Shown: in pieces, positions 1 through 64,000 of the stretch
How positions within the stretch are numbered: position 1 is the stretch's first letter
Layout of the letters: the number at the start of each line of letters is the position of its first letter
Assembly (NCBI RefSeq): GCF_901538355.1
Contig: NZ_LR593887.1
Span: 5,060,920-5,124,919 of the forward strand
Source: Tuwongella immobilis
GTDB lineage: Bacteria > Planctomycetota > Planctomycetia > Gemmatales > Gemmataceae
Length of the DNA: 64,000 nt
Reading direction: 5' to 3'
Program-made: the position numbers and the translations under genes
The notes under the pieces: model-generated
Told to the model about the DNA's origin: nothing
Seen by the model: the letters and a program-made list of their open reading frames with translations, nothing else
Database searches by the model: none

Positions 1-2
1 GC

Positions 3-974
3 ATGCCGACAATTCCCACGCACACCGCAAGCGTTCTCTGGACTCCGCATTCGGAATCGGAACGCTTCCTGCCGGAAGGGCCGCGAATGGTCCACGCCAT
101 GGGCTGGGATTGGCTGATGTGGGTGAATATCCAGACCGGGCCAGACGCCGGTAGCGGCAGCATTCATTTGCTGGATCGCAAGACCGGCGAGCATCGGGAG
201 TTACCGCAGCCCGCCCGCCCGGGCTTTGTCATGCCCACCACGCAGCCGAATCAAGTCCTTGTCGGCCTGGAAAAAGAGATTGTCGTGCTGGATCTGACCA
301 CCAACAGCCGCACGCCGCTAGCCCGCATTCCGGATGAATCCCCGCGAACGATCATCAACGATGGCGAAATCCTACCCGGCGGGGAGTCGATTCTGTTCGG
401 CACCAAGGACATTCGCTTTGCCGATCCGCTGGCCGCCGTCTACCGATTCCACATCGCCTCGCGGCGCATCGAACCGATTCTGCCGGGGCAAACGTGCTCC
501 AACGGCAAAGTCTTTCGCCACACGCCCAACGGTTTGGAATGGCTGGACATTGACACCCCCACGCGCGTGGTGCGACGCTTCCGATTCGAGCCGGGGAGCG
601 AGATGGTTCTGGACGACGGAATCGCCCTGGACCTGCGGAAAACCGACGGATTTCCCGATGGGATGGTGGCGGCGGACGATCATTCGGTCATCATCGCCTT
701 TTACAACCCGTCGCCGATTCCGGCGGGGTGCGCCATTCGATTCGATCTCCGCACCGGCCAGGCCATCGAGCGGTACGCAACGCCCGGCTCGCCGCGTGTC
801 ACCTGCCCGCTGCTGATTCCGCATGCCAACGGCGGCTCCGAATTGATTCTCACCACTGCGGATGAGGGAATGCCCGCCGAGCAGCAGGCATCCGCCCCCA
901 ATCGCGGCTGTCTGTTTGCGCTGCATCTGCCGCAACTGACGGCACCGGCGAGTGAAACCGTCCAACTTGCCTGA
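3..974 (+). CDS. SMP-30/gluconolactonase/LRE-family protein
   Basis: The 323-residue product resembles SMP-30/gluconolaconase-like beta-propellers, which bind one divalent metal and hydrolyse sugar lactones or related esters. Family hallmarks visible are the N-terminal 'LPEGPR' segment, whose Glu is normally a metal ligand, 'HTPNGLEWLDID' in the middle, and 'TDGFPDGM' near residue 215, whose Asp is normally a ligand. No signal peptide is visible, so it is probably cytoplasmic. The ATG sits two bases from the window edge. It fits the usual distance to the first propeller blade, but an upstream in-frame start cannot be excluded. The next gene follows on the same strand after 78 bp. The substrate cannot be told from sequence. 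Confidence 0.8.
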   Translation: MPTIPTHTASVLWTPHSESERFLPEGPRMVHAMGWDWLMWVNIQTGPDAGSGSIHLLDRKTGEHRELPQPARPGFVMPTTQPNQVLVGLEKEIVVLDLTTNSRTPLARIPDESPRTIINDGEILPGGESILFGTKDIRFADPLAAVYRFHIASRRIEPILPGQTCSNGKVFRHTPNGLEWLDIDTPTRVVRRFRFEPGSEMVLDDGIALDLRKTDGFPDGMVAADDHSVIIAFYNPSPIPAGCAIRFDLRTGQAIERYATPGSPRVTCPLLIPHANGGSELILTTADEGMPAEQQASAPNRGCLFALHLPQLTAPASETVQLA

Positions 975-1052
975 TTGCGAGTCGGGCACCAGCCGGGTAT
1001 GATCGGCGGAATGGATCGACTCTCCCCCCTTCCGCTGAAGGATTGCTGCTGC

Positions 1053-4000
1053 ATGAAACGAACCCGCCTGCTCGTGGGCCTTGCGCTGGCCGGCTGGCTG
1101 TCCACCACCGGCTTCTCCGCGCCGCCCGACCTGCCCGATGGCACCGCCAAAGCGCTCGCCACCATCGGCACACTGAAAGCACCAGCCGGCCTGAAAATCG
1201 AGCTATTCGCCAGCGAGCCGAAACTCGCCAGCCCCGTCGCCATTGGCCTGGATGAGCGCAATCGCGTCTTTGTCGCCGAGGAATATCGCTTCAATCAAGG
1301 CACCGAAGAGAACCGCACCCGCCCGTTCTTCCTCGAAGAAGATTTGCAAGTGAAAACGATGGACGATCGGCTGGCGATGATTCGCAAGCACGCCCATCGA
1401 TTCGAAGGCGGCATGGATTGGTTTCGCAAGCACAGCGACCAAATCCGCCTGCTGGAAGACACCAACGGCGACGGCAAAGCCGACAAATCGACCGTGTTCG
1501 CCGCCGGTTTCAACGACCCGCTCGATGGACTCGGTGCCGGGGTCATGGCCCGCGATGGCGAGGTGTGGTACACCAATATTCCGAATCTGTGGAAGCTCAA
1601 AGACACCAACAACGACGGGATCGCCGACACTCGAGAAGTCGTCGCCACCGGCTTCGGCACTGGATTCGCCTTCCTGGGGCACGACCTGCACGGTCTCACC
1701 TGGGGGCCAGACGGCAAGCTGTATTTCTCGCTCGGCGATCGCGGCTTTCACGTCACCACCCGCGAAGGCAAGGTACTGCACGGCCCCCGAGTCGGCGGCG
1801 TCTTCCGATGCAATGCCGATGGTTCCGAGTTGGAATTGGTCCACCGCGGACTGCGGAACCCGCAGGAACTCGCCTTCGACGAGCATGGTAACCTGTTTGC
1901 CGATGACAATAACTGCGACAAGGGCGATCATGCCCGACTCGTCTACGTGGTCGAAGGTGGCGAAACCGGCTGGAACATGGCCTATCAAACGATCCAGCCG
2001 CCGTATATGGCCGGTCCCTGGTTTGCCGAGCAACTGTGGCATCTGGCCCATCCCGGTCAGGCCGCGTACATCGTTCCACCGGTTGGAAAACTCGGTGCAG
2101 GCCCATCCGGATTCGTCTTCAACAGCGGCATCAGCCTGCCCGACCGCTACCGCAATCGCTTCTTCATGGCCAATTACACCGGCAACGGCGGCATCGAATC
2201 GTTCGGCGTCAAACCCAACGGCGCGGGCTTCGAGATGGTCGATGCCCACGACTTTCTCAAGCCAGTGATGGCAACCGATGTCGATTTCGGCTACGACGGC
2301 AAAGTCTACGTCTCCGATTTCGTCAATCTGCTCTGGAACGGTGGATCGGCGGGCGGTCGCATCTTCACCGTCAGCGATCCCGAGAAACTCAAATCCCCCG
2401 CCGTGCAGCAGATGAAAACGCTGTTCGCCGAGGGGTTCGACAAACAATCCAATGCCCAACTCGCGGAATTACTCGCACACCCGGATCAACGCGTGCGATT
2501 GCGAGCGCAATTCACGTTGGTCAAACGCGGGAGCGATTCCGCCGCCCCGCTATTTGCCAAAACATTGTCGCAATCCCGCGACCGACTCGCACGCTTGCAC
2601 GCCATTTGGGGACTGGGCCAACTCGGGCGAATCTCGCCGAATGTCGCCCGTCCGGTGATTGCGACACTTGCCGATGCGGATGCGGAAGTTCGGGCCCAAT
2701 CGGCGAAAATTCTCGGCGACGTGGGTCTGGCCGAACAATCGCCGCAACTCATCGAACGCCTGAACGATAGCGCTCCCCGCGTGCGATTTTTCGCCGCACA
2801 ATCGCTGGGCCGACTGCAAGCCGCCGCCGCAATCCCGGCCTTGCTGGAACTGCTGCGGGAAACTGGCGAACGCGACCCGTACCTGCGTCACGCAGCCGTC
2901 GTGGCGCTCAGCCGGATCGGACAGCTCGACGAGTTGATGAAGTCCGCCAAGCATGGCAGCGCATCGATTCGCATGGGCATTGTGCTGGTGTTGCGACGCG
3001 CCAATGATCTGCGATTGACCGAATTCTTGTCCGACAGCGATCAACTCGTGGCCACGGAAGCAGCGCGGGCGGTTCACGATTTGGAACTCGATGCCGGTCT
3101 CCCCGCGCTGGCGGCGACCCTGCCCCGCGTGATGGCCATTCCCACGCCGGAAGCCGAACCGATGATTCGTCGGGCACTGCACGCGCATTTCCGTCTCGGT
3201 GGCCGCGACAACGCGCAAGCCGTGCTTGCCGCTGTCATGCAAGCGGGTGTGCCGGAAGTGCTTCGCAGTGAAGCGGTTGCGATGCTGCGAGAGTGGAGCA
3301 ATCCCGGCCCCCGTGATCGCGTCACCGGTTTCTGGCGGCCACTGCCGAAGCGAGATTCGGCGATCATTCGGGAAGTCGTCGCCGCGCAAACCGATGCGTT
3401 GTTGACACGCACTCAAGGCAAACTGCAAATCGAGGCCATTGACCTGTTGACGGCGTTGAATCTGCCCGTGGATGAGGCAAAATTCGCATCGTGGAGTGTG
3501 GACAATCAGCGGGATGCGTCGCTGCGTCAGGCGGCGATGCGGCTGTTGGCCGTGCGAAAATCGGCGAAACTGGCCGAATCGCTGCAAGCGAATCTGCTCG
3601 CGACCCAGCCGGAAGTTCGGGCCACCGCTCGCACGTTGCTGAGCAGTCAAGACCCGGCCAAAGGGTTGCCGCTGCTGCAAGCCGTGCTGGATGATCCCAA
3701 GGCCAGCTTGATCGAACAACAGGCCGCACTGGCGCAGTTGCCGGAACTCAAACTCCCAGCCGCCGCGACGCTCTTGGATCGCTGGGCGGAACGCCTGCGA
3801 AGCGGGAGCGTGCCCACCGCGCTGCAACTGGACGTCCTCGATGCGTTGAAGACCGCCGCTTCGCCCAGCCGCGACGCCATCCGCACCAAATTCGAAGGGG
3901 CACTTGCTGGCAAACCGTTCGGAAAATTCGCCGTCAGTCTGCAAGGCGGCGATCCCGAACGAGGCCGCGAGTTGTTCATCGGCCACGCCGCCGCTCAATG

Positions 4001-4370
4001 CATCCGCTGCCACATGATCCACAAACAAGGTGGAAATGCGGGGCCGGATCTGACCGAAGTGGTGAAGCGCAACCCGATGAATGCGCGTGAGCATTTGCTA
4101 GAATCGATGCTCAATCCCGGAGCGAAAATCGCAGAGGGCTACGGCACCGTGACCGTAACGCTGGACGATGAACGCATCATCACCGGCACAATCGTCTCCG
4201 AGACGCCGCAGACGCTGACGCTCAAAAATGCGCTGGGCGAGACCGTCCCGATCGCCAAGGACCGCATCGAGTTGCGCTCCACCCCGCTTTCCCCGATGCC
4301 GGCGATGGATCGCACCCTGACCCCGCGTGAGGCCCGTGATTTGGTCGAATATCTGATGTCGGTCAAATAA
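1053..4370 (+). CDS. PVC-type membrane-bound dehydrogenase: beta-propeller, HEAT repeats and c-type heme domain
   Basis: The product has 1105 residues. In order it shows a signal peptide (about 1-22, hydrophobic after 'MKRTR'), a sorbosone-dehydrogenase-like propeller to about residue 480 with acidic 'DTNGDGKAD'-type loops, an Ala/Leu-rich HEAT-repeat region at about 490-950, and a C-terminal domain with one CxxCH heme site (C983-H987) of the type typical of Planctomycetes and Verrucomicrobia. Such proteins are thought to be exported, heme-carrying sugar or alcohol dehydrogenases. The start at 1053 was chosen because it opens directly into the signal peptide and has GAAGGA about 10 bp upstream; an in-frame TTG at 975 has neither. 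The substrate is unknown. Confidence 0.9.
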   Translation: MKRTRLLVGLALAGWLSTTGFSAPPDLPDGTAKALATIGTLKAPAGLKIELFASEPKLASPVAIGLDERNRVFVAEEYRFNQGTEENRTRPFFLEEDLQVKTMDDRLAMIRKHAHRFEGGMDWFRKHSDQIRLLEDTNGDGKADKSTVFAAGFNDPLDGLGAGVMARDGEVWYTNIPNLWKLKDTNNDGIADTREVVATGFGTGFAFLGHDLHGLTWGPDGKLYFSLGDRGFHVTTREGKVLHGPRVGGVFRCNADGSELELVHRGLRNPQELAFDEHGNLFADDNNCDKGDHARLVYVVEGGETGWNMAYQTIQPPYMAGPWFAEQLWHLAHPGQAAYIVPPVGKLGAGPSGFVFNSGISLPDRYRNRFFMANYTGNGGIESFGVKPNGAGFEMVDAHDFLKPVMATDVDFGYDGKVYVSDFVNLLWNGGSAGGRIFTVSDPEKLKSPAVQQMKTLFAEGFDKQSNAQLAELLAHPDQRVRLRAQFTLVKRGSDSAAPLFAKTLSQSRDRLARLHAIWGLGQLGRISPNVARPVIATLADADAEVRAQSAKILGDVGLAEQSPQLIERLNDSAPRVRFFAAQSLGRLQAAAAIPALLELLRETGERDPYLRHAAVVALSRIGQLDELMKSAKHGSASIRMGIVLVLRRANDLRLTEFLSDSDQLVATEAARAVHDLELDAGLPALAATLPRVMAIPTPEAEPMIRRALHAHFRLGGRDNAQAVLAAVMQAGVPEVLRSEAVAMLREWSNPGPRDRVTGFWRPLPKRDSAIIREVVAAQTDALLTRTQGKLQIEAIDLLTALNLPVDEAKFASWSVDNQRDASLRQAAMRLLAVRKSAKLAESLQANLLATQPEVRATARTLLSSQDPAKGLPLLQAVLDDPKASLIEQQAALAQLPELKLPAAATLLDRWAERLRSGSVPTALQLDVLDALKTAASPSRDAIRTKFEGALAGKPFGKFAVSLQGGDPERGRELFIGHAAAQCIRCHMIHKQGGNAGPDLTEVVKRNPMNAREHLLESMLNPGAKIAEGYGTVTVTLDDERIITGTIVSETPQTLTLKNALGETVPIAKDRIELRSTPLSPMPAMDRTLTPREARDLVEYLMSVK

Positions 4371-4400
4371 CGCCGTCAATCGCGGCAATCGATAACCGCG

Positions 4401-4437
4401 CTCGCCCATTCCGCGAATCCCTCGTGGAATGGGCGAG
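4401..4437. terminator. Bidirectional terminator-like hairpin
   Basis: A perfect 12-bp stem (4401-4412 with 4426-4437) encloses a 13-nt loop. It lies between two convergent genes ending at 4370 and 4471. No strong T-run follows on the plus strand, so use as an intrinsic terminator is inferred from position and stability. Confidence 0.6.
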
Positions 4438-4470
4438 GCAATTTCTCGCAACCTCGGATTCCGCAAGCAT

Positions 4471-5988
4471 TTATGAACGGGAGTCACTCGCTTTCCAGCG
4501 ATCAAACAGATTGCTGGTCATTTTCTGCACCCGCCGATCGACCCCGTGCGACTTGCCGAAATGCACATACGGCACCCAGTGCCCCGGTGGGGAACTCAAT
4601 GCCTGCGCCCAGAAAATTGTCGCCGCATTGAAGATGGTATTGCCCTTGGGGCCGGGGTAAATCGTGGCTGTGTAGTGGCTTTCCTGCTCGCCACTGTTCC
4701 AGGTGCTGCCTTCCGCGACGATTTCCAGGCCGGGAATTTCGGCGGGGTTGCCGTGATGCTCCCAACCGACCAGCCCCGGAATGCGATCGCCCGCCTTCAT
4801 GCCAGTCCCGGCGAACAGCCAATGCTCGGGCTTGGTGCAAATCCAGTCACCCGATCCATTGAACGGAATCACCGTGCGAGCGCCCATCAGCAATGCCTCG
4901 TTCGGGCCGTGTTCTGGCAGATCGGCCATCCACGGTTCCTCCGCGTGTTGCACGCCCCCGTATCGGCCGACGCGCTCGATGATGCGGTTCGCTCGCCCCT
5001 CGCTGCTGGGCATCAGTTTTGTCACAAAACAGACGGCATTTCCGCTGAAAAAGCCGAAATTCACCCCCGCCTGCACCGCTTTCATGCAGGCATCGTACTG
5101 CGGCCGCGCCCAGTATTCATCGTGACCGATCGACAGAAAGGTCTTGGCCCGCGTGATGAACTCCGCCCCACCCACCGCCACATCTTCATTCGAGCAGTAA
5201 CTCACATCGTAGCCATTCTGCTCAATCCAATAGGCGAATGGATACTCAAATAGAAGGAATTCGCCCGATCCGAGCGATTGCGGATTATCGACCACCTGCG
5301 GATACTTCGCAAACGGCCGATCGAAACTCGCACGAACGCCCGACACCAACGGTTTGCGATCGGTCCGATCATTGTCATACAGCGAATGGTTTTCCGGCCA
5401 TTTGTTGTAGGCCTGCCAGGTATTCGTGCTGCACTGAAACAGAAAGTCGCACGGCCGATCATCCTTGACGATAAAGATCACATACGACTGATAGCGATGC
5501 TTCGTCGCGGTCAATTTGCCCAAATACACGCCACTGGGCCAATCTTTGGGAATGGCCACTTGGAATGTCGGCTCCCAACGACACTCTCGCAAGCGCATCG
5601 GACCGACCGGCGGAGTCGGTTGCGGCTTCCCCGGCTTCGGGCCAATCGTCAGCAGATGTCGCCCGCCAAGCCCCTGATAATAGCCCAATCGATAGATTTC
5701 CAGCGACACCGGCGTCGGCTCGCGCGTGCTGACCTGGACGGACAGCGTCTCGCCCGCCATCACGCTCATGCGATCGCAATAGCCTTCGATCAGCGATTGC
5801 CGGAATTTGGCCGCGCCATCGAATTTGGTGTACGTCAATTGCCAATCGGACGTGCCGGGTTTCTCATTCTCCAGGCGAATCCGATCGGAGGATCGCGGAC
5901 TGGCGGCGGCGGTGGATGTGCCGCTCAGACCAGCGGCAGCCGAGGTGGCGAACAGACCGAGTGCTTCTCGGCGGTCGAAGTCGGACAT
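4471..5988 (-). CDS. Tat-exported N,N-dimethylformamidase beta-subunit-like protein
   Basis: The 505-residue product starts with a twin-arginine signal ('FDRREALGLF' and a small-residue hydrophobic run), suggesting export in folded form. The body matches the large-subunit/C-terminal domain family of N,N-dimethylformamidase: 'LEIYRLGYYQG', 'GHDEYWARPQYDACM', 'FFSGNAVCF' and a C-terminal 'GSGDWICTKPEHWLF'. True dimethylformamidase hydrolyses DMF to dimethylamine and formate with a small alpha subunit. No alpha-subunit gene is adjacent, so the actual substrate is uncertain. The start at 5988 is supported by GGAGAA six bases upstream; longer in-frame starts would bury the Tat signal. The gene lies 49 bp downstream of a sigma-54 activator on the same strand. 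Confidence 0.85.
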   Translation of the reverse strand: MSDFDRREALGLFATSAAAGLSGTSTAAASPRSSDRIRLENEKPGTSDWQLTYTKFDGAAKFRQSLIEGYCDRMSVMAGETLSVQVSTREPTPVSLEIYRLGYYQGLGGRHLLTIGPKPGKPQPTPPVGPMRLRECRWEPTFQVAIPKDWPSGVYLGKLTATKHRYQSYVIFIVKDDRPCDFLFQCSTNTWQAYNKWPENHSLYDNDRTDRKPLVSGVRASFDRPFAKYPQVVDNPQSLGSGEFLLFEYPFAYWIEQNGYDVSYCSNEDVAVGGAEFITRAKTFLSIGHDEYWARPQYDACMKAVQAGVNFGFFSGNAVCFVTKLMPSSEGRANRIIERVGRYGGVQHAEEPWMADLPEHGPNEALLMGARTVIPFNGSGDWICTKPEHWLFAGTGMKAGDRIPGLVGWEHHGNPAEIPGLEIVAEGSTWNSGEQESHYTATIYPGPKGNTIFNAATIFWAQALSSPPGHWVPYVHFGKSHGVDRRVQKMTSNLFDRWKASDSRS

Positions 5989-6037
5989 GGGGTGTTCTCC
6001 GGGAAGGTGGCAGGACCGGAGAACACCGTGTGGATGG

Positions 6038-7162
6038 TCAGGCGTCTCCGCGCTCCGCGGCAGGATCTTTCTCGGGCGAGTCCAGCGACTCCGCCGAGTC
6101 ATCACCATTCGCATTATGCTTGTCGGCCTTCTCGAATTCCTCTAATTTCTTGTGCAACGTGTTGCGATTGATCCCCAATCGCCCCGCCGCCTTGATTTGC
6201 ACTCCTTCGCAGAGTTTCATCACCTGCTCGATGAGTGCCCGCTCCAACCCGCCAACCAGGTTGCTGTAGAGTTTCTTTCCCGGCGGCAGCGTCTGAATGC
6301 CCAATCGCACCAACGTCTGAATCAATCCCGGAATATCGTCGGTCTTGGGTCGCGCGGAACGCAGCGAATACTTCGGCTTGCCCATGCGGGGGATCAATTC
6401 CGGGGAGAAGGTCCGCCCGGGGGAAAGCACAATCATTCGCTCGATGGTGTTTTCCAACTCCCGCACGTTCCCCGGCCAGTCATGCGACTTCAACGCTTCA
6501 ATGACGTCGGGAGTGAGTTCGGGAACCTCCCGACGATTGCTCTCGGCATAGCGATTGACGAAGTAGCGGGCCAAATGGGTAATGTCGTCTTTGCGTTCGC
6601 GGAGCGGCGGAAGCGGAATTGGCACCACGTTCAAGCGGTAGTACAAGTCGTCGCGAAAGCGGCCTGCCTCAATTTCGTCTTCCAATGCCTGATTTGTAGC
6701 AGCGATCACTCGCACGTTGACGTGAATGGTACGACTATCGCCGACTCGCTCAAACTCCCGTTCCTGCAATACCCGCAGGAGTTTGACCTGCAACTTGGGC
6801 GACATGCTGGAAATTTCGTCGAGGAAGATCGAGCCACCATGAGCGGCCTCGAACCGACCCGTCTTGTTATCGACAGCGCCGGTGAATGCCCCTTTGATGT
6901 GCCCAAAAAGCTCGGATTCGAGCAGATTCTCATGAAGGGCACCGCAGTTGACCCGAATATACGGGCCATCTTGACGGTGACTGAGTTTGTGAATGGCGCG
7001 GGCAATCACTTCCTTGCCCGTTCCTGTCTCACCAATGATGAGAACACTAGCATTGGTCGGGGCAGCCAGACGGGTCAACCGGTAGACCTCTTGCATCCCC
7101 GGGCTGCTGCCAATGATGTCCGGCAGCGGCGGATCGACAGGCTCGTTCCGGGCCATGCGCAT
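6038..7162 (-). CDS. Sigma-54-dependent transcriptional activator (AAA+ enhancer-binding protein)
   Basis: The 374-residue product is a bacterial enhancer-binding protein. The AAA+ core starts near residue 16 with Walker A GETGTGK (44-50), the sigma-54 contact loop GAFTGA (91-96) and Walker B 'SIFLDE' (111-116). An arginine-rich sensor region 'LPPLRERKDDI' and 'HDWPGNVRELEN' follow. The C-terminus has a Fis-type helix-turn-helix ('AAGRLGINRNTLHKKL') and an acidic/basic tail. There is no N-terminal receiver, GAF or PAS domain, so activity is probably set by expression, a partner protein or DNA-site occupancy. An AGGATGGG segment abuts the chosen ATG; an ATG two codons in is also possible. The dimethylformamidase-like gene follows after 49 bp and may be a target. 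Confidence 0.92.
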   Translation of the reverse strand: MRMARNEPVDPPLPDIIGSSPGMQEVYRLTRLAAPTNASVLIIGETGTGKEVIARAIHKLSHRQDGPYIRVNCGALHENLLESELFGHIKGAFTGAVDNKTGRFEAAHGGSIFLDEISSMSPKLQVKLLRVLQEREFERVGDSRTIHVNVRVIAATNQALEDEIEAGRFRDDLYYRLNVVPIPLPPLRERKDDITHLARYFVNRYAESNRREVPELTPDVIEALKSHDWPGNVRELENTIERMIVLSPGRTFSPELIPRMGKPKYSLRSARPKTDDIPGLIQTLVRLGIQTLPPGKKLYSNLVGGLERALIEQVMKLCEGVQIKAAGRLGINRNTLHKKLEEFEKADKHNANGDDSAESLDSPEKDPAAERGDA

Positions 7163-7336
7163 CCCATCCTGGAGAGGAAGTCGATTGCGAAGCAGAGAAC
7201 CTCTGCCAGTAAGATAGCATTGGCTGTGCTGGTTCGCAACAGGGATTGCCGATTTTCAAGGCATTTCTCCGAGTCGATCGATGTAGGCGGAGCGGCTTTT
7301 GGGGGAAATCCGAAAAAAGTGACGTTCCTCCGATTG

Positions 7337-8308
7337 CTACTCGATCGTGACTGCTTCATTTCTGTCAGGTTTGGTATCGGAGGGGAGCAGTGCTTCGGGG
7401 CGTAACTCGTGCAACAGCTTGCGAATGGCCTGCGCGGAGAGTCGCGGATCGCGATTCAGCACACTGGCCATTTCGCTGCCCCAAAATGGGGTCAAATCGT
7501 CGCCAGTCCAGCCGTTGCGTTCCAAAACGGGGATGATCGCCTCATCTGCTTCGGTTTTGAGGGCTTGTCGAATGCGGGTGACAGTGCCTTCGTGAACGCC
7601 TAGAAGTTGGGCAACGCTGCGCTGATTCAGTTGATGCACCCACAACAGGCCGATGACGAGCAGATTGCGGCCTTCGAGTGTGGACAACCACTCACGAGCC
7701 GCTTCCCCGAAGAGTTCGTGCCATTGCGAATTCCCGGAATCCTCGTCCCGGGTCTCGGCGATTTCGGGGGCGTCTTCATCGCGTTGGACCATTCGCACGG
7801 TCGGCCGTTGCTCGGAGCGAATCCAGTTGTCGAAGACCGTAATCAGCCAGGGCACCAATGGCCGAAGCCCGTCATAGCGTTCGAGAATGGGTGTCTGTCC
7901 CTCGCGCTCGGCGAGAATCAGATTGCCCCAGAAGGTGTTGAGCTTGTCGTCTTGCCGGTCGGGATCACGCGGGAAGAAATGGCAAAGATGCTTGCGGAGC
8001 GTTTCGTGCAGGATGGCATCCGCTTGGGTGTGCGTCTGAAACAGCATCTGCCAGGCGACGCGATCGTTATTCAAACAGCCAAAACAGAGATAACTATCGA
8101 GTGCATAGACCCGCAGCACATATTCTTCAGGGGTGGGTGGCACAGTGTGGGCCCGCTCCTGCGTGCGTAGGGTGCGGGCGTAGGCATTGCGAAATCGGGC
8201 CAGAAAGACATCCCAGGGGAGCTGAATTCGCGGCAGCCGCAATCGCGCAAACTGATAAATCGCCCGGACTTGCGGCATCCGGTCAAACGCATCTCCCCCG
8301 TCCGACAT
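7337..8308 (-). CDS. Divergent sigma-70-family (ECF-like) RNA polymerase sigma factor
   Basis: The product has 323 residues, longer than a standard ECF factor (about 180-200). The central part 'DKLNTFWGNLILAEREG...LRPLVPWLITVFDNWIRSE' resembles sigma region 2, and 'RSVAQLLGVHEGTVTRIRQAL' (about residues 230-250) is a good region-4 helix-turn-helix. The first 90 residues and the last 70 are extra and unassigned. The gene begins 12 bp after the MCE-domain gene, with its AAGGGG ribosome site overlapping that gene's stop, so the two are probably co-transcribed. No anti-sigma gene is adjacent. Assignment as a sigma factor is family-level inference. Confidence 0.7.
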   Translation of the reverse strand: MSDGGDAFDRMPQVRAIYQFARLRLPRIQLPWDVFLARFRNAYARTLRTQERAHTVPPTPEEYVLRVYALDSYLCFGCLNNDRVAWQMLFQTHTQADAILHETLRKHLCHFFPRDPDRQDDKLNTFWGNLILAEREGQTPILERYDGLRPLVPWLITVFDNWIRSEQRPTVRMVQRDEDAPEIAETRDEDSGNSQWHELFGEAAREWLSTLEGRNLLVIGLLWVHQLNQRSVAQLLGVHEGTVTRIRQALKTEADEAIIPVLERNGWTGDDLTPFWGSEMASVLNRDPRLSAQAIRKLLHELRPEALLPSDTKPDRNEAVTIE

Positions 8309-8320
8309 CGCCTGATCCCC

Positions 8321-9472
8321 TTAGCTGCGTTTGACGAACAGAACAATTTGCAGGTGTGCCCCTGGCAACTTTTCCTTCTCAATATACGGAAGCGGGGCAA
8401 TGCCGTAGCCAATCGCCGTCACATTTCGCCGCGACCACCAGCCGATTTTGTGGGCACCATGCTCGCGGAGCAGATCGACCACGACCTCACTTTGGCGTTG
8501 CGTGAGCGTCTTGGCCATTTGCGGCGTTTGGTCCGGCGTGTTGGCATCGGCAAAGCTCACCACCACCACATCCGAATCCCGACTGGTTTCCCCTTTCAAC
8601 CAATCGGCGGCGGCAATCACCCGCAGTCGGCCCGATTCGGTCAGCACGGCACGCCCCGGCTCGAACAGATCCGCCTCGGCAAAAATTTGTCGGCTTCGGT
8701 CGCTATCCGGGCGAATCAACACCGACACGGGATCTTGCACATAATTGCGCACCAACGGCATCGCTTTGATCGCATCCGCATTTTGCTTCAATGACTCTAC
8801 CGTCGCCTGACCGTTCTGAACCAGTTCTTTTACGCCAGAAACTTCACTTTGCACCCGATCGACGGTTTTCGTCACCCCCCGAATCGCCGTGCGGGAATCC
8901 TCCGCGACCGCCACCAACTGCTTGTACAGCGCATCGTCTTTTAGCAGCTTCGCCAGTGTGCCTTGCGATTGCTGCAGATCCCCCATGATGGCATCGGCAC
9001 GTTCGGCAATGGATGCGAGCTTCTTGGTCGTGCCTGCCAGATCGAACGGAAGTTCGCCCTGGATATGGTCTTTCGTCAATTGCCCCTTTTCGGGCGACCC
9101 CGGATGAATGGCGATCATCTGCGTGCTGAGCAAGCCGCGCGATTGAATCCGGGCGACTGCGTTGGCATACAAACGATCCGCATAGCGTTTTTGAATCGAC
9201 ATGCGCACCCAGACCAGCGATTCGCCGTTCTGCGTGTCGAAATCGGGGTAATCGACCCGGGTGACTTGGCCGACATCCAGCCCACGAATCCGTACCGGCG
9301 TGCCGGCTTCGATATCGTGGACTTCGGGGAAGCCGACAGTGAGATCGAACGTATCGGCGAACGTCCCTTGCCGCGCAAACAGCCCAAAGAATACCAGCCC
9401 GACCGCCAGGCAGGTGCCCAGCGACCAAATTCCCAGAATCTTTGCCTGTTTGGGTGTGAGTTCACGCGCCAT
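8321..9472 (-). CDS. MCE/MlaD-family protein with OmpA-like C-terminal domain
   Basis: The product has 383 residues. A short cytoplasmic segment is followed by one transmembrane helix (about 10-32) and an MCE domain (about 35-125: 'EAGTPVRIRGLDVGQVTRVDY', 'RGLLSTQMIAI'). A helical region (about 150-255) comes next, then a C-terminal block resembling an OmpA/MotB fold ('FEPGRAVLTESGRLRVIAAADWL', 'TQRQSEVVVDLLREHG', 'VTAIGYG'). MCE proteins shuttle lipids between inner and outer membrane; OmpA-like domains bind peptidoglycan. The usual final Arg of the peptidoglycan site is not evident. The start at 9472 has AAGGAG seven bases upstream. No MlaE permease or MlaF ATPase gene is nearby. Confidence 0.85.
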   Translation of the reverse strand: MARELTPKQAKILGIWSLGTCLAVGLVFFGLFARQGTFADTFDLTVGFPEVHDIEAGTPVRIRGLDVGQVTRVDYPDFDTQNGESLVWVRMSIQKRYADRLYANAVARIQSRGLLSTQMIAIHPGSPEKGQLTKDHIQGELPFDLAGTTKKLASIAERADAIMGDLQQSQGTLAKLLKDDALYKQLVAVAEDSRTAIRGVTKTVDRVQSEVSGVKELVQNGQATVESLKQNADAIKAMPLVRNYVQDPVSVLIRPDSDRSRQIFAEADLFEPGRAVLTESGRLRVIAAADWLKGETSRDSDVVVVSFADANTPDQTPQMAKTLTQRQSEVVVDLLREHGAHKIGWWSRRNVTAIGYGIAPLPYIEKEKLPGAHLQIVLFVKRS

Positions 9473-9632
9473 GGATGCTCCTTGAGGGGCGACGGCCGAT
9501 CGATTCATCCGTGAAAGGGACAGGAATATGCGTATTCTATCCGCTTCGATCCAGATTCTCGAACAAAAGTCGTGAATCCATGCGAAAATTTCGCGTTTGA
9601 GCATTCCATCGAGTCATCGGGCCAGGAATCGC

Positions 9633-10547
9633 TTACCCGTCGAGGCGAATGGCGGCGGGAACATTCGCCGGCAGCGGATGAATGTCCGGATGCAGCGCGT
9701 GGGCGAGCAGTTCCAGGCTATCCACCAATCGCGGGCCGGGGCGACTGAAAAAGGCATTGCCATCCGTCAGATAGATGCGACCCGATTGCGTCGCAGGCCA
9801 ATCGGCGAAACCAGGATAATTGCGGAGAATGGATAAATCTTGACGTGTTCGTTCCAGTGAGAATCCGCAGCAGGCGATCAGCACAAATTCCGGCTTGGCC
9901 TCGGCGATCATCTCCGGCGTGATGGTGCGAGAGGGTTGCCCGGCGACGCCGATGACTTCGATTCCGCCTGCCAGATCCATCAATTCGGGGGACCAATGGC
10001 CGCAGCAGAAGGGCGGATCGATCCATTCGAGGATCACCCCGCGCGGACGATTGGTGATTGCGGCGGAACGTCGGGCGACCGCGTCGATTCGGGCTTGCAG
10101 TCCGGCAATGACCGCTTCGGCGCGCTCGACAATGCCGACTCGCTCGCCGATCAACCGCAGCGTCGCCAGCACATCGGCCAGCGACATCGGTTCCAGGTTG
10201 ATGACGCTTGGCTGGCCGGGCAGCGAACAGGCCGCGGCAGTCACCTCGGCTTCCGCCACCGCACAAACATCGCACAGCGCCTGCGTCACAATCCAATCCG
10301 GCCGCAATTGTTCCAACGTCGGGAGATCCAACGTGTACAACGCCTTCTGTGTTTGCAGCCGTTCCCGCACCAGGGCATCAATTTGCTGGCTGGAAGCATC
10401 ATGCGGAATGAGCGTGCGCGTCACCTTGGGCAGCCGACCGACCCATTCGGGGTAGTCGCATTCATGGGTGACGCCCACGAGTTGCTCGCCGAGTTGAAGG
10501 CAATCGAGCAGTTCGGTTGCGCTGGGCAACAGCGAGACAATCCGCAT
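9633..10547 (-). CDS. Cobalamin-binding protein (BtuF-like periplasmic-binding fold)
   Basis: The 304-residue product belongs to the helical-backbone metal/B12 receptor superfamily: 'RIVSLLPSATELL' at the N-terminus, 'HECDYPEWV', 'LRPDWIVTQALCDVCAVAE', 'PPFCCGHWSPELMDLAGG' and 'RPGPRLVDSLELLAHALHP' near the end. Homologues bind cobalamin for ABC uptake. It starts directly with the first beta strand and has no signal peptide or lipobox, so its location is uncertain. A strong AAGGAG lies eight bases before the ATG. It starts 12 bp after the DUF6580 gene, and both lie behind a cobalamin riboswitch, which strongly supports a B12 role. No BtuC or BtuD gene follows. Confidence 0.87.
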   Translation of the reverse strand: MRIVSLLPSATELLDCLQLGEQLVGVTHECDYPEWVGRLPKVTRTLIPHDASSQQIDALVRERLQTQKALYTLDLPTLEQLRPDWIVTQALCDVCAVAEAEVTAAACSLPGQPSVINLEPMSLADVLATLRLIGERVGIVERAEAVIAGLQARIDAVARRSAAITNRPRGVILEWIDPPFCCGHWSPELMDLAGGIEVIGVAGQPSRTITPEMIAEAKPEFVLIACCGFSLERTRQDLSILRNYPGFADWPATQSGRIYLTDGNAFFSRPGPRLVDSLELLAHALHPDIHPLPANVPAAIRLDG

Positions 10548-10559
10548 GCGTGCAACTCC

Positions 10560-11159
10560 TTAGCTTTGAATGGCTTGCGGTGAATCGGTACTGGTTTGCG
10601 CGGCGGCCAATGCCGGCAATGCCGCGAATAATGCCTGTTTCGCAGCGAACAACAGGGCAACGAATCCGAAATCGCTGGCGAGGGTCATTCGATAGAACGG
10701 AATGGCGAGTTCGAAGCAGTTCACCAGTCCGGCCCAATCGCGGGGATAGTAATACCACCACATGGCCAAGTTGGTGATGATGAAGAATTGCAACCCGCCC
10801 AGGAATGCCGCGGCGACCATCTGCTTGAAGTCGGTTTGCGAACGCACCAGCCGCCCCATCAACAGATACAGCATGAAGCTGAGGTACGTTGCGGGCATGA
10901 GATCGTGATATTGAATGAACGAATCGCTAATCAATGCGGCGGAGAAAGCGACCACCATTCCGAGCAGCGGATTGTAGAACGTCGCGCCGCATAGAATGGC
11001 GAATGCACCCATGGGGGAGAAATTATCGGCCACTGGATTCAAGCGAGACCATACGACGAAGGCGACGCCCAAGAGAACGATGCCGATTCGCGCGAGCATC
11101 CAGCCATCGAATCGGGCCACGGGGGGCGATGGGGATTGGGGATTGGTCGATCCAGACAC
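10560..11159 (-). CDS. DUF6580-type membrane protein, candidate cobalamin transporter component
   Basis: The product has 199 residues with about five or six transmembrane helices ('IGIVLLGVAFVVW', 'MGAFAILCGATFYNPLLGMVVAFSAALISD', 'YLSFMLYLLMGRLV', 'MVAAAFLGGLQFFIITNLAMW', 'FGFVALLFAAKQALFAAL'). The architecture resembles substrate-binding S components of ECF transporters, and DUF6580 proteins are annotated as putative transporters. The start is a GTG at 11159 with AGGAG five bases upstream. An ATG far upstream lies inside the riboswitch and is rejected. The cobalamin riboswitch 139 bp upstream and the BtuF-like gene downstream point to B12 or a B12 precursor as cargo. Transport itself is inference. 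Confidence 0.8.
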   Translation of the reverse strand: MSGSTNPQSPSPPVARFDGWMLARIGIVLLGVAFVVWSRLNPVADNFSPMGAFAILCGATFYNPLLGMVVAFSAALISDSFIQYHDLMPATYLSFMLYLLMGRLVRSQTDFKQMVAAAFLGGLQFFIITNLAMWWYYYPRDWAGLVNCFELAIPFYRMTLASDFGFVALLFAAKQALFAALPALAAAQTSTDSPQAIQS

Positions 11160-11164
11160 GGGCA

Positions 11165-11189
11165 CTCCTGTTCGCCGGGTTCGGGCGAA
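11165..11189 (-). promoter_or_regulatory. Hairpin next to the ribosome-binding site of the riboswitch-controlled gene
   Basis: On the minus strand a 6-bp stem (11189-11184 with 11176-11171) with a 7-nt loop lies one base before the AGGAG ribosome site (11169-11165) of the GTG start at 11159. It could be part of the riboswitch expression platform acting on translation. No stem followed by a T-run, as expected for transcription termination, was found between the aptamer and the gene. Confidence 0.35.
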
Positions 11190-11297
11190 TCGGTGTCGGG
11201 AGTTCCATGCGAACGAGCAGACGATCGCGCATCGACGCAATCGGAGAATGCCAAGCTGCCCGATCGCGCCTGGTTCCGAGGCACCGAGCGATTGGAA

Positions 11298-11470
11298 ACG
11301 ATAGGCAGGTCTTCTGGCTAAACGGCTTGCCAGCCTCCCGAACCTTCCCGAGATTGCTCTCAGTGGTATGCAGGGGAGACTCGATCCGCACACAGCAGCG
11401 GCCCTGCGTCGGAATCTCACCGACTTCCCTTTTCATCGGTATCCGCAATCGGCGGACACGAACCTATCGC
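11298..11470 (-). promoter_or_regulatory. Cobalamin (B12) riboswitch aptamer
   Basis: Read on the minus strand, the element has all the main landmarks of the class. A closing P1 stem of seven pairs (11463-11469 with 11298-11304) encloses AAAAGGGAA near the 5' side, the GCtgCTGTG block, CCACTG, GGGAAGG, and the 3' B12 box TAGCCAGAAGACCTGCC (11319-11303). The length of about 173 nt is normal. It precedes the DUF6580 and BtuF-like genes on the same strand. Known members switch expression off when adenosyl- or other cobalamins bind, so the operon should be induced when B12 is scarce. Confidence 0.95.
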
Positions 11471-11602
11471 AAGATAACGTATCTCTCCCCCGCCAGGTGT
11501 CCAGTCGGAATCCGCACAATCACGGGTCAACTGAGACGGTTGCGCTGCGCCACCGGACCGCGACGTGAGCGAATCGGCAGGCGACGATTTCGCTGGGCAG
11601 AA

Positions 11603-12265
11603 TCAATCGCGATCCGGCAAATCGATGACATACGGCCCGGATTCGCATGGCTCCACAGGCTCATTGGCCTTGCGAGATAACCGTGGCAGACAGGCCGCGT
11701 TCACAAACCAAGTGCCATTCAATTCTTGCACGCCGGCGGCTTCGTGAATATGCCCAAACAAATGCAAGGTTAATTGCAGTTGCGAAACTCGTTCGCGAAG
11801 TCGTTCGCATCCGGCCAACTCCCCCCGAAAGGTCTTGTCTAAAATACCGTGGGGTGGCCCGTGCGTGATCAGAATATCGGTGTCGTCTGGAATCGCGGCC
11901 CAGGCCAAACGAAGATCTTCGCTATTACGTTCGAGATTAAAGGCCCAGTCGAAGAACCATGGCTGCCAGGGCGATCCCCAAATTTTGTACCCGCGAATGG
12001 TGATGGCCTCATCTTGCAGATAGGTCGCATGGCGGATGGCGCGGCGGGCGACATCGGATTGCCGCTCGAAGGAAAAATCGTGGTTGCCGGCAATAATGAT
12101 CTTGTGCGGATGCGGCAGCGACGCCAGCCAATGATCAAAGGCATGAATTTCGCCCATGCGACCGTAACTGCTGAGATCCCCCGCATGCAGCAAGACGTCA
12201 CCTTCGGGCACAATCAACTGATCGTGCTTGCCATGGGTATCGCTCAGTAACACAACGCGTGGCAT
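11603..12265 (-). CDS. Calcineurin-like metallophosphoesterase
   Basis: The 220-residue product carries the full set of metallophosphoesterase metal-binding motifs: 'LLSDTHGKHD' (D-x-H, about 7-13), 'HAGDLSSYG', 'IAGNHDFSF', 'ITHGPPHG' and 'LFGHIHEA'. These hold two metal ions that hydrolyse phosphomono- or diesters. Compact proteins of this kind resemble the MPPED/YfcE-like group; the substrate is unknown. No signal peptide is present, so it is cytoplasmic. GAGGAG lies five bases before the ATG. The cobalamin riboswitch begins about 130 bp beyond its stop on the same strand, so some read-through is possible. It is divergent from the ECF sigma factor gene. Confidence 0.9.
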   Translation of the reverse strand: MPRVVLLSDTHGKHDQLIVPEGDVLLHAGDLSSYGRMGEIHAFDHWLASLPHPHKIIIAGNHDFSFERQSDVARRAIRHATYLQDEAITIRGYKIWGSPWQPWFFDWAFNLERNSEDLRLAWAAIPDDTDILITHGPPHGILDKTFRGELAGCERLRERVSQLQLTLHLFGHIHEAAGVQELNGTWFVNAACLPRLSRKANEPVEPCESGPYVIDLPDRD

Positions 12266-12432
12266 GGGGTCTCCTCAACTGCCCGGTACGCCCGGCGGAA
12301 AAAGCCACTGCAAGATCGGCTTCTGGTGGAAAGTTTCCGATTGAACCGTTAGAACATCCATTCCGGGTCGTCTTCAATGTGGACCTGCTCGACGGCAGGA
12401 ACCGACCGGAACGGAACGGGACGCTCAGACGT

Positions 12433-12978
12433 ATGGACGCAGCCCCGACCAATCCCGATTCCTCCCCGGCGGAGTTTGCCCGACTTTACGACAACCATAG
12501 TCGGGAAGTTTGGGCGATGGCCTACGCCCGTCGATTGGATCGGGACCAGGCGATGGATATCGTCCAAGAAGCGTTTCTTCGCCTGTGGCGAGCGTGGGAG
12601 GCTGGCGAAACCATCCTCTCCCCACGGGCGTGGCTGCTGCGGGTCGCCCGCAACCTCGCCGAAGATACCGCCAAAAGCGCCTTCCACCGAAATGGGACAT
12701 CCCCCGTGGATTGGCTCTATGGTATCGCCGGACGGTCACCGATGCCAGTGCAACAATTGGAGCGAGCAGAAACCTTGGCCCAAATTCGCCAATTGCTCGC
12801 CGACTTACCGACCGATGATCGCGATATTTTAACGCTGCGATACGCACTCGATTACGATACGAATCAGATCGCAGAATTATTGGGAATCCAAGTGACCGCG
12901 GTCCATATGCGATTGAGCCGAGCCCGAAAACGTCTCGCCGATCGCTTGGCCGAACAGGGAGTTACCTCACTTCCATGA
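12433..12978 (+). CDS. ECF-type RNA polymerase sigma factor
   Basis: The 181-residue product has normal ECF length. Region 2 is clear ('FARLYDNHSREVWAMAYARRLDRDQAMDIVQEAFLRLWRAWE', 'SPRAWLLRVARNLAEDTAK'), as is region 4 ('LPTDDRDILTLRYALDYDTNQIAELLGIQVTAVHMRLSRARKRL'). The ATG at 12433 was chosen because it precedes region 2 by the usual distance; no strong Shine-Dalgarno sequence is visible. The next gene overlaps its stop by 4 bp (ATGA), so it is translationally coupled to a single-pass membrane protein. Genes so placed are often anti-sigma factors. Target promoters cannot be named. Confidence 0.92.
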   Translation: MDAAPTNPDSSPAEFARLYDNHSREVWAMAYARRLDRDQAMDIVQEAFLRLWRAWEAGETILSPRAWLLRVARNLAEDTAKSAFHRNGTSPVDWLYGIAGRSPMPVQQLERAETLAQIRQLLADLPTDDRDILTLRYALDYDTNQIAELLGIQVTAVHMRLSRARKRLADRLAEQGVTSLP

Positions 12979-13388
12979 CGCCTGCAAACCCGCGACCGAA
13001 TCCCGACGCGATCCTCTCGGAAGCCGAGCTGGATACGCTCCTGAAACGCTTCTTCGCCAGCGAACAACCGCAACCCTGGCCAGCCGCACCGCGTCCCGCC
13101 GTCGCCCAACCGGCCTCCGCGAGCATCGTGCGCCGTTCCACCCCACAGAACGCGCCCGCCCGAACCTTGGCACTCTGTCTGGGACTCCTGCTGGCCCTCT
13201 GTTGGTTCGCTTCGCAATCGACGGGGATCTCAGGCACCACCGCCCCCGGTGCCAATCCATCCCTGCTCAACGGGAGTGAAGCAACCGTCCCGGTCGATCT
13301 GATGCGCATGCAAGTCGATCCCGGCATTTTACCGGCGGGAAAACCGCTACCCCAGAAAAAACCAACATTCTCGCCGAAATCGAATTGA
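12975..13388 (+). CDS. Single-pass membrane protein coupled to ECF sigma factor (possible anti-sigma)
   Basis: The 137-residue product starts inside the sigma-factor stop codon (ATGA). It has an N-terminal cytoplasmic stretch with a short helix 'EAELDTLLKRFFASE', a Pro/Ala-rich linker, one transmembrane helix at about residues 63-80 ('TLALCLGLLLALCWFA'), and a short outer tail of about 57 residues rich in Pro and Lys. No recognised anti-sigma domain, such as a zinc-binding HxxxCxxC motif, is visible. Gene order and topology suggest regulation of the sigma factor, but that is inference only. Confidence 0.65.
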   Translation: MTPANPRPNPDAILSEAELDTLLKRFFASEQPQPWPAAPRPAVAQPASASIVRRSTPQNAPARTLALCLGLLLALCWFASQSTGISGTTAPGANPSLLNGSEATVPVDLMRMQVDPGILPAGKPLPQKKPTFSPKSN

Positions 13389-13496
13389 TAACCCTTGACG
13401 ATTGGCTAGACACCGACGCTGCTGCGCCGTACACTCGATCAGGTATGGTGCCCTGAATTTTGCCGTTCGTAGTATTGATGCTTGAGGGAGTTCGGC

Positions 13497-14891
13497 TTGT
13501 CGGACGAAAAATCATTGGAACCCGAAGCGAGCCTACCACCGGAACCGCTTCCTGCCGGCACCACTCCACCGGGAGAAGTCGTTCCCGAAAATCCCGTATT
13601 GGAATCCACCTCGGAACCCGCCTTGGAATCTGCCGCTGACGAACTCGCCAGCGAACCATCGGCCCCCGAAACCGTGGAGTATGCCTCGCTTCCGCTTCAC
13701 CCCGAGCTGCACGCTTCCATTGCCCGGCTCGGCTATGTGAAGGCGACCCCGATTCAAAGTGCTGTCATCCCGGTTGCGTTGCAAGGCAAAGACGTCATCG
13801 GCCAAGCCCAAACCGGCACCGGAAAAACCGCCGCGTTCTTAATTCCGTTTCTCAATCGCTGGCGAGAAGATGTTCACCCCGGGCCGCAAGCCATCATTCT
13901 CGCCCCCACTCGCGAGTTAGTCGCCCAAGTTGCCGAAGAAGGCAAGAAGCTCGCTCCCAGCCCCAAGTGCAAGATTGTCCCCATCTACGGCGGTGCCGGG
14001 ATGCGGTCGCAAGTCGATGCCCTAAGAGCAGGTTGCGCCGTTGTCGTCGGTAGCCCCGGTCGCGTCTTGGACCACCTCAGCCGTGGCACGCTCAAACTCG
14101 ACCAAGTCTGGTACGCCGTGCTCGATGAAGCCGACCGCATGCTGGACATCGGCTTCCGACCCGACATCGAAAAGATTCTTCGCAAATGCCCCAGTGATCG
14201 TCAGACACTGCTCATGTCGGCGACCATGTCGGCCACCGTGCTGCGCTTGGTGCATCGCTACATGGTGGAACCGACCCACCTGAGCATGACCCCGACCACG
14301 CTGACCGTGGATCGCATTCGGCAATCGTTCTTCACGGTAGACGAAAGTCGCAAATTCGAACTATTGGTGCGCGTGATTCTCCGCGAACGCCCGCGCCAGT
14401 GCATCATCTTCTGCCAACGGAAGAAATCGTCGGACCGATTGCACCGCGATCTGTCTCGAATCTTCGAATCGGTGGCGGTCATGCACGGCGACTTGGCCCA
14501 AAGCCAACGCGAACGAATCATGAAGCGATTCCGCACCCGCCATATTCGCTGCCTGATTGCCACCGACGTGGTGAGCCGTGGCATCGACGTGTCCGGCATC
14601 TCGCACATCTTCAATTATGATCTGCCGGATGACCTGGAAAACTACGTTCACCGCATTGGCCGAACCGGGCGGATGGGCAAAGACGGCATCGCCATCAGTT
14701 TCGTGCGGCCCGATCAAGGCAAACAACTCACGAGTATCGAAGCCTCGATTAATCGTCTGATTAGCGAAGATCGAATTCCAGGGTATGTCGCCTTCGATCG
14801 TCCGCCGGATGCCCCAGCTCCTGCGTCGCCGCCGCCGCCGCCCGCGCCGCGCTTCGGTGGCCGAGGCCGACGGTACAGCAAACGCATCTAA
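13497..14891 (+). CDS. DEAD-box RNA helicase
   Basis: The 464-residue product has an acidic, Pro/Glu-rich N-terminal extension of about 60 residues, then the helicase core: Q motif 'TPIQS' (about 84), motif I AQTGTGKT (about 103), 'PTRELVAQ', DEAD (about 210), SAT (about 241), and in the second domain 'RCLIATDVVSRGIDV' and HRIGRTGR (about 385). It ends in a Pro run and a Gly/Arg tail that could bind RNA. Such enzymes unwind short RNA duplexes in ribosome assembly or RNA decay. I chose the TTG at 13497 because GAGGGAG sits six bases before it; an in-frame TTG at 13482 lacks a site. It is probably monocistronic. Confidence 0.92.
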   Translation: MSDEKSLEPEASLPPEPLPAGTTPPGEVVPENPVLESTSEPALESAADELASEPSAPETVEYASLPLHPELHASIARLGYVKATPIQSAVIPVALQGKDVIGQAQTGTGKTAAFLIPFLNRWREDVHPGPQAIILAPTRELVAQVAEEGKKLAPSPKCKIVPIYGGAGMRSQVDALRAGCAVVVGSPGRVLDHLSRGTLKLDQVWYAVLDEADRMLDIGFRPDIEKILRKCPSDRQTLLMSATMSATVLRLVHRYMVEPTHLSMTPTTLTVDRIRQSFFTVDESRKFELLVRVILRERPRQCIIFCQRKKSSDRLHRDLSRIFESVAVMHGDLAQSQRERIMKRFRTRHIRCLIATDVVSRGIDVSGISHIFNYDLPDDLENYVHRIGRTGRMGKDGIAISFVRPDQGKQLTSIEASINRLISEDRIPGYVAFDRPPDAPAPASPPPPPAPRFGGRGRRYSKRI

Positions 14892-14901
14892 GCCGATGAT
14901 G

Positions 14902-14929
14902 CCGGAACCGCTCCCGCTCTCGGTTCCGG
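14902..14929 (+). terminator. Terminator-like hairpin after the DEAD-box helicase gene
   Basis: A perfect 9-bp stem (14902-14910 with 14921-14929) and 10-nt loop begin 10 bp after the stop and are followed by TCTGCTGATTT. A second 7-bp hairpin (14951-14957 with 14968-14974) follows and leads into a T-rich stretch. Confidence 0.6.
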
Positions 14930-15105
14930 TCTGCTGATTTCGCCCGATTTCCCCGAACCGAACTCTTTTCGGGGGAACGGGTTGATTTTCTTTCCGCCCC
15001 AATCGAATTCATCTGCTAAACCAACGATAACCCCTTCCAAGTTGCAGCCAACTGCGGCGCTCTGCGGAAGGTGGGTTTGTCTCGTTGCTCACTGTGGGGC
15101 TTGCC

Positions 15106-16656
15106 ATGAATCGTCGCTGGTGGACGCCGGATGTCCTGATGTTCCTTGGCTTTGCGCTCACCATGTTGGTTCTGAAACGCGAAGCCAGCATGGTCGACCC
15201 CGGCACCTATTGGCACGTCGTGGTCGGCGACAAAATCCTCGACGAAGGCACCCTCCCCCGCACCGATTGGCTTACCTTCCCGTTCGCTGGCCAATTTTGG
15301 GTGCCCCAACAATGGCTGGGCGAAGTCATCATGGCCATCACGCATCGACTCGCCGGGTTCGATGGCCTGCTGTTGATGATGGTCACCGCGTTGGGAATGA
15401 TGGTCACGCTATTCTTTCACCGCCTGCGGGCATGCGGCCTATCCATCATCGTGGCAATGGTTTGCATCTTTTTGACCGTCGGCTTCTCTGCATATCACTT
15501 TCTCATTCGACCGATTATTTTCACGATGTTAGCAATGACGTGGATGTTCAAGCTGATTCTCGACTTCGAGAATCAGCGCATCTCGATTGCTCGCATGACG
15601 GCGTGGCTGATCCCATTGGGTATCATTTGGACGAATATCCATGGCGGCGTCTTGGCGGGGATCGTCACATTGTGGCTGGCGATTGGCGGGTGGTGCCTCG
15701 CGGCCATCATTCGCTTCCCCACTCCGATTCGCACCTGGGCGGATGTCGGCAAACTCGTGGCCATGGGCGTCGCATTCACGCTGACGCCGCTGGTGAACCC
15801 GCTCGGCTTCGACCTGTTCAAGCCGTGGGTGGCGATCATGGGATCAAAAGTATTGCCCAAATATGTGATCGAACATTCGCCGCTGAATCTGTTCAAAGAC
15901 AGCTTCCATCTGGGGATCTTCTGCTTCGGCCTGTTCTACACGTTTATGCTGATTTCGGTGAAGCGAATTCGCCCGAAAGTCAGTTGGGTCATCCCCTTAG
16001 TGTGGTTTGCGCTGACGATCAAAAGCATTCGCCAGGGGCCGCTATTCGCCTCGATGGGGATTCTCGCCATGGCCGATTTTCTGCCGTGGACGCATTGGTA
16101 CGCCCGTCTGAAGACCGCCGGGCCGTGGTTCATTCGCCCGGATGATGCCCCGCCAATTCCGCCAATGGGCTGGCGGGTGTGGGTGATTCCCGGCCTGTTC
16201 GTGGCGTTGTGCGCGGGGCTGCAAATGGCGAAGGTGCCGGTGCCGGTGATCGGCTCGGGGTGGATTGTCGAGCCATCTGGGGTGTATCCGGTCGAAATGC
16301 TTCCACAATTGAAGGAATTAAACGATCGCAGCCCGGATGGGACACCGATTTTCAACGATTCCGATTTCGGCGGGTACCTGAGTTATCATTTGCCACGCCT
16401 GCGAATTTTCATGGATGACCGCTACGAACTTTGTGGGGATGAATGGTTGGAAAATTATGCGCAAATGTTGTTCAAAGAGCCAGAACGATTCGATGGCTAC
16501 GCGAATCAGTGGCCGTTCCAGCATGCGATTATCGATCGTAAAGGCAAGCTGCGGAAGTATTTAGACCAGCATGCCAATTGGGAAATCGTTCAGGAATCGG
16601 ATTGCGCGGCTTGGTTTACCCGCAAAGCCAAGCCAGATTCCGGAGTCGAAAAATAA
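15106..16656 (+). CDS. Polytopic membrane protein, GT-C-like architecture
   Basis: The 516-residue product has about ten hydrophobic helices between residues 10 and 400. A large first loop ('DPGTYWHVVVGDKILDEGTLPRTDWLTFPF', then 'WVPQQWLGEVIM') resembles the catalytic-loop region of bacterial GT-C/mannosyltransferase-like membrane proteins. A soluble C-terminal part of about 120 residues follows ('FNDSDFGGYLSYHLPRLRIFMDDRYELCGDEW'). This layout recurs in uncharacterised planctomycete membrane proteins. No catalytic residue can be assigned, so activity is unknown. The ATG at 15106 precedes the first helix; an upstream TTG at 15085 is possible. No coupled partner gene is visible. Confidence 0.75.
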   Translation: MNRRWWTPDVLMFLGFALTMLVLKREASMVDPGTYWHVVVGDKILDEGTLPRTDWLTFPFAGQFWVPQQWLGEVIMAITHRLAGFDGLLLMMVTALGMMVTLFFHRLRACGLSIIVAMVCIFLTVGFSAYHFLIRPIIFTMLAMTWMFKLILDFENQRISIARMTAWLIPLGIIWTNIHGGVLAGIVTLWLAIGGWCLAAIIRFPTPIRTWADVGKLVAMGVAFTLTPLVNPLGFDLFKPWVAIMGSKVLPKYVIEHSPLNLFKDSFHLGIFCFGLFYTFMLISVKRIRPKVSWVIPLVWFALTIKSIRQGPLFASMGILAMADFLPWTHWYARLKTAGPWFIRPDDAPPIPPMGWRVWVIPGLFVALCAGLQMAKVPVPVIGSGWIVEPSGVYPVEMLPQLKELNDRSPDGTPIFNDSDFGGYLSYHLPRLRIFMDDRYELCGDEWLENYAQMLFKEPERFDGYANQWPFQHAIIDRKGKLRKYLDQHANWEIVQESDCAAWFTRKAKPDSGVEK

Positions 16657-16904
16657 CGCCTGATTTCTCGAAACGCGGAATTTTTTCCCAAATCGCGCGA
16701 ACCGGGTTTGCTTCCGCGTCGTCTCATAGGCAACCTGATCACAAGGATCGGGGCGAAAAATCTGGAATTCGCGATGGCCTCGCGGTAAGATTTCGTCCCA
16801 ATGTCCGAATGATCGGATAGAATTCGAGGAACGCGACACCGCGTTTGCGTCCTCTTTGGGTGTGAACCACCTATCACCGCTCGAAACACCGTCGGAGGTG
16901 TGCT

Positions 16905-17351
16905 ATGGCCCTGACGAATCGCTCGATCTCGATGCTGAACCGCTTGCAAAACAACAGCCTGAAGGCTGCCGTTTTGGTTGAGCGCATCGATCGCGTGATC
17001 GCTGCGTCGGAGCACACCCTACCGGTGTCCCCTCTCACGATTACCGATCCTCGGCCACCGTTTGGATATTTTGACGGGTATCAACCGCAGCAGATTCAGG
17101 ATGGACCGCCACCGCATGGTACGGCGTGTCATCCGACACATCCGCTGATTGCAGCCGTCAACAGTCCCGCCAGCCCCCCGGATCTTGCCATGATGGCAAT
17201 GAAACCGGGTTGGCAGAAACGGATGGCGAACTGGGTTCCTTCGTTATCATGGCAGTCGTCGAAAAAAATCATTGTCGGCGTATCGCGACAAGGTTTCGGC
17301 GAACGGGGTCATGAGGCGCGGGAAGGGCAAGTGCCCAAGGGTCGATGGTGA
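16905..17351 (+). CDS. Hypothetical protein, unrecognised
   Basis: The 148-residue reading frame has a very good ribosome site (GGAGGTG, five bases before ATG), which is the main reason to keep it. The first 30 residues look like a normal amphipathic helix ('RSISMLNRLQNNSLKAAVLVERIDRVIAAS'). The rest is rich in Pro, His and Gly, with no known motif and no membrane segment or signal peptide. Codon use in the last third looks less gene-like, so the true end could differ or the gene could be decaying. Neighbours give no functional hint. Confidence 0.45.
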   Translation: MALTNRSISMLNRLQNNSLKAAVLVERIDRVIAASEHTLPVSPLTITDPRPPFGYFDGYQPQQIQDGPPPHGTACHPTHPLIAAVNSPASPPDLAMMAMKPGWQKRMANWVPSLSWQSSKKIIVGVSRQGFGERGHEAREGQVPKGRW

Positions 17352-17765
17352 GTAGGTTCGAGAAAGCGGTTTTTTCAACCCCTTCTCGGCTTATTTGACA
17401 TCTGAACCTTCCCGAACGCCACCCCTGGCCGCAGCAGACGAGTTCCTTCGTTGCATCTGCGGGGTGAGTGATCGGTGACCTTTTCACCCATCGGCTACAT
17501 CCCCGAAGATCCGCACAACGGACTCTGGCGATTGATTGTCGCTCTGCTCCCTGGCTTTCGGAAATGTCCTTGTGAATTGAGTTTCCAGCAAACTTGCGTT
17601 GGATCCGTCGCCTCGACGTCTGAACCCGCAATCGTTGCTCCTCCATTCACCCGATCGTTGGTGTCGTCGTCTGATCGCCTCTCCTGATCCGGGGGCTGAT
17701 CGGCCACACCGCAAGCGATCGTTCACGGACTCCCCTTGTCATCGGATCGGGACAGGTGAACTCGA
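17352..17765 (+). other. 414-bp non-coding stretch before an ECF sigma gene
   Basis: No convincing gene is seen; short open frames here lack ribosome sites and conserved motifs. It contains an imperfect hairpin around 17360-17392, a TTGACA hexamer at about 17395-17400, and one copy of AACCTTCCCG (17405-17414). These may be promoter elements for the downstream sigma-factor gene. Confidence 0.4.
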
Positions 17766-18416
17766 ATGTCCTGGATGGAAATCGAATTGCTGGTTGAACA
17801 AGCGAAGTTGGGCGATCGGGCGGCTTACAACGAATTGGTGCGACGCTTCCAAGCCAGCGTCACCGCCGCAGCGTTGACCAAATTGCACGATCCGTTGGCT
17901 GCCCAAGAATTGTGCCAAGATGTGTTTGTGCATGCCTGGACGAAGTTGCCCCAATTGCGGGATTCCCGATGTTTCGCTGGCTGGTTGCGGCGAATCACGG
18001 CCCGAATGGCGCTCAATCGGTTGACCCGGCGGGGCATTGTTCGCGGAACCGAATCGGAAATCCTCGAACAAGTGCAAGGCCGCAATGAAGAACCGTTGAC
18101 GGCGATGATGCGAAACGAATCCCGTCGTCAGGTGCAATCCGCCTTGAAGCAACTCAAGCGGATCGACCGGGAAGCCTTGGAAGCGCACTACCTGCGCGGC
18201 CAATCGTTGGAAACCATCGCTGGCGTGTTGGAAATCCCGCTGGGAACCATCAAGCGCCGGTTGCACGTGGCACGGAAGCGCTTGAAGGATGTTTTGGAAG
18301 GCAACACCGACGCGGGCACCGGCGGCACCAGCGCCACCGCCACCGCTGTTGCAACCAAGCCGAAGGCGAAAGTCGGCGGCAAGAAACGACGACAACGCGA
18401 ATTATTGAGCGTCTAA
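17766..18416 (+). CDS. ECF-type RNA polymerase sigma factor with basic C-terminal tail
   Basis: The 216-residue product has sigma region 2 ('LVEQAKLGDRAAYNELVRRFQ', 'DPLAAQELCQDVFVHAWTKLPQL', 'CFAGWLRRITARMALNRL') and region 4 ('QLKRIDREALEAHYLRGQSLETIAGVLEIPLGTIKRRLHVARKRLKDVL'). A tail of about 40 residues then runs from Gly/Thr/Ala-rich to strongly basic ('KPKAKVGGKKRRQRE'). That tail is unusual for the class and may bind DNA or a partner. Either the ATG at 17766 or the one three codons later could be used. No anti-sigma gene is adjacent. A strong terminator follows. Confidence 0.92.
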   Translation: MSWMEIELLVEQAKLGDRAAYNELVRRFQASVTAAALTKLHDPLAAQELCQDVFVHAWTKLPQLRDSRCFAGWLRRITARMALNRLTRRGIVRGTESEILEQVQGRNEEPLTAMMRNESRRQVQSALKQLKRIDREALEAHYLRGQSLETIAGVLEIPLGTIKRRLHVARKRLKDVLEGNTDAGTGGTSATATAVATKPKAKVGGKKRRQRELLSV

Positions 18417-18434
18417 TTTTCTCCTCACTCGTTG

Positions 18435-18476
18435 GCCCCTCGGGATTGGCATCTGGCCGATTCCGGGGGGCTTTTT
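18435..18476 (+). terminator. Intrinsic terminator after the ECF sigma gene
   Basis: A long GC-rich stem with a few wobble pairs (18435-18450 against 18456-18471) and a 5-nt loop is followed by TTTTT at 18472-18476. It is a classical intrinsic terminator 19 bp after the stop. Confidence 0.85.
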
Positions 18477-18592
18477 GCCCATTCCGAACGGATGCTTGCT
18501 AACCTTCCCGGTTGCTGCCTACAATCGAATGGAGACCGTCCGATTCCACCGAATCGGTGATTTCCACGAACTTACTGCGGAAGGGTAGCATC

Positions 18593-19171
18593 ATGACGCG
18601 GTTCCTGAGCCTGAGTGTGATGACGTTGGCGATTGCGGTTGGCTCGCTGATCGCCGTCGAGAAGGAGAGCAAGCCGGTGAGCAGCCCCTTGGATTTCACG
18701 GTCAAATCGATCGATGGTAAGCAACTCGATCTGAGCGAATACAAAGGCAAAGTGGTGTTGTTTGTGAACGTCGCCAGCCGTTGCGGGTACACCCCGCAAT
18801 ACGAAGGCCTGCAAAAACTGTACGAAACCTACAGCAAGGATGGCCTGGTGGTCATCGGCGTTCCGGCCAACGAATTCGGTGCCCAAGAACCCGGTAGCGA
18901 TGAAGAAATCGCCAAGTTCTGCAAGGCCAACTATAGCGTCACCTTCCCGATGTTGTCGAAGATCGTCGTCAAGGGCCAAGGCATTGCCCCGCTGTACGAC
19001 TTCCTCACCTCCAAGGACAGCAACCCGAACTTCGCGGGTCCCATCGGTTGGAACTTCGAAAAGTTCCTGATCAACCGCAAGGGCGAAGTGGTCGGCCGCT
19101 TCAAGTCGGGCGTTGCTCCCGATTCGGATAAGCTGATCGAAGCCATCAAGAAGGAACTCGCCGCCAAGTAA
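18593..19171 (+). CDS. Secreted glutathione peroxidase-family thiol peroxidase
   Basis: The 192-residue product begins with a signal peptide (about 1-20) and continues with a complete glutathione peroxidase fold. The catalytic tetrad is present: Cys64 in 'VASRCGYTPQY', Gln98 in 'EFGAQEPG', Trp153 and Asn154 in 'GPIGWNFEKFL'. The enzyme uses Cys in place of selenocysteine and reduces peroxides, probably with thioredoxin-like donors in the periplasm. The ATG at 18593 was chosen because it starts the signal peptide. AACCTTCCCG and a TACAAT box lie about 70-90 bp upstream, a plausible promoter region. Confidence 0.93.
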   Translation: MTRFLSLSVMTLAIAVGSLIAVEKESKPVSSPLDFTVKSIDGKQLDLSEYKGKVVLFVNVASRCGYTPQYEGLQKLYETYSKDGLVVIGVPANEFGAQEPGSDEEIAKFCKANYSVTFPMLSKIVVKGQGIAPLYDFLTSKDSNPNFAGPIGWNFEKFLINRKGEVVGRFKSGVAPDSDKLIEAIKKELAAK

Positions 19172-19294
19172 TGGTTGGCCGAAGTGTTATTCATGGCCCC
19201 AGATGCGGCCCCGTTCCTTGCGGGGTCGTGCTGGGGTGAATCGCTTATCGCGTTGCGTTTCGTCCCAATCATTTCATTCGGCAAGGGATGCCGC

Positions 19295-20062
19295 ATGGCT
19301 ACTCAACGTCGTCACCTCGCGCTGGCACTTTTGACTGTGGGCATGCTGGGGCTGACGCTCACCGCGTCGCAATCCTCGGATTCGCGGTCGCTGCCGCCGA
19401 ATGATCCGTTGGTTTGCACTTTCTCGATCGTCGGTCACGATCCCAAAACCAACGAATGGGGCATTGCCGTTGCCTCCAAATATCTCGCCGTCGGATCGGC
19501 AGTCCCGTTCGCACAAGCGAAAGTCGGAGCGATTGCCACCCAAAGCTACGTCAACGTGCTGTACGGCCCCCAGGGATTGGAGTTGCTGCAAAAGCATTCC
19601 GCCGAAGAGACCATTCAGAAACTGACCGAACCCGACAAAGGCCGCGATTTTCGGCAACTCGGCATCGTCGATTCGCAAGGTCGAGCGGCCCAATTCACCG
19701 GGCCACGCTGCATGCCATGGGCTGGCGGCAAACTCGGTACCCATTTCGCCTGTCAGGGGAATTTGCTCGCCGGTCCCGAAGTGGTAGACGCGATGGCCAG
19801 CGCATTTGAAGCAACGCAAGGTCCGCTCGCATGGCGATTGATGGCCGCACTCGAAGCCGGTGATGCCAAAGGGGGCGACAAGCGCGGCAAACAATCCGCC
19901 GCCATTTTGGTGGTGGCCCCCAATCGTGGCCCGAACGGAATGAGCGATCGCTACTTGGATTTCCGCGTGGATGATGCCAAGGAGCCGATTCCCGAATTGG
20001 CCCGCATTCTGGCCCTGCGACTGCCACGACCGAAACCGATGCCCAACGCCGAGAAACCGTAA
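19295..20062 (+). CDS. DUF1028 family protein, exported
   Basis: The 255-residue product has a signal peptide (about 1-25), then a DUF1028 domain: 'TFSIVGHDPKTNEWGIAVASKYLAVGSAVPFAQAKVGAIATQSYVNVLYGPQGLELL' and 'HFACQGNLLAGPEVVDAMASAFE'. DUF1028 proteins have an Ntn-hydrolase-like fold and are often near peptidases, but no reaction is established. The ATG at 19295 is preceded by AAGGGA and opens the signal peptide. It follows the peroxidase gene by 123 bp and may share a transcript. Confidence 0.85.
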   Translation: MATQRRHLALALLTVGMLGLTLTASQSSDSRSLPPNDPLVCTFSIVGHDPKTNEWGIAVASKYLAVGSAVPFAQAKVGAIATQSYVNVLYGPQGLELLQKHSAEETIQKLTEPDKGRDFRQLGIVDSQGRAAQFTGPRCMPWAGGKLGTHFACQGNLLAGPEVVDAMASAFEATQGPLAWRLMAALEAGDAKGGDKRGKQSAAILVVAPNRGPNGMSDRYLDFRVDDAKEPIPELARILALRLPRPKPMPNAEKP

Positions 20063-20075
20063 CCGGGCCGCGATC

Positions 20076-20100
20076 GCCCCCCATCGTCATTTCGGGGGGC
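20076..20100 (+). terminator. Terminator-like GC hairpin
   Basis: A 7-bp stem (GCCCCCC at 20076-20082 with GGGGGGC at 20094-20100) lies 13 bp after the DUF1028 stop. No T-run follows, so it may act in a Rho-assisted way or only protect the 3' end. Confidence 0.45.
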
Positions 20101-20182
20101 AGAATACCGTCACGGCTGTTACCGATGCGGTGGAATCCCGGTCAGCAAAACGGTTTTCGATTTCCGCCTGGAGCGGCCCGAG

Positions 20183-20764
20183 ATGCGATGCTATTTCTGT
20201 GGGCTGACCGCCACACGCAAACTCCTCTTTGTGCAATCCCGCCGTATGGCGCGGGAAGCGATGGTCTGCATCGATCACGCCGAGATGATTCTCCAGCAAG
20301 ACCAACCTCGACCAATCGGAGAGTCCTGGTCGCAAGGTCCGCTGGTGCAAGTGGATGTGGAGCAACTGCATCGGGTGGTGGATGGCAGCGCAGCCAGCGG
20401 TACCGAAGCGGTGATCCTGCAAGAAAGCGGCGGCACCCGTCGATTGCGGCTCGCGATTGGTCGCTGCGAGGCCAGCACCATCGAGCGATTATTGCAGCCA
20501 CAACGAAGCGATCGCCCGCTGACGCCGGAAGCATTCGCCCGCACGCTTCACAGTCTGGGCGGCAAACTGCTGCATGTCACCATCACCGCACTCACGCGGG
20601 GCACCTACTTTGCCCTGCTGCGGATCGACCAGCAGGGACACCGATTTGAGGTGGATATTCGCCCCAGCGATGGAATCGCCTTTGCCATCGTCTGCCAAGC
20701 GGCGATTCTCGTCCATGAATCGCTGCTGCCGACCGTCGATCCATCCGCGGGGCGTGGCCCGTGA
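20183..20764 (+). CDS. Bifunctional nuclease (BFN/DUF151) family protein with N-terminal zinc-ribbon-like segment
   Basis: The 193-residue product starts with 'MRCYFCGLTATRKL', a CxxC pair that with downstream 'VCIDHA' could bind zinc. A BFN/DUF151 domain follows (about 55-180): 'EAVILQESGGTRRLRLAIGRCEASTIERLL', 'RPLTPEAFARTLHSLGGKLLHVTI', 'FEVDIRPSDGIAFAIVCQAAILVHESLL'. Plant and bacterial relatives have been reported to degrade DNA and RNA, but many members are uncharacterised. The zinc-ribbon plus BFN layout recalls proteins coded near UvrB/UvrC-interaction-like segments in other bacteria. It ends 17 bp before the convergent Nudix gene. Confidence 0.75.
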   Translation: MRCYFCGLTATRKLLFVQSRRMAREAMVCIDHAEMILQQDQPRPIGESWSQGPLVQVDVEQLHRVVDGSAASGTEAVILQESGGTRRLRLAIGRCEASTIERLLQPQRSDRPLTPEAFARTLHSLGGKLLHVTITALTRGTYFALLRIDQQGHRFEVDIRPSDGIAFAIVCQAAILVHESLLPTVDPSAGRGP

Positions 20765-20780
20765 ATTCGCACGCAACCCG

Positions 20781-21326
20781 TTATGCAGACGGTGGTTGCG
20801 CGGAAGTTGCCGGTTGATGTCGGAGGCGGTCCCAGAGCAGCAAGCCGGTGATGGTTTTGGCGTCGAGAATTTCGCCTCGCAAGGCCATGGCCAAGGCATC
20901 GTCGAATCGCACGATCTGCGGTTCGAGTTGTTCATCGGCTTCGGGTTTCGCCTCGCCGGGGGTGAGATCCAAGGCCACGAACAAGTGGAGCTTTTCGTCC
21001 AAAACACCGGGCGATGCGTAGAGGAATCCCAGATAGCGCCAACTTCCGGCGGTGTATCCGGTTTCTTCGAGTAATTCGCGCTCGGCGGCGTGCTGGATCG
21101 GTTCGCCCGGTTCCAACGTGCCGGCGGGAAGTTCCCAAAGGGTTTGATCGATGACGAAGCGGAAATTCCGAAGCAAGACGATCCGCTCGGCGTCTAATAC
21201 TGGCAAGATCACCACCGCTCCGGGGTGAAAGATCATGTCGCGGCGAATGACTTCTCCGTTGGGGAGTTCCGTGGTGTCGAGCGCCACGCGAATTTTTCGC
21301 CCGGTATGCACAATCTGGCGAGCCAT
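20781..21326 (-). CDS. Nudix hydrolase, ADP-ribose pyrophosphatase-like
   Basis: The 181-residue product contains a full Nudix box, 'GTLEPGEPIQHAAERELLEETGY', matching G-x5-E-x7-REUxEExGU. With the N-terminal 'HPGAVVILPVLDAERIVLLRNFR' and 'LWELPAGTLEPGE', it resembles ADP-sugar pyrophosphatases, which split ADP-ribose into AMP and ribose-5-phosphate using magnesium. The start at 21326 has AGAGGA upstream and fits family length; an earlier in-frame start lacks support. It is cytoplasmic and monocistronic. Confidence 0.92.
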   Translation of the reverse strand: MARQIVHTGRKIRVALDTTELPNGEVIRRDMIFHPGAVVILPVLDAERIVLLRNFRFVIDQTLWELPAGTLEPGEPIQHAAERELLEETGYTAGSWRYLGFLYASPGVLDEKLHLFVALDLTPGEAKPEADEQLEPQIVRFDDALAMALRGEILDAKTITGLLLWDRLRHQPATSAQPPSA

Positions 21327-21451
21327 GGAGCGATTCCTCTCGGGAAGAAGTGGGTTTGCAAGCGGGCGTCCGATTGCAGCAGTCCCGGTGAGGATGATAG
21401 AATGCGACGAACCTTCCCGCAAGTGTGACCTCTAGCCCCCGGGTTGAGCCG

Positions 21452-22633
21452 ATGCGTGATCCGATGACCTGGTCGGTACCGTTTTTCCGACTGTTCGGCA
21501 TTCAGGTGCGCGTCCACCTGCTGTACATCCTCATCATGTTCGGAATTGTCTTCCGATCGTTGATGACCAATCCCGCCATGTGGGTGGATGTCTTGATTTT
21601 CACGGTGGTGATGGGCTTTGCGGCGGTGCTGCTGCACGAGTTCGGCCACTGCTTCGCCGCCCGATGGGTCCACGGAGAAGCCAACGAAGTCCTCATTTGG
21701 CCGCTGGGTGGTCTGGCATTTTGCGACGTCCCGCATACCCCGCGTGCCAACTTCATCACCACCATTTGGGGGCCGGGCACCAACTTGATGCTGTTCGGCA
21801 TTTGCGGCATCGTCCTGGCCGCGGCATCGTATCTGCCCCCGCTCAATCCCCTGCAAAATCCGTATCGACTGGAATTGACCAACTGGCGCGAAGGCCGCAC
21901 CGCCATCGCCACCAATGATGTGCGCTACATTCGCAAAGGCTCGACCATCGAAGTGGTCAAGCCGGAGCAAATCCTCAACGTCGAAGGCGAACTGTACGGC
22001 CTGAGCAAAGACAAAACCGTGCGACTGGAGCGTGCCACCCACTTGGGCACGGTGCCGACGTGGGTGATGTGGGTCGCTCGTTTCGCGTGGCTGAATTGGC
22101 TGCTGTTTCTGCTCAATCTCATCCCCTGCTTCCCGCTCGACGGTGGACGATTGCTGCAAGCCATCGTCTGGAAACGGACCGACGCCCGGCAAGGGATGCT
22201 GGTCGCCACCTACTCCAGTTACGTCGTGGCGATTCTGCTCGTGGTGCTGGCATTTGCCATCAACGAAGTGCTGCTGCTGGCGATGGCGATTTTCGTCTTC
22301 TCGCTGGCCCGGCAGCAACAACTCTCGCTCGAAACCCAATTGCTGGATATGCAGTTCGGCTACGATTTCTCCCAGGGATACACCAGCTTGGAACGCGGAC
22401 TCGACGAGGGCGAACCCGCCAAGAAACCCCGTCGCCCCAACTTCATCAAACGCTGGTTGCAAGAACGGGCGGCCCGGCGATTGCGCAAGGAAGCCGAACA
22501 GCGTTCTGCCGATGAAGCTCGGATGGATGCGCTGCTGGAGAAAATCAGCCGCGAAGGCAAAGAATCGCTCACGCCCGAGGAGCGCCGGTTTCTGGACCGC
22601 GTCTCAGCCCGCTATCGCAATCGCATGAATTGA
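21452..22633 (+). CDS. Site-2 protease-like M50 intramembrane metalloprotease
   Basis: The 393-residue product has about six membrane helices and the zinc site HEFGH (H62-E63-H66) within a helix, plus the third-ligand motif 'LNLIPCFPLDGGRLL' (Asp230). It belongs to the short M50 group related to SpoIVFB, whose members cleave membrane-bound substrates such as regulatory factors. Between the two active-site helices is an insert of about 70 residues outside the membrane. A basic, charged C-terminal tail (about 330-393) faces the cytoplasm. I chose the ATG at 21452; a GTG nine codons upstream is possible. AACCTTCCCG lies 33 bp upstream of the ATG. Confidence 0.88.
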   Translation: MRDPMTWSVPFFRLFGIQVRVHLLYILIMFGIVFRSLMTNPAMWVDVLIFTVVMGFAAVLLHEFGHCFAARWVHGEANEVLIWPLGGLAFCDVPHTPRANFITTIWGPGTNLMLFGICGIVLAAASYLPPLNPLQNPYRLELTNWREGRTAIATNDVRYIRKGSTIEVVKPEQILNVEGELYGLSKDKTVRLERATHLGTVPTWVMWVARFAWLNWLLFLLNLIPCFPLDGGRLLQAIVWKRTDARQGMLVATYSSYVVAILLVVLAFAINEVLLLAMAIFVFSLARQQQLSLETQLLDMQFGYDFSQGYTSLERGLDEGEPAKKPRRPNFIKRWLQERAARRLRKEAEQRSADEARMDALLEKISREGKESLTPEERRFLDRVSARYRNRMN

Positions 22634-22688
22634 GCGATTCGCCGCCGTTGCCAGATGCCGCGAAATGATTCCACCTGCTGAAATGCTG

Positions 22689-22723
22689 CACGGGCCAAGA
22701 ATCGATCTGATTCCTGGCCCGTG
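22689..22723. terminator. Bidirectional terminator hairpin
   Basis: A stem of nine pairs (22689-22697 with 22715-22723) is extended by a further five inner pairs after one mismatch. It sits between convergent genes ending at 22633 and 22777 and probably serves both. Confidence 0.65.
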
Positions 22724-22776
22724 TCGATTGTTACCGCATCGATTGTGACTGGGTCGCGTTGCCGCCGACGCTGGGC

Positions 22777-25700
22777 TTACCCCACAAATACGCCGTTGGC
22801 AAGCACTTCGCTCGCAAACGGATTCACGATTTGATCCGGCGTTGGCGACGCAGGATTGGCCTGCAGCGTCGCCTGGCGATAGATTTGCAGCGTGGCGGCT
22901 TCATTTTCACCGCTGGCCACAATCAATTCATCGACAAACGCCGTCGATTGCTTGGTCGTCAACCGCACGCCACCACGAAGCGACGAATCAAAGGCAAAGA
23001 AGTTGGCAATCGGAGCGGCCTGCGCATCGGCCACCTGCCCGGAGGCAATCAGTTGCCCCGAGAGGACGAACACGCGCGGCCCGCCGCCCGGCCCACCGCC
23101 GAATGCTAGATCGTCGAAGCCATCGCCATTGAAATCGCCCGCGGTCAGGAACACGCCATTGCGCAGGGTAATCGCATCCTCACCGGGGAACGCGAAGAAG
23201 TCCGGCGTAATCTTCGTGGGCGATTGCTGGAACACGGTCAAGCCGTTGAACACGGCCACGCGCGGTCCGCCGCCAAAGCCAGCCGCGACAATCAGATCCG
23301 GCGTGAGGTCGCCGTTGATGTCGCCCACCGTCACCCGAGCACCGCCGCGGAATTCGAGATCGTCGATGCCGAAGAAGTTCCCCCGCTGCACCAGTTGACC
23401 ATTTTCCAATCCAAGAATGATCACCCGGCCACCGCCGCCGACATCCGGCGACAGGACAATCTCGGCCAATCCATCGCCGTTGAAATCGCCCGCTGCCAAG
23501 AAGACCCCGCCGGTGAAGGTTTCTTCGTAGGCGGTGATGATTGGCGCGAGATCTTGCCCCGTGGCACCGTCGATCGCCCGAATCAGCGAGACTCCGCCCG
23601 GTCCGACGCCGAAGATTTCATCGCCGATTCCGTCGCCGTTCAGATCCGCCACCACGGAGCGCACCACGCCCGAGAATCCGGGGAATGCGACGAATGCGCT
23701 CCCATCGACGACCAATTCACCCGCCGCATTGAATCGGAAGCCTTGCACGGCCCCGTTCAGTTGGCCGGAAACCTGCACCCGATCCGCTCCCGGCTCGCCC
23801 GGCAACGGTTGGTCGTTGTCTTGGATCGTCAGCAGTGCCGTCGATTGGGCTCCGAGAATCGACCCCGTGCTGGGATCGATCAGGCTGAGCGTAATCATCG
23901 GATTGGCACCGACCAACGCATTGTCTGGCAACGTCAGGAGGATGCTGATTTCGGTGACTCCGGCGGGGAAATTCACCACCTGCGGCAAGGTGTCAATCGT
24001 GCCCGTGGCGGTCAGCGTCACGCTGACATCGGTATCCAGTTTGTTGGTCCGAATCAAGCGCACTTCGACGCTGTTCCCTTCGACCCCGGTGATTGTGGGA
24101 TTCTGGAATTGCAGGATCGCCAGTTCGTTATCCAGGATTTCCACCGTGGTGGCGTTGATGGTCCCCAGCACGGCCCCGTTGGTCGGCGAGGTCAGCGTGA
24201 TTTGCAGCGTTTCGGTCGCTTCCACGTCGGTGTCGTCGTTCAGCAGGACGGAAACCGTGGCGGTCGTCTGTCCATCTGCGAATGTCACCAGCATTTCCGA
24301 AAGCGTGACATCGTTGGCATCTGCGGTTTGCCCCACCACCGTCACCATTACCGAGGCTTCGCCGCTGCTTCCCCCCAGGCGGTCGATTGTCAGCGTGAGC
24401 GTCTCGCCTTCGGTTCCGTTCGCAGTCTCGGTGGCGAAGGAGAACGACCCCACGGGAGTTTGAGCGACCGCGAGGCCGAGGATGAACACCGTGCCAGCAC
24501 CAATATCCCCCAGCGACGTGGCTTCGCCAGTCACCAGGTTGATGGAGTACAACCCGGCCACTCCGCCCACCGTCAGACTGGCGAACCCGAATCCGGAGGA
24601 GACTGGACTTCCCGAGGTAGCGGCCCGCACATTGGCAGGAATGTCAAATCCATTCACCGAATCAAAGTCGAGCGGTGCCCCGTTGAGTGTGATGGGCACA
24701 CTCAGAACCTGAGTGCCATTGTTCGGCGGTGTCTGAATCGACAGCGTGTTTGCGGTCGCATCCAGTGTGTATTGGGTCGTCACCAACCCCATGCCACCGA
24801 GGGGCTGGCTGAAGCTATTGGTGTACGCGGTCGCAGCCACCACCGCCGGAGCCGGATTGATGTCCCCATCTTGCGCACCGCCGACCAGCGTTCCATCATT
24901 CGGATTCAGCCGCAAGTTATCGCCGGCATTCGTGACCACCCGAATGCGATCGACCGTGGGATTGAAATCGAAGCCGAATGCCGTCGCGGCTCCACCCGAG
25001 GCCAACACGATCCCCGGCCCAACTTGTGTGGTTGACCCGGTTTGCGGATCAATCAAATACAGGAAGATCGATGTCCCCGGATCGTCCAGGGCAAGACCGT
25101 AGAGTTGGCCAGTCGCCGGGCGGAAGTCGATGGCTTCCAGGGTATCGGTCCCCAGGCCAAGGAGGTCAACCGTCGTCACCGTGCCCGGATTGGCGCTGTT
25201 GAATCGCAGCAGTGTCGTGCCGTTGGGAGCGATGGCGATCATCGGCGTGCCAAGCGGGGCGATGGCCGGCTGTTCGGACTGGATCGCGAGATCGACAAAT
25301 CCAGTCAGTCCCGCCGGAAATTGGCCGAGCATGGTCACGGTGCCATCGGTCAATCGCACGGTCGCCAAGCCGGTCCCGGTTGCCGTGGTGAGGATGCTGA
25401 ACGCCACCCCGCTGGCAACCGGATCATTCGATACCAACGTCACCACATCGGCATCAATATCAAAACCATGCACGGCGAGCACATCCATGCTCAACGGAAT
25501 GGGGAGCGTTTGCGTCCCATCATTCGCACCATTCTGAATGTACAGCGAATCTTGCTCGGAACTGATGGTATACAGCGTTGTTGCCGGCGCATTCGGCGAG
25601 CTGTTGGTGTAGGCGACATTGTCGATTTGAATCGGCGTGGGGTTGATCGCCGTATCGACCTGCACCAGGCTACCCGTATTTGGATTGAGCCGCAGATTCA

Positions 25701-26133
25701 GTCCCGGCCCCGTCCCCGAGCTGTCTTGGTTGGTCGTCACCCGGAGTCGATCGACGAACGGGTTGAAATCGACGCCGTAGCGCACGCCGGCCACGGTCGG
25801 ATCGGGCAAATTGGGCACCGGGAATCCGCCCAAGCCCACCACCGTGGCAACGCCGGTTTGTGGCGACAGCAAATAAACCGACGCCGTGCTGGTACCACCA
25901 TTGACCCCAAGGGCATACAGTTGCCCGTTTTGAGGTCGGAAATCCATGCCCACCAATTGCTCACCGGCCGTGACTCCGACGATATTCTGCGGAGCCAATG
26001 CCAAATCGGGGCGACTGGTATCAAAGGCGACCAATTGTGGGGTGGCTCCACCAATCAGGCCATACGCAACCGCGGGCGTGGTTCGTTCTTCCAACGAATC
26101 AACCCGGAGATGAGCGGTTCGCTTCTGCGACAT
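22777..26133 (-). CDS. Large secreted DUF4394/Calx-beta/FG-GAP protein
   Basis: The product has 1118 residues. It opens with 'MSQKRTAHLRVDSLEERTTPA', the kind of N-terminus seen on many exported Gemmataceae proteins. Two DUF4394 propeller-like modules follow (about 22-300 and 300-555; 'FNPFVDRLRVTTN' and 'FNPTVDRIRVVTN'). Two Calx-beta domains come next (about 558-670 and 670-775), then FG-GAP repeats with calcium-binding 'DFNGDG' and 'DINGDL' loops (about 790-1118). It ends in 'ANGVFVG'. The protein is probably surface-attached or secreted; no enzyme domain is visible. The start at 26133 is supported by GAGG eight bases upstream. Confidence 0.88.
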   Translation of the reverse strand: MSQKRTAHLRVDSLEERTTPAVAYGLIGGATPQLVAFDTSRPDLALAPQNIVGVTAGEQLVGMDFRPQNGQLYALGVNGGTSTASVYLLSPQTGVATVVGLGGFPVPNLPDPTVAGVRYGVDFNPFVDRLRVTTNQDSSGTGPGLNLRLNPNTGSLVQVDTAINPTPIQIDNVAYTNSSPNAPATTLYTISSEQDSLYIQNGANDGTQTLPIPLSMDVLAVHGFDIDADVVTLVSNDPVASGVAFSILTTATGTGLATVRLTDGTVTMLGQFPAGLTGFVDLAIQSEQPAIAPLGTPMIAIAPNGTTLLRFNSANPGTVTTVDLLGLGTDTLEAIDFRPATGQLYGLALDDPGTSIFLYLIDPQTGSTTQVGPGIVLASGGAATAFGFDFNPTVDRIRVVTNAGDNLRLNPNDGTLVGGAQDGDINPAPAVVAATAYTNSFSQPLGGMGLVTTQYTLDATANTLSIQTPPNNGTQVLSVPITLNGAPLDFDSVNGFDIPANVRAATSGSPVSSGFGFASLTVGGVAGLYSINLVTGEATSLGDIGAGTVFILGLAVAQTPVGSFSFATETANGTEGETLTLTIDRLGGSSGEASVMVTVVGQTADANDVTLSEMLVTFADGQTTATVSVLLNDDTDVEATETLQITLTSPTNGAVLGTINATTVEILDNELAILQFQNPTITGVEGNSVEVRLIRTNKLDTDVSVTLTATGTIDTLPQVVNFPAGVTEISILLTLPDNALVGANPMITLSLIDPSTGSILGAQSTALLTIQDNDQPLPGEPGADRVQVSGQLNGAVQGFRFNAAGELVVDGSAFVAFPGFSGVVRSVVADLNGDGIGDEIFGVGPGGVSLIRAIDGATGQDLAPIITAYEETFTGGVFLAAGDFNGDGLAEIVLSPDVGGGGRVIILGLENGQLVQRGNFFGIDDLEFRGGARVTVGDINGDLTPDLIVAAGFGGGPRVAVFNGLTVFQQSPTKITPDFFAFPGEDAITLRNGVFLTAGDFNGDGFDDLAFGGGPGGGPRVFVLSGQLIASGQVADAQAAPIANFFAFDSSLRGGVRLTTKQSTAFVDELIVASGENEAATLQIYRQATLQANPASPTPDQIVNPFASEVLANGVFVG

Positions 26134-26434
26134 TCGACAATCCTCAACAGTCAGATGGGGGCGACGTGTGGATGCCAAACCGTTTGGGGTGAACTCATTC
26201 ACCCCATGTTGATGGGCGTAACATCATGATAGGCAAGCGAAACCGGAACACAACGATAATCTGCGATATCTGGACATTCTGGAAAAATTCAGAAACGCCG
26301 ATTTCTCACACCAATCGAATCATTTCGGCCTGATTCGCCGGCCGAACCGGTATTCGGTTTCGCGTGTCTTGCGGACAGGTTTCTCCAAACTTTCTCGAAA
26401 ATCCCGTCCCACAGCCACATCGGACACCACCGAC
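26134..26434. other. 301-bp divergent intergenic region
   Basis: It lies between the start of the FG-GAP protein gene (minus) and the GNAT gene (plus), so it should hold promoters for both. The stretch 26220-26310 is more AT-rich than its surroundings. No conserved element could be recognised by eye. Confidence 0.35.
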
Positions 26435-26914
26435 ATGCCACCAACTGCACCGCCGCTGGACTGGGTTGCCATTCCCGAATCGCCGCCGCAACTGCCGTCC
26501 TGGCAGGGGCATGCGCTCGCCGAGATGGTCGTCTCGGCGACTCAATCGCTCACGCAACAGGTGGGGTACGTTCCGCCTTGGATTGGCTATCTGGTGCGGA
26601 ATTCATCCGGGGAATGGGTCGGTACGTGCGGCTTCAAATCGCCGCCGCAATCGGGCCAGGTCGAAATCGCCTACTTCACCTTCCCGGAATTCGAGGGACG
26701 CGGCATCGCCACCGCCATGGCCCGTCGATTGCTCGAACTCGCGCAGGCCGCCGACCCCGCCGTGCAAGTCATCGCCCAAACACTGCCCATGGAATCGCCA
26801 TCCACATCGATTTTGCGAAAACTCGGATTCCGGCTGCGCGGCACGGTCCACCATCCCGACGATGGCGATGTCTGGGAATGGGAACAGCCACAACCATCGC
26901 CGGGCGATCGCTGA
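26435..26914 (+). CDS. GNAT-family N-acetyltransferase
   Basis: The 159-residue product shows the GNAT core: 'WVGTCGFKSPPQSGQVEIAYFTFPEFEGRGIATAMARRLLELA', where 'GRGIAT' is the acetyl-CoA pyrophosphate-binding loop, and a C-terminal 'STSILRKLGFRLRGTV'. It is closest to RimJ/RimL-like acetyltransferases that act on protein N-termini or small amines; the substrate is unknown. The ATG at 26435 gives normal length; a TTG at 26369 is in frame but would add an atypical basic segment. It converges with the DUF1254 gene 30 bp away. Confidence 0.85.
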   Translation: MPPTAPPLDWVAIPESPPQLPSWQGHALAEMVVSATQSLTQQVGYVPPWIGYLVRNSSGEWVGTCGFKSPPQSGQVEIAYFTFPEFEGRGIATAMARRLLELAQAADPAVQVIAQTLPMESPSTSILRKLGFRLRGTVHHPDDGDVWEWEQPQPSPGDR

Positions 26915-26944
26915 GGCTGCGAGTGATTCAAGTGCAAATCGGAA

Positions 26945-28381
26945 TTATTTCGCGGGGGTGGCCGTTGTCATACGGACCACCGGTGGCGGCTGCCAATCAC
27001 CGGATAGCGCCGCCGCTTGGGGCCGATACAGCCGCATGACTACGAAAATCGGCCCTTTTGGAGCCGGGAGCCAATTCGATTCCCAATCTTTGCCCGGCGA
27101 TTCATGCGAGATCAAGATCGATAGCGAACCATCGGCATTTCGCTTCAGATCCGGCAGCATCGGCGAGTTGATCAGATACCGATTCAGCGGATTCTCGACC
27201 AGCAATTGCGTGGTTGCATCGTACATCGTCACCGACCAGAATGCATCGACCGGCGGCAACTTCCCGGCTGGGAAGGTCAACACATACCGATTCGTCGTGC
27301 AATCCGGTCGCTTGCCGTCGGCATCGAGCGTCAGCATGGGATAGAGCGCTTCGGCGGCATCATTCCCGTAAATGCCCGCCGCAGCCGAAGCGGCCCGTGC
27401 CAGCCAATCGCCCCGGTAAAACGCCCGATTCCCAAACGCCGCCCCGACCCGCCAGCCGTTCTGATTTTTGCCCAGATTCAGCACACGATCTTTGATTTTC
27501 GCATTTGCCGCCTGCTTCGCGGCCTTCAGTGCCTCGCGGTATTCGGCGGGGAGTTTCTCGGCCTCAAACGGCTTTCCCGCGACAAGGCCAATCCGCGCAA
27601 AGCGTTCGCGCAACGGCACTTCCACCGCCGCCGTCCCCACCGGCGGGCAGAATTGCAACAGAAACGCCGCATACGATAACAAATTCGCATCTGCGGATTC
27701 GCTCGTGATCGCGGGCCACTTCACCGCCGCGCTCGGAGCCGGGGCCGATTCGCCGAGAAACTTCGACAGCGGTTGCAATCGGTAGCCCGCCTGAATGGTG
27801 CGGACATTGTCCAAATCGTTCGGTGAAAACAGTTGCGTGCGGATGATTGCGAAGGTGAATTCCGTTTCGCAGCGGAACACGCGATCGATTCCCTTGGGCT
27901 GCTCCCCCTTCCAATCCGGCCCGACCAGCAGATAATTCCCGCCACCGTTGCCCGTCGTGCGACTGCCCAAATAGCCATAATTGGCGGTGTACCAATCGAC
28001 GAGCTGCACCGAAACATAGCGGCTGGCATCGATTTTCGGCAGCGTCAGCACCATTGGCTCGGCCCGGAGATCCGCACAGAAAAACGAATACGGCGTATCA
28101 CTATTGGGCGTCACCACCGAGGTATCTTTGGGGGTAAACACTCGCCCGGTATTCACCAATTGCGACAGTGGCCCGCGATACTGCGACGATTTCTGATCGA
28201 TGTACGATTCATAAATCACCTTGTAATTCATCACCAACGGGTAACCATAAAGCATCGCCTCTTCGGCGATCGCTTGAAATTCGGCAACGGGAGGCAACGA
28301 TTGAGCCTGGACAGTGCCCATGCCCACGCCAGCGCCATGCCCGGCGACCAACATCCCCAATAGGGCGAGACATCGAATCAC
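26945..28381 (-). CDS. DUF1254/DUF1214 family exported protein
   Basis: The 478-residue product has a signal peptide (about 1-27), a DUF1254 domain (about 40-170: 'AMLYGYPLVMNYKVIYESYI', 'TPNSDTPYSFFCADLRAEPMVLTLP', 'YVSVQLVDWYTANYGYLGSR') and a DUF1214 domain near the C-terminus ('LTFPAGKLPPVDAFWSVTMYDATTQLLVENPLNRYLI'). These two domains regularly occur together in exported proteins of unknown function. The start is a GTG with AAAGGAA five to six bases upstream. It is divergent from the ene-reductase gene. Confidence 0.88.
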   Translation of the reverse strand: MIRCLALLGMLVAGHGAGVGMGTVQAQSLPPVAEFQAIAEEAMLYGYPLVMNYKVIYESYIDQKSSQYRGPLSQLVNTGRVFTPKDTSVVTPNSDTPYSFFCADLRAEPMVLTLPKIDASRYVSVQLVDWYTANYGYLGSRTTGNGGGNYLLVGPDWKGEQPKGIDRVFRCETEFTFAIIRTQLFSPNDLDNVRTIQAGYRLQPLSKFLGESAPAPSAAVKWPAITSESADANLLSYAAFLLQFCPPVGTAAVEVPLRERFARIGLVAGKPFEAEKLPAEYREALKAAKQAANAKIKDRVLNLGKNQNGWRVGAAFGNRAFYRGDWLARAASAAAGIYGNDAAEALYPMLTLDADGKRPDCTTNRYVLTFPAGKLPPVDAFWSVTMYDATTQLLVENPLNRYLINSPMLPDLKRNADGSLSILISHESPGKDWESNWLPAPKGPIFVVMRLYRPQAAALSGDWQPPPVVRMTTATPAK

Positions 28382-28593
28382 GACGATTCCTTTGACAGTG
28401 ATGAGAAACGGGAAGAGGTCCGAACGGAACCGGATTGATCGTATCGCCGAACGATCCCAGATGCGATCAATCCCCCGTTGAAATCGATGATTTTTCCATG
28501 AAAATCGGAACCGATTCGTTTCGAACCCGCATCGAAACTATCATAACGACGACGGTCTGACTCGAATGATCGGAATTCGGAAAGGTCTACTCC

Positions 28594-29679
28594 ATGTCTC
28601 AGCTTTTTTCGCCCTACTCGCTCAAGGATGTGACGCTTCGCAATCGGGTGGCGGTGTCCCCGATGTGCCAGTATTCCTCGGAAGATGGCTTCCCCAACGA
28701 TTGGCATTTGGTGCATTTGGGCTCGCGGGCCGTGGGGGGTGCCGGGCTGGTGATCGTCGAGGCGACGGCGGTTTCTCCCGAAGGACGAATTAGCCCCGCA
28801 GATAGCGGCATTTGGCTGGACGATCATGTGCCGGAATTTGCGAAAATCACGCGATTTCTGAAACAACACGGTGCCGTCGCCGGACTGCAAATTGCCCACG
28901 CTGGCCGCAAAGCGAGTGCCCGTCGCCCCTGGGAAGGGGACGATCACATCCCCAACGATGCCGGCGGCTGGCAGACGATCGCCCCATCTGCGGTCGCCTT
29001 CGGGGGCAATCTCCCGAAGGTCCCCACGGAGATGTCGCTGGCCGAAATCGCTCGCATTCAGACGGCGTTTGTCGATGCCGCCAAGCGTGCCTTAGCCGCC
29101 GGGTTTGAATGGCTGGAATTACACTTTGCCCACGGCTATTTGGCCCACGAATTCTATTCGCCGCTCGCCAACTTCCGCACGGATGCCTACGGCGGGAGTT
29201 TCGAGAATCGCACGCGATTTCTGCGTGAAACCTTTGATGCCGTCCGCGCCGTTTGGCCCGAGCGACTGCCGCTGACGGTTCGCCTCTGCGTGACCGATTG
29301 GCTCCCTGGCGGCATCACGGTCGAAGAATCGATCGAATTGGTCAAGCAGTTGAAATCGGCGGGAATGGATTTGCTCGATGTCAGCCACGGCTTTGTCACA
29401 CCGGATATTTCGCAAGTGCCGTGGGGGCCGGGATTTATGATCCCCATCACCGGGCGCATTCGCCGCGAAACGAGCATCCCCACCGCTGCCGGGTGGATGA
29501 TTACCGAAGCCCATCAAGCCGAGGCCGCGCTGGTGGAGGAAAACGCCGACTTGGTGCTGCTGGCGCGGGAGTTGCTCCGCGATCCGTATTGGCCCTATCA
29601 CGCGGCTCTGGCATTGGGCGATGAACGCGGCCACACGCTGTTGCCCCCGCAATACGCCCGCGCGGCCCGGCCTCGATAG
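28594..29679 (+). CDS. Old-yellow-enzyme family NADH:flavin oxidoreductase (YqjM type)
   Basis: The 361-residue product is an FMN-dependent TIM-barrel ene-reductase of the thermophilic-like YqjM class. 'SPMCQYSSEDG' carries the class-specific Cys25 and Tyr27. 'LHFAHGYLAHEFYSP' carries His177 and His180, the pair that binds the carbonyl of the substrate, with Tyr182 as proton donor. 'ADLVLLARELLRDPYWPYHAA' binds FMN phosphate. Such enzymes reduce activated C=C bonds with NADPH. The next gene starts 43 bp downstream on the same strand, so the two probably form an operon. Confidence 0.92.
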   Translation: MSQLFSPYSLKDVTLRNRVAVSPMCQYSSEDGFPNDWHLVHLGSRAVGGAGLVIVEATAVSPEGRISPADSGIWLDDHVPEFAKITRFLKQHGAVAGLQIAHAGRKASARRPWEGDDHIPNDAGGWQTIAPSAVAFGGNLPKVPTEMSLAEIARIQTAFVDAAKRALAAGFEWLELHFAHGYLAHEFYSPLANFRTDAYGGSFENRTRFLRETFDAVRAVWPERLPLTVRLCVTDWLPGGITVEESIELVKQLKSAGMDLLDVSHGFVTPDISQVPWGPGFMIPITGRIRRETSIPTAAGWMITEAHQAEAALVEENADLVLLARELLRDPYWPYHAALALGDERGHTLLPPQYARAARPR

Positions 29680-29722
29680 TCCGCCGCTTTCGCCCCGAGT
29701 TCCTTCCCAATCGAGTCTCGCC

Positions 29723-30643
29723 ATGGCCGATGTTTCGCCCCCGGCTCTCCCCCTCGCGCTGCCGGATGTCGATGCCCCGCCGATGCCCGCGTTCGCACCG
29801 AGGGGCATCGTGCAAGATGGGGTGCCGCTGCCGGATTTCGTCATCGATTCCCAGCGCGGCTACCCCGATGTGCGCAGCTTTCGACGCAAGTTTGGCCTGC
29901 TGCTGCCCGCGACCAACACCAGCATGGAATACGATCTTTGGGAGATCATTTTCCGCAATTCGCAGGCCACGCTGCACGGCGTGGGGCTGCACACGACGCC
30001 GATTCTGACTCCGCGGCCGACGTTGCAGACGCACGCCGATCTGCTGGCGTATCGCGAGCAAATCGTGACCGGCACCCGCACGGCGGCAGAAACGGCCCGA
30101 CTCGCCAAACCGCACGCCATCATTCTCGGCATGAGCATGGAGCATATTCTGCCCGGACTCGCCCCGATTCGGGAATCGCTCGACGGGGTGCGTGACCAGC
30201 ACGGCATCCCCTGGGCGACCTGGCATGATGCCATTTCGCCGGCACTTCAGCATTTCCAGGCCCGGCGAATCGGGTTGCTGACGCCGTTTGATGCGGTGGG
30301 AAACACGAATGCGGCGAAATTGTTTACCGATTTGGGATTTGAAGTTGTTACGACATTCGGATTCGCCTGTGCCGATGCGTTACACATCGCCCATGTGCCG
30401 GATTGGGCGAAAGAGCGGGCGATTCTCGAACGGCTCGCCCCACGCGGGCACCGCTTGGATGCCATCGTGCAATGCGGCACCAATTTCAGCATCGTGCGCG
30501 TCGCGGAACGGCTGGAGCCACAAATCGGCATCCCGATTCTCGGCATCAACCCGGTCACCTTCTGGCACGCCTTGCGGCTCACCGGCATCACCGGGCCAAT
30601 CCTCGGCGGCACCCGACTGCTCCGCGAAGCAACCGGCGACTAG
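29723..30643 (+). CDS. Asp/Glu racemase superfamily protein (maleate isomerase/arylmalonate decarboxylase-like)
   Basis: The 306-residue product has an extra N-terminal segment of about 50 residues, then the fold of maleate cis-trans isomerases: 'RKFGLLLPATNTSMEYDLWEII', 'AIILGMSMEHIL', 'RIGLLTPFDAVGNTNAAKLFTDLGFEV', 'LDAIVQCGTNFSIVRVAERLE' and 'IPILGINPVTFWHAL'. Racemases and maleate isomerases use two Cys. Here the first position is Gly136 and only Cys251 remains, the arrangement known from arylmalonate decarboxylase. It may therefore be a cofactor-free decarboxylase. It follows the ene-reductase gene by 43 bp. Confidence 0.82.
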   Translation: MADVSPPALPLALPDVDAPPMPAFAPRGIVQDGVPLPDFVIDSQRGYPDVRSFRRKFGLLLPATNTSMEYDLWEIIFRNSQATLHGVGLHTTPILTPRPTLQTHADLLAYREQIVTGTRTAAETARLAKPHAIILGMSMEHILPGLAPIRESLDGVRDQHGIPWATWHDAISPALQHFQARRIGLLTPFDAVGNTNAAKLFTDLGFEVVTTFGFACADALHIAHVPDWAKERAILERLAPRGHRLDAIVQCGTNFSIVRVAERLEPQIGIPILGINPVTFWHALRLTGITGPILGGTRLLREATGD

Positions 30644-30667
30644 CATTCGAAATAACGCCTGAATGAA

Positions 30668-31807
30668 TCACGGGCCGAACATCAGCAGTTCGCATTCGAG
30701 TGCGCCGTTGAAGAACGGCAAGCGTTGGGCGGGCTTCACGCGGATGGCCTTGGCCAGCACGCGGTTGCTGGTGAAAACGCCAAATCGCCAGCCGGGGCAC
30801 TGATCCGTAATCACTTCGCCCAGAATGCGATACAACGGCACGAGTTCCTCGGTTTCCCCGAGTCGCTCGCCGTAGGGCGGATTGACCAGCACCATCCCCG
30901 GAGCGATGCCGGGGGGCAGATTCGGCGGGAAGAAATCGCGGACATCCGCCTTCTCAAACGTGAGCAAATGGCCGATGCCCGCCGCTCGCGCATTGGCAAC
31001 CGCCGATTCGATCGCATCCCCGCGAATATCGCTCCCGACCATCGGCACGGGGAGCGTCTTGGCGACCTTCCGCCGGGCCTCATCCCGCAGGTTGGCCCAT
31101 TCCCCGCGGTCGAAATCGAGCCAGCCCATAAATCCGAAATGGCGACGGGTCAGCCCCGGTGGCCGATTCAAGGCCATCCATGCCGCCTCGATCAGAAACG
31201 TGCCCGAACCGCACATCGGATCGGCCAACGGCATGCCCGGCTGCCAACCACTGGCCATCAGCAACCCCGCCGCCAGGGCTTCGTTGATGGGTGCCCGCAG
31301 CAATTCGGGCCGATAGCCGCGTTTGTGCAGCGAATCCCCCGAGGAATCGAGACTGAGCGTGGCATGGTCGCGGAAAATGTGCAGATTCAGCCCCACGCTG
31401 GGCCGCTCGGTATCCACACTGGGACGCTTCCCGAGTTTCTCCCGAAGCTGATCGCAAATCGCGTCTTTCACCCGTCGGGCCGCGTATTGCGAATGCGTGA
31501 TTTGCGAATCCCGCACGTTACAATCGACCGCCAACGTCTGGCTCGGGGTGATCCACTGCTGCCAATCCAGCGTGCGAATCGCTTCGTACAACTCATCCGG
31601 CGAGGCGACATCGGCTTCGAGAATCGGCTCCAACACGCGAATCGCCGTGCGCAGTTCCAAGTTGGCGCGGTAGAGCATGCGCCGATCGCCCTGGAAGCGC
31701 ACCCCTCCCCGGCCCGGCTCGACGGAGTCGGCCCCCAATGCGGTCAACTCCTGGGCCAAGAAGCGTTCCAATCCGCGGGCACAGGTGGCAAAATAGCGGC
31801 TTGCCAT
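30668..31807 (-). CDS. THUMP-domain class I rRNA (N2-guanine) methyltransferase, RlmL-like
   Basis: The 379-residue product has an N-terminal ferredoxin-like/THUMP region (about 1-160: 'YFATCARGLERFLAQELTALGA', 'THSQYAARRVKDAICDQLR') and a Rossmann methyltransferase domain with 'LADPMCGSGTFLIEAAW' (SAM site) and 'VLVNPPYGERLG' (NPPY catalytic motif). Family members methylate N2 of a guanine in 23S rRNA. The second RlmK domain of the E. coli protein is absent, as is common outside gamma-proteobacteria. The ATG at 31807 begins the THUMP region; an upstream in-frame ATG is less likely. Confidence 0.9.
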   Translation of the reverse strand: MASRYFATCARGLERFLAQELTALGADSVEPGRGGVRFQGDRRMLYRANLELRTAIRVLEPILEADVASPDELYEAIRTLDWQQWITPSQTLAVDCNVRDSQITHSQYAARRVKDAICDQLREKLGKRPSVDTERPSVGLNLHIFRDHATLSLDSSGDSLHKRGYRPELLRAPINEALAAGLLMASGWQPGMPLADPMCGSGTFLIEAAWMALNRPPGLTRRHFGFMGWLDFDRGEWANLRDEARRKVAKTLPVPMVGSDIRGDAIESAVANARAAGIGHLLTFEKADVRDFFPPNLPPGIAPGMVLVNPPYGERLGETEELVPLYRILGEVITDQCPGWRFGVFTSNRVLAKAIRVKPAQRLPFFNGALECELLMFGP

Positions 31808-31899
31808 GAATCCGAATGCTCTCCCGAAAATGACAGCGAAGGATCGCCGCAAAATGCGAACGATCCCTCGCCAGAATACCCATCACACCATTGGTTGGA

Positions 31900-32112
31900 C
31901 TATGCGTTCTCAGCAGGCGGCGAATCCGAACCCGCGCCCGATTTCGGCTCATTCGGCGCTCGCATCACCAGCATCAGAACGAAGCAGAAGCCGCCGAACA
32001 CCAGGGCATCCGTTCGTTCCAGCGAATCCTGGGTTGTCACTGCCACCACCAGCGAGGCCGCCACAATCACGGCCATGACCGTCCGCAAAATCGGTCGCAG
32101 TCGGCTGCTCAT
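31900..32112 (-). CDS. Small two-helix membrane protein
   Basis: The 70-residue frame starts 16 bp after the aspartokinase stop on the same strand. It has two hydrophobic helices (about 11-29 'TVMAVIVAASLVVAVTT' and 38-52 'VFGGFCFVLMLVMRA') and a short polar C-terminus. The ribosome site is weak. Its position suggests co-transcription with lysC, but there is no sequence hint of a linked function. It is not recognised as a known family. Confidence 0.5.
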   Translation of the reverse strand: MSSRLRPILRTVMAVIVAASLVVAVTTQDSLERTDALVFGGFCFVLMLVMRAPNEPKSGAGSDSPPAENA

Positions 32113-32128
32113 GGTGCATCTCGCCGAG

Positions 32129-33976
32129 TCACGCCAAGTTGAAACATGCCTTCAACGCCGCAAGCGCTTGACTGCCTTGGGCTTGCTCAATCACCACGCT
32201 AATGCACACTTCCGAGGTGTTGATGAGCTTGATGTTGATGCCCTGAGCGGCGAGTGCGCCGAACATCTTCTCCGCCACGCCAGTATGGGTCCGCATGCCC
32301 ACGCCGTGGACAAACAGCACCGCCATATCCGCATCGCCGGTGACTCGAGCGGTGACTTCGATGTCTCGGACTGCATTGCGGGTGCTATCCAGCGCGGCCA
32401 GCAGATCGCTGTTGGGCACCGAGAACGACAATTCCGCGCGATCGCTGCCGGTCAGGTTCTGCACAATCATATCCACCACCGCCCCCGATTGGGCCACCGC
32501 TTCAAAGACGCGGGAGCAATGGCCGGGGCGATCCGGCAGATCGTGAATGGTGATGCGGCTCTGTTCGACGGTCAGTTCCACACCGCTGACGACAATCGCT
32601 TCCATGCTCGAAAGTCGCTGCATGATGAGCTGCGTCGTTTGCGTCGCGGCCCCCTTGCTGCTGGGATTCATCGCATCGGAAAGCGAGAACGGCGCGGCGT
32701 TTTCGCTGGTCGGGGCACCGGCACCGGGGCGATTTTCGCTCAGCTTGAACGCCTGATGCACCGCACGCAACGCCTTGGCACCTTCGGCTTTATCGACCAG
32801 CACGCTGATCTTGATATCGCCGGTGGTGATCATCTTGATGTTGACGCCTTCTTGCCCCAGGGCGGCGAACATCTTCTCGGCCACTCCGGTGGTCGTCCGC
32901 ATCCCCGTGCCGACGATCGACACCTTGCTGACATCTTCGACGGTGCGAATCGTGCCGCCAAGTTCGGCGATCAACGGTTGGAGTTTCGCCGTTGCCAGCG
33001 ACATTTCGTTGCGCATTACGGTGAAGCCGATGGCGGCTTTGCCCGCTTCGCCGAGGCTTTGCGCGATCATATCAACGGCGATGTTGACTTGCGCGAGCGT
33101 GGAAAAGATGCGATGACTCACGCCGGGACGGTCGGGCAGGCCATCGAGCAGAATGCGGGCTTCGTCTTTGGCGATGGCGGCCCCACAAACAGAGACGCCG
33201 AGCATCCACGGGGCTTCCGGCACAATCCACGTGCCAATCGCATCGCTAAACGAGCTTCGCACCATCAGCGGCACATCGAATTTCTTGGCGAATTCGATCG
33301 ACCGGGAGTGCATCACCCCTGCGCCCATGCTGGCGAGTTCCAGCATTTCATCGTAACTAATTTCATCAATTTTGTGCGCTTCGGGCACCAATCGCGGGTC
33401 GGTGGTGTAGACGCCGTCCACGTCGGTGTAGATTTCGCAGCCCACCGCGCGTTCCGTCGGGTCGCTGGTGGTGGGGTCGTGCTTGAGCGCGGCAGCCAGG
33501 GCGACGGCGGTGGTGTCTGATCCGCCACGGCCCAGCGTCGTAATATTGTTGAGATCGTCGATCCCTTGGAAGCCCGCGACAATGACGATTTCGCCTTTGC
33601 GCAGTGCTTCCCGAATGCGGGTTGTCGAGATTTCTCGAATGCGGGCTTTGGTGTGGAAACTATCCGTGCGGATGCCGATTTGCGCACCCGTGAAACTGAT
33701 GGCCGGCTCGCCCATGGACTGGATGGCCATGGCCATGAGTGCAATGGAGATCTGCTCGCCGGTGGCCAGCAGCATGTCCATCTCGCGGGCGGGCGGTTGC
33801 TCGCTGATTTCGTGGGCGAGTTGAATCAAGTCGTCGGTGGTATCGCCTCGGGCCGAGACGACCACCACCACTTGATTGCCCGCTTGTTTGGCGCGAATCG
33901 CCCGGCGTGCTGCCGCTCGAATCCGCTCCGCCGTCGCCACACTCGAACCGCCGAACTTCTGGACCACCACAGGCAC
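32129..33976 (-). CDS. lysC: Aspartate kinase with four ACT domains
   Basis: The 615-residue product phosphorylates aspartate in the first step to lysine, threonine and methionine. The kinase domain (about 1-280) has 'KFGGSSVA' at residues 7-14, 'RGGSDTTAVALAAAL' and 'TDVDGVYTTDPR'. Four ACT modules follow: about 287-350, 358-420, 475-540 and 550-613, with the second and fourth sharing 'GTGMRTTTGVAEKMFAAL' and 'GVGMRTHTGVAEKMFGAL'. Most enzymes have two; four are known in cyanobacteria and some planctomycetes. ACT domains bind lysine or threonine for feedback control. The start is a GTG with AGGAG nine bases upstream. Confidence 0.95.
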   Translation of the reverse strand: MPVVVQKFGGSSVATAERIRAAARRAIRAKQAGNQVVVVVSARGDTTDDLIQLAHEISEQPPAREMDMLLATGEQISIALMAMAIQSMGEPAISFTGAQIGIRTDSFHTKARIREISTTRIREALRKGEIVIVAGFQGIDDLNNITTLGRGGSDTTAVALAAALKHDPTTSDPTERAVGCEIYTDVDGVYTTDPRLVPEAHKIDEISYDEMLELASMGAGVMHSRSIEFAKKFDVPLMVRSSFSDAIGTWIVPEAPWMLGVSVCGAAIAKDEARILLDGLPDRPGVSHRIFSTLAQVNIAVDMIAQSLGEAGKAAIGFTVMRNEMSLATAKLQPLIAELGGTIRTVEDVSKVSIVGTGMRTTTGVAEKMFAALGQEGVNIKMITTGDIKISVLVDKAEGAKALRAVHQAFKLSENRPGAGAPTSENAAPFSLSDAMNPSSKGAATQTTQLIMQRLSSMEAIVVSGVELTVEQSRITIHDLPDRPGHCSRVFEAVAQSGAVVDMIVQNLTGSDRAELSFSVPNSDLLAALDSTRNAVRDIEVTARVTGDADMAVLFVHGVGMRTHTGVAEKMFGALAAQGINIKLINTSEVCISVVIEQAQGSQALAALKACFNLA

Positions 33977-34039
33977 GGATGTAATCTCCTGAATCGACTT
34001 CGATCCGATCGGGTTTCCACACCACCGCCAACCGAGACC

Positions 34040-35089
34040 TTACTGCAGCGAGGCGCGCTTCTTGGCAATCAGCGCCAGCAACGCCTTTTGCGGATCGGCA
34101 AACTTTTGCAGCCCTTCCCGCATCAGCGTTTCTTCCAAATGCTGCATGCTCACCTTCGCATCGATATCCGCAAGCACTTCCGCAGGCGGCAGCACATCCA
34201 CCTGGCGGGTGAACTGCACATCGGACTTGCCGACCGCATCATTGGTCGCGGGCGGATTCGTCTCAATGTCGGAACCTGCGAAGGCCGCCACGTATTTCCA
34301 AGGCGCATCGGTCGGCTTCTTGGTGCCCGTGCTGGCGAAGATGATTTCTTGCTGCAACGCAAGACCTTTATCCTTCCAGAACTGCTGATTCAGCGCCCAG
34401 AGTCGCTTGGCGTTGACGATGCCCACCATGCCTTGTGCTTCGGCGGAGAGCGTAGGCACATGCTTTTCGGTGTAAACGTCTAACCGACTCACGAAGATAC
34501 TGTAGACCGTCTTGACTTTGTCTTTGTCGGCCCGGCGTTGGGCACCGCGGAAGCAGGCTTCGCGGGCGGCCAGATATTGCCGTTCGCTGAAAATCAACGT
34601 CACGTTGATCGCCAGACCGGCGGCGACCAATTCTTCCAGCGCCCCCAATCCGCCTTCGGTAGCCGGGACTTTGATCATCCGGTTCTTGCGACCGATGCCC
34701 CAATGTTTGCCCAGTTCGATGTACTTGGCCGTCCGTTCGGCGATGGGCAGATTCAGTGTGACATCTTCCAACAGCGGATCGAGTTCGAAGCTCACCCAGC
34801 CGTCGTTGCACTTGGTCTCATTCCAGACCGGCTCAAAGACGGCTTGCGCTTCGCTGACCAGTTTATCGGTCATCGCCCAGGCAATGGCATGATCGTCATG
34901 GCCGGCACGAATCAGATCCGCAATCGCGTCGTCGAAACGCCCGGTTTGCAGCAGATCGGCCACGATGATCGGGTTCGAAGTGGCACCCGTGGCGCCCCAG
35001 GCACGATTGCGTGCGACTTCTTGCGGATCAATCGAATCCAGCCACAGTTTCGTACCACTGGCTACCAGCGATTCCAGCGGGTTGCTCAC
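34040..35089 (-). CDS. tal: Transaldolase
   Basis: The 349-residue product is a class I transaldolase of the pentose phosphate pathway, moving a dihydroxyacetone unit from sedoheptulose-7-phosphate to glyceraldehyde-3-phosphate. Visible motifs are '[13 protein letters not shown]', '[13 protein letters not shown]' near the N-terminus and '[19 protein letters not shown]' with Schiff-base Lys140, then 'INVTLIFS'. The length matches the longer transaldolases. The start is GTG with AGGAG eight bases before it. It lies 63 bp upstream of lysC on the same strand. Confidence 0.93.
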
Positions 35090-35164
35090 GTTCCGCTCTC
35101 CTGAAAATTCTCAGCGTTCGACAGCGTTGCCGCTACCATGTTATGAATTCGCCCCGTCTGTGTC

Positions 35165-36010
35165 TTACGCACTTGTCGAGGGATTGGGGTCAGTCTTGTA
35201 GGATTTTTTGATCGGCTTGCCCCGCATTTCCGCCTTGGTAATGCCAAGGTCGGTAATGATGGGGAAGTAGACTTCCCGATAGAAAATTTCTTCGTTGAAC
35301 ACTTCCAGATTGCGAATGCGCTCAATTCGCTTGGTGCTTTCGTCCAGCAAATCATGCACGGCGGGCATCTGGAACTGATTCAGAATCGGCCGCAATTGGG
35401 CAATGGTGCCTTCGCGATCATGCGTCAAGAAAATCTTGGTGGCATCCCGGAAGAAGCTGTAGTGGGCCCGCTCATCGATGGAGATAAACCCCAACAGTTT
35501 TTCCAATGCCGGATCGCCACCCAAAGCGGCAATGCGATTCTTCAGATTTCGATAATTGATGAAGGTCGCCAACTCTTGCGACATCGCATAGCAGAGCATG
35601 CCAACATGGCTCTCCGTGGGAAGGTTCCATTCCCGCTCGAAGACTTTGCTTTCCATATCGGTCATGTATTCATCGGAGCGATGTCCGGATTTGACCAGCC
35701 AGTCGTTGAGTGCCAAGGAGTGCTTGGATTCCTCGTACCCCCAGTTGGCATAAAACCAAGTACGACCTTTGCTGGGTCGGACGACCGGAAGGATTTTGCC
35801 GGTGTAGTCGGGGAGGTAAAGCTCGACGGCGCAAAAGGTTTCGATGACATCGGCCACCGCCGGATCGAGATTGCGGTTGCACTCATTCCAGGGAATATCG
35901 TCGGCAATTCGCCATCGGCGTCGGCGCTCGGCTTTGTCAAAGAAATCGCGGTACATCCGCCAGATGTCCCGTTCGAGTTCGGGGCACGAAAGAATCGGTA
36001 GATCTGCCAT
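35165..36010 (-). CDS. Soluble acyl-ACP desaturase (ferritin-like di-iron)
   Basis: The 281-residue product resembles plant-type stearoyl-ACP desaturases and mycobacterial DesA proteins. The di-iron ligands are supplied by 'EESKH' (about residue 95) and 'SIDERAHYSFF' (about residue 180), plus helices with 'ETFCAVELYLPDY' and 'AMSQELATFINYR'. These enzymes insert a double bond into acyl chains on acyl carrier protein using oxygen and reduced ferredoxin. The ATG at 36010 was chosen over one three codons upstream because AGGGA then lies eight bases before it. It may be transcribed with tal and lysC. Confidence 0.88.
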   Translation of the reverse strand: MADLPILSCPELERDIWRMYRDFFDKAERRRRWRIADDIPWNECNRNLDPAVADVIETFCAVELYLPDYTGKILPVVRPSKGRTWFYANWGYEESKHSLALNDWLVKSGHRSDEYMTDMESKVFEREWNLPTESHVGMLCYAMSQELATFINYRNLKNRIAALGGDPALEKLLGFISIDERAHYSFFRDATKIFLTHDREGTIAQLRPILNQFQMPAVHDLLDESTKRIERIRNLEVFNEEIFYREVYFPIITDLGITKAEMRGKPIKKSYKTDPNPSTSA

Positions 36011-36511
36011 GGGTCCCATCCCTGAAATGGAAAGTGTCCCCCGCCATCGGGTTCGGCTGTGAATGAGGCCAAGTCACGTCCCGCGAATTGGACCCAGGCA
36101 CAGGGGGGTGCGAATCATCCGAGCAGAGGCGATTATAGAAACCCGGCAAGGATTTTGGGAAGACGGCCAGCAAATCGGACAAAATTGCCGAAAATCACCG
36201 GTCATTTTTTCCGACCGTAACGATTATGCGGACCAGCCACAACTTCAGTAAAAATTTTTATCTGCTTTGGCAATCGACACTTGGGAGAAATCCGCTCCCG
36301 AGCCGATCTGAATTGGCATCAGGGATGCATATGGTTGAGATGTCGAAAACGACACCCCCTGAATCGAACCGGATCTCCCCCGATCCCCGATTCAAAAACA
36401 ACCCGCGATGAGTCGACGTGAACGTCTCGGTTCCCCCCCAGACGTTCCCTCTTCCCCCGAGAAAGTCGGCCCCCCGCGAACCCCCTTTCCCCCAGACAGA
36501 TCAATCTTCTC

Positions 36512-36543
36512 GACCGCTCGTTGCTCCCCCGCAACGAGCGGTC
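36512..36543 (+). terminator. 13-bp perfect hairpin in leader of TPR operon
   Basis: GACCGCTCGTTGC (36512-36524) pairs fully with 36531-36543 across a 6-nt TCCCCC loop, followed by TGTCTTTACTTT. It looks like an intrinsic terminator, yet no plus-strand gene lies upstream for at least 500 bp. It may be an attenuator, the end of a small RNA, or a structured leader. Confidence 0.6.
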
Positions 36544-36588
36544 TGTCTTTACTTTCCGCAACGAGTCTTTTATGGCGTGCCGGAACTG

Positions 36589-36601
36589 CCTATAGTATAG
36601 G
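36589..36601 (+). promoter_or_regulatory. Palindromic -10/operator-like site
   Basis: CCTATAGTATAGG is a perfect 6-bp inverted repeat around a central G. It contains TATAGT, a reasonable -10 hexamer, 42 bp before the ATG at 36643. A repressor could bind it. This is by-eye inference. Confidence 0.35.
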
Positions 36602-36642
36602 TATGCTTGCAATGATCGACTCCCGCAGCGTTCGAGGTCGCC

Positions 36643-37077
36643 ATGCATTTTCAATTCGAGGTCGCTCCCCCGCCAGCTTCCTCTTTGCCAGCCGCCCCGG
36701 TCCAGCCTGCGCCGGATCTGACGCCGCTGCTGCAACAGTTGTTGGAAGTGCAACGCGAACAGGTTACGCTATTACGGTCCTTGGTGGCCGTCCATGATGC
36801 CACCCCACGGTGGCGGGCATTCCTGGCGCGCTGGGCCGAGGAATATCCCGAAGTGGGTGCCCGTTGCAAAACGAGCGTCCCGATGTTAGAAAAAGCCTAC
36901 ATCGGCATGATCGCGGATCTGACCGAACAGTTGAACCGAGCCGATGGCGACGGTCTGGATAACGAGTTTACGTTGAATGAATTTCTCGATCGCTATGGGA
37001 TGCGGATCGGGCAATTGGGTACGCTGCTCAGTGTGATCGCACCCATCGCGGAAGCCGCACGCACCGATGATGCGTGA
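36643..37077 (+). CDS. Small helical protein co-transcribed with a giant TPR protein
   Basis: The 144-residue product has a Pro/Ala-rich N-terminus, then mostly helix: 'LTPLLQQLLEVQREQVTLLRSLVAVHD' (possible coiled coil, about 27-53), 'RWRAFLARWAEEYPEVGARCKTSVPMLEKAYIGMIADLTEQL', and a C-terminal helical part. There is no signal peptide or membrane helix. GAGG lies five bases before ATG. Its last codons overlap the start of the TPR gene by 11 bp, so the two are translationally coupled and may interact. No known family is recognised. Confidence 0.75.
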   Translation: MHFQFEVAPPPASSLPAAPVQPAPDLTPLLQQLLEVQREQVTLLRSLVAVHDATPRWRAFLARWAEEYPEVGARCKTSVPMLEKAYIGMIADLTEQLNRADGDGLDNEFTLNEFLDRYGMRIGQLGTLLSVIAPIAEAARTDDA

Positions 37078-40000
37078 TTGCTTTTTGGTCCCTGGTCCGA
37101 TGAAGGCATTACGAATGGAACTTGCGTCGACGGATCTGGCCACCCTGCGTGATTTGTACAACCGCGGCCTGTACCTCCAAGCACGCCGCTATGCCGAGGC
37201 GTTCGGCCCGTTGCGCGATTGGTCCAATCCCCCGGCCCGTCTCATGGCCGGTCGTTTGGCCATTCAACTCGGTGCCTCTCGACTCGGTCGCCGTCTCCAC
37301 CTACTCGCCTATCGGCTCAGTCCGAATTATCCCGAGGCGATCTATTACTACGCGCGCTATCGACTCGATCGCATGGGTCCGCTGCACGCCTACACATTCA
37401 TGCGACAACACTCGGATTGGTCCGATGCCGGCCCCGAGATGCGCGCTGATTGGTACGGGCTGCATGCCTATGTCGCCGCTCGACTCCGCGATTTTGACCG
37501 CGCGGAAATCTGGCTGCAGCGCGCAGAGGCCGAGAACGCCGGTCGCGCCTGGCTGCTGATCGAACGATCCGCCGTCTACGAACTCGCCGAACGCACCGAA
37601 GAAGCCCTGGAAGCCGCCCGCGAGACACTCAAACTCGTGCCGTACTTTCGCGCCGGTCTGCAAGCGTCGGCCCACTTGCTGCATCTGCTCAACCGCGATG
37701 CCGAAGCCTTGGACCTGCTCCAAGAAGGCTCCGACGCCATCGAATCGAGCATTGTCACCGCGCAATTAGCCGCCTTCCAGCTCGATCAACGCCGGTATAC
37801 CGATGTCCGCAAATCGCTGGCTCGCTACCGCGAATTGGCCCCCATGCTCGAATCCGAAGGGGCCAAATGGCTGCACGCGCGGGAAGTCGATGTCGCCTAT
37901 TTCTTGGGCGAATGGGGCAACGCTCAGACCGCCGCCAAACAAATCGATGAACCATACTATCGAGAATTGATCGAACGATTGCAACCGCTCGCCGATCAGC
38001 AGTTGCCGTTGGATTCGCCGATCGATGGCCACCCGCGGCGCACGGAAATCAAGCTCGCCCCCGAGCCGCTCCCCAGCGGGCAACATCCGACCGCGTCGTA
38101 TCACCTCAAGACGCTCAGCCGATTCTGGAAGCCGGAATGCCCGGACCCGAATCTGCCCGAATCGACGCCATTTGAAGGGGTTCCGGAATCAGCCGAACGA
38201 CGCTGGGCCGAATCGAACGGCTTCATCGTCCGCGAGGGGAAATTGTCCCCCGAGGGTGCCTTTGCCGTTCTGGAACGCGGAATCCCGTTCTTTCTGACAA
38301 CCGTAGAATCGGGCTACCCGGTGCCGCAATTGGTGGTCGGCTGCGATCGCGTGCGTCACTCGCTGCTGTTCGCGGATGCCGCCCCGAAACCGCCGATCGA
38401 AGCTCCGTTGCGGACGCTGCTGGAACGCTACATCGCCACGGGTCCGCGCATGTTGGTGATGGTGCCCAGCGAACAGGCGCAGTTGCTCGATGGAATCACG
38501 CTGGACGATGAGGCCGAAGCCAATCGGCTGCATGCGCTGCAATCGGCGTTGAAGCAGTCGAATCGGGACGGTGCCGTGGCGGAATTGGATGCGCTGCGGG
38601 CGGCCAATCCCACCCACCGCATCACGCTGCAAGCGGCCTGTGTGCTGGCTCGATATGATTCGCACCCGGTCAAAATTGCCGATGCGATTCTGACGTTATC
38701 GCAGGCGTATCCCAACGAGGCGACCTACCAATTGAGCCACCTGGCGGCATTGCGGGAATTGGGCCGCCGCGAGGAACGCATCGAATTGCTGCAATCGTTG
38801 GCCGATCGCAATGATGTCGAGCCGCTGCTGCTGCAACATTATGCGCAATCAATCTCGATGGATATTCGCCAACAATCGACAGCGAAACGTGCGTTGATGC
38901 GAGCGATTCGCAAGCGTGGCTACGCGGCGGGTGCGTACTATCTGCTCGCCCGATTGATGTGGGAACAACGGCGATTCGGCGAGGCAACCGAACTGTATCG
39001 CTTTGCCGCCTGTTTGGAAGACCGCGACGAGCAATTCGCCGAGGGCTACTTCCGCGCGGCCCGCGCCGCCGAGCGCACACCCGAGGCGATGCGGTTCTTG
39101 CAAAATCGCTTCCATCGCATGAAAACCAAGCATCTCGCCCCGACGCGCTCGCTGTTTTTCGCGCTGGCCGAGCAAGATGAGATTACCGCCGCGTTCGACA
39201 TTTTGCAGCAAGCCCTGCGTGCCCGTCCGAATGACGGCGAGACACTGCTGTTTGCTGCGGAAATGAAGTCGAATTTCGACGATTTGCCCTCCGGTCGCAA
39301 ACTGTTGGAGCAAGCGCGGCCGCACAGCCCTGCGCTGGTGTGGCATCGAGCGGCGGCTCGGCAATGCGCCCTGGAAGTCAATCTGGGCCAGGCGATTGCC
39401 CACTGGCTGGCCATCCTCGCCGAAGAGCCGCTAAATGTGGACGCCCACACATCGCTGGTGCGGGTGAAGATGGAATACGAAGGTCGCCCCGCGGCGATTG
39501 AATATCTGCGAAATCTCGTCAAGCGGTATCCGCATTCGTATGGGGTGCGGCAATTGCTGCTCGATTGGCTGCGCGGTGAACCGGGTACCGAGAACGAGGG
39601 AATCGTTCAAAAGCTGATCGATGAATGCCCGCACGATAGTTGGGCACATCGCGAACTGGCGCTCTATCTGGCGGCGCAGAAACGCTACGAAGAAGCGCTC
39701 GCCCGCATGGAGAAGGCCCGCGAGTTGGAGCCAACATCGCCGTTGTACTTCTTCTCGATGGGGCGAATTCTCACGCAGGCGGATCGGCTCAACGATGCCC
39801 GCGAAATTTACCGCGAAGCGATTCGTCGCTCCGTCGATCACGAAATGGCCGTCTCGGAACTCCTGCAATTGGCCCGCAGTCAGGACGAACGCGAGCAAGA
39901 ACTGCAATTCATCGCCCGCGAATTGGCCCGACAAAGCCACCAAGGCGAATCGCTGATGACCTTCTTCGAGAAGGCCTACGGCACGCTGGAGACCGAGGAA

Positions 40001-42958
40001 CTCCACAGCATTCTCAACGATCTGCTCGATTCGCATGCGCATCTGTGGCAGGTCTGGTCGATGATGGTCCGCGTTCTGGCGATGATGGAACGATTCGAAG
40101 AAGCCTCGGAATTGGTCCGCGAAGCGATCGAACGCTTCCCATTGGTCCCGCGTTTGTGGGCGGATCAGGCGGCGGTTCGTCGCAGTCAGGAAGACCCCGA
40201 CGGCGAAATCGATTCGCTGCGTGGTGCGTTGCGCATCAACCCCAGTTGGTCTGAAGCGGCCCGCGAATTGTCCGAACTGCTGGAGCAGCAAAAGCAGACG
40301 GAAGATGCGCAACTCGTTCTGGAACAAGCGATTGCGCGAGCGCCGTTCGACCCAAACAATCACGGCTATTTGGCCGAACTGCTCTGGAACAACAACGACA
40401 GCGAAACCGCCCTGGAACGCATCGCACGGGCCGTGCGGTTGGACCCCGCGTATGAATGGGCGTGGCGCACCTTCATGCAATGGTCGGATCGTCTGGAAGT
40501 GCCCGAGAAACAGCTCGAATTGGCCCGCGAAGTCACCCGCTTGCGTCCAGGCGATGTCAATTCGTGGCTGAGCCTCGCCCGCATGTTGAGCGAGCCAAGC
40601 CAATTCGATGAGAGCCTGCACGCACTCGACCGAGCGATTGCCCTGAATCCGCGATTGATCGAAGCCTACGATCTTAAGGCCGAGCGATTGACGGAGATGG
40701 GCCGATTCGAAGAGGCGAAATCCGCCGCTCAGCCGGATGTCTTCCCCGCGGAAGATTTGCCGATGGTGCTGCGCGGTCGGGTGGCCTGGGTGGAAGCGAA
40801 GCGCGGCAACTTCTCGGCGGCGATTCCGCGCATGCAAGCGCTCGTCGCGGTCGAACCGAATTACTATTGGGGCTGGCAGCAACTCGCCGAGTGGCAAAAC
40901 GAGACGGGCCGCCACGCCGCCTATCTCGAAGCGGCCTCGGAATTGGTCCGACTGCGTCCGGAATCGCCGATGGCGCTGGCGATGCGCGGCGAAGCCCGCA
41001 TGCAGACCGGCGACCGCGAAAACGGCAAGGCCGATCTGCGGCAAGCGCAGCAGATTGCGCCGGGATATCCATTCCCCGGAATGCTGCTATTCGATGCCTA
41101 TTTCGCGGATGGTGACACCTCCGGGGCACGCACCACGCTGGCGATTCTGCAGGAACATATGGGCGGGCCGCTGGTTCTGGCCCGGCATATTCAACTGCTC
41201 GCCAAAGAAGGCGACCGCGATTCCGCGCTCGAATCGCTCCGCGATCTGTGCCATCAAGTGGCGGATACGGCGTGGCCCATTCAGACCGCCGTCAATACGC
41301 TGCGTGCTGCGGGTTGGTCCGACGATGTCGAACCGATTCTGAAGCAAGCGGTGGATGGTGAAGAACCGTTTCATCCCTGGGTCGCCCTGCTCTGGGTGGA
41401 AGGTCCGGCGGGGAGCGCGGCGGAAATCGATGTCCGCCTGACGGTGCTGCAACGCGCTGTTGCCGAACATCCGCGATTCCTGCAAGGCTACGACTTACTC
41501 GCCGAAACCCTTGCCCGTGTCGCACGTTACGACGAAGCGCTGGAAGCCTGCAAGCCGCCCGCGTTCGGCGATCCACCACCGATCAGCCTGCGGGGTCGTG
41601 CCGCGTGGATCGAAGCCCAACGGGGCAACCGCGCCGAGGCGATCAAGCAGATGCGCTCGCTGGTGCAGGCCGATTCCGAATATTTCTGGGGCTGGCAGCA
41701 ATTGGCCCGCTGGTACGATGCCAACGATTCGTACAAGGAATATCTCGAAGTCGCCGAACAATTGGTGCGCATCGCTCCGAACGAGGCGATCAGCTACGGG
41801 CATCGCGGCGAAGCCAAGCGCGGTCTGAATGACAAAGCCGGTGCCAAGGCCGACTTCGCCAAGGCGTTCGAGATTGATCCGCAGTATGCCTTCGCGGGGC
41901 TTCGCCTGTTGGAGGAGCAACTGGCGGAGAATCAACTCGACGATGCGGAGAAGACTCTCGGCACGCTGCAACAGCATGCAGATACGGCGTTTGCGGCGTT
42001 GGCCACGGTTCAAGTCGCAACCAAACGCGGCGATATTCCCGTGGCGATTGATGCGCTGCGGGATCTGGCGACCTCGCGCGATTCCAGCTACATGCTGCTG
42101 GGCAAAGCCATCGACACGCTGCAAGCGGCGAAGGCCGACAAAGCGATTGACGATATGCTCGGCACACTCATCGACCAAGGGAATGTGCGTCCGTTTGTGG
42201 CTCGATTCTGGGCCGAACGGCGGATGCCCAACGACATTCCAACGCTGCTCGCCCGACTGCCGAAACTGCTGGAAGAAGGCGACGCGGGCGAAGAAGTCGT
42301 CTCGGTGCTGTTGAGTTGGTTCGATGGCCCCGAGAAGGCAGGCGAATTGGCGTTGTTGCTGCAAAATCACAGCGAATCGCTCCAACGCAACCTGGATGCG
42401 TGGGCGCGGGTGGGTGATGCGCTGGTGAGTACCGGCAACTACACGCTGGCGATTTCCTGGTTGAGCGATTGGCAGAAGCGCACCGGCGTGGAATCGTGGA
42501 TGCTCTCGCCGCTGGTCTTTTCGCTGCGGCAGGCGGGTCGCTGGGAAGAATCGCAGAACACCGCGATCGCCGCCCTGGAACTACCCACCGAGTTGGCGTA
42601 TCACGATCACGGCGTTTGGGCCGCCATCGAAGAAGCGCTTGCGGGCAAACCGATGCCGGCGAAGGAACATCTCGAACGAGTCGAACTCAGTCGTCTCTCG
42701 GATGAGATGCGCTTGCTGGCGGAAATGGCGAAACTGCTCATTGCCGTGCAGTTGTCTCCGCCAACGGAACGCCGTCGCATTCTCAAGCTGGCCCGGCCCG
42801 GCCTGAAGGAAGCGATCGCCCTGATTTCGCTGAAGGAAGATCCATCGCTGGTCCCGACCTATCGCCGATTCGTGGCGCGATTGGGCAGCGATTTGGGGCT
42901 GTTCCACGGTCTGTTGTGGCGAATTCGCCAAGCGATTGCCCCCGATTTGAAGGGGTGA
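37067..42958 (+). CDS. Giant TPR protein with degenerate C39-peptidase-like domain
   Basis: The product has about 1963 residues with no signal peptide or membrane helix. TPR-like helical pairs fill about 25-335 and 490-1950. Between them (about 342-475) is a domain resembling double-glycine (C39) peptidases: 'GKLSPEGAFAVLERGIPFFLTTV' and 'VPQLVVGCDRVRHSLLFAD'. The catalytic Cys and His positions are not conserved, so it is probably a binding module. A 273-residue segment is duplicated in tandem ('YYWGWQQLAEW' at 40865 and 'YFWGWQQLARW' at 41684). The ATG at 37067 overlaps the preceding stop. ATGs at 37100 or 37115, the latter with GAAGG upstream, are alternatives. Confidence 0.88.
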   Translation: MMRDCFLVPGPMKALRMELASTDLATLRDLYNRGLYLQARRYAEAFGPLRDWSNPPARLMAGRLAIQLGASRLGRRLHLLAYRLSPNYPEAIYYYARYRLDRMGPLHAYTFMRQHSDWSDAGPEMRADWYGLHAYVAARLRDFDRAEIWLQRAEAENAGRAWLLIERSAVYELAERTEEALEAARETLKLVPYFRAGLQASAHLLHLLNRDAEALDLLQEGSDAIESSIVTAQLAAFQLDQRRYTDVRKSLARYRELAPMLESEGAKWLHAREVDVAYFLGEWGNAQTAAKQIDEPYYRELIERLQPLADQQLPLDSPIDGHPRRTEIKLAPEPLPSGQHPTASYHLKTLSRFWKPECPDPNLPESTPFEGVPESAERRWAESNGFIVREGKLSPEGAFAVLERGIPFFLTTVESGYPVPQLVVGCDRVRHSLLFADAAPKPPIEAPLRTLLERYIATGPRMLVMVPSEQAQLLDGITLDDEAEANRLHALQSALKQSNRDGAVAELDALRAANPTHRITLQAACVLARYDSHPVKIADAILTLSQAYPNEATYQLSHLAALRELGRREERIELLQSLADRNDVEPLLLQHYAQSISMDIRQQSTAKRALMRAIRKRGYAAGAYYLLARLMWEQRRFGEATELYRFAACLEDRDEQFAEGYFRAARAAERTPEAMRFLQNRFHRMKTKHLAPTRSLFFALAEQDEITAAFDILQQALRARPNDGETLLFAAEMKSNFDDLPSGRKLLEQARPHSPALVWHRAAARQCALEVNLGQAIAHWLAILAEEPLNVDAHTSLVRVKMEYEGRPAAIEYLRNLVKRYPHSYGVRQLLLDWLRGEPGTENEGIVQKLIDECPHDSWAHRELALYLAAQKRYEEALARMEKARELEPTSPLYFFSMGRILTQADRLNDAREIYREAIRRSVDHEMAVSELLQLARSQDEREQELQFIARELARQSHQGESLMTFFEKAYGTLETEELHSILNDLLDSHAHLWQVWSMMVRVLAMMERFEEASELVREAIERFPLVPRLWADQAAVRRSQEDPDGEIDSLRGALRINPSWSEAARELSELLEQQKQTEDAQLVLEQAIARAPFDPNNHGYLAELLWNNNDSETALERIARAVRLDPAYEWAWRTFMQWSDRLEVPEKQLELAREVTRLRPGDVNSWLSLARMLSEPSQFDESLHALDRAIALNPRLIEAYDLKAERLTEMGRFEEAKSAAQPDVFPAEDLPMVLRGRVAWVEAKRGNFSAAIPRMQALVAVEPNYYWGWQQLAEWQNETGRHAAYLEAASELVRLRPESPMALAMRGEARMQTGDRENGKADLRQAQQIAPGYPFPGMLLFDAYFADGDTSGARTTLAILQEHMGGPLVLARHIQLLAKEGDRDSALESLRDLCHQVADTAWPIQTAVNTLRAAGWSDDVEPILKQAVDGEEPFHPWVALLWVEGPAGSAAEIDVRLTVLQRAVAEHPRFLQGYDLLAETLARVARYDEALEACKPPAFGDPPPISLRGRAAWIEAQRGNRAEAIKQMRSLVQADSEYFWGWQQLARWYDANDSYKEYLEVAEQLVRIAPNEAISYGHRGEAKRGLNDKAGAKADFAKAFEIDPQYAFAGLRLLEEQLAENQLDDAEKTLGTLQQHADTAFAALATVQVATKRGDIPVAIDALRDLATSRDSSYMLLGKAIDTLQAAKADKAIDDMLGTLIDQGNVRPFVARFWAERRMPNDIPTLLARLPKLLEEGDAGEEVVSVLLSWFDGPEKAGELALLLQNHSESLQRNLDAWARVGDALVSTGNYTLAISWLSDWQKRTGVESWMLSPLVFSLRQAGRWEESQNTAIAALELPTELAYHDHGVWAAIEEALAGKPMPAKEHLERVELSRLSDEMRLLAEMAKLLIAVQLSPPTERRRILKLARPGLKEAIALISLKEDPSLVPTYRRFVARLGSDLGLFHGLLWRIRQAIAPDLKG

Positions 42959-42976
42959 GCCGTCATTGGCTGACTG

Positions 42977-44497
42977 ATGAACTTGGGATTTTCGATGATG
43001 CACCCCGCACCGATGATTGGCCGCTTGTGGATCGCTGGCGAATGGCAGGACATCGGTTCGGGGGAGTGGCTGAGCCGATCGCCCAGTGATCCCGAAACGA
43101 TCATCGGGCGATTCCCCATCGCAACTCCCGAACAAATCGACCGGGCTATTGCCACCGCCCGCGACGCCTTCCCCAGTTGGCGACGCCAAAGTCGCATTCT
43201 GCGGGCCGAATGCTTCGACCGCCTCGCTCGACTCATTGAGCGCGACACCGACTCCCTCGCGCAACTAATGGCGATGGAAATCGGCAAGCCGCTCTCCGAA
43301 TGTCGTGCCGAAGTCATCGAAGGGCTGCACATGGTGCAGTACGTCTTCGGCACCGGCCGCGAACCGATTGGGCAGATCGTCGCCTCGGAAATCCCCGAAA
43401 AAGATGCCTTCGTTCGCCGAGTCCCGAAAGGGGTCGTCGCGGTCATTACGCCGTGGAACTTCCCGTTTGCGGTGCCGCTGTGGATGCTCGGCCCGTCGCT
43501 GCTGGAAGGCAATACGGTTCTGTTCAAGCCGTCGGAATCGAGTCCAGCCGTCGGGCAACGACTCGTGGAACTGTTTCTGGAAGCGGGATTCCCCGGCGAA
43601 GTGCTGCAACTGCTGCATGGCGCGGATGCAGTGGGCGAGCGACTGGTGCAATCGCCGGTGGTGCAGGTGGTGCTGTTTACCGGCAGCGCGGCGGTGGGTC
43701 GCACCATCATGCAACAATCTGCGGGGATGAGCGACCGAATTGTCGCCGCCGAAATGGGCGGGAAAAACGCCGTCATCATCGCCGCCGATGCGCAACTGGA
43801 AATGGCGGTGAACGCCGCGATTTTGAGCGCATTCAAGACAGCCGGGCAACGCTGTGTCTCTGCAAGTCGGCTGATTGTCGCCGAAAGTCTGCTAGCACGA
43901 TTTACCGAGCGATTTGTGGCGACCGCCGACCGACTTCGCATCGGCAATCCGCTCAATCCACAGACTTTCTATGGCCCACTCATCCACGCCGCTGCTCGCG
44001 ATAACGTATTGCGGTACAACGCCTTGGCGGAATCCGAAGGCGCGGAGATTCTCCGTCGCGGCGGGCCGATCCAACCCAGCGATGCGCCCCATGGTTACTT
44101 TCTGTCGCCCCAGATTTATCGACTCGATTCCCCGAAGGCACGCTGCCTGCAAGAGGAAGTCTTTGGCCCGCATGTGGGCATCGTGAGTTTCCGGGAGTTA
44201 CCCGAAGCCATCGACTTGGCCAACGGCACCGATTACGGCCTCTCCCTGGCCGTGATTACCGAAAGCTACCGCACCATGCGGCTGATCCGCGAGGAATGCC
44301 GATTCGGGATGGGGTATGTGAATCTGCCCTGCATTGGGGCGGAAGTGCATCTGCCATTCGGCGGGGTGAAGCGCAGCGGCAACGGGCACCCCTCTGCGGC
44401 GGGATTGGTTGACACGGTGACGCATCGCATCGCCTGGACGGTCAACCACGGCGAAAGCATTCGCATGGCTCAGGGATTGACCGCCGAGGTGCCCTGA
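42977..44497 (+). CDS. NAD(P)-dependent aldehyde dehydrogenase
   Basis: The 506-residue product is a complete aldehyde dehydrogenase: cofactor-binding 'ITPWNFPFAVPLWMLGPSLLEGNTVLFKPSE', 'FTGSAAVGRTI', general base Glu259 in 'AEMGGKN', nucleophile Cys293 in 'TAGQRCVSASR', and 'EEVFGPHVGIVSF'. The C-terminal 'EVHLPFGGVKRSGNG' recalls ALDH7/aminoadipate-semialdehyde and related enzymes, but the substrate is not fixed by sequence. The start may instead be the ATG at 42995 or 42998. The 3' end overlaps the convergent TVP38 gene by 28 bp. Confidence 0.92.
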   Translation: MNLGFSMMHPAPMIGRLWIAGEWQDIGSGEWLSRSPSDPETIIGRFPIATPEQIDRAIATARDAFPSWRRQSRILRAECFDRLARLIERDTDSLAQLMAMEIGKPLSECRAEVIEGLHMVQYVFGTGREPIGQIVASEIPEKDAFVRRVPKGVVAVITPWNFPFAVPLWMLGPSLLEGNTVLFKPSESSPAVGQRLVELFLEAGFPGEVLQLLHGADAVGERLVQSPVVQVVLFTGSAAVGRTIMQQSAGMSDRIVAAEMGGKNAVIIAADAQLEMAVNAAILSAFKTAGQRCVSASRLIVAESLLARFTERFVATADRLRIGNPLNPQTFYGPLIHAAARDNVLRYNALAESEGAEILRRGGPIQPSDAPHGYFLSPQIYRLDSPKARCLQEEVFGPHVGIVSFRELPEAIDLANGTDYGLSLAVITESYRTMRLIREECRFGMGYVNLPCIGAEVHLPFGGVKRSGNGHPSAAGLVDTVTHRIAWTVNHGESIRMAQGLTAEVP

Positions 44498-45240
44498 GCG
44501 GGGACAGACATGCGCCAGCCCAGCCAGCGGGGGACATAGCGCAGCACAATCGGAATCACAAACAGCAGCACCAGCGACAGAATCACTTCCAGGGAGATGA
44601 GATCGCGCAGGGCGTGAATCTGCCGTACGCTGGCCCCCGCATTGACATACACAAACGAGCACGGCAGCATTCCAACTTGCGACACCCACCAGTAGGTCCG
44701 CAGCCGAATCGCCGTCAGTCCCATCGCGAAATTCAGCACGAAATACGGCATCACCGGCGTCAGTCGCAGCATCAGCAGCGCGAATTTACCATCGCGGAGA
44801 ATGGCGTTATCCAATCGCTGCATGCGTGCGTGCCAAGTGGGTCGCCGCTCCATCCAGCGCAGCAGACTTTCCCGCAGCAGATACCGACTCGAGAGAAAGG
44901 CGATCACCGCGCCAGTGGTGGTGGCGAAACTGATGATGAGAATGCCCCAGCCGCGGCCAAACAGAAAGCCGCCCAGCACGGAGAACATCGCCCCGCTGGG
45001 GATGGATAGCCCCATCATCGTAACGACAATCAGAAAATACGTCAGTTTGCTGAGAATCGGGTAGGCATCCACCCACGATTTGATTTCGGCTTGTTGGTCG
45101 AGAATCTGCTGCTCGGTCGGCCCGTAGAGCAGAAACAGCCCAATTGCGAGGCCGATGACGGCGAGGAGGCCGGTCCGCAAGCGACCGTTCCAGCGCGAGC
45201 GGGGGATGGTCTCATCCGGAATGGGCGTCGCCTCGTGCAT
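44470..45240 (-). CDS. TVP38/TMEM64 (SNARE-associated Golgi/DedA-like) membrane protein
   Basis: The 256-residue product has about five or six membrane helices and the family core 'TYFLIVVTMMGLSIPSGAMFSVLGGFLFGRGWGILIISFATTTGAVIAFLSSRYL', followed by 'LLMLRLTPVMPYFVLNFAMGLT' with the re-entrant-loop 'RLTPVMPY'. DedA-superfamily proteins are linked to lipid scrambling or recycling of undecaprenyl phosphate, and some to cation tolerance. The exact role here is unknown. The ribosome site is weak. Confidence 0.9.
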   Translation of the reverse strand: MHEATPIPDETIPRSRWNGRLRTGLLAVIGLAIGLFLLYGPTEQQILDQQAEIKSWVDAYPILSKLTYFLIVVTMMGLSIPSGAMFSVLGGFLFGRGWGILIISFATTTGAVIAFLSSRYLLRESLLRWMERRPTWHARMQRLDNAILRDGKFALLMLRLTPVMPYFVLNFAMGLTAIRLRTYWWVSQVGMLPCSFVYVNAGASVRQIHALRDLISLEVILSLVLLFVIPIVLRYVPRWLGWRMSVPAQGTSAVNP

Positions 45241-45342
45241 GATTCAATCCGTGCCGGGAGAGGTTCGACGATTCTGCCAGGGATCGCTTCGCCGGATGAT
45301 GGCCATGCCGGGGCGATCGACGCAAGCGAAGACTTGCCAGAA

Positions 45343-46209
45343 TTATGCCACCTGAGTCAAGCGCATCGCGGCGGTCAACGGCTTGTACGCTTTCACCACC
45401 AGAAATCGCCCCATCAACCGTTCCATCAGCGGCAACGGCAACGGTCGCCACAAGTGCGGCAATTCACTGCGTCGCAGATGGCGTTGATAAATCTTCAACT
45501 CGGCGAAATCGGCGAATAACTGGGTCACTTGCCGACGATTGAATCGGAGTTGAGACGCTCGTGCGGCGGACTGATTCTTCCAGAACGGCAGCCAATTGCG
45601 CCAGGGTAATGCCCAGCGCTCCCAGGCGTAGGCGTCGTTTTGGGCCGGGAGTGTGGCGATGACTTTGCCACCGGGTTTGAGCACCCGAAAGATTTCCGGC
45701 AACAGCACTTCCGGCGATACCCGTTCGAGTCGATCTCCGCTGAGCGACACGACATCGACCGTTTCCGGCTCGAATGGCAATTGATGCGATGGCGTATGCA
45801 CGAATTGTGCGACCAACCCACGACATTCGAAATTTCGGCGGACATGGGCCAAGCCGACCTGCGATTCGGAACAGACGATGCAATGCGCCCCTTGGCGAGC
45901 GTATTGGATCCAATCAGTTCCCAAGCCATCGCCCAAAGCCAGCACGCGCTCGCCGGGGTGCTTGTGGAATTCCAGCAGGCGGTGCATCCACGCCCCATGT
46001 CGGGCGTAGCGTTTTTCTTCGATCAACGCAAACCATTCCGGCGTCAGTGGTTCCGGAATCACGACTTTGCGCGACAACGGCCGCAATGTCTCTCGGGTCA
46101 GTAACTGATACCAGAGATCCGCATCACGCGAGTCGGTTTGTTCCGGTTCATCCACCGTTGCCATGGGTACCACATGAAGCAACTGGCGGCGTGTTGGCGA
46201 ACCATCCAT
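45343..46209 (-). CDS. Class I SAM-dependent methyltransferase
   Basis: The 288-residue product has an N-terminal helical segment, then a Rossmann methyltransferase: 'ERVLALGDGLGTDWIQYA' (SAM-binding glycine loop, about 92-109), 'HCIVCSESQVGLAHVRRNFE', 'VDVVSLSGDRLERV' and 'LLPEIFRVLKPGGKVIATLPA'. The substrate is unknown; the general layout fits small-molecule or lipid methyltransferases. The ATG at 46209 has GAAGGGGTGG upstream; a later ATG at 46164 is possible. It is probably monocistronic. Confidence 0.85.
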   Translation of the reverse strand: MDGSPTRRQLLHVVPMATVDEPEQTDSRDADLWYQLLTRETLRPLSRKVVIPEPLTPEWFALIEEKRYARHGAWMHRLLEFHKHPGERVLALGDGLGTDWIQYARQGAHCIVCSESQVGLAHVRRNFECRGLVAQFVHTPSHQLPFEPETVDVVSLSGDRLERVSPEVLLPEIFRVLKPGGKVIATLPAQNDAYAWERWALPWRNWLPFWKNQSAARASQLRFNRRQVTQLFADFAELKIYQRHLRRSELPHLWRPLPLPLMERLMGRFLVVKAYKPLTAAMRLTQVA

Positions 46210-46370
46210 GATTCCACCCCTTCCGCTGCCATACAGCGATTGTGATTCCGCTGATTATCGATTTTTTTTCCGCAAGTCAAGCGGAGTCACTCCCGACTGC
46301 GCGAGACCGCCACAGGCACATTCGCTGGAATGTCCCGAAAATTCGCAACAATCTTGGGATTTTTCGCAAT

Positions 46371-47480
46371 TTAGGAAATTTCCAACGGATGCTGCCGATT
46401 CTTGAGCGGCAAATCGACTGGCTTGCCGACACGATGCGATTCATACACCGCCAGAATCATCTCCAACGCGGCCCGACCATCGGCCAGACTGCCTCGCGGT
46501 GCCCGATCCTGCTCGATGGCGTCCATCAGATCGTTGACAATGATTCGATTTCCGAACGGAAGCGACGATTCCCCCTGAATCACTTCCGGCTTGTCAACCC
46601 CCTGCGAACTGATGGGCTGCCAGGGTGCCTTCTCCCCGCTCCAACTGGGGTCCAAACAATAGCGCACCGGCGACAGACCGCCCACCTCGAAAAAGTGCAT
46701 CATTCCCTTGGTGCCGTAAATCATCATCCCGAAACGCTTTCCGCGATTGTCCGTGGCAATCTGCGTGCCGAAATGCCCAATGATTCCACGCGCAAATCCA
46801 TATTGAGCGATGATGCGATTGCCCAGCACCGGCCCCATCTGTTCGCCGCCCATACGAATATCCGCCTTGGTGGCGATTCGATCATCCTGCCAAATTTGCG
46901 CATGACACCAGCGGGGATCGCCGACCAGATATCGCATCAAATCAAACAGATGCGTGCCGAGGACCATCAAGTCTTGGCCGCCGCCGCGATGATCTTCCTT
47001 GCCGCGTGCGCGAATTTCGACAATCTCGCCGATTCCGCCATCGGCCAAGAATCGCTTAGCATGATCGACCGCCGGATTGTACCGCGTCTGGTGGGCAATC
47101 GCGCATTTCACATGGGCGACATCACACGCCTTGACCATTGCATCGGCTTCAACCAGCGACCGCGCAACCGGCTTCTCCAAAAAGATACTCGCACCCGCGT
47201 CCGCACAGGCTTTCACCATCGGCGCATGGCAATCCAACCAACGATCGGCCACGCTCACAATCTGCGGCTTCTCCGTCGCCAGCATCTCCCGATAATCCGC
47301 ATAGCCTTTCGTGAGATTCAGCCGCTTCAGCGCGGCGGCTCGGCCCGCCTCGTTTTCATCCGCCACCGCGATGAGTTTAGCCCGCGGCTGATTCAGCCAG
47401 ACCGTATCCAACCCGTGCCCATAGTTCCCCTTTCCGGTCCGACCGATGACCGCCACGGTGAATTGCTTGCTCGCGGACAT
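46371..47480 (-). CDS. Gfo/Idh/MocA-family oxidoreductase
   Basis: The 369-residue product has an N-terminal Rossmann domain ('FTVAVIGRTGKGNYGHGLDTVW', unusual in having an extended loop), 'GASIFLEKPVARSLVEADAMVKAC' (the EKP signature whose Lys is catalytic) and a C-terminal substrate domain with 'GGGQDLMVLGTHLFDLMRYLVGDP'. These enzymes oxidise sugars or inositols with NAD(P); the substrate is unknown. The ATG at 47480 has AGGAGA six bases upstream. It lies downstream of an 11-bp repeat array that separates it from the MoxR gene. Confidence 0.9.
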   Translation of the reverse strand: MSASKQFTVAVIGRTGKGNYGHGLDTVWLNQPRAKLIAVADENEAGRAAALKRLNLTKGYADYREMLATEKPQIVSVADRWLDCHAPMVKACADAGASIFLEKPVARSLVEADAMVKACDVAHVKCAIAHQTRYNPAVDHAKRFLADGGIGEIVEIRARGKEDHRGGGQDLMVLGTHLFDLMRYLVGDPRWCHAQIWQDDRIATKADIRMGGEQMGPVLGNRIIAQYGFARGIIGHFGTQIATDNRGKRFGMMIYGTKGMMHFFEVGGLSPVRYCLDPSWSGEKAPWQPISSQGVDKPEVIQGESSLPFGNRIIVNDLMDAIEQDRAPRGSLADGRAALEMILAVYESHRVGKPVDLPLKNRQHPLEIS

Positions 47481-47518
47481 GGGAATCTCCTGTGAGTTGG
47501 AACACGGTCTACCGACTG

Positions 47519-47639
47519 CCGACCAACTACCGACTACCCGCCGACTTTCATCCGACCGCACACCGACTTATGGCCGACTAATCACCGACTAATGACCGAT
47601 CGCAAGCCGACTTGGATCCGACTTCGTGCCGATTATGGC
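47519..47639. repeat. Eleven-unit array of 11-bp repeats, consensus CCGACTNNNNN
   Basis: CCGAC or CCGAT recurs exactly every 11 bp at 47519, 47530, 47541, 47552, 47563, 47574, 47585, 47596, 47607, 47618 and 47629; the other five positions vary. A further CCGACT lies 7 bp before the first unit. The last unit overlaps the MoxR stop codon. The array sits about 40 bp upstream of the Gfo/Idh gene start. An 11-bp period is close to one helical turn and is not a multiple of three, so it is not coding. Confidence 0.9.
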
Positions 47640-48622
47640 ACTGGAACGGCGGCGAGTAGGCGGACAATCAGGTCATCGACGGTGCAGCCTTGGGCGTCGG
47701 CCTCGTAACTCGGGATCAGCCGGTGCCGCAGCACATCGGGGGCAATCGCTTTCAGGTCGCCCGGCGTGACATAACCGCGCCCCTGCAAGATGGCCATGGC
47801 TTTGGCCGCCCGCAGCAGCGACAGCGTCGCCCGTGGACTCGCCCCAAGTCGCAGCATGCCCACCAGTTGCGGCGCGTGACGCTCTGGATGTCGGGTCGCC
47901 TGCACCAGATCGAGCAGATATTCTTTCAATGGCTCTGCGACGTATACCGCATCCACCAATGCGCGGAATTGCAGCACATCCTCCAGCGTCCAAATGGGTG
48001 CAACGCTCGTGGCCGGGGATAACGTGCCCATGCGGTCCAGAATCTGCGATTCTTCCGCGCGAGTGGGATACTCGACGCGGATTTTCAGCAGAAAGCGATC
48101 GAGTTGCGCTTCTGGCAGCGGATATGTCCCCTCTTGCTCGATCGGATTCTGCGTCGCCAGCACCAAAAACGGCGACGGCAGCGGAAATGTCGTTTCGCTG
48201 ATGGTCACTTGCCGTTCTTCCATCGCTTCCAGCAACGCCGATTGCACCTTGGCCGGTGCCCGATTGATTTCGTCCGCAAATAGAATCGAGGCGAAAATCG
48301 GCCCGGTTTTGATGCTCATTTCGCCGGTGCGCGGATTGTAAATCTGCGTGCCGATCAGGTCGGCGGGAAGCAGATCCGGGGTGAATTGCACCCGTTGGAA
48401 TTTCAGATGCATCGCCTGCGCCAGGCAGCGCACCGCCAGCGTTTTCGCCAACCCGGGCAACCCCTCCAGTAGCAGATGCCCCCCGGTAAATAGGCCAATC
48501 AGCAGCCGGTCGATCAACGCCGTCTGGCCAATGATGACGGTGGCCAGGGTGTGCCGCAACGCATCAATGCGAGTCTTCGCATGAGACAGCGATTCGGCGG
48601 ACGGTTGGAGCGGCTGACTCAT
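47633..48622 (-). CDS. MoxR-family AAA+ ATPase
   Basis: The 329-residue product has Walker A in 'LLLEGLPGLAKTLAV' (about 51-65), Walker B 'ASILFADEINRAPAKVQSALLEAMEE', sensor 1 'LVLATQNPIEQEGTYPLPEAQLDRF' and the winged C-terminal lid. MoxR ATPases act as chaperones that insert metal cofactors or mature vWA-domain partners. Here there is no vWA or DUF58 gene. Instead it overlaps by 4 bp a zincin metallopeptidase gene immediately upstream, which may be its partner. Its stop lies inside the 11-bp repeat array. Confidence 0.93.
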   Translation of the reverse strand: MSQPLQPSAESLSHAKTRIDALRHTLATVIIGQTALIDRLLIGLFTGGHLLLEGLPGLAKTLAVRCLAQAMHLKFQRVQFTPDLLPADLIGTQIYNPRTGEMSIKTGPIFASILFADEINRAPAKVQSALLEAMEERQVTISETTFPLPSPFLVLATQNPIEQEGTYPLPEAQLDRFLLKIRVEYPTRAEESQILDRMGTLSPATSVAPIWTLEDVLQFRALVDAVYVAEPLKEYLLDLVQATRHPERHAPQLVGMLRLGASPRATLSLLRAAKAMAILQGRGYVTPGDLKAIAPDVLRHRLIPSYEADAQGCTVDDLIVRLLAAVPVP

Positions 48623-49092
48623 TCCGGGAACCTCGGGTCACGGGGGGCGGCGGAATCCGGCGGATCGTCCGCATCATCCAGATCATCCGCAAACGGATTC
48701 GGATGATCGTCGAATCGCTGCAGATCCGAATCTTCCCAACCAAAATGATGGGCCAATTCGTGAAGCACGGTCTTGCGAATTTCGATTCGCAACTGCTGGG
48801 GATCGGGAAAATCTTCCTGGAGCGGATCTCGGAAAATCAGAATCCGATGCGGCTGATCGAAGAAATCAAAGCCATCGGTCAACGGCATCGGCATCGGAAT
48901 GAACAGCCCATACACCGAGTCGCCAGCATCGATTTCCGCATCGGTCAGGCCACTTTCCCGCAGGAGTTTGCGGCTGGGGGCTTTGGCCACATCCACCACC
49001 ACATTCTCCATCTGTTCGTGCAGTTCGGGGGGCAATCGGTCGATCACTCGCCGAACGATTCGAGCAAATTCGCGCATCGACAGCCGCGCCAT
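48619..49092 (-). CDS. Zincin-like metallopeptidase-fold protein (DUF1025/MMP type)
   Basis: The 157-residue product contains 'VLHELAHHFGWEDSDL' (about 110-125), matching the HExxHxxGxxD zinc site of the compact metallopeptidase family. An N-terminal helix 'EFARIVRRVIDRLPPELHEQMENVVVDV' and 'RILIFRDPLQEDFPDPQQLRIEIRKTVLHE' fit family layout. The C-terminal 30 residues are acidic and Pro-rich. Protease activity is rarely proven for this group. GGAGG lies five bases before the ATG, and the stop overlaps the MoxR start (ATGA). Confidence 0.88.
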   Translation of the reverse strand: MARLSMREFARIVRRVIDRLPPELHEQMENVVVDVAKAPSRKLLRESGLTDAEIDAGDSVYGLFIPMPMPLTDGFDFFDQPHRILIFRDPLQEDFPDPQQLRIEIRKTVLHELAHHFGWEDSDLQRFDDHPNPFADDLDDADDPPDSAAPRDPRFPE

Positions 49093-49233
49093 GACACCCT
49101 CCCGGCATGCAACGTCTCGCCATCACGATGGCACGCCGTCGCGCTGCTGTCAACGGCCAGGGTGCCGATTCCGGATCGGCGTGTACAATCCAGCCCAAGA
49201 TGAATTTTTCTTCCGATTGCGAGGATTGGCACG

Positions 49234-51189
49234 ATGACACCCGGCGAACCGGCTGCCCCCAAGCAGCTGACGCTGTTATGGCTTGCGTTTTTGACCCGCG
49301 TTTTGGCCGAGAATGCGCTTCGGTTTTTCGTTTTGCTGCAAGTGCTTCCCACGCTCGATGCCGAAGCGAACACCAGCGTGCATCCCATGCTGGTGCCGCT
49401 GCTGATGGTCGTGGCGCTGTCGTGCGGGCCGGCAATTCTGTTCGCCCCGCTGATTGGTCGCATCATCACCCCGACGACGATCAACTCCGCCATCATTGGC
49501 AGCGCGGCCGTCTCGGTCGTGGCGATGATTCTCGGATTTGCCTTGCCGAATTTCTGGCCTGGCGCGTTGGGATTGCTCGCCATTGCGGGGTGCTTCTTCG
49601 GTCCGGCTCGTCAGCAGGCGATTGTGCAATTGCAACCGAAACTGCGCAACTCCATCGCCGTCTTGCAGATGAGTTTCGTGCTGTTCGGGGTGTTGGGCAC
49701 CATCGGCGGCTGGTTGTTGGGTGCCAATTACGGCTACGAAATCCGCGAGAATCTCTTTGGCACGCCCGCTCTCGCGTTGGGACTCCTGATTGTCCATATG
49801 ACGATCTGCCTGTGGATTCGTATCCCTGCCGAAATTGTGGATGCCTCCGGCGAGCCTGCCTCTCGTGGCTTCTTCCGCGATAGCGTGCGCATTTTCCGCG
49901 ATTTCGATTCGCGCTTGGCCATTGGCACCCTGATGATTCTGGTGATGGTGGTACTGGCTAGTTTCGTGCAAATCATCACGCAGAATCCGGACGCCGGACT
50001 CGATTTCCGCGAATTGGCGAATGTCGGCTTTCTGGCGCTGGGAGCGTTGGTGGCCAGCATTGAACCGCATGTGCATCGCACCCGCGCCTGGATTCCGTTC
50101 GGATTCATCGGCATGGCCGTCTGCGGGTTGTGGCTGCTGACCGGCAGTCCTTGGACGATGCCCGCGTATTGGTTCAGTGCAGGCATTATTCTGGTGCCGG
50201 TGCTGACGGCGTGGTTTGTCGGGGTGCGGCCGCCACTTCGCCCACACGGGTACGCCCTGCTGCAGGCGATGCTCGGCATCACCGCTATCGCCACCGTGGG
50301 CACGCTCGTCCTGGTGTTTCCCGGCGCGGGCAGTCTGGAAGGGCTGACGGTCACACAAGTCGATGACATTCGTGTCAATTATCTCGGCGAATGTCGGCTG
50401 GTGCTGGCGTGGGCGATTTTCGGCACCCTGGTGTTTGCATCGGTCACGATGTTTTGCTTCTACTCGCGGCCGATTGTCGAAAGCATTGTCAACATCTTGA
50501 TGATTCCCGGCTATCGCGTCGAGACGGTCGGCCCCGGCCTGGAGGTGATGCCCTTTCGCGGTCCAGCGCTGATTCTGCCGAATCATGCCGCCTGGTTCGA
50601 TCCGTTGTGGCTCACGAAGGTGCTGCCCTGCCGCAACACGCCCATGATGACAAGTTCGTTCTACGATCTTCCCGTAATTTCGTATCTGATGCGTCGTGTC
50701 GTGCAGGGAATTCGCGTGCCGGATGTCCCCTTTCGACGCGAAGCCCCCGAATTGCAAGAAGCCATTGATGCACTCCATCGCAACGACCCCGTCGTCGTCT
50801 TCCCCGAAGGCTATCTGCGCCGCAGCGAAGCGAAAGTGCTGCGCCGCTTCGGTCAGGGGATCTGGCAAATCCTGCGGGCGAAACCAGATACGCCGATTTA
50901 CCTCTGCTGGATCGAAGGCGGCTGGGGGAGTTGGACCTCGTTCAAAGACGGCCCTCCAATGGTCAACAAAAAGATGGACTTCCAATTGAAGGTGCAACTT
51001 GCCTTCGCCGCACCGTTTGTCGTGCCCCCTGAAGTGCTCGAAAGCCACATGCGGACGCGAGTCTACCTGATGGAAAAACTGCTGGAAGTTCGCTCGCTGC
51101 TGGGACTTCCGGTGCTGACGGTCGATGAAGTCAACCGATCGGGGAACGACGAATCGAATTCCGGGGAATCGGAATCGAATCGATCGTAA
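49234..51189 (+). CDS. MFS transporter-PlsC acyltransferase fusion
   Basis: The 651-residue product joins an N-terminal major-facilitator half (about 1-430, 11-12 helices, resembling lysophospholipid transporter LplT) to a C-terminal phosphate acyltransferase: 'ALILPNHAAWFDPLWL' (NHxxxxD catalytic motif), 'MRRVVQGIRVP' and 'VVVFPEGYLRRS'. It suggests import or flipping of lysophospholipid and its re-acylation on the inner face. The AMP-binding acyl-ACP synthetase domain found in related three-part proteins is missing. GAGGA lies eight bases before the ATG. The next gene follows after 30 bp. Confidence 0.9.
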   Translation: MTPGEPAAPKQLTLLWLAFLTRVLAENALRFFVLLQVLPTLDAEANTSVHPMLVPLLMVVALSCGPAILFAPLIGRIITPTTINSAIIGSAAVSVVAMILGFALPNFWPGALGLLAIAGCFFGPARQQAIVQLQPKLRNSIAVLQMSFVLFGVLGTIGGWLLGANYGYEIRENLFGTPALALGLLIVHMTICLWIRIPAEIVDASGEPASRGFFRDSVRIFRDFDSRLAIGTLMILVMVVLASFVQIITQNPDAGLDFRELANVGFLALGALVASIEPHVHRTRAWIPFGFIGMAVCGLWLLTGSPWTMPAYWFSAGIILVPVLTAWFVGVRPPLRPHGYALLQAMLGITAIATVGTLVLVFPGAGSLEGLTVTQVDDIRVNYLGECRLVLAWAIFGTLVFASVTMFCFYSRPIVESIVNILMIPGYRVETVGPGLEVMPFRGPALILPNHAAWFDPLWLTKVLPCRNTPMMTSSFYDLPVISYLMRRVVQGIRVPDVPFRREAPELQEAIDALHRNDPVVVFPEGYLRRSEAKVLRRFGQGIWQILRAKPDTPIYLCWIEGGWGSWTSFKDGPPMVNKKMDFQLKVQLAFAAPFVVPPEVLESHMRTRVYLMEKLLEVRSLLGLPVLTVDEVNRSGNDESNSGESESNRS

Positions 51190-51219
51190 CCAACGTGATC
51201 ACCACCCGAGGAATCGCCG

Positions 51220-52170
51220 ATGCCGCCCACGATTGTCGACATTCAGCAAGCCGCCGAACGAATTCGCCCGCATGCGCATCGAACGCCCGTGCTGACGTGT
51301 TCCTATCTGAATGAGCAGATCGGGGCGAATATCTATCTAAAGTGCGAACATCTGCAAAAGGTGGGTGCCTTCAAATTCCGCGGCGCATGCAATGCCGTCT
51401 TTTCGCTGCGAGACGATGAGGCGGCCCGCGGCGTCGCCACGCATAGTTCGGGGAACCACGCCCAAGCGTTGGCATTGGCCGCGCGACTGCGAGGAATCCC
51501 CGCATATATCGTGATGCCCAGCAACTCCCCTGCCGTAAAGCAAGCCGCAGTCGCCGGTTATGGCGGACAGATTACCCTATGCGAACCGACGCTTGCCGCC
51601 CGCGAATCGACGCTGGCATCCGTGGTGGCCGCAACTGGTGCCACGGTCGTGCATCCGTATGATGACGATCGGGTGATCGCGGGCCAAGGCACGGCAACGC
51701 TCGAACTCCTGGCCGATGTTCCCCAGTTGGAGATGATCGTTGCCCCGGTCGGCGGCGGCGGTCTGATTTGCGGCACGGCATTGGCCGCCAAAGGCATCTC
51801 ACCGAGTGTCCGGGTAATCGCCGCGGAACCGGAATTGGCCGATGATGCATTCCGATCGCTGGAATCCGGCGTTGTTCAACCACCGCGACCGCCACTCACG
51901 ATTGCCGATGGACTGCGAGCCGCCCTCAGCGAGCGCACCTTCGCCATCATTCGTCAGCATGTCGAGCAGATCATTCCGGTGAGCGAAACGGGAATCATCA
52001 CCGGCATGCGAATGATCTGGGAACGAGCCAAGCAGGTGATTGAACCCTCGGCCGGAGTGGGCATTGCCGCGTTGCTGGAACGCCAAGCCGAATTTGCCGG
52101 AAAGCATGTTGGAGTCATTCTTTGCGGCGGCAATGTCGATCTGGACCGCCTGCCGTGGCAAGTCGGCTGA
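51220..52170 (+). CDS. Threonine/serine dehydratase-family PLP enzyme
   Basis: The 316-residue fold type II PLP protein has Lys52 in 'KVGAFKFRGACNAV' (Schiff base), 'THSSGNHAQALALAARLRG' (Asn of the cofactor loop) and the phosphate-binding glycine run in 'APVGGGGLICG'. It lacks the C-terminal ACT domain of biosynthetic threonine deaminase, so it is closer to catabolic threonine dehydratase or serine racemase. GAGGAA lies before the ATG. It is 30 bp behind the MFS-PlsC gene. Confidence 0.9.
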   Translation: MPPTIVDIQQAAERIRPHAHRTPVLTCSYLNEQIGANIYLKCEHLQKVGAFKFRGACNAVFSLRDDEAARGVATHSSGNHAQALALAARLRGIPAYIVMPSNSPAVKQAAVAGYGGQITLCEPTLAARESTLASVVAATGATVVHPYDDDRVIAGQGTATLELLADVPQLEMIVAPVGGGGLICGTALAAKGISPSVRVIAAEPELADDAFRSLESGVVQPPRPPLTIADGLRAALSERTFAIIRQHVEQIIPVSETGIITGMRMIWERAKQVIEPSAGVGIAALLERQAEFAGKHVGVILCGGNVDLDRLPWQVG

Positions 52171-52301
52171 TTCCAACTGCTGGAATCGATCATTCTCGAT
52201 GCGAAGAAGTCCACCGATCTCGCCAGCAGGAACTTGTTTCCCGGCGATGGAGCGCACACAATAGAAGGTGGGTGCCGATTCTCTTCCCAATGGGTAACGC
52301 C

Positions 52302-52667
52302 ATGCAGCGGACCATGAATCTCGGATTGATGCTCGTCTGGCTGTTGGTGGGCCTGGGAATTTTGCTGCGCGAATTTTGGGTGCCTGCGGATGTCGAATTC
52401 CCACTGGCGAACGACCCGCAACGCCTGAAACTGTTGGGGTATTTGGCGTTGGGATTGGCCGCGTGGAATTTCATGCGGTGGTTCATGACCTGGTCTGCGC
52501 AGCGCACCGAAGCCTGGGAACGCGAACAACGCCTGGAACGGGAACGGCTGTTGCGCGATCGCAAACAATCGGAAGCGGAAGTCGTCAACCCGGCCTTGCG
52601 GTTCGATGCCCCCGACGATGGCAGCAGCATCCCGCTTCCGCCCAAATCGGCCAACGAACCCCGCTAA
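52302..52667 (+). CDS. Small two-helix membrane protein with charged tail
   Basis: The 121-residue product has two hydrophobic helices ('LGLMLVWLLVGLGILL' and 'LLGYLALGLAAWNFMRWF') and a strongly charged helical segment 'EAWEREQRLERERLLRDRKQSEAEV', then a Pro/Ser-rich end. The start is uncertain: ATGs at 52290 and 52302 precede the first helix, neither with a good ribosome site. No known family is recognised; similar small proteins near cytochrome-maturation genes would fit, but that is speculative. Confidence 0.55.
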   Translation: MQRTMNLGLMLVWLLVGLGILLREFWVPADVEFPLANDPQRLKLLGYLALGLAAWNFMRWFMTWSAQRTEAWEREQRLERERLLRDRKQSEAEVVNPALRFDAPDDGSSIPLPPKSANEPR

Positions 52668-52689
52668 ATGTGCCGACTCCGATTTCCGA

Positions 52690-52833
52690 ATGAGAATTCG
52701 TTTGCCCACCGCGAGGCAACTGGTATACGATGCGGATACGGTAGCCCTGCTGCCGTTCCTGCCTGACGAGTCGCCGGATGTTCGGGCGGTTGTCCGAGAT
52801 CGGGCGAAACGGTTGAAACTCCAACCTGCATAG
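52690..52833 (+). CDS. Possible 47-residue small protein
   Basis: A short frame codes for a 47-residue protein ending in charged helix 'DESPDVRAVVRDRAKRLKLQ'. It begins 22 bp after the preceding gene. No ribosome site is convincing and no family is recognised; it may simply be chance. Confidence 0.25.
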   Translation: MRIRLPTARQLVYDADTVALLPFLPDESPDVRAVVRDRAKRLKLQPA

Positions 52834-52938
52834 CGGTCTCACCCCGGACCGAGTTCATACAATCACGAGAGCCAACGGCAATCGCGTCCCACGATTCGGT
52901 CGCACCGCTCCGTTGACCCCCGTAACCCCGAGCTGATT

Positions 52939-55101
52939 ATGGCCACGAACAAGCTACGCTCGACCTCTCCGGCTCCTGCCGCCGCCTCGGCAACTTCGGT
53001 TACCGATGCCCCGACTCCGTCGCCGCGTTCCGCCACACGAACTCCCCTAGAACGATTCGCCATTCGGATGGCCCGCTGGGTCGGCTCCTTGCATGTCGCA
53101 GTTATCGCCATGCTCATTCTGGTCGCCGTCCTCACCATCGGCACCATGGTCGAATCGTACTACACCGGCAAACTCGCCCAGGAATTGGTCTACCGTACCT
53201 GGTGGTTCAACCTGCTCATGGGCGTGCTGTTTCTGAATATCCTGTTTGCGGCCCTCAAGAAGATCCCCTGGAAACGGCACCAAACCGGCTTCGTCATCAC
53301 CCACATTGGCCTGCTGCTGCTCATCGTCGGCGGTGTGGTCAATAGCTTCACGGGGACCGATGCGCTGATGGCGCTGGTGAGCGAAGAAAACGAGCAAGCC
53401 GCGAGGCAAGGCGTTCTGCAAGAGAGCAATCTCGCCAAAGATCCCGACCAAAGTTTCCTCGAAGTCCGCTGGCCGAAACGCTATGGCAGCGAAGTCCGAG
53501 GATATGACTTTCACCCCGGCACTATTTCCTGGCGATCCGATGAATTTTTTCGCCTGAAATTGGACCCGATGCTGAACGTCTTATCCTGGATGGCGCACCC
53601 AATCCCGAAATCGTGGTCGGTCGATCTCGGTCATGGTGCCACGCTGGAAGTTCTCAACTTTTATTCGCATGCCAATCTGAACTCGTACCGCGCGGTGAAA
53701 GACGACAGCAAAATCCCGGACATGGCCGGTCCCGCGATCTCGCTGGAACTCAAGAATCCGCGAATCGGTGAGAAGCTGACCGCCTGGTTGGGCACCGACA
53801 CGGCCCGCTCGATGTTCCAATCGGTGCAGGATATCGCACTCGTGCAGATGGCATCGAAAGCGTTGTTATCGCCGGCACAATTGCGAGAATTCCAAAATCC
53901 ACCGGAAGTCGGCACCGCCGGCAATTGTGGGCAATTGGTACTGATTTGGAACAACGAACCGATTCGCATTCCGGTTGCCACCGTGCTGGGCCAACCTGCA
54001 TTCCCAATCGGCAATTCGGGTTGGGCGGTGAAAGTGAACGGGTATTACGCAGAGAGTCGTTCCGGAGATGGGCCATATGATTTGGCTACCGAACTGAAGA
54101 AAACCCCGTTCAACCCGGAAGTCGCGTTGGAATTCGTGCCGCCGACGCCGAATAGCCCGGCGATTGCGGCAAAAATTTCCTCACGACTCAATGGTCAATT
54201 CTCGAACTTGCAGGGCCGCAGTCTGCCAGCCGAACTGCAAGCCTGGTATCACGCTCCGGATTACCGCTACGGATATGATCAATTCCGCGCGGTGCTCGAT
54301 CTGGCGATCACGCAGGATGGCAAAGTCTTCTATCGCTCGTTCAATAGCGGAACCAAGGCAGTCGATGGAGCCGCTCCCGCCGCCGGAGAAGCACCGCCGC
54401 TTGGCCCGATGATGACGCAAGGGAAATTCAGCTTCGAGAAGACCGGCGAAATCATTGGCAACGCCCCGGTGGTGATCTGGGGAGCCATGCAATGGCAACT
54501 GCGGATTCCGACCTTCTACAAACTGGCCATGCCGTCGATTGCCCCCGAAAACAAGCGGCCCGGCCTGGATCACCCGCAGTACAACGCCGCCATTCTTTGC
54601 CGCTTGACTCTGGGCAAAGACAGCAAGACGTTCACCGTGGGCAAGCCAAAATACGGCCGTGCATTTGAAAACATCGAAGTGGGTGGCGAACGGCTGCAAA
54701 TCGCGTTCAGCGAAAAGTCGATCGAACTCCCCTTCGCCATCAAACTGCTGCGAGCCGAAGAAACCAGCGATCCGGGCACCCGCTCCGCTGCGAGTTATTC
54801 GAGCTTCGTTCAGATCAACGACACTCGGAACAAGGCGTTTGAAGAATCGCACATTACGATGAATCAACCCTTGGAATATGGCGGGTACAAGATTTTCCAA
54901 ACGGGGATGGATATTGATCGGCTGCCGCCCAACCCCGATACCGCAAAGCCTGTGGCCATTTCGACGTTCACCGTCAGCAATGACCCGGGGCTGTTCCTGA
55001 AGTATCTGGGGTCGATTTTCCTGGCCTTGGGAATCGCCACCATGTTTTACATGAAGGCGTACTTTGTCAAACCACGCACCCGCACACCGGTCGCTGCCTG
55101 A
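52939..55101 (+). CDS. resB: ResB-like cytochrome c biogenesis protein
   Basis: The 720-residue product has a Pro/Ala/Thr-rich cytoplasmic N-terminus, three clustered membrane helices at about 50-70, 88-106 and 117-135 ('VAVIAMLILVAVLTIGTMV', 'WWFNLLMGVLFLNILFA', 'GFVITHIGLLLLIVGGVVNSF'), a periplasmic region of about 530 residues, and a last helix ('YLGSIFLALGIATMFYMKAYF'). ResB works with CcsA/ResC in system II to deliver heme to CxxCH apocytochromes outside the membrane. The large periplasmic region is longer than in Gram-positive ResB. The ccsA-like gene follows after 65 bp. Confidence 0.85.
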   Translation: MATNKLRSTSPAPAAASATSVTDAPTPSPRSATRTPLERFAIRMARWVGSLHVAVIAMLILVAVLTIGTMVESYYTGKLAQELVYRTWWFNLLMGVLFLNILFAALKKIPWKRHQTGFVITHIGLLLLIVGGVVNSFTGTDALMALVSEENEQAARQGVLQESNLAKDPDQSFLEVRWPKRYGSEVRGYDFHPGTISWRSDEFFRLKLDPMLNVLSWMAHPIPKSWSVDLGHGATLEVLNFYSHANLNSYRAVKDDSKIPDMAGPAISLELKNPRIGEKLTAWLGTDTARSMFQSVQDIALVQMASKALLSPAQLREFQNPPEVGTAGNCGQLVLIWNNEPIRIPVATVLGQPAFPIGNSGWAVKVNGYYAESRSGDGPYDLATELKKTPFNPEVALEFVPPTPNSPAIAAKISSRLNGQFSNLQGRSLPAELQAWYHAPDYRYGYDQFRAVLDLAITQDGKVFYRSFNSGTKAVDGAAPAAGEAPPLGPMMTQGKFSFEKTGEIIGNAPVVIWGAMQWQLRIPTFYKLAMPSIAPENKRPGLDHPQYNAAILCRLTLGKDSKTFTVGKPKYGRAFENIEVGGERLQIAFSEKSIELPFAIKLLRAEETSDPGTRSAASYSSFVQINDTRNKAFEESHITMNQPLEYGGYKIFQTGMDIDRLPPNPDTAKPVAISTFTVSNDPGLFLKYLGSIFLALGIATMFYMKAYFVKPRTRTPVAA

Positions 55102-55166
55102 TTCTCGGGCAATGACGGCTTGATTTGAGCAGAATTCACACCCGCTTTGCGAAGGGGGTTTCTTCG

Positions 55167-57686
55167 ATGGCGTCTCTCAATTGTTGCTCCGGATTGCGGC
55201 GGTTCCTGCTGGCGGGAATCGTCGTGTTCGGAGTGGGGATTCTCGGGCTGGGGGCCTATGTCCTTCAGCCGTATTTCTCCGGCAGTCGCGGCGCGGAACA
55301 ACCCGCCGTGGCGACCGTGAGCGTGCCCAAATACGACTACGCCCCCTGGCATCGCTGGGCGGTCCAAGTCGATGGCCGAACCAAGCCATTTGAAACGGCC
55401 TGCCAAGAAACGCTGCGCTCGATTACCGGTCGCAGCAAATTCGAGGGGAACGATCCCGTCGCCGTCGTTCTGATGTGGATGCTCACGCAAGGCATGGGCG
55501 ATGGCAAAGAATTCCCCGATTGGGAAACCACGCCGTTCATTCTCGCCGATCACCATGGACTGCGGGATTGGATCTACGCACACACCAAGGACGCCAGCGA
55601 CAAACCGCTGGCGGCGGCGGATTATACCGACGATACTGTCGCTGAACGTGCGGAACTGCTCAGCGAAGAACAACGGCACGGGAAATTCATCTCGCCGCAA
55701 GATCTTCGCAATTCGCCCGGATTCGAGCGACTGTTGGATGATGCCCGTGCCTTGCGCTCGGAAGATCCCGAGAAGGCCCAGCACTCCATGACCCCGGAAC
55801 AACGCAAAGCCGAGGAAGTGGCCCAACGGTTGATGCTCTATGATAACATCAGCCGGAACCCGTTGGTGAAGAAGGGCTTGCGTGCGCCGCGTGATCCGAT
55901 TCACTTGGTGCAACTGGACCGCGTTCCTGGTTCGGCGTGGCTCTCGATCGGCGACATTCAAGCGATCGAACGCGATCCCAGCGTTTGGCAGGGGATGCTC
56001 GGCCAGCGCATGGTGCAAAGCCCGCAATTGTATCTCTCGCAAGAGAAGCAAGCCTCGCTCGATGCCTTCCAGACCGCTATGGAGCAAAAGAAGGGGCTGG
56101 ATGCGATCGACGAATTGGAGCGGGACAACAAAGAACGCATCGAAACCGCGGTGCGAGAATTCTCGAAAGCGAATAATCTTCCGCCGGAAAAACAAGAAGA
56201 AGGTCGGAAGCTGCTGCTCGCACAGCAAGCCGAAACGCTCGATGCCCTGCGCAAGCGGGTCCGGATTGCCGACGAAGAACGCTATGATCGACACGATGAC
56301 AAGTATCGGATGATCCACCTGGATTATCTCGAAGCCAAGTATCCGGATTTGTACATCGATGCGATGACCTGGCAGGCGTTCCCGAAGGAGCGGGCCGAGC
56401 GTGTCACGCAATCGTGGGATAATCTCCGCAAGGCGTACACGACGCAAGATGCCGAGAAATTCACAGCGGCCAGCAATGCGCTGTTTGCGACCATTCAAGC
56501 GGTCAGTGATGAATCGCTGATCGAAGGTTGGAAGACGCGGCCAGTTGTCGCAATTCAAGATGCTGCCAAGACTTACGAAGCCGCGATCGCTCAAGCGACC
56601 ACTCCGGAAGCGAAGTCCGAAGCACGGGCGGCGTTCTTTGATGCGATCACCACGGCGGGCGAACATCCGCAGCGCTACCCTGGTAGTTCGGTGATCGACC
56701 TGGAATTGTCGTTCAACAAATTGCAACCGTTCATGTGGGCGTGGATTCTGATGCTGCCGGCAACGGTGGCGTTCACCGCGTCGTACATTTCGGGCAGTCG
56801 GTTCCTGTATGCGGCTGGCTTCGGCATGTTCTTCGTGTCGCTGGGGCTGCAAGTCTACGGCTTCTACGCCCGCGTCGCCATCTCCGGCCGCGCTCCGGTG
56901 TCGAATATGTACGAGACGGTGATTTTCGTCGCGTTCATGTCCGCGCTGTTTGCGATGATTCTGGAATTGGTCTATCGCAAGGGCGTGATTGCGATTGCTG
57001 GTTCGCTCGTTGCCACCATCGCGCTGGTGCTGGCCGACCAGACTCCGCTGACCCTCGATCCGAAGATTAGCCCGCTGGTGCCGGTGCTTCGCTCGAACTT
57101 CTGGCTGATTATCCACGTGTTGACCATCGTCGCCAGTTACGCGGGCGGCACGCTGGCCTGGGGCTTGGCGAATGTCTCGCTGATGCTGCTGGTCTTCGGC
57201 AAGCCGGAAAAGGACACGCTCAAGACGCTCTCCACCTTCATCTACCGCGCCATGCAAATCGCGGTGCTGCTGCTGGCAGCGGGCACCTTCCTGGGCGGCT
57301 GGTGGGCGGCGTATTCGTGGGGCCGATTCTGGGGTTGGGATCCCAAGGAAACTTGGGCACTCATCTCGCTGATCTGCTATGTGATTCCGTTGCACGCCCG
57401 CTACATCGGCTGGGTGAAAGACTTCGGCTTGGCCATCTCCGCGGTCATTTGCTACGCCGCGATTCTGATGTGCTGGTACGGGGTCAACTTCGTGCTGGGC
57501 GCGGGTCTGCATAGCTACGGATTCGGCGGCGGCGGCCCGTATGCGGTGCTGTTCGCCGGGCTGCTCAACATCCAATGGGTGCTGATTGCCTCGTATCTGT
57601 ATCTGGGCAAGAAGGAACGACTCGCAGCGGAATCGGCCTCGCCGACGCTCGCAGCGAATGAACCGACCACCACCCAACCGGCGTAA
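55167..57686 (+). CDS. ccsA: CcsA/ResC-like heme export and cytochrome c assembly protein with long periplasmic insert
   Basis: The 839-residue product has one N-terminal helix (about 11-30), a periplasmic, charged and partly coiled-coil stretch of about 480 residues, then the CcsA core (about 530-815). The heme-handling WWD segment is 'GGWWAAYSWGRFWGWDPKETWAL', with conserved periplasmic His around 'IPLHARYIGW'. The core carries heme to the assembly site; typical CcsA is 300-400 residues. The start at 55167 has AAGGGGG eight bases upstream. With resB it forms a two-gene system II unit, matching the CxxCH protein encoded at 1053-4370. Confidence 0.9.
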   Translation: MASLNCCSGLRRFLLAGIVVFGVGILGLGAYVLQPYFSGSRGAEQPAVATVSVPKYDYAPWHRWAVQVDGRTKPFETACQETLRSITGRSKFEGNDPVAVVLMWMLTQGMGDGKEFPDWETTPFILADHHGLRDWIYAHTKDASDKPLAAADYTDDTVAERAELLSEEQRHGKFISPQDLRNSPGFERLLDDARALRSEDPEKAQHSMTPEQRKAEEVAQRLMLYDNISRNPLVKKGLRAPRDPIHLVQLDRVPGSAWLSIGDIQAIERDPSVWQGMLGQRMVQSPQLYLSQEKQASLDAFQTAMEQKKGLDAIDELERDNKERIETAVREFSKANNLPPEKQEEGRKLLLAQQAETLDALRKRVRIADEERYDRHDDKYRMIHLDYLEAKYPDLYIDAMTWQAFPKERAERVTQSWDNLRKAYTTQDAEKFTAASNALFATIQAVSDESLIEGWKTRPVVAIQDAAKTYEAAIAQATTPEAKSEARAAFFDAITTAGEHPQRYPGSSVIDLELSFNKLQPFMWAWILMLPATVAFTASYISGSRFLYAAGFGMFFVSLGLQVYGFYARVAISGRAPVSNMYETVIFVAFMSALFAMILELVYRKGVIAIAGSLVATIALVLADQTPLTLDPKISPLVPVLRSNFWLIIHVLTIVASYAGGTLAWGLANVSLMLLVFGKPEKDTLKTLSTFIYRAMQIAVLLLAAGTFLGGWWAAYSWGRFWGWDPKETWALISLICYVIPLHARYIGWVKDFGLAISAVICYAAILMCWYGVNFVLGAGLHSYGFGGGGPYAVLFAGLLNIQWVLIASYLYLGKKERLAAESASPTLAANEPTTTQPA

Positions 57687-57715
57687 TCTCGCCGATTGTG
57701 GATGCCAACGTCTCC

Positions 57716-57750
57716 CCGCCTCGCCGAGTGATTCCCATTCGGCGAGGCGG
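57716..57750 (+). terminator. Terminator hairpin after ccsA
   Basis: A perfect 12-bp stem (57716-57727 with 57739-57750) and 11-nt loop lie 30 bp after the ccsA stop, followed by TATCGTTTTC. Confidence 0.75.
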
Positions 57751-57813
57751 TATCGTTTTCGGACCGTTCCTCACTCGAAGCATTCCACGACCGCACCACC
57801 GCAACCAACCAAA

Positions 57814-57851
57814 CACTCCTCGGAACGCCGTTGCAGACATTCCGAGGAGTG
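57814..57851 (-). terminator. Terminator hairpin after the subtilisin-like protease gene
   Basis: A perfect 12-bp stem (57814-57825 with 57840-57851) with a 14-nt loop lies 58 bp beyond the protease stop. On the minus strand it is followed by TTTGGTTGGTT, fitting an intrinsic terminator for that gene. Confidence 0.75.
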
Positions 57852-57909
57852 AAATCATTCGCAGGGTATCCCCAACCGCCATCAACATGCGATGGGAGAT
57901 GTGGGACGA

Positions 57910-60900
57910 TTATCCCACCCAGATGCCGCCGACGTAATCGGGGCCGAATGGCGATTCACTCGTGACTTCGCCGGTCCCGTCCATCTGCATCAGGGTGCCA
58001 TCGCCCAAACCGATGAACAATCCCGCGCCGTGATCGTCTTCAAACGCGCTGATGGTCGCCCCGTATCGAGCAGAATCGGACGCAATGAATTCATCGCGGG
58101 TGACAACAAAGGCATCGTCCACGAAGTCGAATTCTCGCAATCGCGGTGCCCCACCCTGTCCCGGCAAGGTCAGCAGCTTGTTCTCGGCAATCGCCACGAA
58201 CACCCCGCCGGTGAAGGTGGGTTCATAGGCCAGGAACGAATGCAGCAGCGTCGCACGCTCGTCAAACACACGCACTTGCGAGCCACCCATCGATTGCCCG
58301 GCGATGAGCTGATTGCGCCCGGTGCCCAACAGGTCGCCCACGGCGATGGTCACGCCCGAGCGATCGGTGGCGGTGAATGCGAAGAAATCGAACAACTGCG
58401 CGCCGGTCTTGCCGTCCCAGGCGATGACACGCGGCCCGCCCAACTCCCCGGCGCTGACGATGACTTCGGCGATGCCGTCGCCGTTGAGGTCGCCCGCCGC
58501 AATGTAGACGCCCCCGGTAAAGGTCGGCTCGAAGACAAACGCATCCCGAATGACTTGGCGAGTGGCCCCATCAATCAAGCGGATGCGCGGCCCACCGCCC
58601 GGCCCGGCTGCGGTGAGGATGTCATCAATGCCATCGCCGGTGATGTCGCCCGTGGCTACCCGCACGCCACCGGTGAAATCGCCCTCAAACACCGTTTGCT
58701 CAAACATCAATTCGCCGGTTGTCGAATAGACGCGAATCGCCCCCGGCCCCGAGGCGGCCCCAACGACTTGCATCCCCGTGGCAACGATCTCATAACTTGG
58801 CCCAATGAGGCCACCAGCGAGCGGGTTGCCGACCGCATCGACAATCCCCGAATCGGCGACGATTCCGAGTGCGATCGCCCCCTGCAGGCTGCCGGTTCGC
58901 ACGGTGACGATGTACTCGCTCCCCTCCCCGGTGATGGCGACAATTTCCGCCCCCACTCGCGCCGGTGTCAGCGTCAGCGCCGCTGGCGTTACTCCCGTCA
59001 CCGGCGTGCTGAACGTCAGCGTATATTGCACCAATCCCGGAAGAGTCAGGGAATCGTCCATCTGGGAGATTACCACCGTCGGCGCGGTGCGATCCACGAT
59101 GGTGATCTCCACCGTTTGCGGCAGCGATTCTGCGCCGAATTCATCCACCAACACAAAGGTGACAATCGCGGTGCCGTTGGCGTTGGTTTGCGGCGTGAAG
59201 GTCAGCGTTCCGCTGGAATCGACGCTCGGCAACACTGCGAACAGGCTGACATCGCTGATCGATTCGAGCCGGAATGTCACCGCTTGGCCGATTTCGTCGG
59301 GTGGACCGCCGACAATCGCCGTCGCCCAGTTCGGGACACTGACCGCTGCCGAATCGCTCACGGTCAGGCTCGGCCCGATGACGAACATCGGCGACGAATT
59401 CACCGGCGTCACCGTGATGGTAAAGCTGTGCATGCTGGAGATTCCGCCGGCATCGTCGCGCAGAATCAGCGTCAGCGTGGCTGTGCCGTTGGCCAAAGGC
59501 GTCGGCGTGAATTGCAGCGTGCCGGCTGGATCCACCGTCACCGATCCGACAAATAGCCCCGGATTGCTATTCGACGTGATTTCAAAGGTCAGCAGTTGGC
59601 CCGCTTCATCCGCTGGCCCCGCAGACAGGTTGCTGGCAAAGCCGGGGAGACTCACCGGCCCCGAATCTTCGGGCACAACCACCGTAGACAGTGCTACGAA
59701 GGTCGGATCGTCGTTAATCGGGTTGATGGTGACGGTGAATATTCGCAAATCGGCGAGATTTCCGGCATCGGTCACCTGCACCGTAAACTCATACACACCA
59801 GGCAGTTGCTCCTCGACCGGTGCGAAGGTGAACTCGCCGGTCACTGGATCAATCGACGCATTGGCCGGATTTGCAGACGCCAGACTGAACGTGAGCGTAT
59901 TCCCGGGCAAGTCCAAATCGGTCGCCGAGATGGTGAACGTCAGCGTCGTGTTTTCGTCCATCGTCTGATCGGCGATGGGGTCCAGTACCGGCGGCTGATT
60001 CACTTCCATCACATCGATCGCAAATGTGACCGATGATTGCAGCGTGGGGAAATTGGCATTCGTGACGATCACCGTGACGCTGAAATTGCCCGGCCCCTGC
60101 GATTCATCCGGAGTCCAGGTGAATTCGCCGGTGGTTGGATCGATCGCGGCCCCACTCGGAGCCCCTGCCCCGAGTGAAAATTGCAGCGGATCATCGCCGG
60201 GGTTGCCATCATCAGCCAACACGGTAAAGCGAGTTTCTGATTCTTCGAAGGCCGTCTGGGTGCCAATCGGCGTGATGACCGGGTTGCCGTTGACATAGAA
60301 TCCGCCGGCCGCATCGCCAAGGAGCGGATTCAACGCACCGTCGAGGATGCCCGAACCAGTCGCACTCAGCGTCAACTGATAATCGCCGGGTGTGCTGGTC
60401 AGTGCGGATAGCCCCGAAATTTCCCAGAGATTGCCGCTGATTCGGCTGAGCGACTCGGTACCGGTGAGCAGATTCGTGCCGCCATCGCGGGTCAGCGACA
60501 AATCCCCGAGATCGAATCCCGTAATGCCTTCGCTGAACAGGATTTGCATGCTGTCCAGGCCAGTCGCCCGCGGGTTCGGCGTCACCGCGACAATACTCGC
60601 CGTCGGCGGTGTGGGATCGGCGGTGAAGGCGAGATTGCGCTCGAACAGGGTCGCCCCGGTCGCCAACGTCACGCCGACAGTTGCGATGCTGGGTGCCCAG
60701 CCAACTTGCTGCACCGCGCGAATGGTGAAGCTGCCCGCCGTCAGCCCTTCGAACAGATATTGCCCATCGGAATCGGTGGTGGTTTGCTCTTCACCCACGG
60801 TCAGCTTGCCGTCGCTATCGCGATCGATGAACACGGTCCAACCCGACAACCCCGGTTCGCCCACGTCCGGAATCTGATCGCTGTCAATGTCGGCGAACAA

Positions 60901-63900
60901 CCGCCCGTAGACGGCATCGACTTTCGCCAGCCCGAAATGCTGACCAGGATTCTGATCGGTGGCCGACGCAATGGTCGTGGAAAAGCTTCCGCTGACTGGG
61001 GTTACGATCCGGTATCCCGGCTGCTGAATGGTGCTCGGGTAGGTTCGCGGTTGGAGCCGCTCGAAGACGTACGTTCCGGGCGTCACGATTCGCGCCCTGC
61101 GCTCGAAAAATCGAATCGACCAGGAAGTCAGTGTACCAATATCTTGGACCCCTTGATCCGAGATGCGGAGCGTCCAATTCCCGGTAATCGTCTCGCCGAG
61201 GAAGGTGGCCAGCGATCCCGCTGGGCGAAATCGACCGGTAATGATTCCCGAGTTGGGGGAGTTCTGAATCGAGACGTCTGCATCATCCGCCAGGACGAGA
61301 TTGTCGTACCCATCGGCTGGGTTGTCGCGTTCGGTGATCAGGCGGACTTCGGTCCCCGTGGGGCTGATGAGCGAAATTCGCAGATCACCAATGTAGGTGT
61401 GCGGAATCGTGAGCGTGAGTTCGATGGTGTCGACGAATCCACTTGCCCCGACGGAAATCGACGACTCGACATTGGAGCGGTCATCCGGAATCGCCAGATT
61501 CGGATTAATCGACTGGACGATCGATTGCCGTTGCCCGTTGGCATCCAAATCCACAAACGGCGCAGCCACATCGAGCAGTTCTTCATTCGCTTGGCGGGTG
61601 CCATCGCCGTTGCGATCATGGAACATTTGGCCCGAAATCGACGGAATGGCAATCGCGGCGAAATTCTGCCGATATTCATCCGTCAAACTGGCAACAGCGA
61701 TGGTCGCCTTGCCGTCTGATGGAGCGAACGACACCATTCCATTGGGCAAGGTAGTCGTCAGCGTCTGATTTCCAACCGGGACGCCATTGAACTGATACGC
61801 GCCGTTTGAATCGGTAACTTGGGCGAATTCCGATTCAAACGATAGCTGCCAATTCACCAAACTGCCGGTATCTGAGGTGAACAAATCGTCGATGCTCAAT
61901 GTCCAGGTGCCGTTCGGATCTTCGCCGTTGAATGCCGCCAACGCCGATTCCGGCCGGAATGATCCGGTAAACGGCGCGGTCCCGAAACTGATGGCTGATC
62001 CCGCACGATCATCGAACCAGGTATTCGTTAGATTGTCGCCGCCGCCCCCCCGACGTCGGAACAGGGTCACCGTGGTTCCTTGCGGACTGGTCAACTGAAT
62101 CGTGACATCCCCGATAAAGGTGTGCGTCATGCTGATGAGCACATTCAGATCGTTGACTGGGAGCGTCTGGCCGCTGACAACGGTGGTGAATGTCTTGGTT
62201 CCCCCGGCAGTGATCGGCGTTGTCGGGCCGGGCCAAGCGACTTCGACTCGATCGATGACGCCGTTTGCATTGCTGTCGATATGCACCAACGTCCCGGCAA
62301 TTCCCGGTTCGCCGGCATCGCGTTTGCCGTTTTGGTTCAGATCTTCAAACACGCTGCCGCTGATCTGTTGAAACAGCCGAAACCGTCGAACAAAGTCATC
62401 CCCAGCGGTGCCATCGCCGTTGCCATCCAGTGCGGTTCCGAATGGATTGGAAATCGTGTTTGCACGGCCTCGGAATTCGTAGAAGCCAGTGAGCAGGTCT
62501 CCGGCAATGGTGAAACTCAGCCAGTTGGTCCCCACCCCGAATCGGCCCCCTTGCGGCGTGATGGTCAGCGGAACTTCGACATCGTCGCTGGTGCCGAACG
62601 TGGCATCGAGTCCGGCGTTGCGAAGCACTAAACTTCCGGGTGCGAGCAAATTCGGATCAAACACCGATTCCAAGTCGAGTCGGAATGTTGTTGCCAATTT
62701 CGTGACGACACTTCCTTCAGCGGGCAACGTCAGCGTTCCAAATTGTGGAGCAGCCAGGGTTTCCGTCAACGCAGCAAGCGAGTTCACCCGCCCGGTGCCC
62801 AGATTGCCGATGAAGCCGGAGTTGACAGCATCGATATTGTCGGCAGTCCCCACCAGTTGGGCCGCCACTTGGTCCCGAGTCCACGTCGGATTCTTCGACC
62901 AAATCAGCGCCGCCAGCCCCGCCGCATTCGGCGTCGCCATGCTGGTCCCGCTGAAATTCGCATAGCCCCCATCGGCGACGGAGGAATAGACATCCGACCC
63001 CGGTGCCGAAATGTCGACACCGGGCCCGTAGTTGCTGAATCCCGAGCGTGCATCGGTGGAGGTGGTGCTGGCCACCGTGAGCATCTGGGCATAATTTTCG
63101 GAATTGGTCGCAAACGCATTGGCATTTCCTGCCGCGTTCAGAATCAGCGCACCAGAATCGTAGGCGGAATTGACGGCCGTGATCACCACCGCATCGGCGG
63201 AAAAATTCCCAACCGTCCAACTATTGTTGATGATTTTCGCCCCGTTTTTGGCCGCGTAGTAAAACGCATTTGCCACCTGAAGCGAGGTCAAACTCGTCGG
63301 CCCACCCAGAAGCAGCCGCAGCGGCATCAACTTGACACCGGGCGCAACCCCGGTTCCGCCTTTGTTGTTGTTCATCGCCGCGCCAATGATCCCGGCAACG
63401 TGCGTGGCATGATCGTTATCCCCGGTGGAGGCGGCCTGCGGGTTGTTGTCGCCGTCCAGGAAATCCCAGCCGTTCCGGTCGTCGATGAACCCGTTGCCGT
63501 CATCATCGACGCCGTTGCCCGCCACTTCCCCAGCGTTCACCCACAGATGCGCCGCCAAATCTTCATGCGTCAACAGCATGCCGGAATCGATGATCGCCAC
63601 CACCAAATTCGAATCGCCCGGCGACGTGCTGGCGATATTCGGGAACAGATCCCACGCCAAATTTGTCTGCATCTTTGTATGCGAATACTGCGACGAATAC
63701 GATGGATCATTGGGCGTATATGTCGGCGACACCGTCACCACGCGATTCGGGGCGACCCACGCCACGCCCGGCAGATTGGCATACGCTTCCATGGCCGCAA
63801 TCGGCGAAATGCCCGCTGCCAATTCGACCTTCACGATTTCTTGTTGGCCCCCGGATGCCACCGACACCAAGCGTGTCTGTTGCACCACAGAATTGGCCAA

Positions 63901-64000
63901 TGCCGATGGGGTGCGCTGGAGTGCGGCCAACTCTCGCCCCGGCCCGGATGCACTCGAAAAGAATCCCGAATCGACGGCGATCACGATTTCAGTCGTCGAA
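57910..64000 (-). CDS. Giant subtilisin-like (S8) surface protease, 5' end outside window
   Basis: About 2029 residues are in the window; the frame stays open to the right edge, so the true start and signal peptide are missing. The S8 domain has all catalytic residues: Asp in 'AIIDSGML' (63586-63588), His in 'DHATHVAG' (63409-63411) and Ser in 'GTSMATP' (62941-62943). Two proprotein-convertase P domains follow (about 62270-61815 and 61510-61090), interspersed with SdrD-like 'GDGTRQANEEL' modules, then cadherin/Ig-like repeats (about 60290-59050) and FG-GAP repeats with 'DLNGDG' loops (58760-57910). It ends 'YVGGIWVG'. Probably a cell-surface or secreted protease stabilised by calcium. Confidence 0.9.
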   Translation of the reverse strand, partial: STTEIVIAVDSGFFSSASGPGRELAALQRTPSALANSVVQQTRLVSVASGGQQEIVKVELAAGISPIAAMEAYANLPGVAWVAPNRVVTVSPTYTPNDPSYSSQYSHTKMQTNLAWDLFPNIASTSPGDSNLVVAIIDSGMLLTHEDLAAHLWVNAGEVAGNGVDDDGNGFIDDRNGWDFLDGDNNPQAASTGDNDHATHVAGIIGAAMNNNKGGTGVAPGVKLMPLRLLLGGPTSLTSLQVANAFYYAAKNGAKIINNSWTVGNFSADAVVITAVNSAYDSGALILNAAGNANAFATNSENYAQMLTVASTTSTDARSGFSNYGPGVDISAPGSDVYSSVADGGYANFSGTSMATPNAAGLAALIWSKNPTWTRDQVAAQLVGTADNIDAVNSGFIGNLGTGRVNSLAALTETLAAPQFGTLTLPAEGSVVTKLATTFRLDLESVFDPNLLAPGSLVLRNAGLDATFGTSDDVEVPLTITPQGGRFGVGTNWLSFTIAGDLLTGFYEFRGRANTISNPFGTALDGNGDGTAGDDFVRRFRLFQQISGSVFEDLNQNGKRDAGEPGIAGTLVHIDSNANGVIDRVEVAWPGPTTPITAGGTKTFTTVVSGQTLPVNDLNVLISMTHTFIGDVTIQLTSPQGTTVTLFRRRGGGGDNLTNTWFDDRAGSAISFGTAPFTGSFRPESALAAFNGEDPNGTWTLSIDDLFTSDTGSLVNWQLSFESEFAQVTDSNGAYQFNGVPVGNQTLTTTLPNGMVSFAPSDGKATIAVASLTDEYRQNFAAIAIPSISGQMFHDRNGDGTRQANEELLDVAAPFVDLDANGQRQSIVQSINPNLAIPDDRSNVESSISVGASGFVDTIELTLTIPHTYIGDLRISLISPTGTEVRLITERDNPADGYDNLVLADDADVSIQNSPNSGIITGRFRPAGSLATFLGETITGNWTLRISDQGVQDIGTLTSWSIRFFERRARIVTPGTYVFERLQPRTYPSTIQQPGYRIVTPVSGSFSTTIASATDQNPGQHFGLAKVDAVYGRLFADIDSDQIPDVGEPGLSGWTVFIDRDSDGKLTVGEEQTTTDSDGQYLFEGLTAGSFTIRAVQQVGWAPSIATVGVTLATGATLFERNLAFTADPTPPTASIVAVTPNPRATGLDSMQILFSEGITGFDLGDLSLTRDGGTNLLTGTESLSRISGNLWEISGLSALTSTPGDYQLTLSATGSGILDGALNPLLGDAAGGFYVNGNPVITPIGTQTAFEESETRFTVLADDGNPGDDPLQFSLGAGAPSGAAIDPTTGEFTWTPDESQGPGNFSVTVIVTNANFPTLQSSVTFAIDVMEVNQPPVLDPIADQTMDENTTLTFTISATDLDLPGNTLTFSLASANPANASIDPVTGEFTFAPVEEQLPGVYEFTVQVTDAGNLADLRIFTVTINPINDDPTFVALSTVVVPEDSGPVSLPGFASNLSAGPADEAGQLLTFEITSNSNPGLFVGSVTVDPAGTLQFTPTPLANGTATLTLILRDDAGGISSMHSFTITVTPVNSSPMFVIGPSLTVSDSAAVSVPNWATAIVGGPPDEIGQAVTFRLESISDVSLFAVLPSVDSSGTLTFTPQTNANGTAIVTFVLVDEFGAESLPQTVEITIVDRTAPTVVISQMDDSLTLPGLVQYTLTFSTPVTGVTPAALTLTPARVGAEIVAITGEGSEYIVTVRTGSLQGAIALGIVADSGIVDAVGNPLAGGLIGPSYEIVATGMQVVGAASGPGAIRVYSTTGELMFEQTVFEGDFTGGVRVATGDITGDGIDDILTAAGPGGGPRIRLIDGATRQVIRDAFVFEPTFTGGVYIAAGDLNGDGIAEVIVSAGELGGPRVIAWDGKTGAQLFDFFAFTATDRSGVTIAVGDLLGTGRNQLIAGQSMGGSQVRVFDERATLLHSFLAYEPTFTGGVFVAIAENKLLTLPGQGGAPRLREFDFVDDAFVVTRDEFIASDSARYGATISAFEDDHGAGLFIGLGDGTLMQMDGTGEVTSESPFGPDYVGGIWVG

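What the first reader, a model, noticed from the sequence alone, without database searches (positions are those of the whole stretch)
47512..47639. Eleven 11-bp units with an invariant CCGAC/T core between moxR-type and Gfo/Idh genes
Eleven consecutive units begin with CCGAC or CCGAT at exact 11-bp intervals, while the other five bases vary freely. Constant spacing with drifting filler suggests selection on the spaced core rather than recent slippage. The period is close to a DNA helical turn, so cores lie on one face; in the minus-strand transcript they read as AGUCGG every 11 nt. It could bind an oligomeric DNA- or RNA-binding protein, act as a nucleoid site, or control expression between two minus-strand genes. 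I do not know of a named element of this form.
Basis: partly seen in the sequence, partly recalled or inferred. Interest (0 to 1): 0.72.

Follow-up and report, generated by a model that had tools for sequence, protein, structure and literature searches.

The report
Helix-phased eleven-unit DNA repeat array
Between two ordinary genes of a planctomycete lies a run of eleven near-identical five-letter DNA marks spaced exactly one helix turn apart, which looks like a landing strip for a protein that polymerises along DNA; similar strips turn up in mobile elements, phages and some distant bacteria, but the protein that would read this one is unknown.

Summary
Eleven CCGAY cores sit at exactly 11 bp (47519-47633, +), filling most of the 152-bp gap between the stop of a moxR-type gene and the ATG of a Gfo/Idh gene. 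Filler drifts while cores hold: only 2 of 41 departures from consensus fall in the core (0 of 200,000 permutations do as well). The same genome has one further, more degenerate eleven-unit array, before selO; a 1.68-Mb sample shows no other drifted array with a non-codon period. Twenty-nine Gfo/Idh orthologs lack the array, so it is not conserved at this locus. The same form recurs elsewhere: in the 3' end of a primase gene next to xerC in mobile elements of several phyla, in phages, and dozens of times per genome in some Bacteroidales and Rhodobacterales. In the primase genes the core is fixed at synonymous sites in all three frames and changes in concert, showing nucleotide-level constraint there. 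Best reading: an operator-like array for a DNA-binding protein that assembles head-to-tail, one protomer per turn, as Xis/Apl, BldC, CarH or ParR do. The reader protein and its effect here are unknown.

The parts
47519..47639 (+). array of eleven 11-bp units, core CCGAY at the first five bases of each unit (RTCGG on the minus strand)
47512..47516 (+). extra CCGAC core, out of register (7 bp before unit 1)
   Evidence: sequence
47481..47632 (.). 152-bp intergenic gap that holds the array
47633..48622 (-). moxR-type AAA ATPase gene; its stop codon (47633-47635) overlaps the last base of core 11
46371..47480 (-). Gfo/Idh/MocA oxidoreductase gene; ATG at 47478-47480
47486..47491 (-). AGGAGA, probable ribosome-binding site of the Gfo/Idh gene
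   Evidence: sequence, (inference)

Best explanation
The array is a DNA-level nucleoprotein site: an operator-like array on which a small DNA-binding protein, most likely of winged-helix type, assembles cooperatively head-to-tail. One protomer would read each CCGAY/RTCGG core, once per 11-bp helical turn, making a filament of about 120 bp between moxR and the Gfo/Idh gene. Shown: the array, its exact register, core-versus-filler conservation, a second array in the genome, and nucleotide-level constraint on the same form in mobile elements. Inferred: that a protein binds here, that it is a winged-helix protein, and that the local effect is on transcription or DNA architecture (repression, or insulation of the Gfo/Idh start codon 38 bp beyond the last in-register core).
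For: Core conservation far above uniform decay. In 1.68 Mb of the genome every other drifted-filler array has a codon period (multiple of 3); the only 11-bp ones are the window array and the selO array, with the same core. RTCGG/11-bp arrays recur at the 3' end of a Toprim-primase gene beside an integrase in Actinomycetes, Beta- and Gammaproteobacteria and Gemmataceae; there the cores fall in all three reading frames yet always read TCG, CGG, GTC/ATC. In the AT-rich Kangiellaceae copy TCG is 10% of Ser and CGG 6% of Arg codons, and all five cores carry A instead of G together. Of 8 plasmid homologs found by protein similarity alone, 7 have 11 as the top autocorrelation lag there, with an element-specific core. 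The segment encoded by the array is predicted disordered (pLDDT below 40) and follows a winged-helix-like domain. In Bacteroidales and Rhodobacterales genomes with dozens of arrays, orientation to genes is mixed, which favours DNA over RNA. Published precedents: phage 186 Apl, seven 6-bp operators at 10-11 bp (PMC7498355); BldC, four 5-bp tracts one turn apart (PMC5859096); CarH, tandem 11-bp repeats with a short core (PMC9304148). The genome encodes 13 HTH_17 domains over cut-off, one MerR_1 and four OmpR-type domains.
Against: No reader protein is identified, and none is encoded next to either array. There is no regulon: no clear excess of two- or three-unit sites. No promoter was found by consensus scan. 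The array is not kept at orthologous loci. The mobile-element arrays are related in form only, and the own genome lacks that primase.
Confidence: 0.5

Rival explanations
1. Relic site of a lost mobile element: an iteron, centromere or excisionase array left between the genes and no longer read.
For: In the same family the form sits in mobile elements beside integrases and replication-type genes. The second own array is partly decayed.
Against: No integrase, primase or other mobile gene nearby; the own genome lacks the primase. Cores in the window array are nearly perfect while filler has drifted, which argues against long disuse.
Confidence: 0.2
2. Minisatellite grown by unit duplication, without function; the conserved core is an accident of expansion or of biased mutation.
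For: Some filler is shared between units; the array is absent at orthologs; many perfect 11-bp tandem repeats exist in other genomes.
Against: Mean filler identity is 0.34 while the core is almost invariant; 0 of 200,000 permutations. A second array in the genome has the same core and period.
Confidence: 0.17
3. RNA-level element: eleven RUCGG motifs in the moxR-Gfo/Idh transcript bind an oligomeric RNA-binding protein or a small RNA.
For: Both own arrays lie between co-directional genes in the same sense; the primase-gene copies share that sense.
Against: In Bacteroidales and Rhodobacterales orientation to genes is mixed. RNA folding is only modestly better than shuffles (z -1.9). No Rfam match at the array.
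Confidence: 0.08
4. Response-regulator operator of the OmpR/PhoB kind (11-bp head-to-tail half-sites) controlling the Gfo/Idh gene.
For: An 11-bp half-site period is the known spacing of PhoB-type sites (established knowledge); four such domains are encoded.
Against: No regulon of short sites; eleven units is far more than such operators have; the core differs from known PhoB boxes (own knowledge).
Confidence: 0.05

Closest known systems
Excisionase/RDF operators (phage 186 Apl, lambda Xis; PMC7498355)
   Same: Short (6-bp) cores in direct repeat about one helix turn apart, up to seven in a row; also used as promoter operators; cooperative head-to-tail binding
   Different: Apl spacing is 10-11 bp and the arrays lie at att or a phage switch; here it is strictly 11 bp, eleven units, between chromosomal genes, with no integrase and no known reader
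BldC operators (PMC5859096)
   Same: Regularly spaced 5-bp contacts one helical turn apart; variable number of repeats; nucleoprotein filament
   Different: Consensus AATTNNNNC with 9-bp repeats at whiI; up to four repeats described in the passages read; a Streptomyces regulator
CarH operators (PMC9304148)
   Same: Tandem 11-bp direct repeats with a short conserved core and free filler, bound on one DNA face
   Different: Core TnnACA, 3-5 repeats, at carotenoid promoters
ParR/parC centromere of plasmid R1 (PMC9426499)
   Same: Multiple (ten) 11-bp direct repeats bound by one protein
   Different: Ribbon-helix-helix reader, repeats flank a par promoter; no parM/parR here
11-bp arrays in primase-integrase mobile elements
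   Same: Same RTCGG core and 11-bp register with drifting filler
   Different: Inside a coding 3' end next to an integrase; 3-6 units; not orthologous

Membership tests
RDF/excisionase operator array | short cores in direct repeat about one helix turn apart | tested here: met
   eleven cores at 11 bp
RDF/excisionase operator array | lies beside an att site / tyrosine integrase | tested here: not met
   flanking genes are MoxR, zincin-like, Gfo/Idh, methyltransferase
RDF/excisionase operator array | bound by a cognate winged-helix RDF | not testable with these tools
   needs a binding assay
BldC operator | AATTNNNNC repeat | tested here: not met
   core is CCGAY/RTCGG
CarH operator | tandem 11-bp direct repeats | tested here: met
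CarH operator | TnnACA core | tested here: not met
ParMRC centromere (parC) | adjacent parM and parR genes | tested here: not met
   no such genes flank the array
Array of the primase-integrase element | lies in or next to the element's primase gene | tested here: not met
   no credible homolog in the own genome (best E 0.57)
Neutral minisatellite | units diverge at similar rate in all columns | tested here: not met
   0 of 200,000 permutations
OmpR/PhoB-type operator | a regulon of short sites with the same half-site and spacing | tested here: not met
   no clear excess of short sites in 1.68 Mb

The most novel reading that the evidence does not exclude
CCGAY-core, 11-bp-phased arrays form an unrecognised, widespread class of chromosomal architecture sites: two in this planctomycete, dozens per genome in some Bacteroidales and Rhodobacterales, and others in mobile elements and phages, on which an undescribed family of filament-forming DNA-binding proteins assembles once per helical turn.
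Probability: 0.22. Interest if true: 0.8.

Novelty: new variant of a known kind. Interest (0 to 1): 0.55.

Why it matters
If a protein binds it, this would be an unusually long helix-phased direct-repeat site, eleven cores in exact register, and a ready substrate for studying filament-forming DNA-binding proteins on a chromosome. The comparison made here also gives a testable handle on a wider pattern: arrays with the same core and spacing in unrelated phyla, and a mobile-element family in which the period stays at 11 while the core changes in concert, as expected if array and reader co-evolve.

Tried and rejected
Orthology: 29 Gfo/Idh orthologs have neither moxR upstream nor an array. Regulon: no clear excess of CCGAY pairs at 11 bp (90, within the range of neighbouring non-codon distances; CCGAC pairs 22, borderline) and no weaker arrays. 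Homology of the two own arrays: filler similarity equals column-shuffled controls. RNA element: no Rfam hit, modest fold. Promoter/terminator scan empty. Mobile-element origin: primase absent from own genome. Core specificity in viral contigs: six-unit searches gave drifted arrays for CCGAY and also for CACGY, hardly any for ACCGY, so 11-bp arrays are not confined to this core. The 12-bp control was uninformative because 12 is a codon period. Literature: no paper found for the repeat sequences themselves.

Full report
CHECK OF THE OBSERVATION. The window holds eleven CCGAY cores at exactly 11-bp steps, 47519 to 47633, units to 47639. Three-unit matches with one mismatch allowed number 9 against 0.18 expected in shuffles. 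An extra CCGAC at 47512 is out of register. Columns 1-4 are invariant, column 5 is C9/T2, column 6 T8/C3, column 7 weakly biased, and columns 8-11 near random. Of 41 departures from consensus only 2 fall in the five core columns, which 0 of 200,000 permutations equal, even taking the best five-column window. Adjacent filler is partly shared (TAATCA/TAATGA), so duplication contributed.

PLACE. The array fills most of the 152-bp gap between the stop of a moxR-type gene (47633-48622, minus) and the ATG of a Gfo/Idh gene (46371-47480, minus); the last core overlaps the moxR stop. No promoter-like or terminator-like match was found there. The sense RNA folds slightly better than shuffles (z -1.9) and so does the other strand (z -2.1). 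No Rfam family matches at the array.

OWN GENOME. The genome is one contig of 6.69 Mb. Pattern searches find one further array, at 1397995-1398109, with eleven units in register, seven perfect and four with one change. It lies between a HEAT-repeat gene and selO, overlapping the HEAT stop codon, in the same sense as the window array. In 1.68 Mb sampled, a scan for any 4-base core at any period 7-30 finds drifted arrays only at periods divisible by three, apart from these two (the 22-bp rows are the same arrays). The selO locus was included on purpose; the rest of the sample is unselected. There are no weaker arrays and no clear excess of pairs at 11 bp. The two arrays are not detectably copies of each other.

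ORTHOLOGOUS LOCI. Of 29 Gfo/Idh orthologs (55-61% identity) in the family, none has moxR in the fetched flank and none has the array.

SAME FORM ELSEWHERE. In the family, four to six CCGAC units at 11 bp occur in G040, G089, G092 and others. Most lie in mobile elements: at the 3' end of a Toprim-primase gene followed by a tyrosine integrase, after an AAA/DUF927-like gene (weak match), in a DUF1376 gene, or before a DUF1580-like gene (below cut-off). The primase-integrase pair with the array also occurs in an actinomycete, Massilia and Kangiellaceae. In these genes the cores fall in all three frames and always read TCG, CGG and GTC/ATC. In the Kangiellaceae copy, where TCG and CGG are rare (10% of Ser, 6% of Arg), all five cores are ATCGG instead of GTCGG. 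This is nucleotide-level constraint with concerted change. As a test not selected on the array, eight plasmid homologs were fetched by protein similarity alone: three have a run of in-register GTCGG cores, and seven of eight have 11 as the strongest autocorrelation lag in that region, with other cores in the rest (GTCTG-, CAGGTC-, GCGGG-type). That lag test took the stretch most favourable to 11 in each gene, so it is somewhat biased towards 11. The structure model (mean pLDDT 56) gives a winged-helix-like fold before the array and disorder over it; the fold matches are weak (best E 0.005, ArsR/MarR-type).

DISPERSED ARRAYS IN OTHER PHYLA. Many hits are plain tandem repeats, but many have drifted filler. 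In twelve of those genomes, chosen because they had an array, four-unit matches (1 mismatch) number 119 (Bacteroidales RGIG9971), 139 (Paludibacteraceae RGIG5062), 124 (Salinihabitans), 105 (Roseovarius) and fewer in others, with none (one genome: one) in the reversed control. These are overlapping matches, so arrays are fewer, dozens per genome. Those read lie mostly between genes, with mixed orientation (simple ORF calls). In RGIG9971 most end in a hairpin and share flanks, so there it is a dispersed repeat family. Whether these are the same biological thing as the window array is not shown. Viral contigs also carry drifted 11-bp arrays with another core, CACGY, so the period is commoner than the core.

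MECHANISM. The anatomy, a 5-bp core once per helical turn with free filler, is that of operators for proteins that assemble head-to-tail on DNA: Apl and Xis (PMC7498355), RdfS (PMC11963761), BldC (PMC5859096), CarH (PMC9304148), and, with another fold, ParR (PMC9426499). The genome encodes 13 HTH_17 domains over cut-off, one MerR_1 and four OmpR-type domains, so candidate readers exist. That a protein binds, which one, and to what effect, is inference. The array works like these operators; it fails at least one defining feature of each named family.

VERDICT. Real, non-random, very probably maintained by selection on the core at some time; a longer and stricter variant of a known kind of site; reader and effect unknown.

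Noticed in passing
G000:C1:1397995-1398109 (L091:9996-10110): Second eleven-unit CCGAY/11-bp array in the same genome, more degenerate, between a HEAT-repeat gene and selO.
   Followed up: yes
L096, L097, L092-L094, L114, L117, L122, L143, L679-L686: Mobile module with HTH_3 regulator, Toprim primase and xerC-type integrase; the 3' end of the primase gene holds an 11-bp array with an element-specific core that changes in concert.
   Followed up: partly
G203 (L648-L659) and G209 (L660-L667): Dozens of dispersed 11-bp CCGAY arrays per genome in Bacteroidales; in G203 they mostly end in a GTCCGAC-NNNN-GTCGGAC hairpin and can be followed by further 11-bp units with core ACGGTG (L657).
   Followed up: partly
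L116, L127, L148, L150, L624-L628, L636-L640: Rhodobacterales genomes with many CCGACGYRATA-type arrays, often flanked by GTTAAC and GANTC sequences.
   Followed up: partly
L242, L267, L269; L293, L299, L248: Phage arrays with the same core at the 3' end of phrog_248 activator genes and just after a major tail protein gene.
   Followed up: partly
L474, L475, L478: Viral contigs with drifted 11-bp arrays of a different core, CACGC.
   Followed up: no
L262, L268, L285, L260, L137: Drifted arrays with a 7-bp period (CAAGCTT-like, TAGTGCA) in viral and Bacteroidaceae contigs.
   Followed up: no
L100:7413-7494: Array of direct and inverted 11-bp units inside a DUF1376 gene; the contig has the same length and array position as a viral-collection contig (L240).
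   Followed up: no
window 11287-11482 (minus): Cobalamin riboswitch, 103.6 bits.
   Followed up: no
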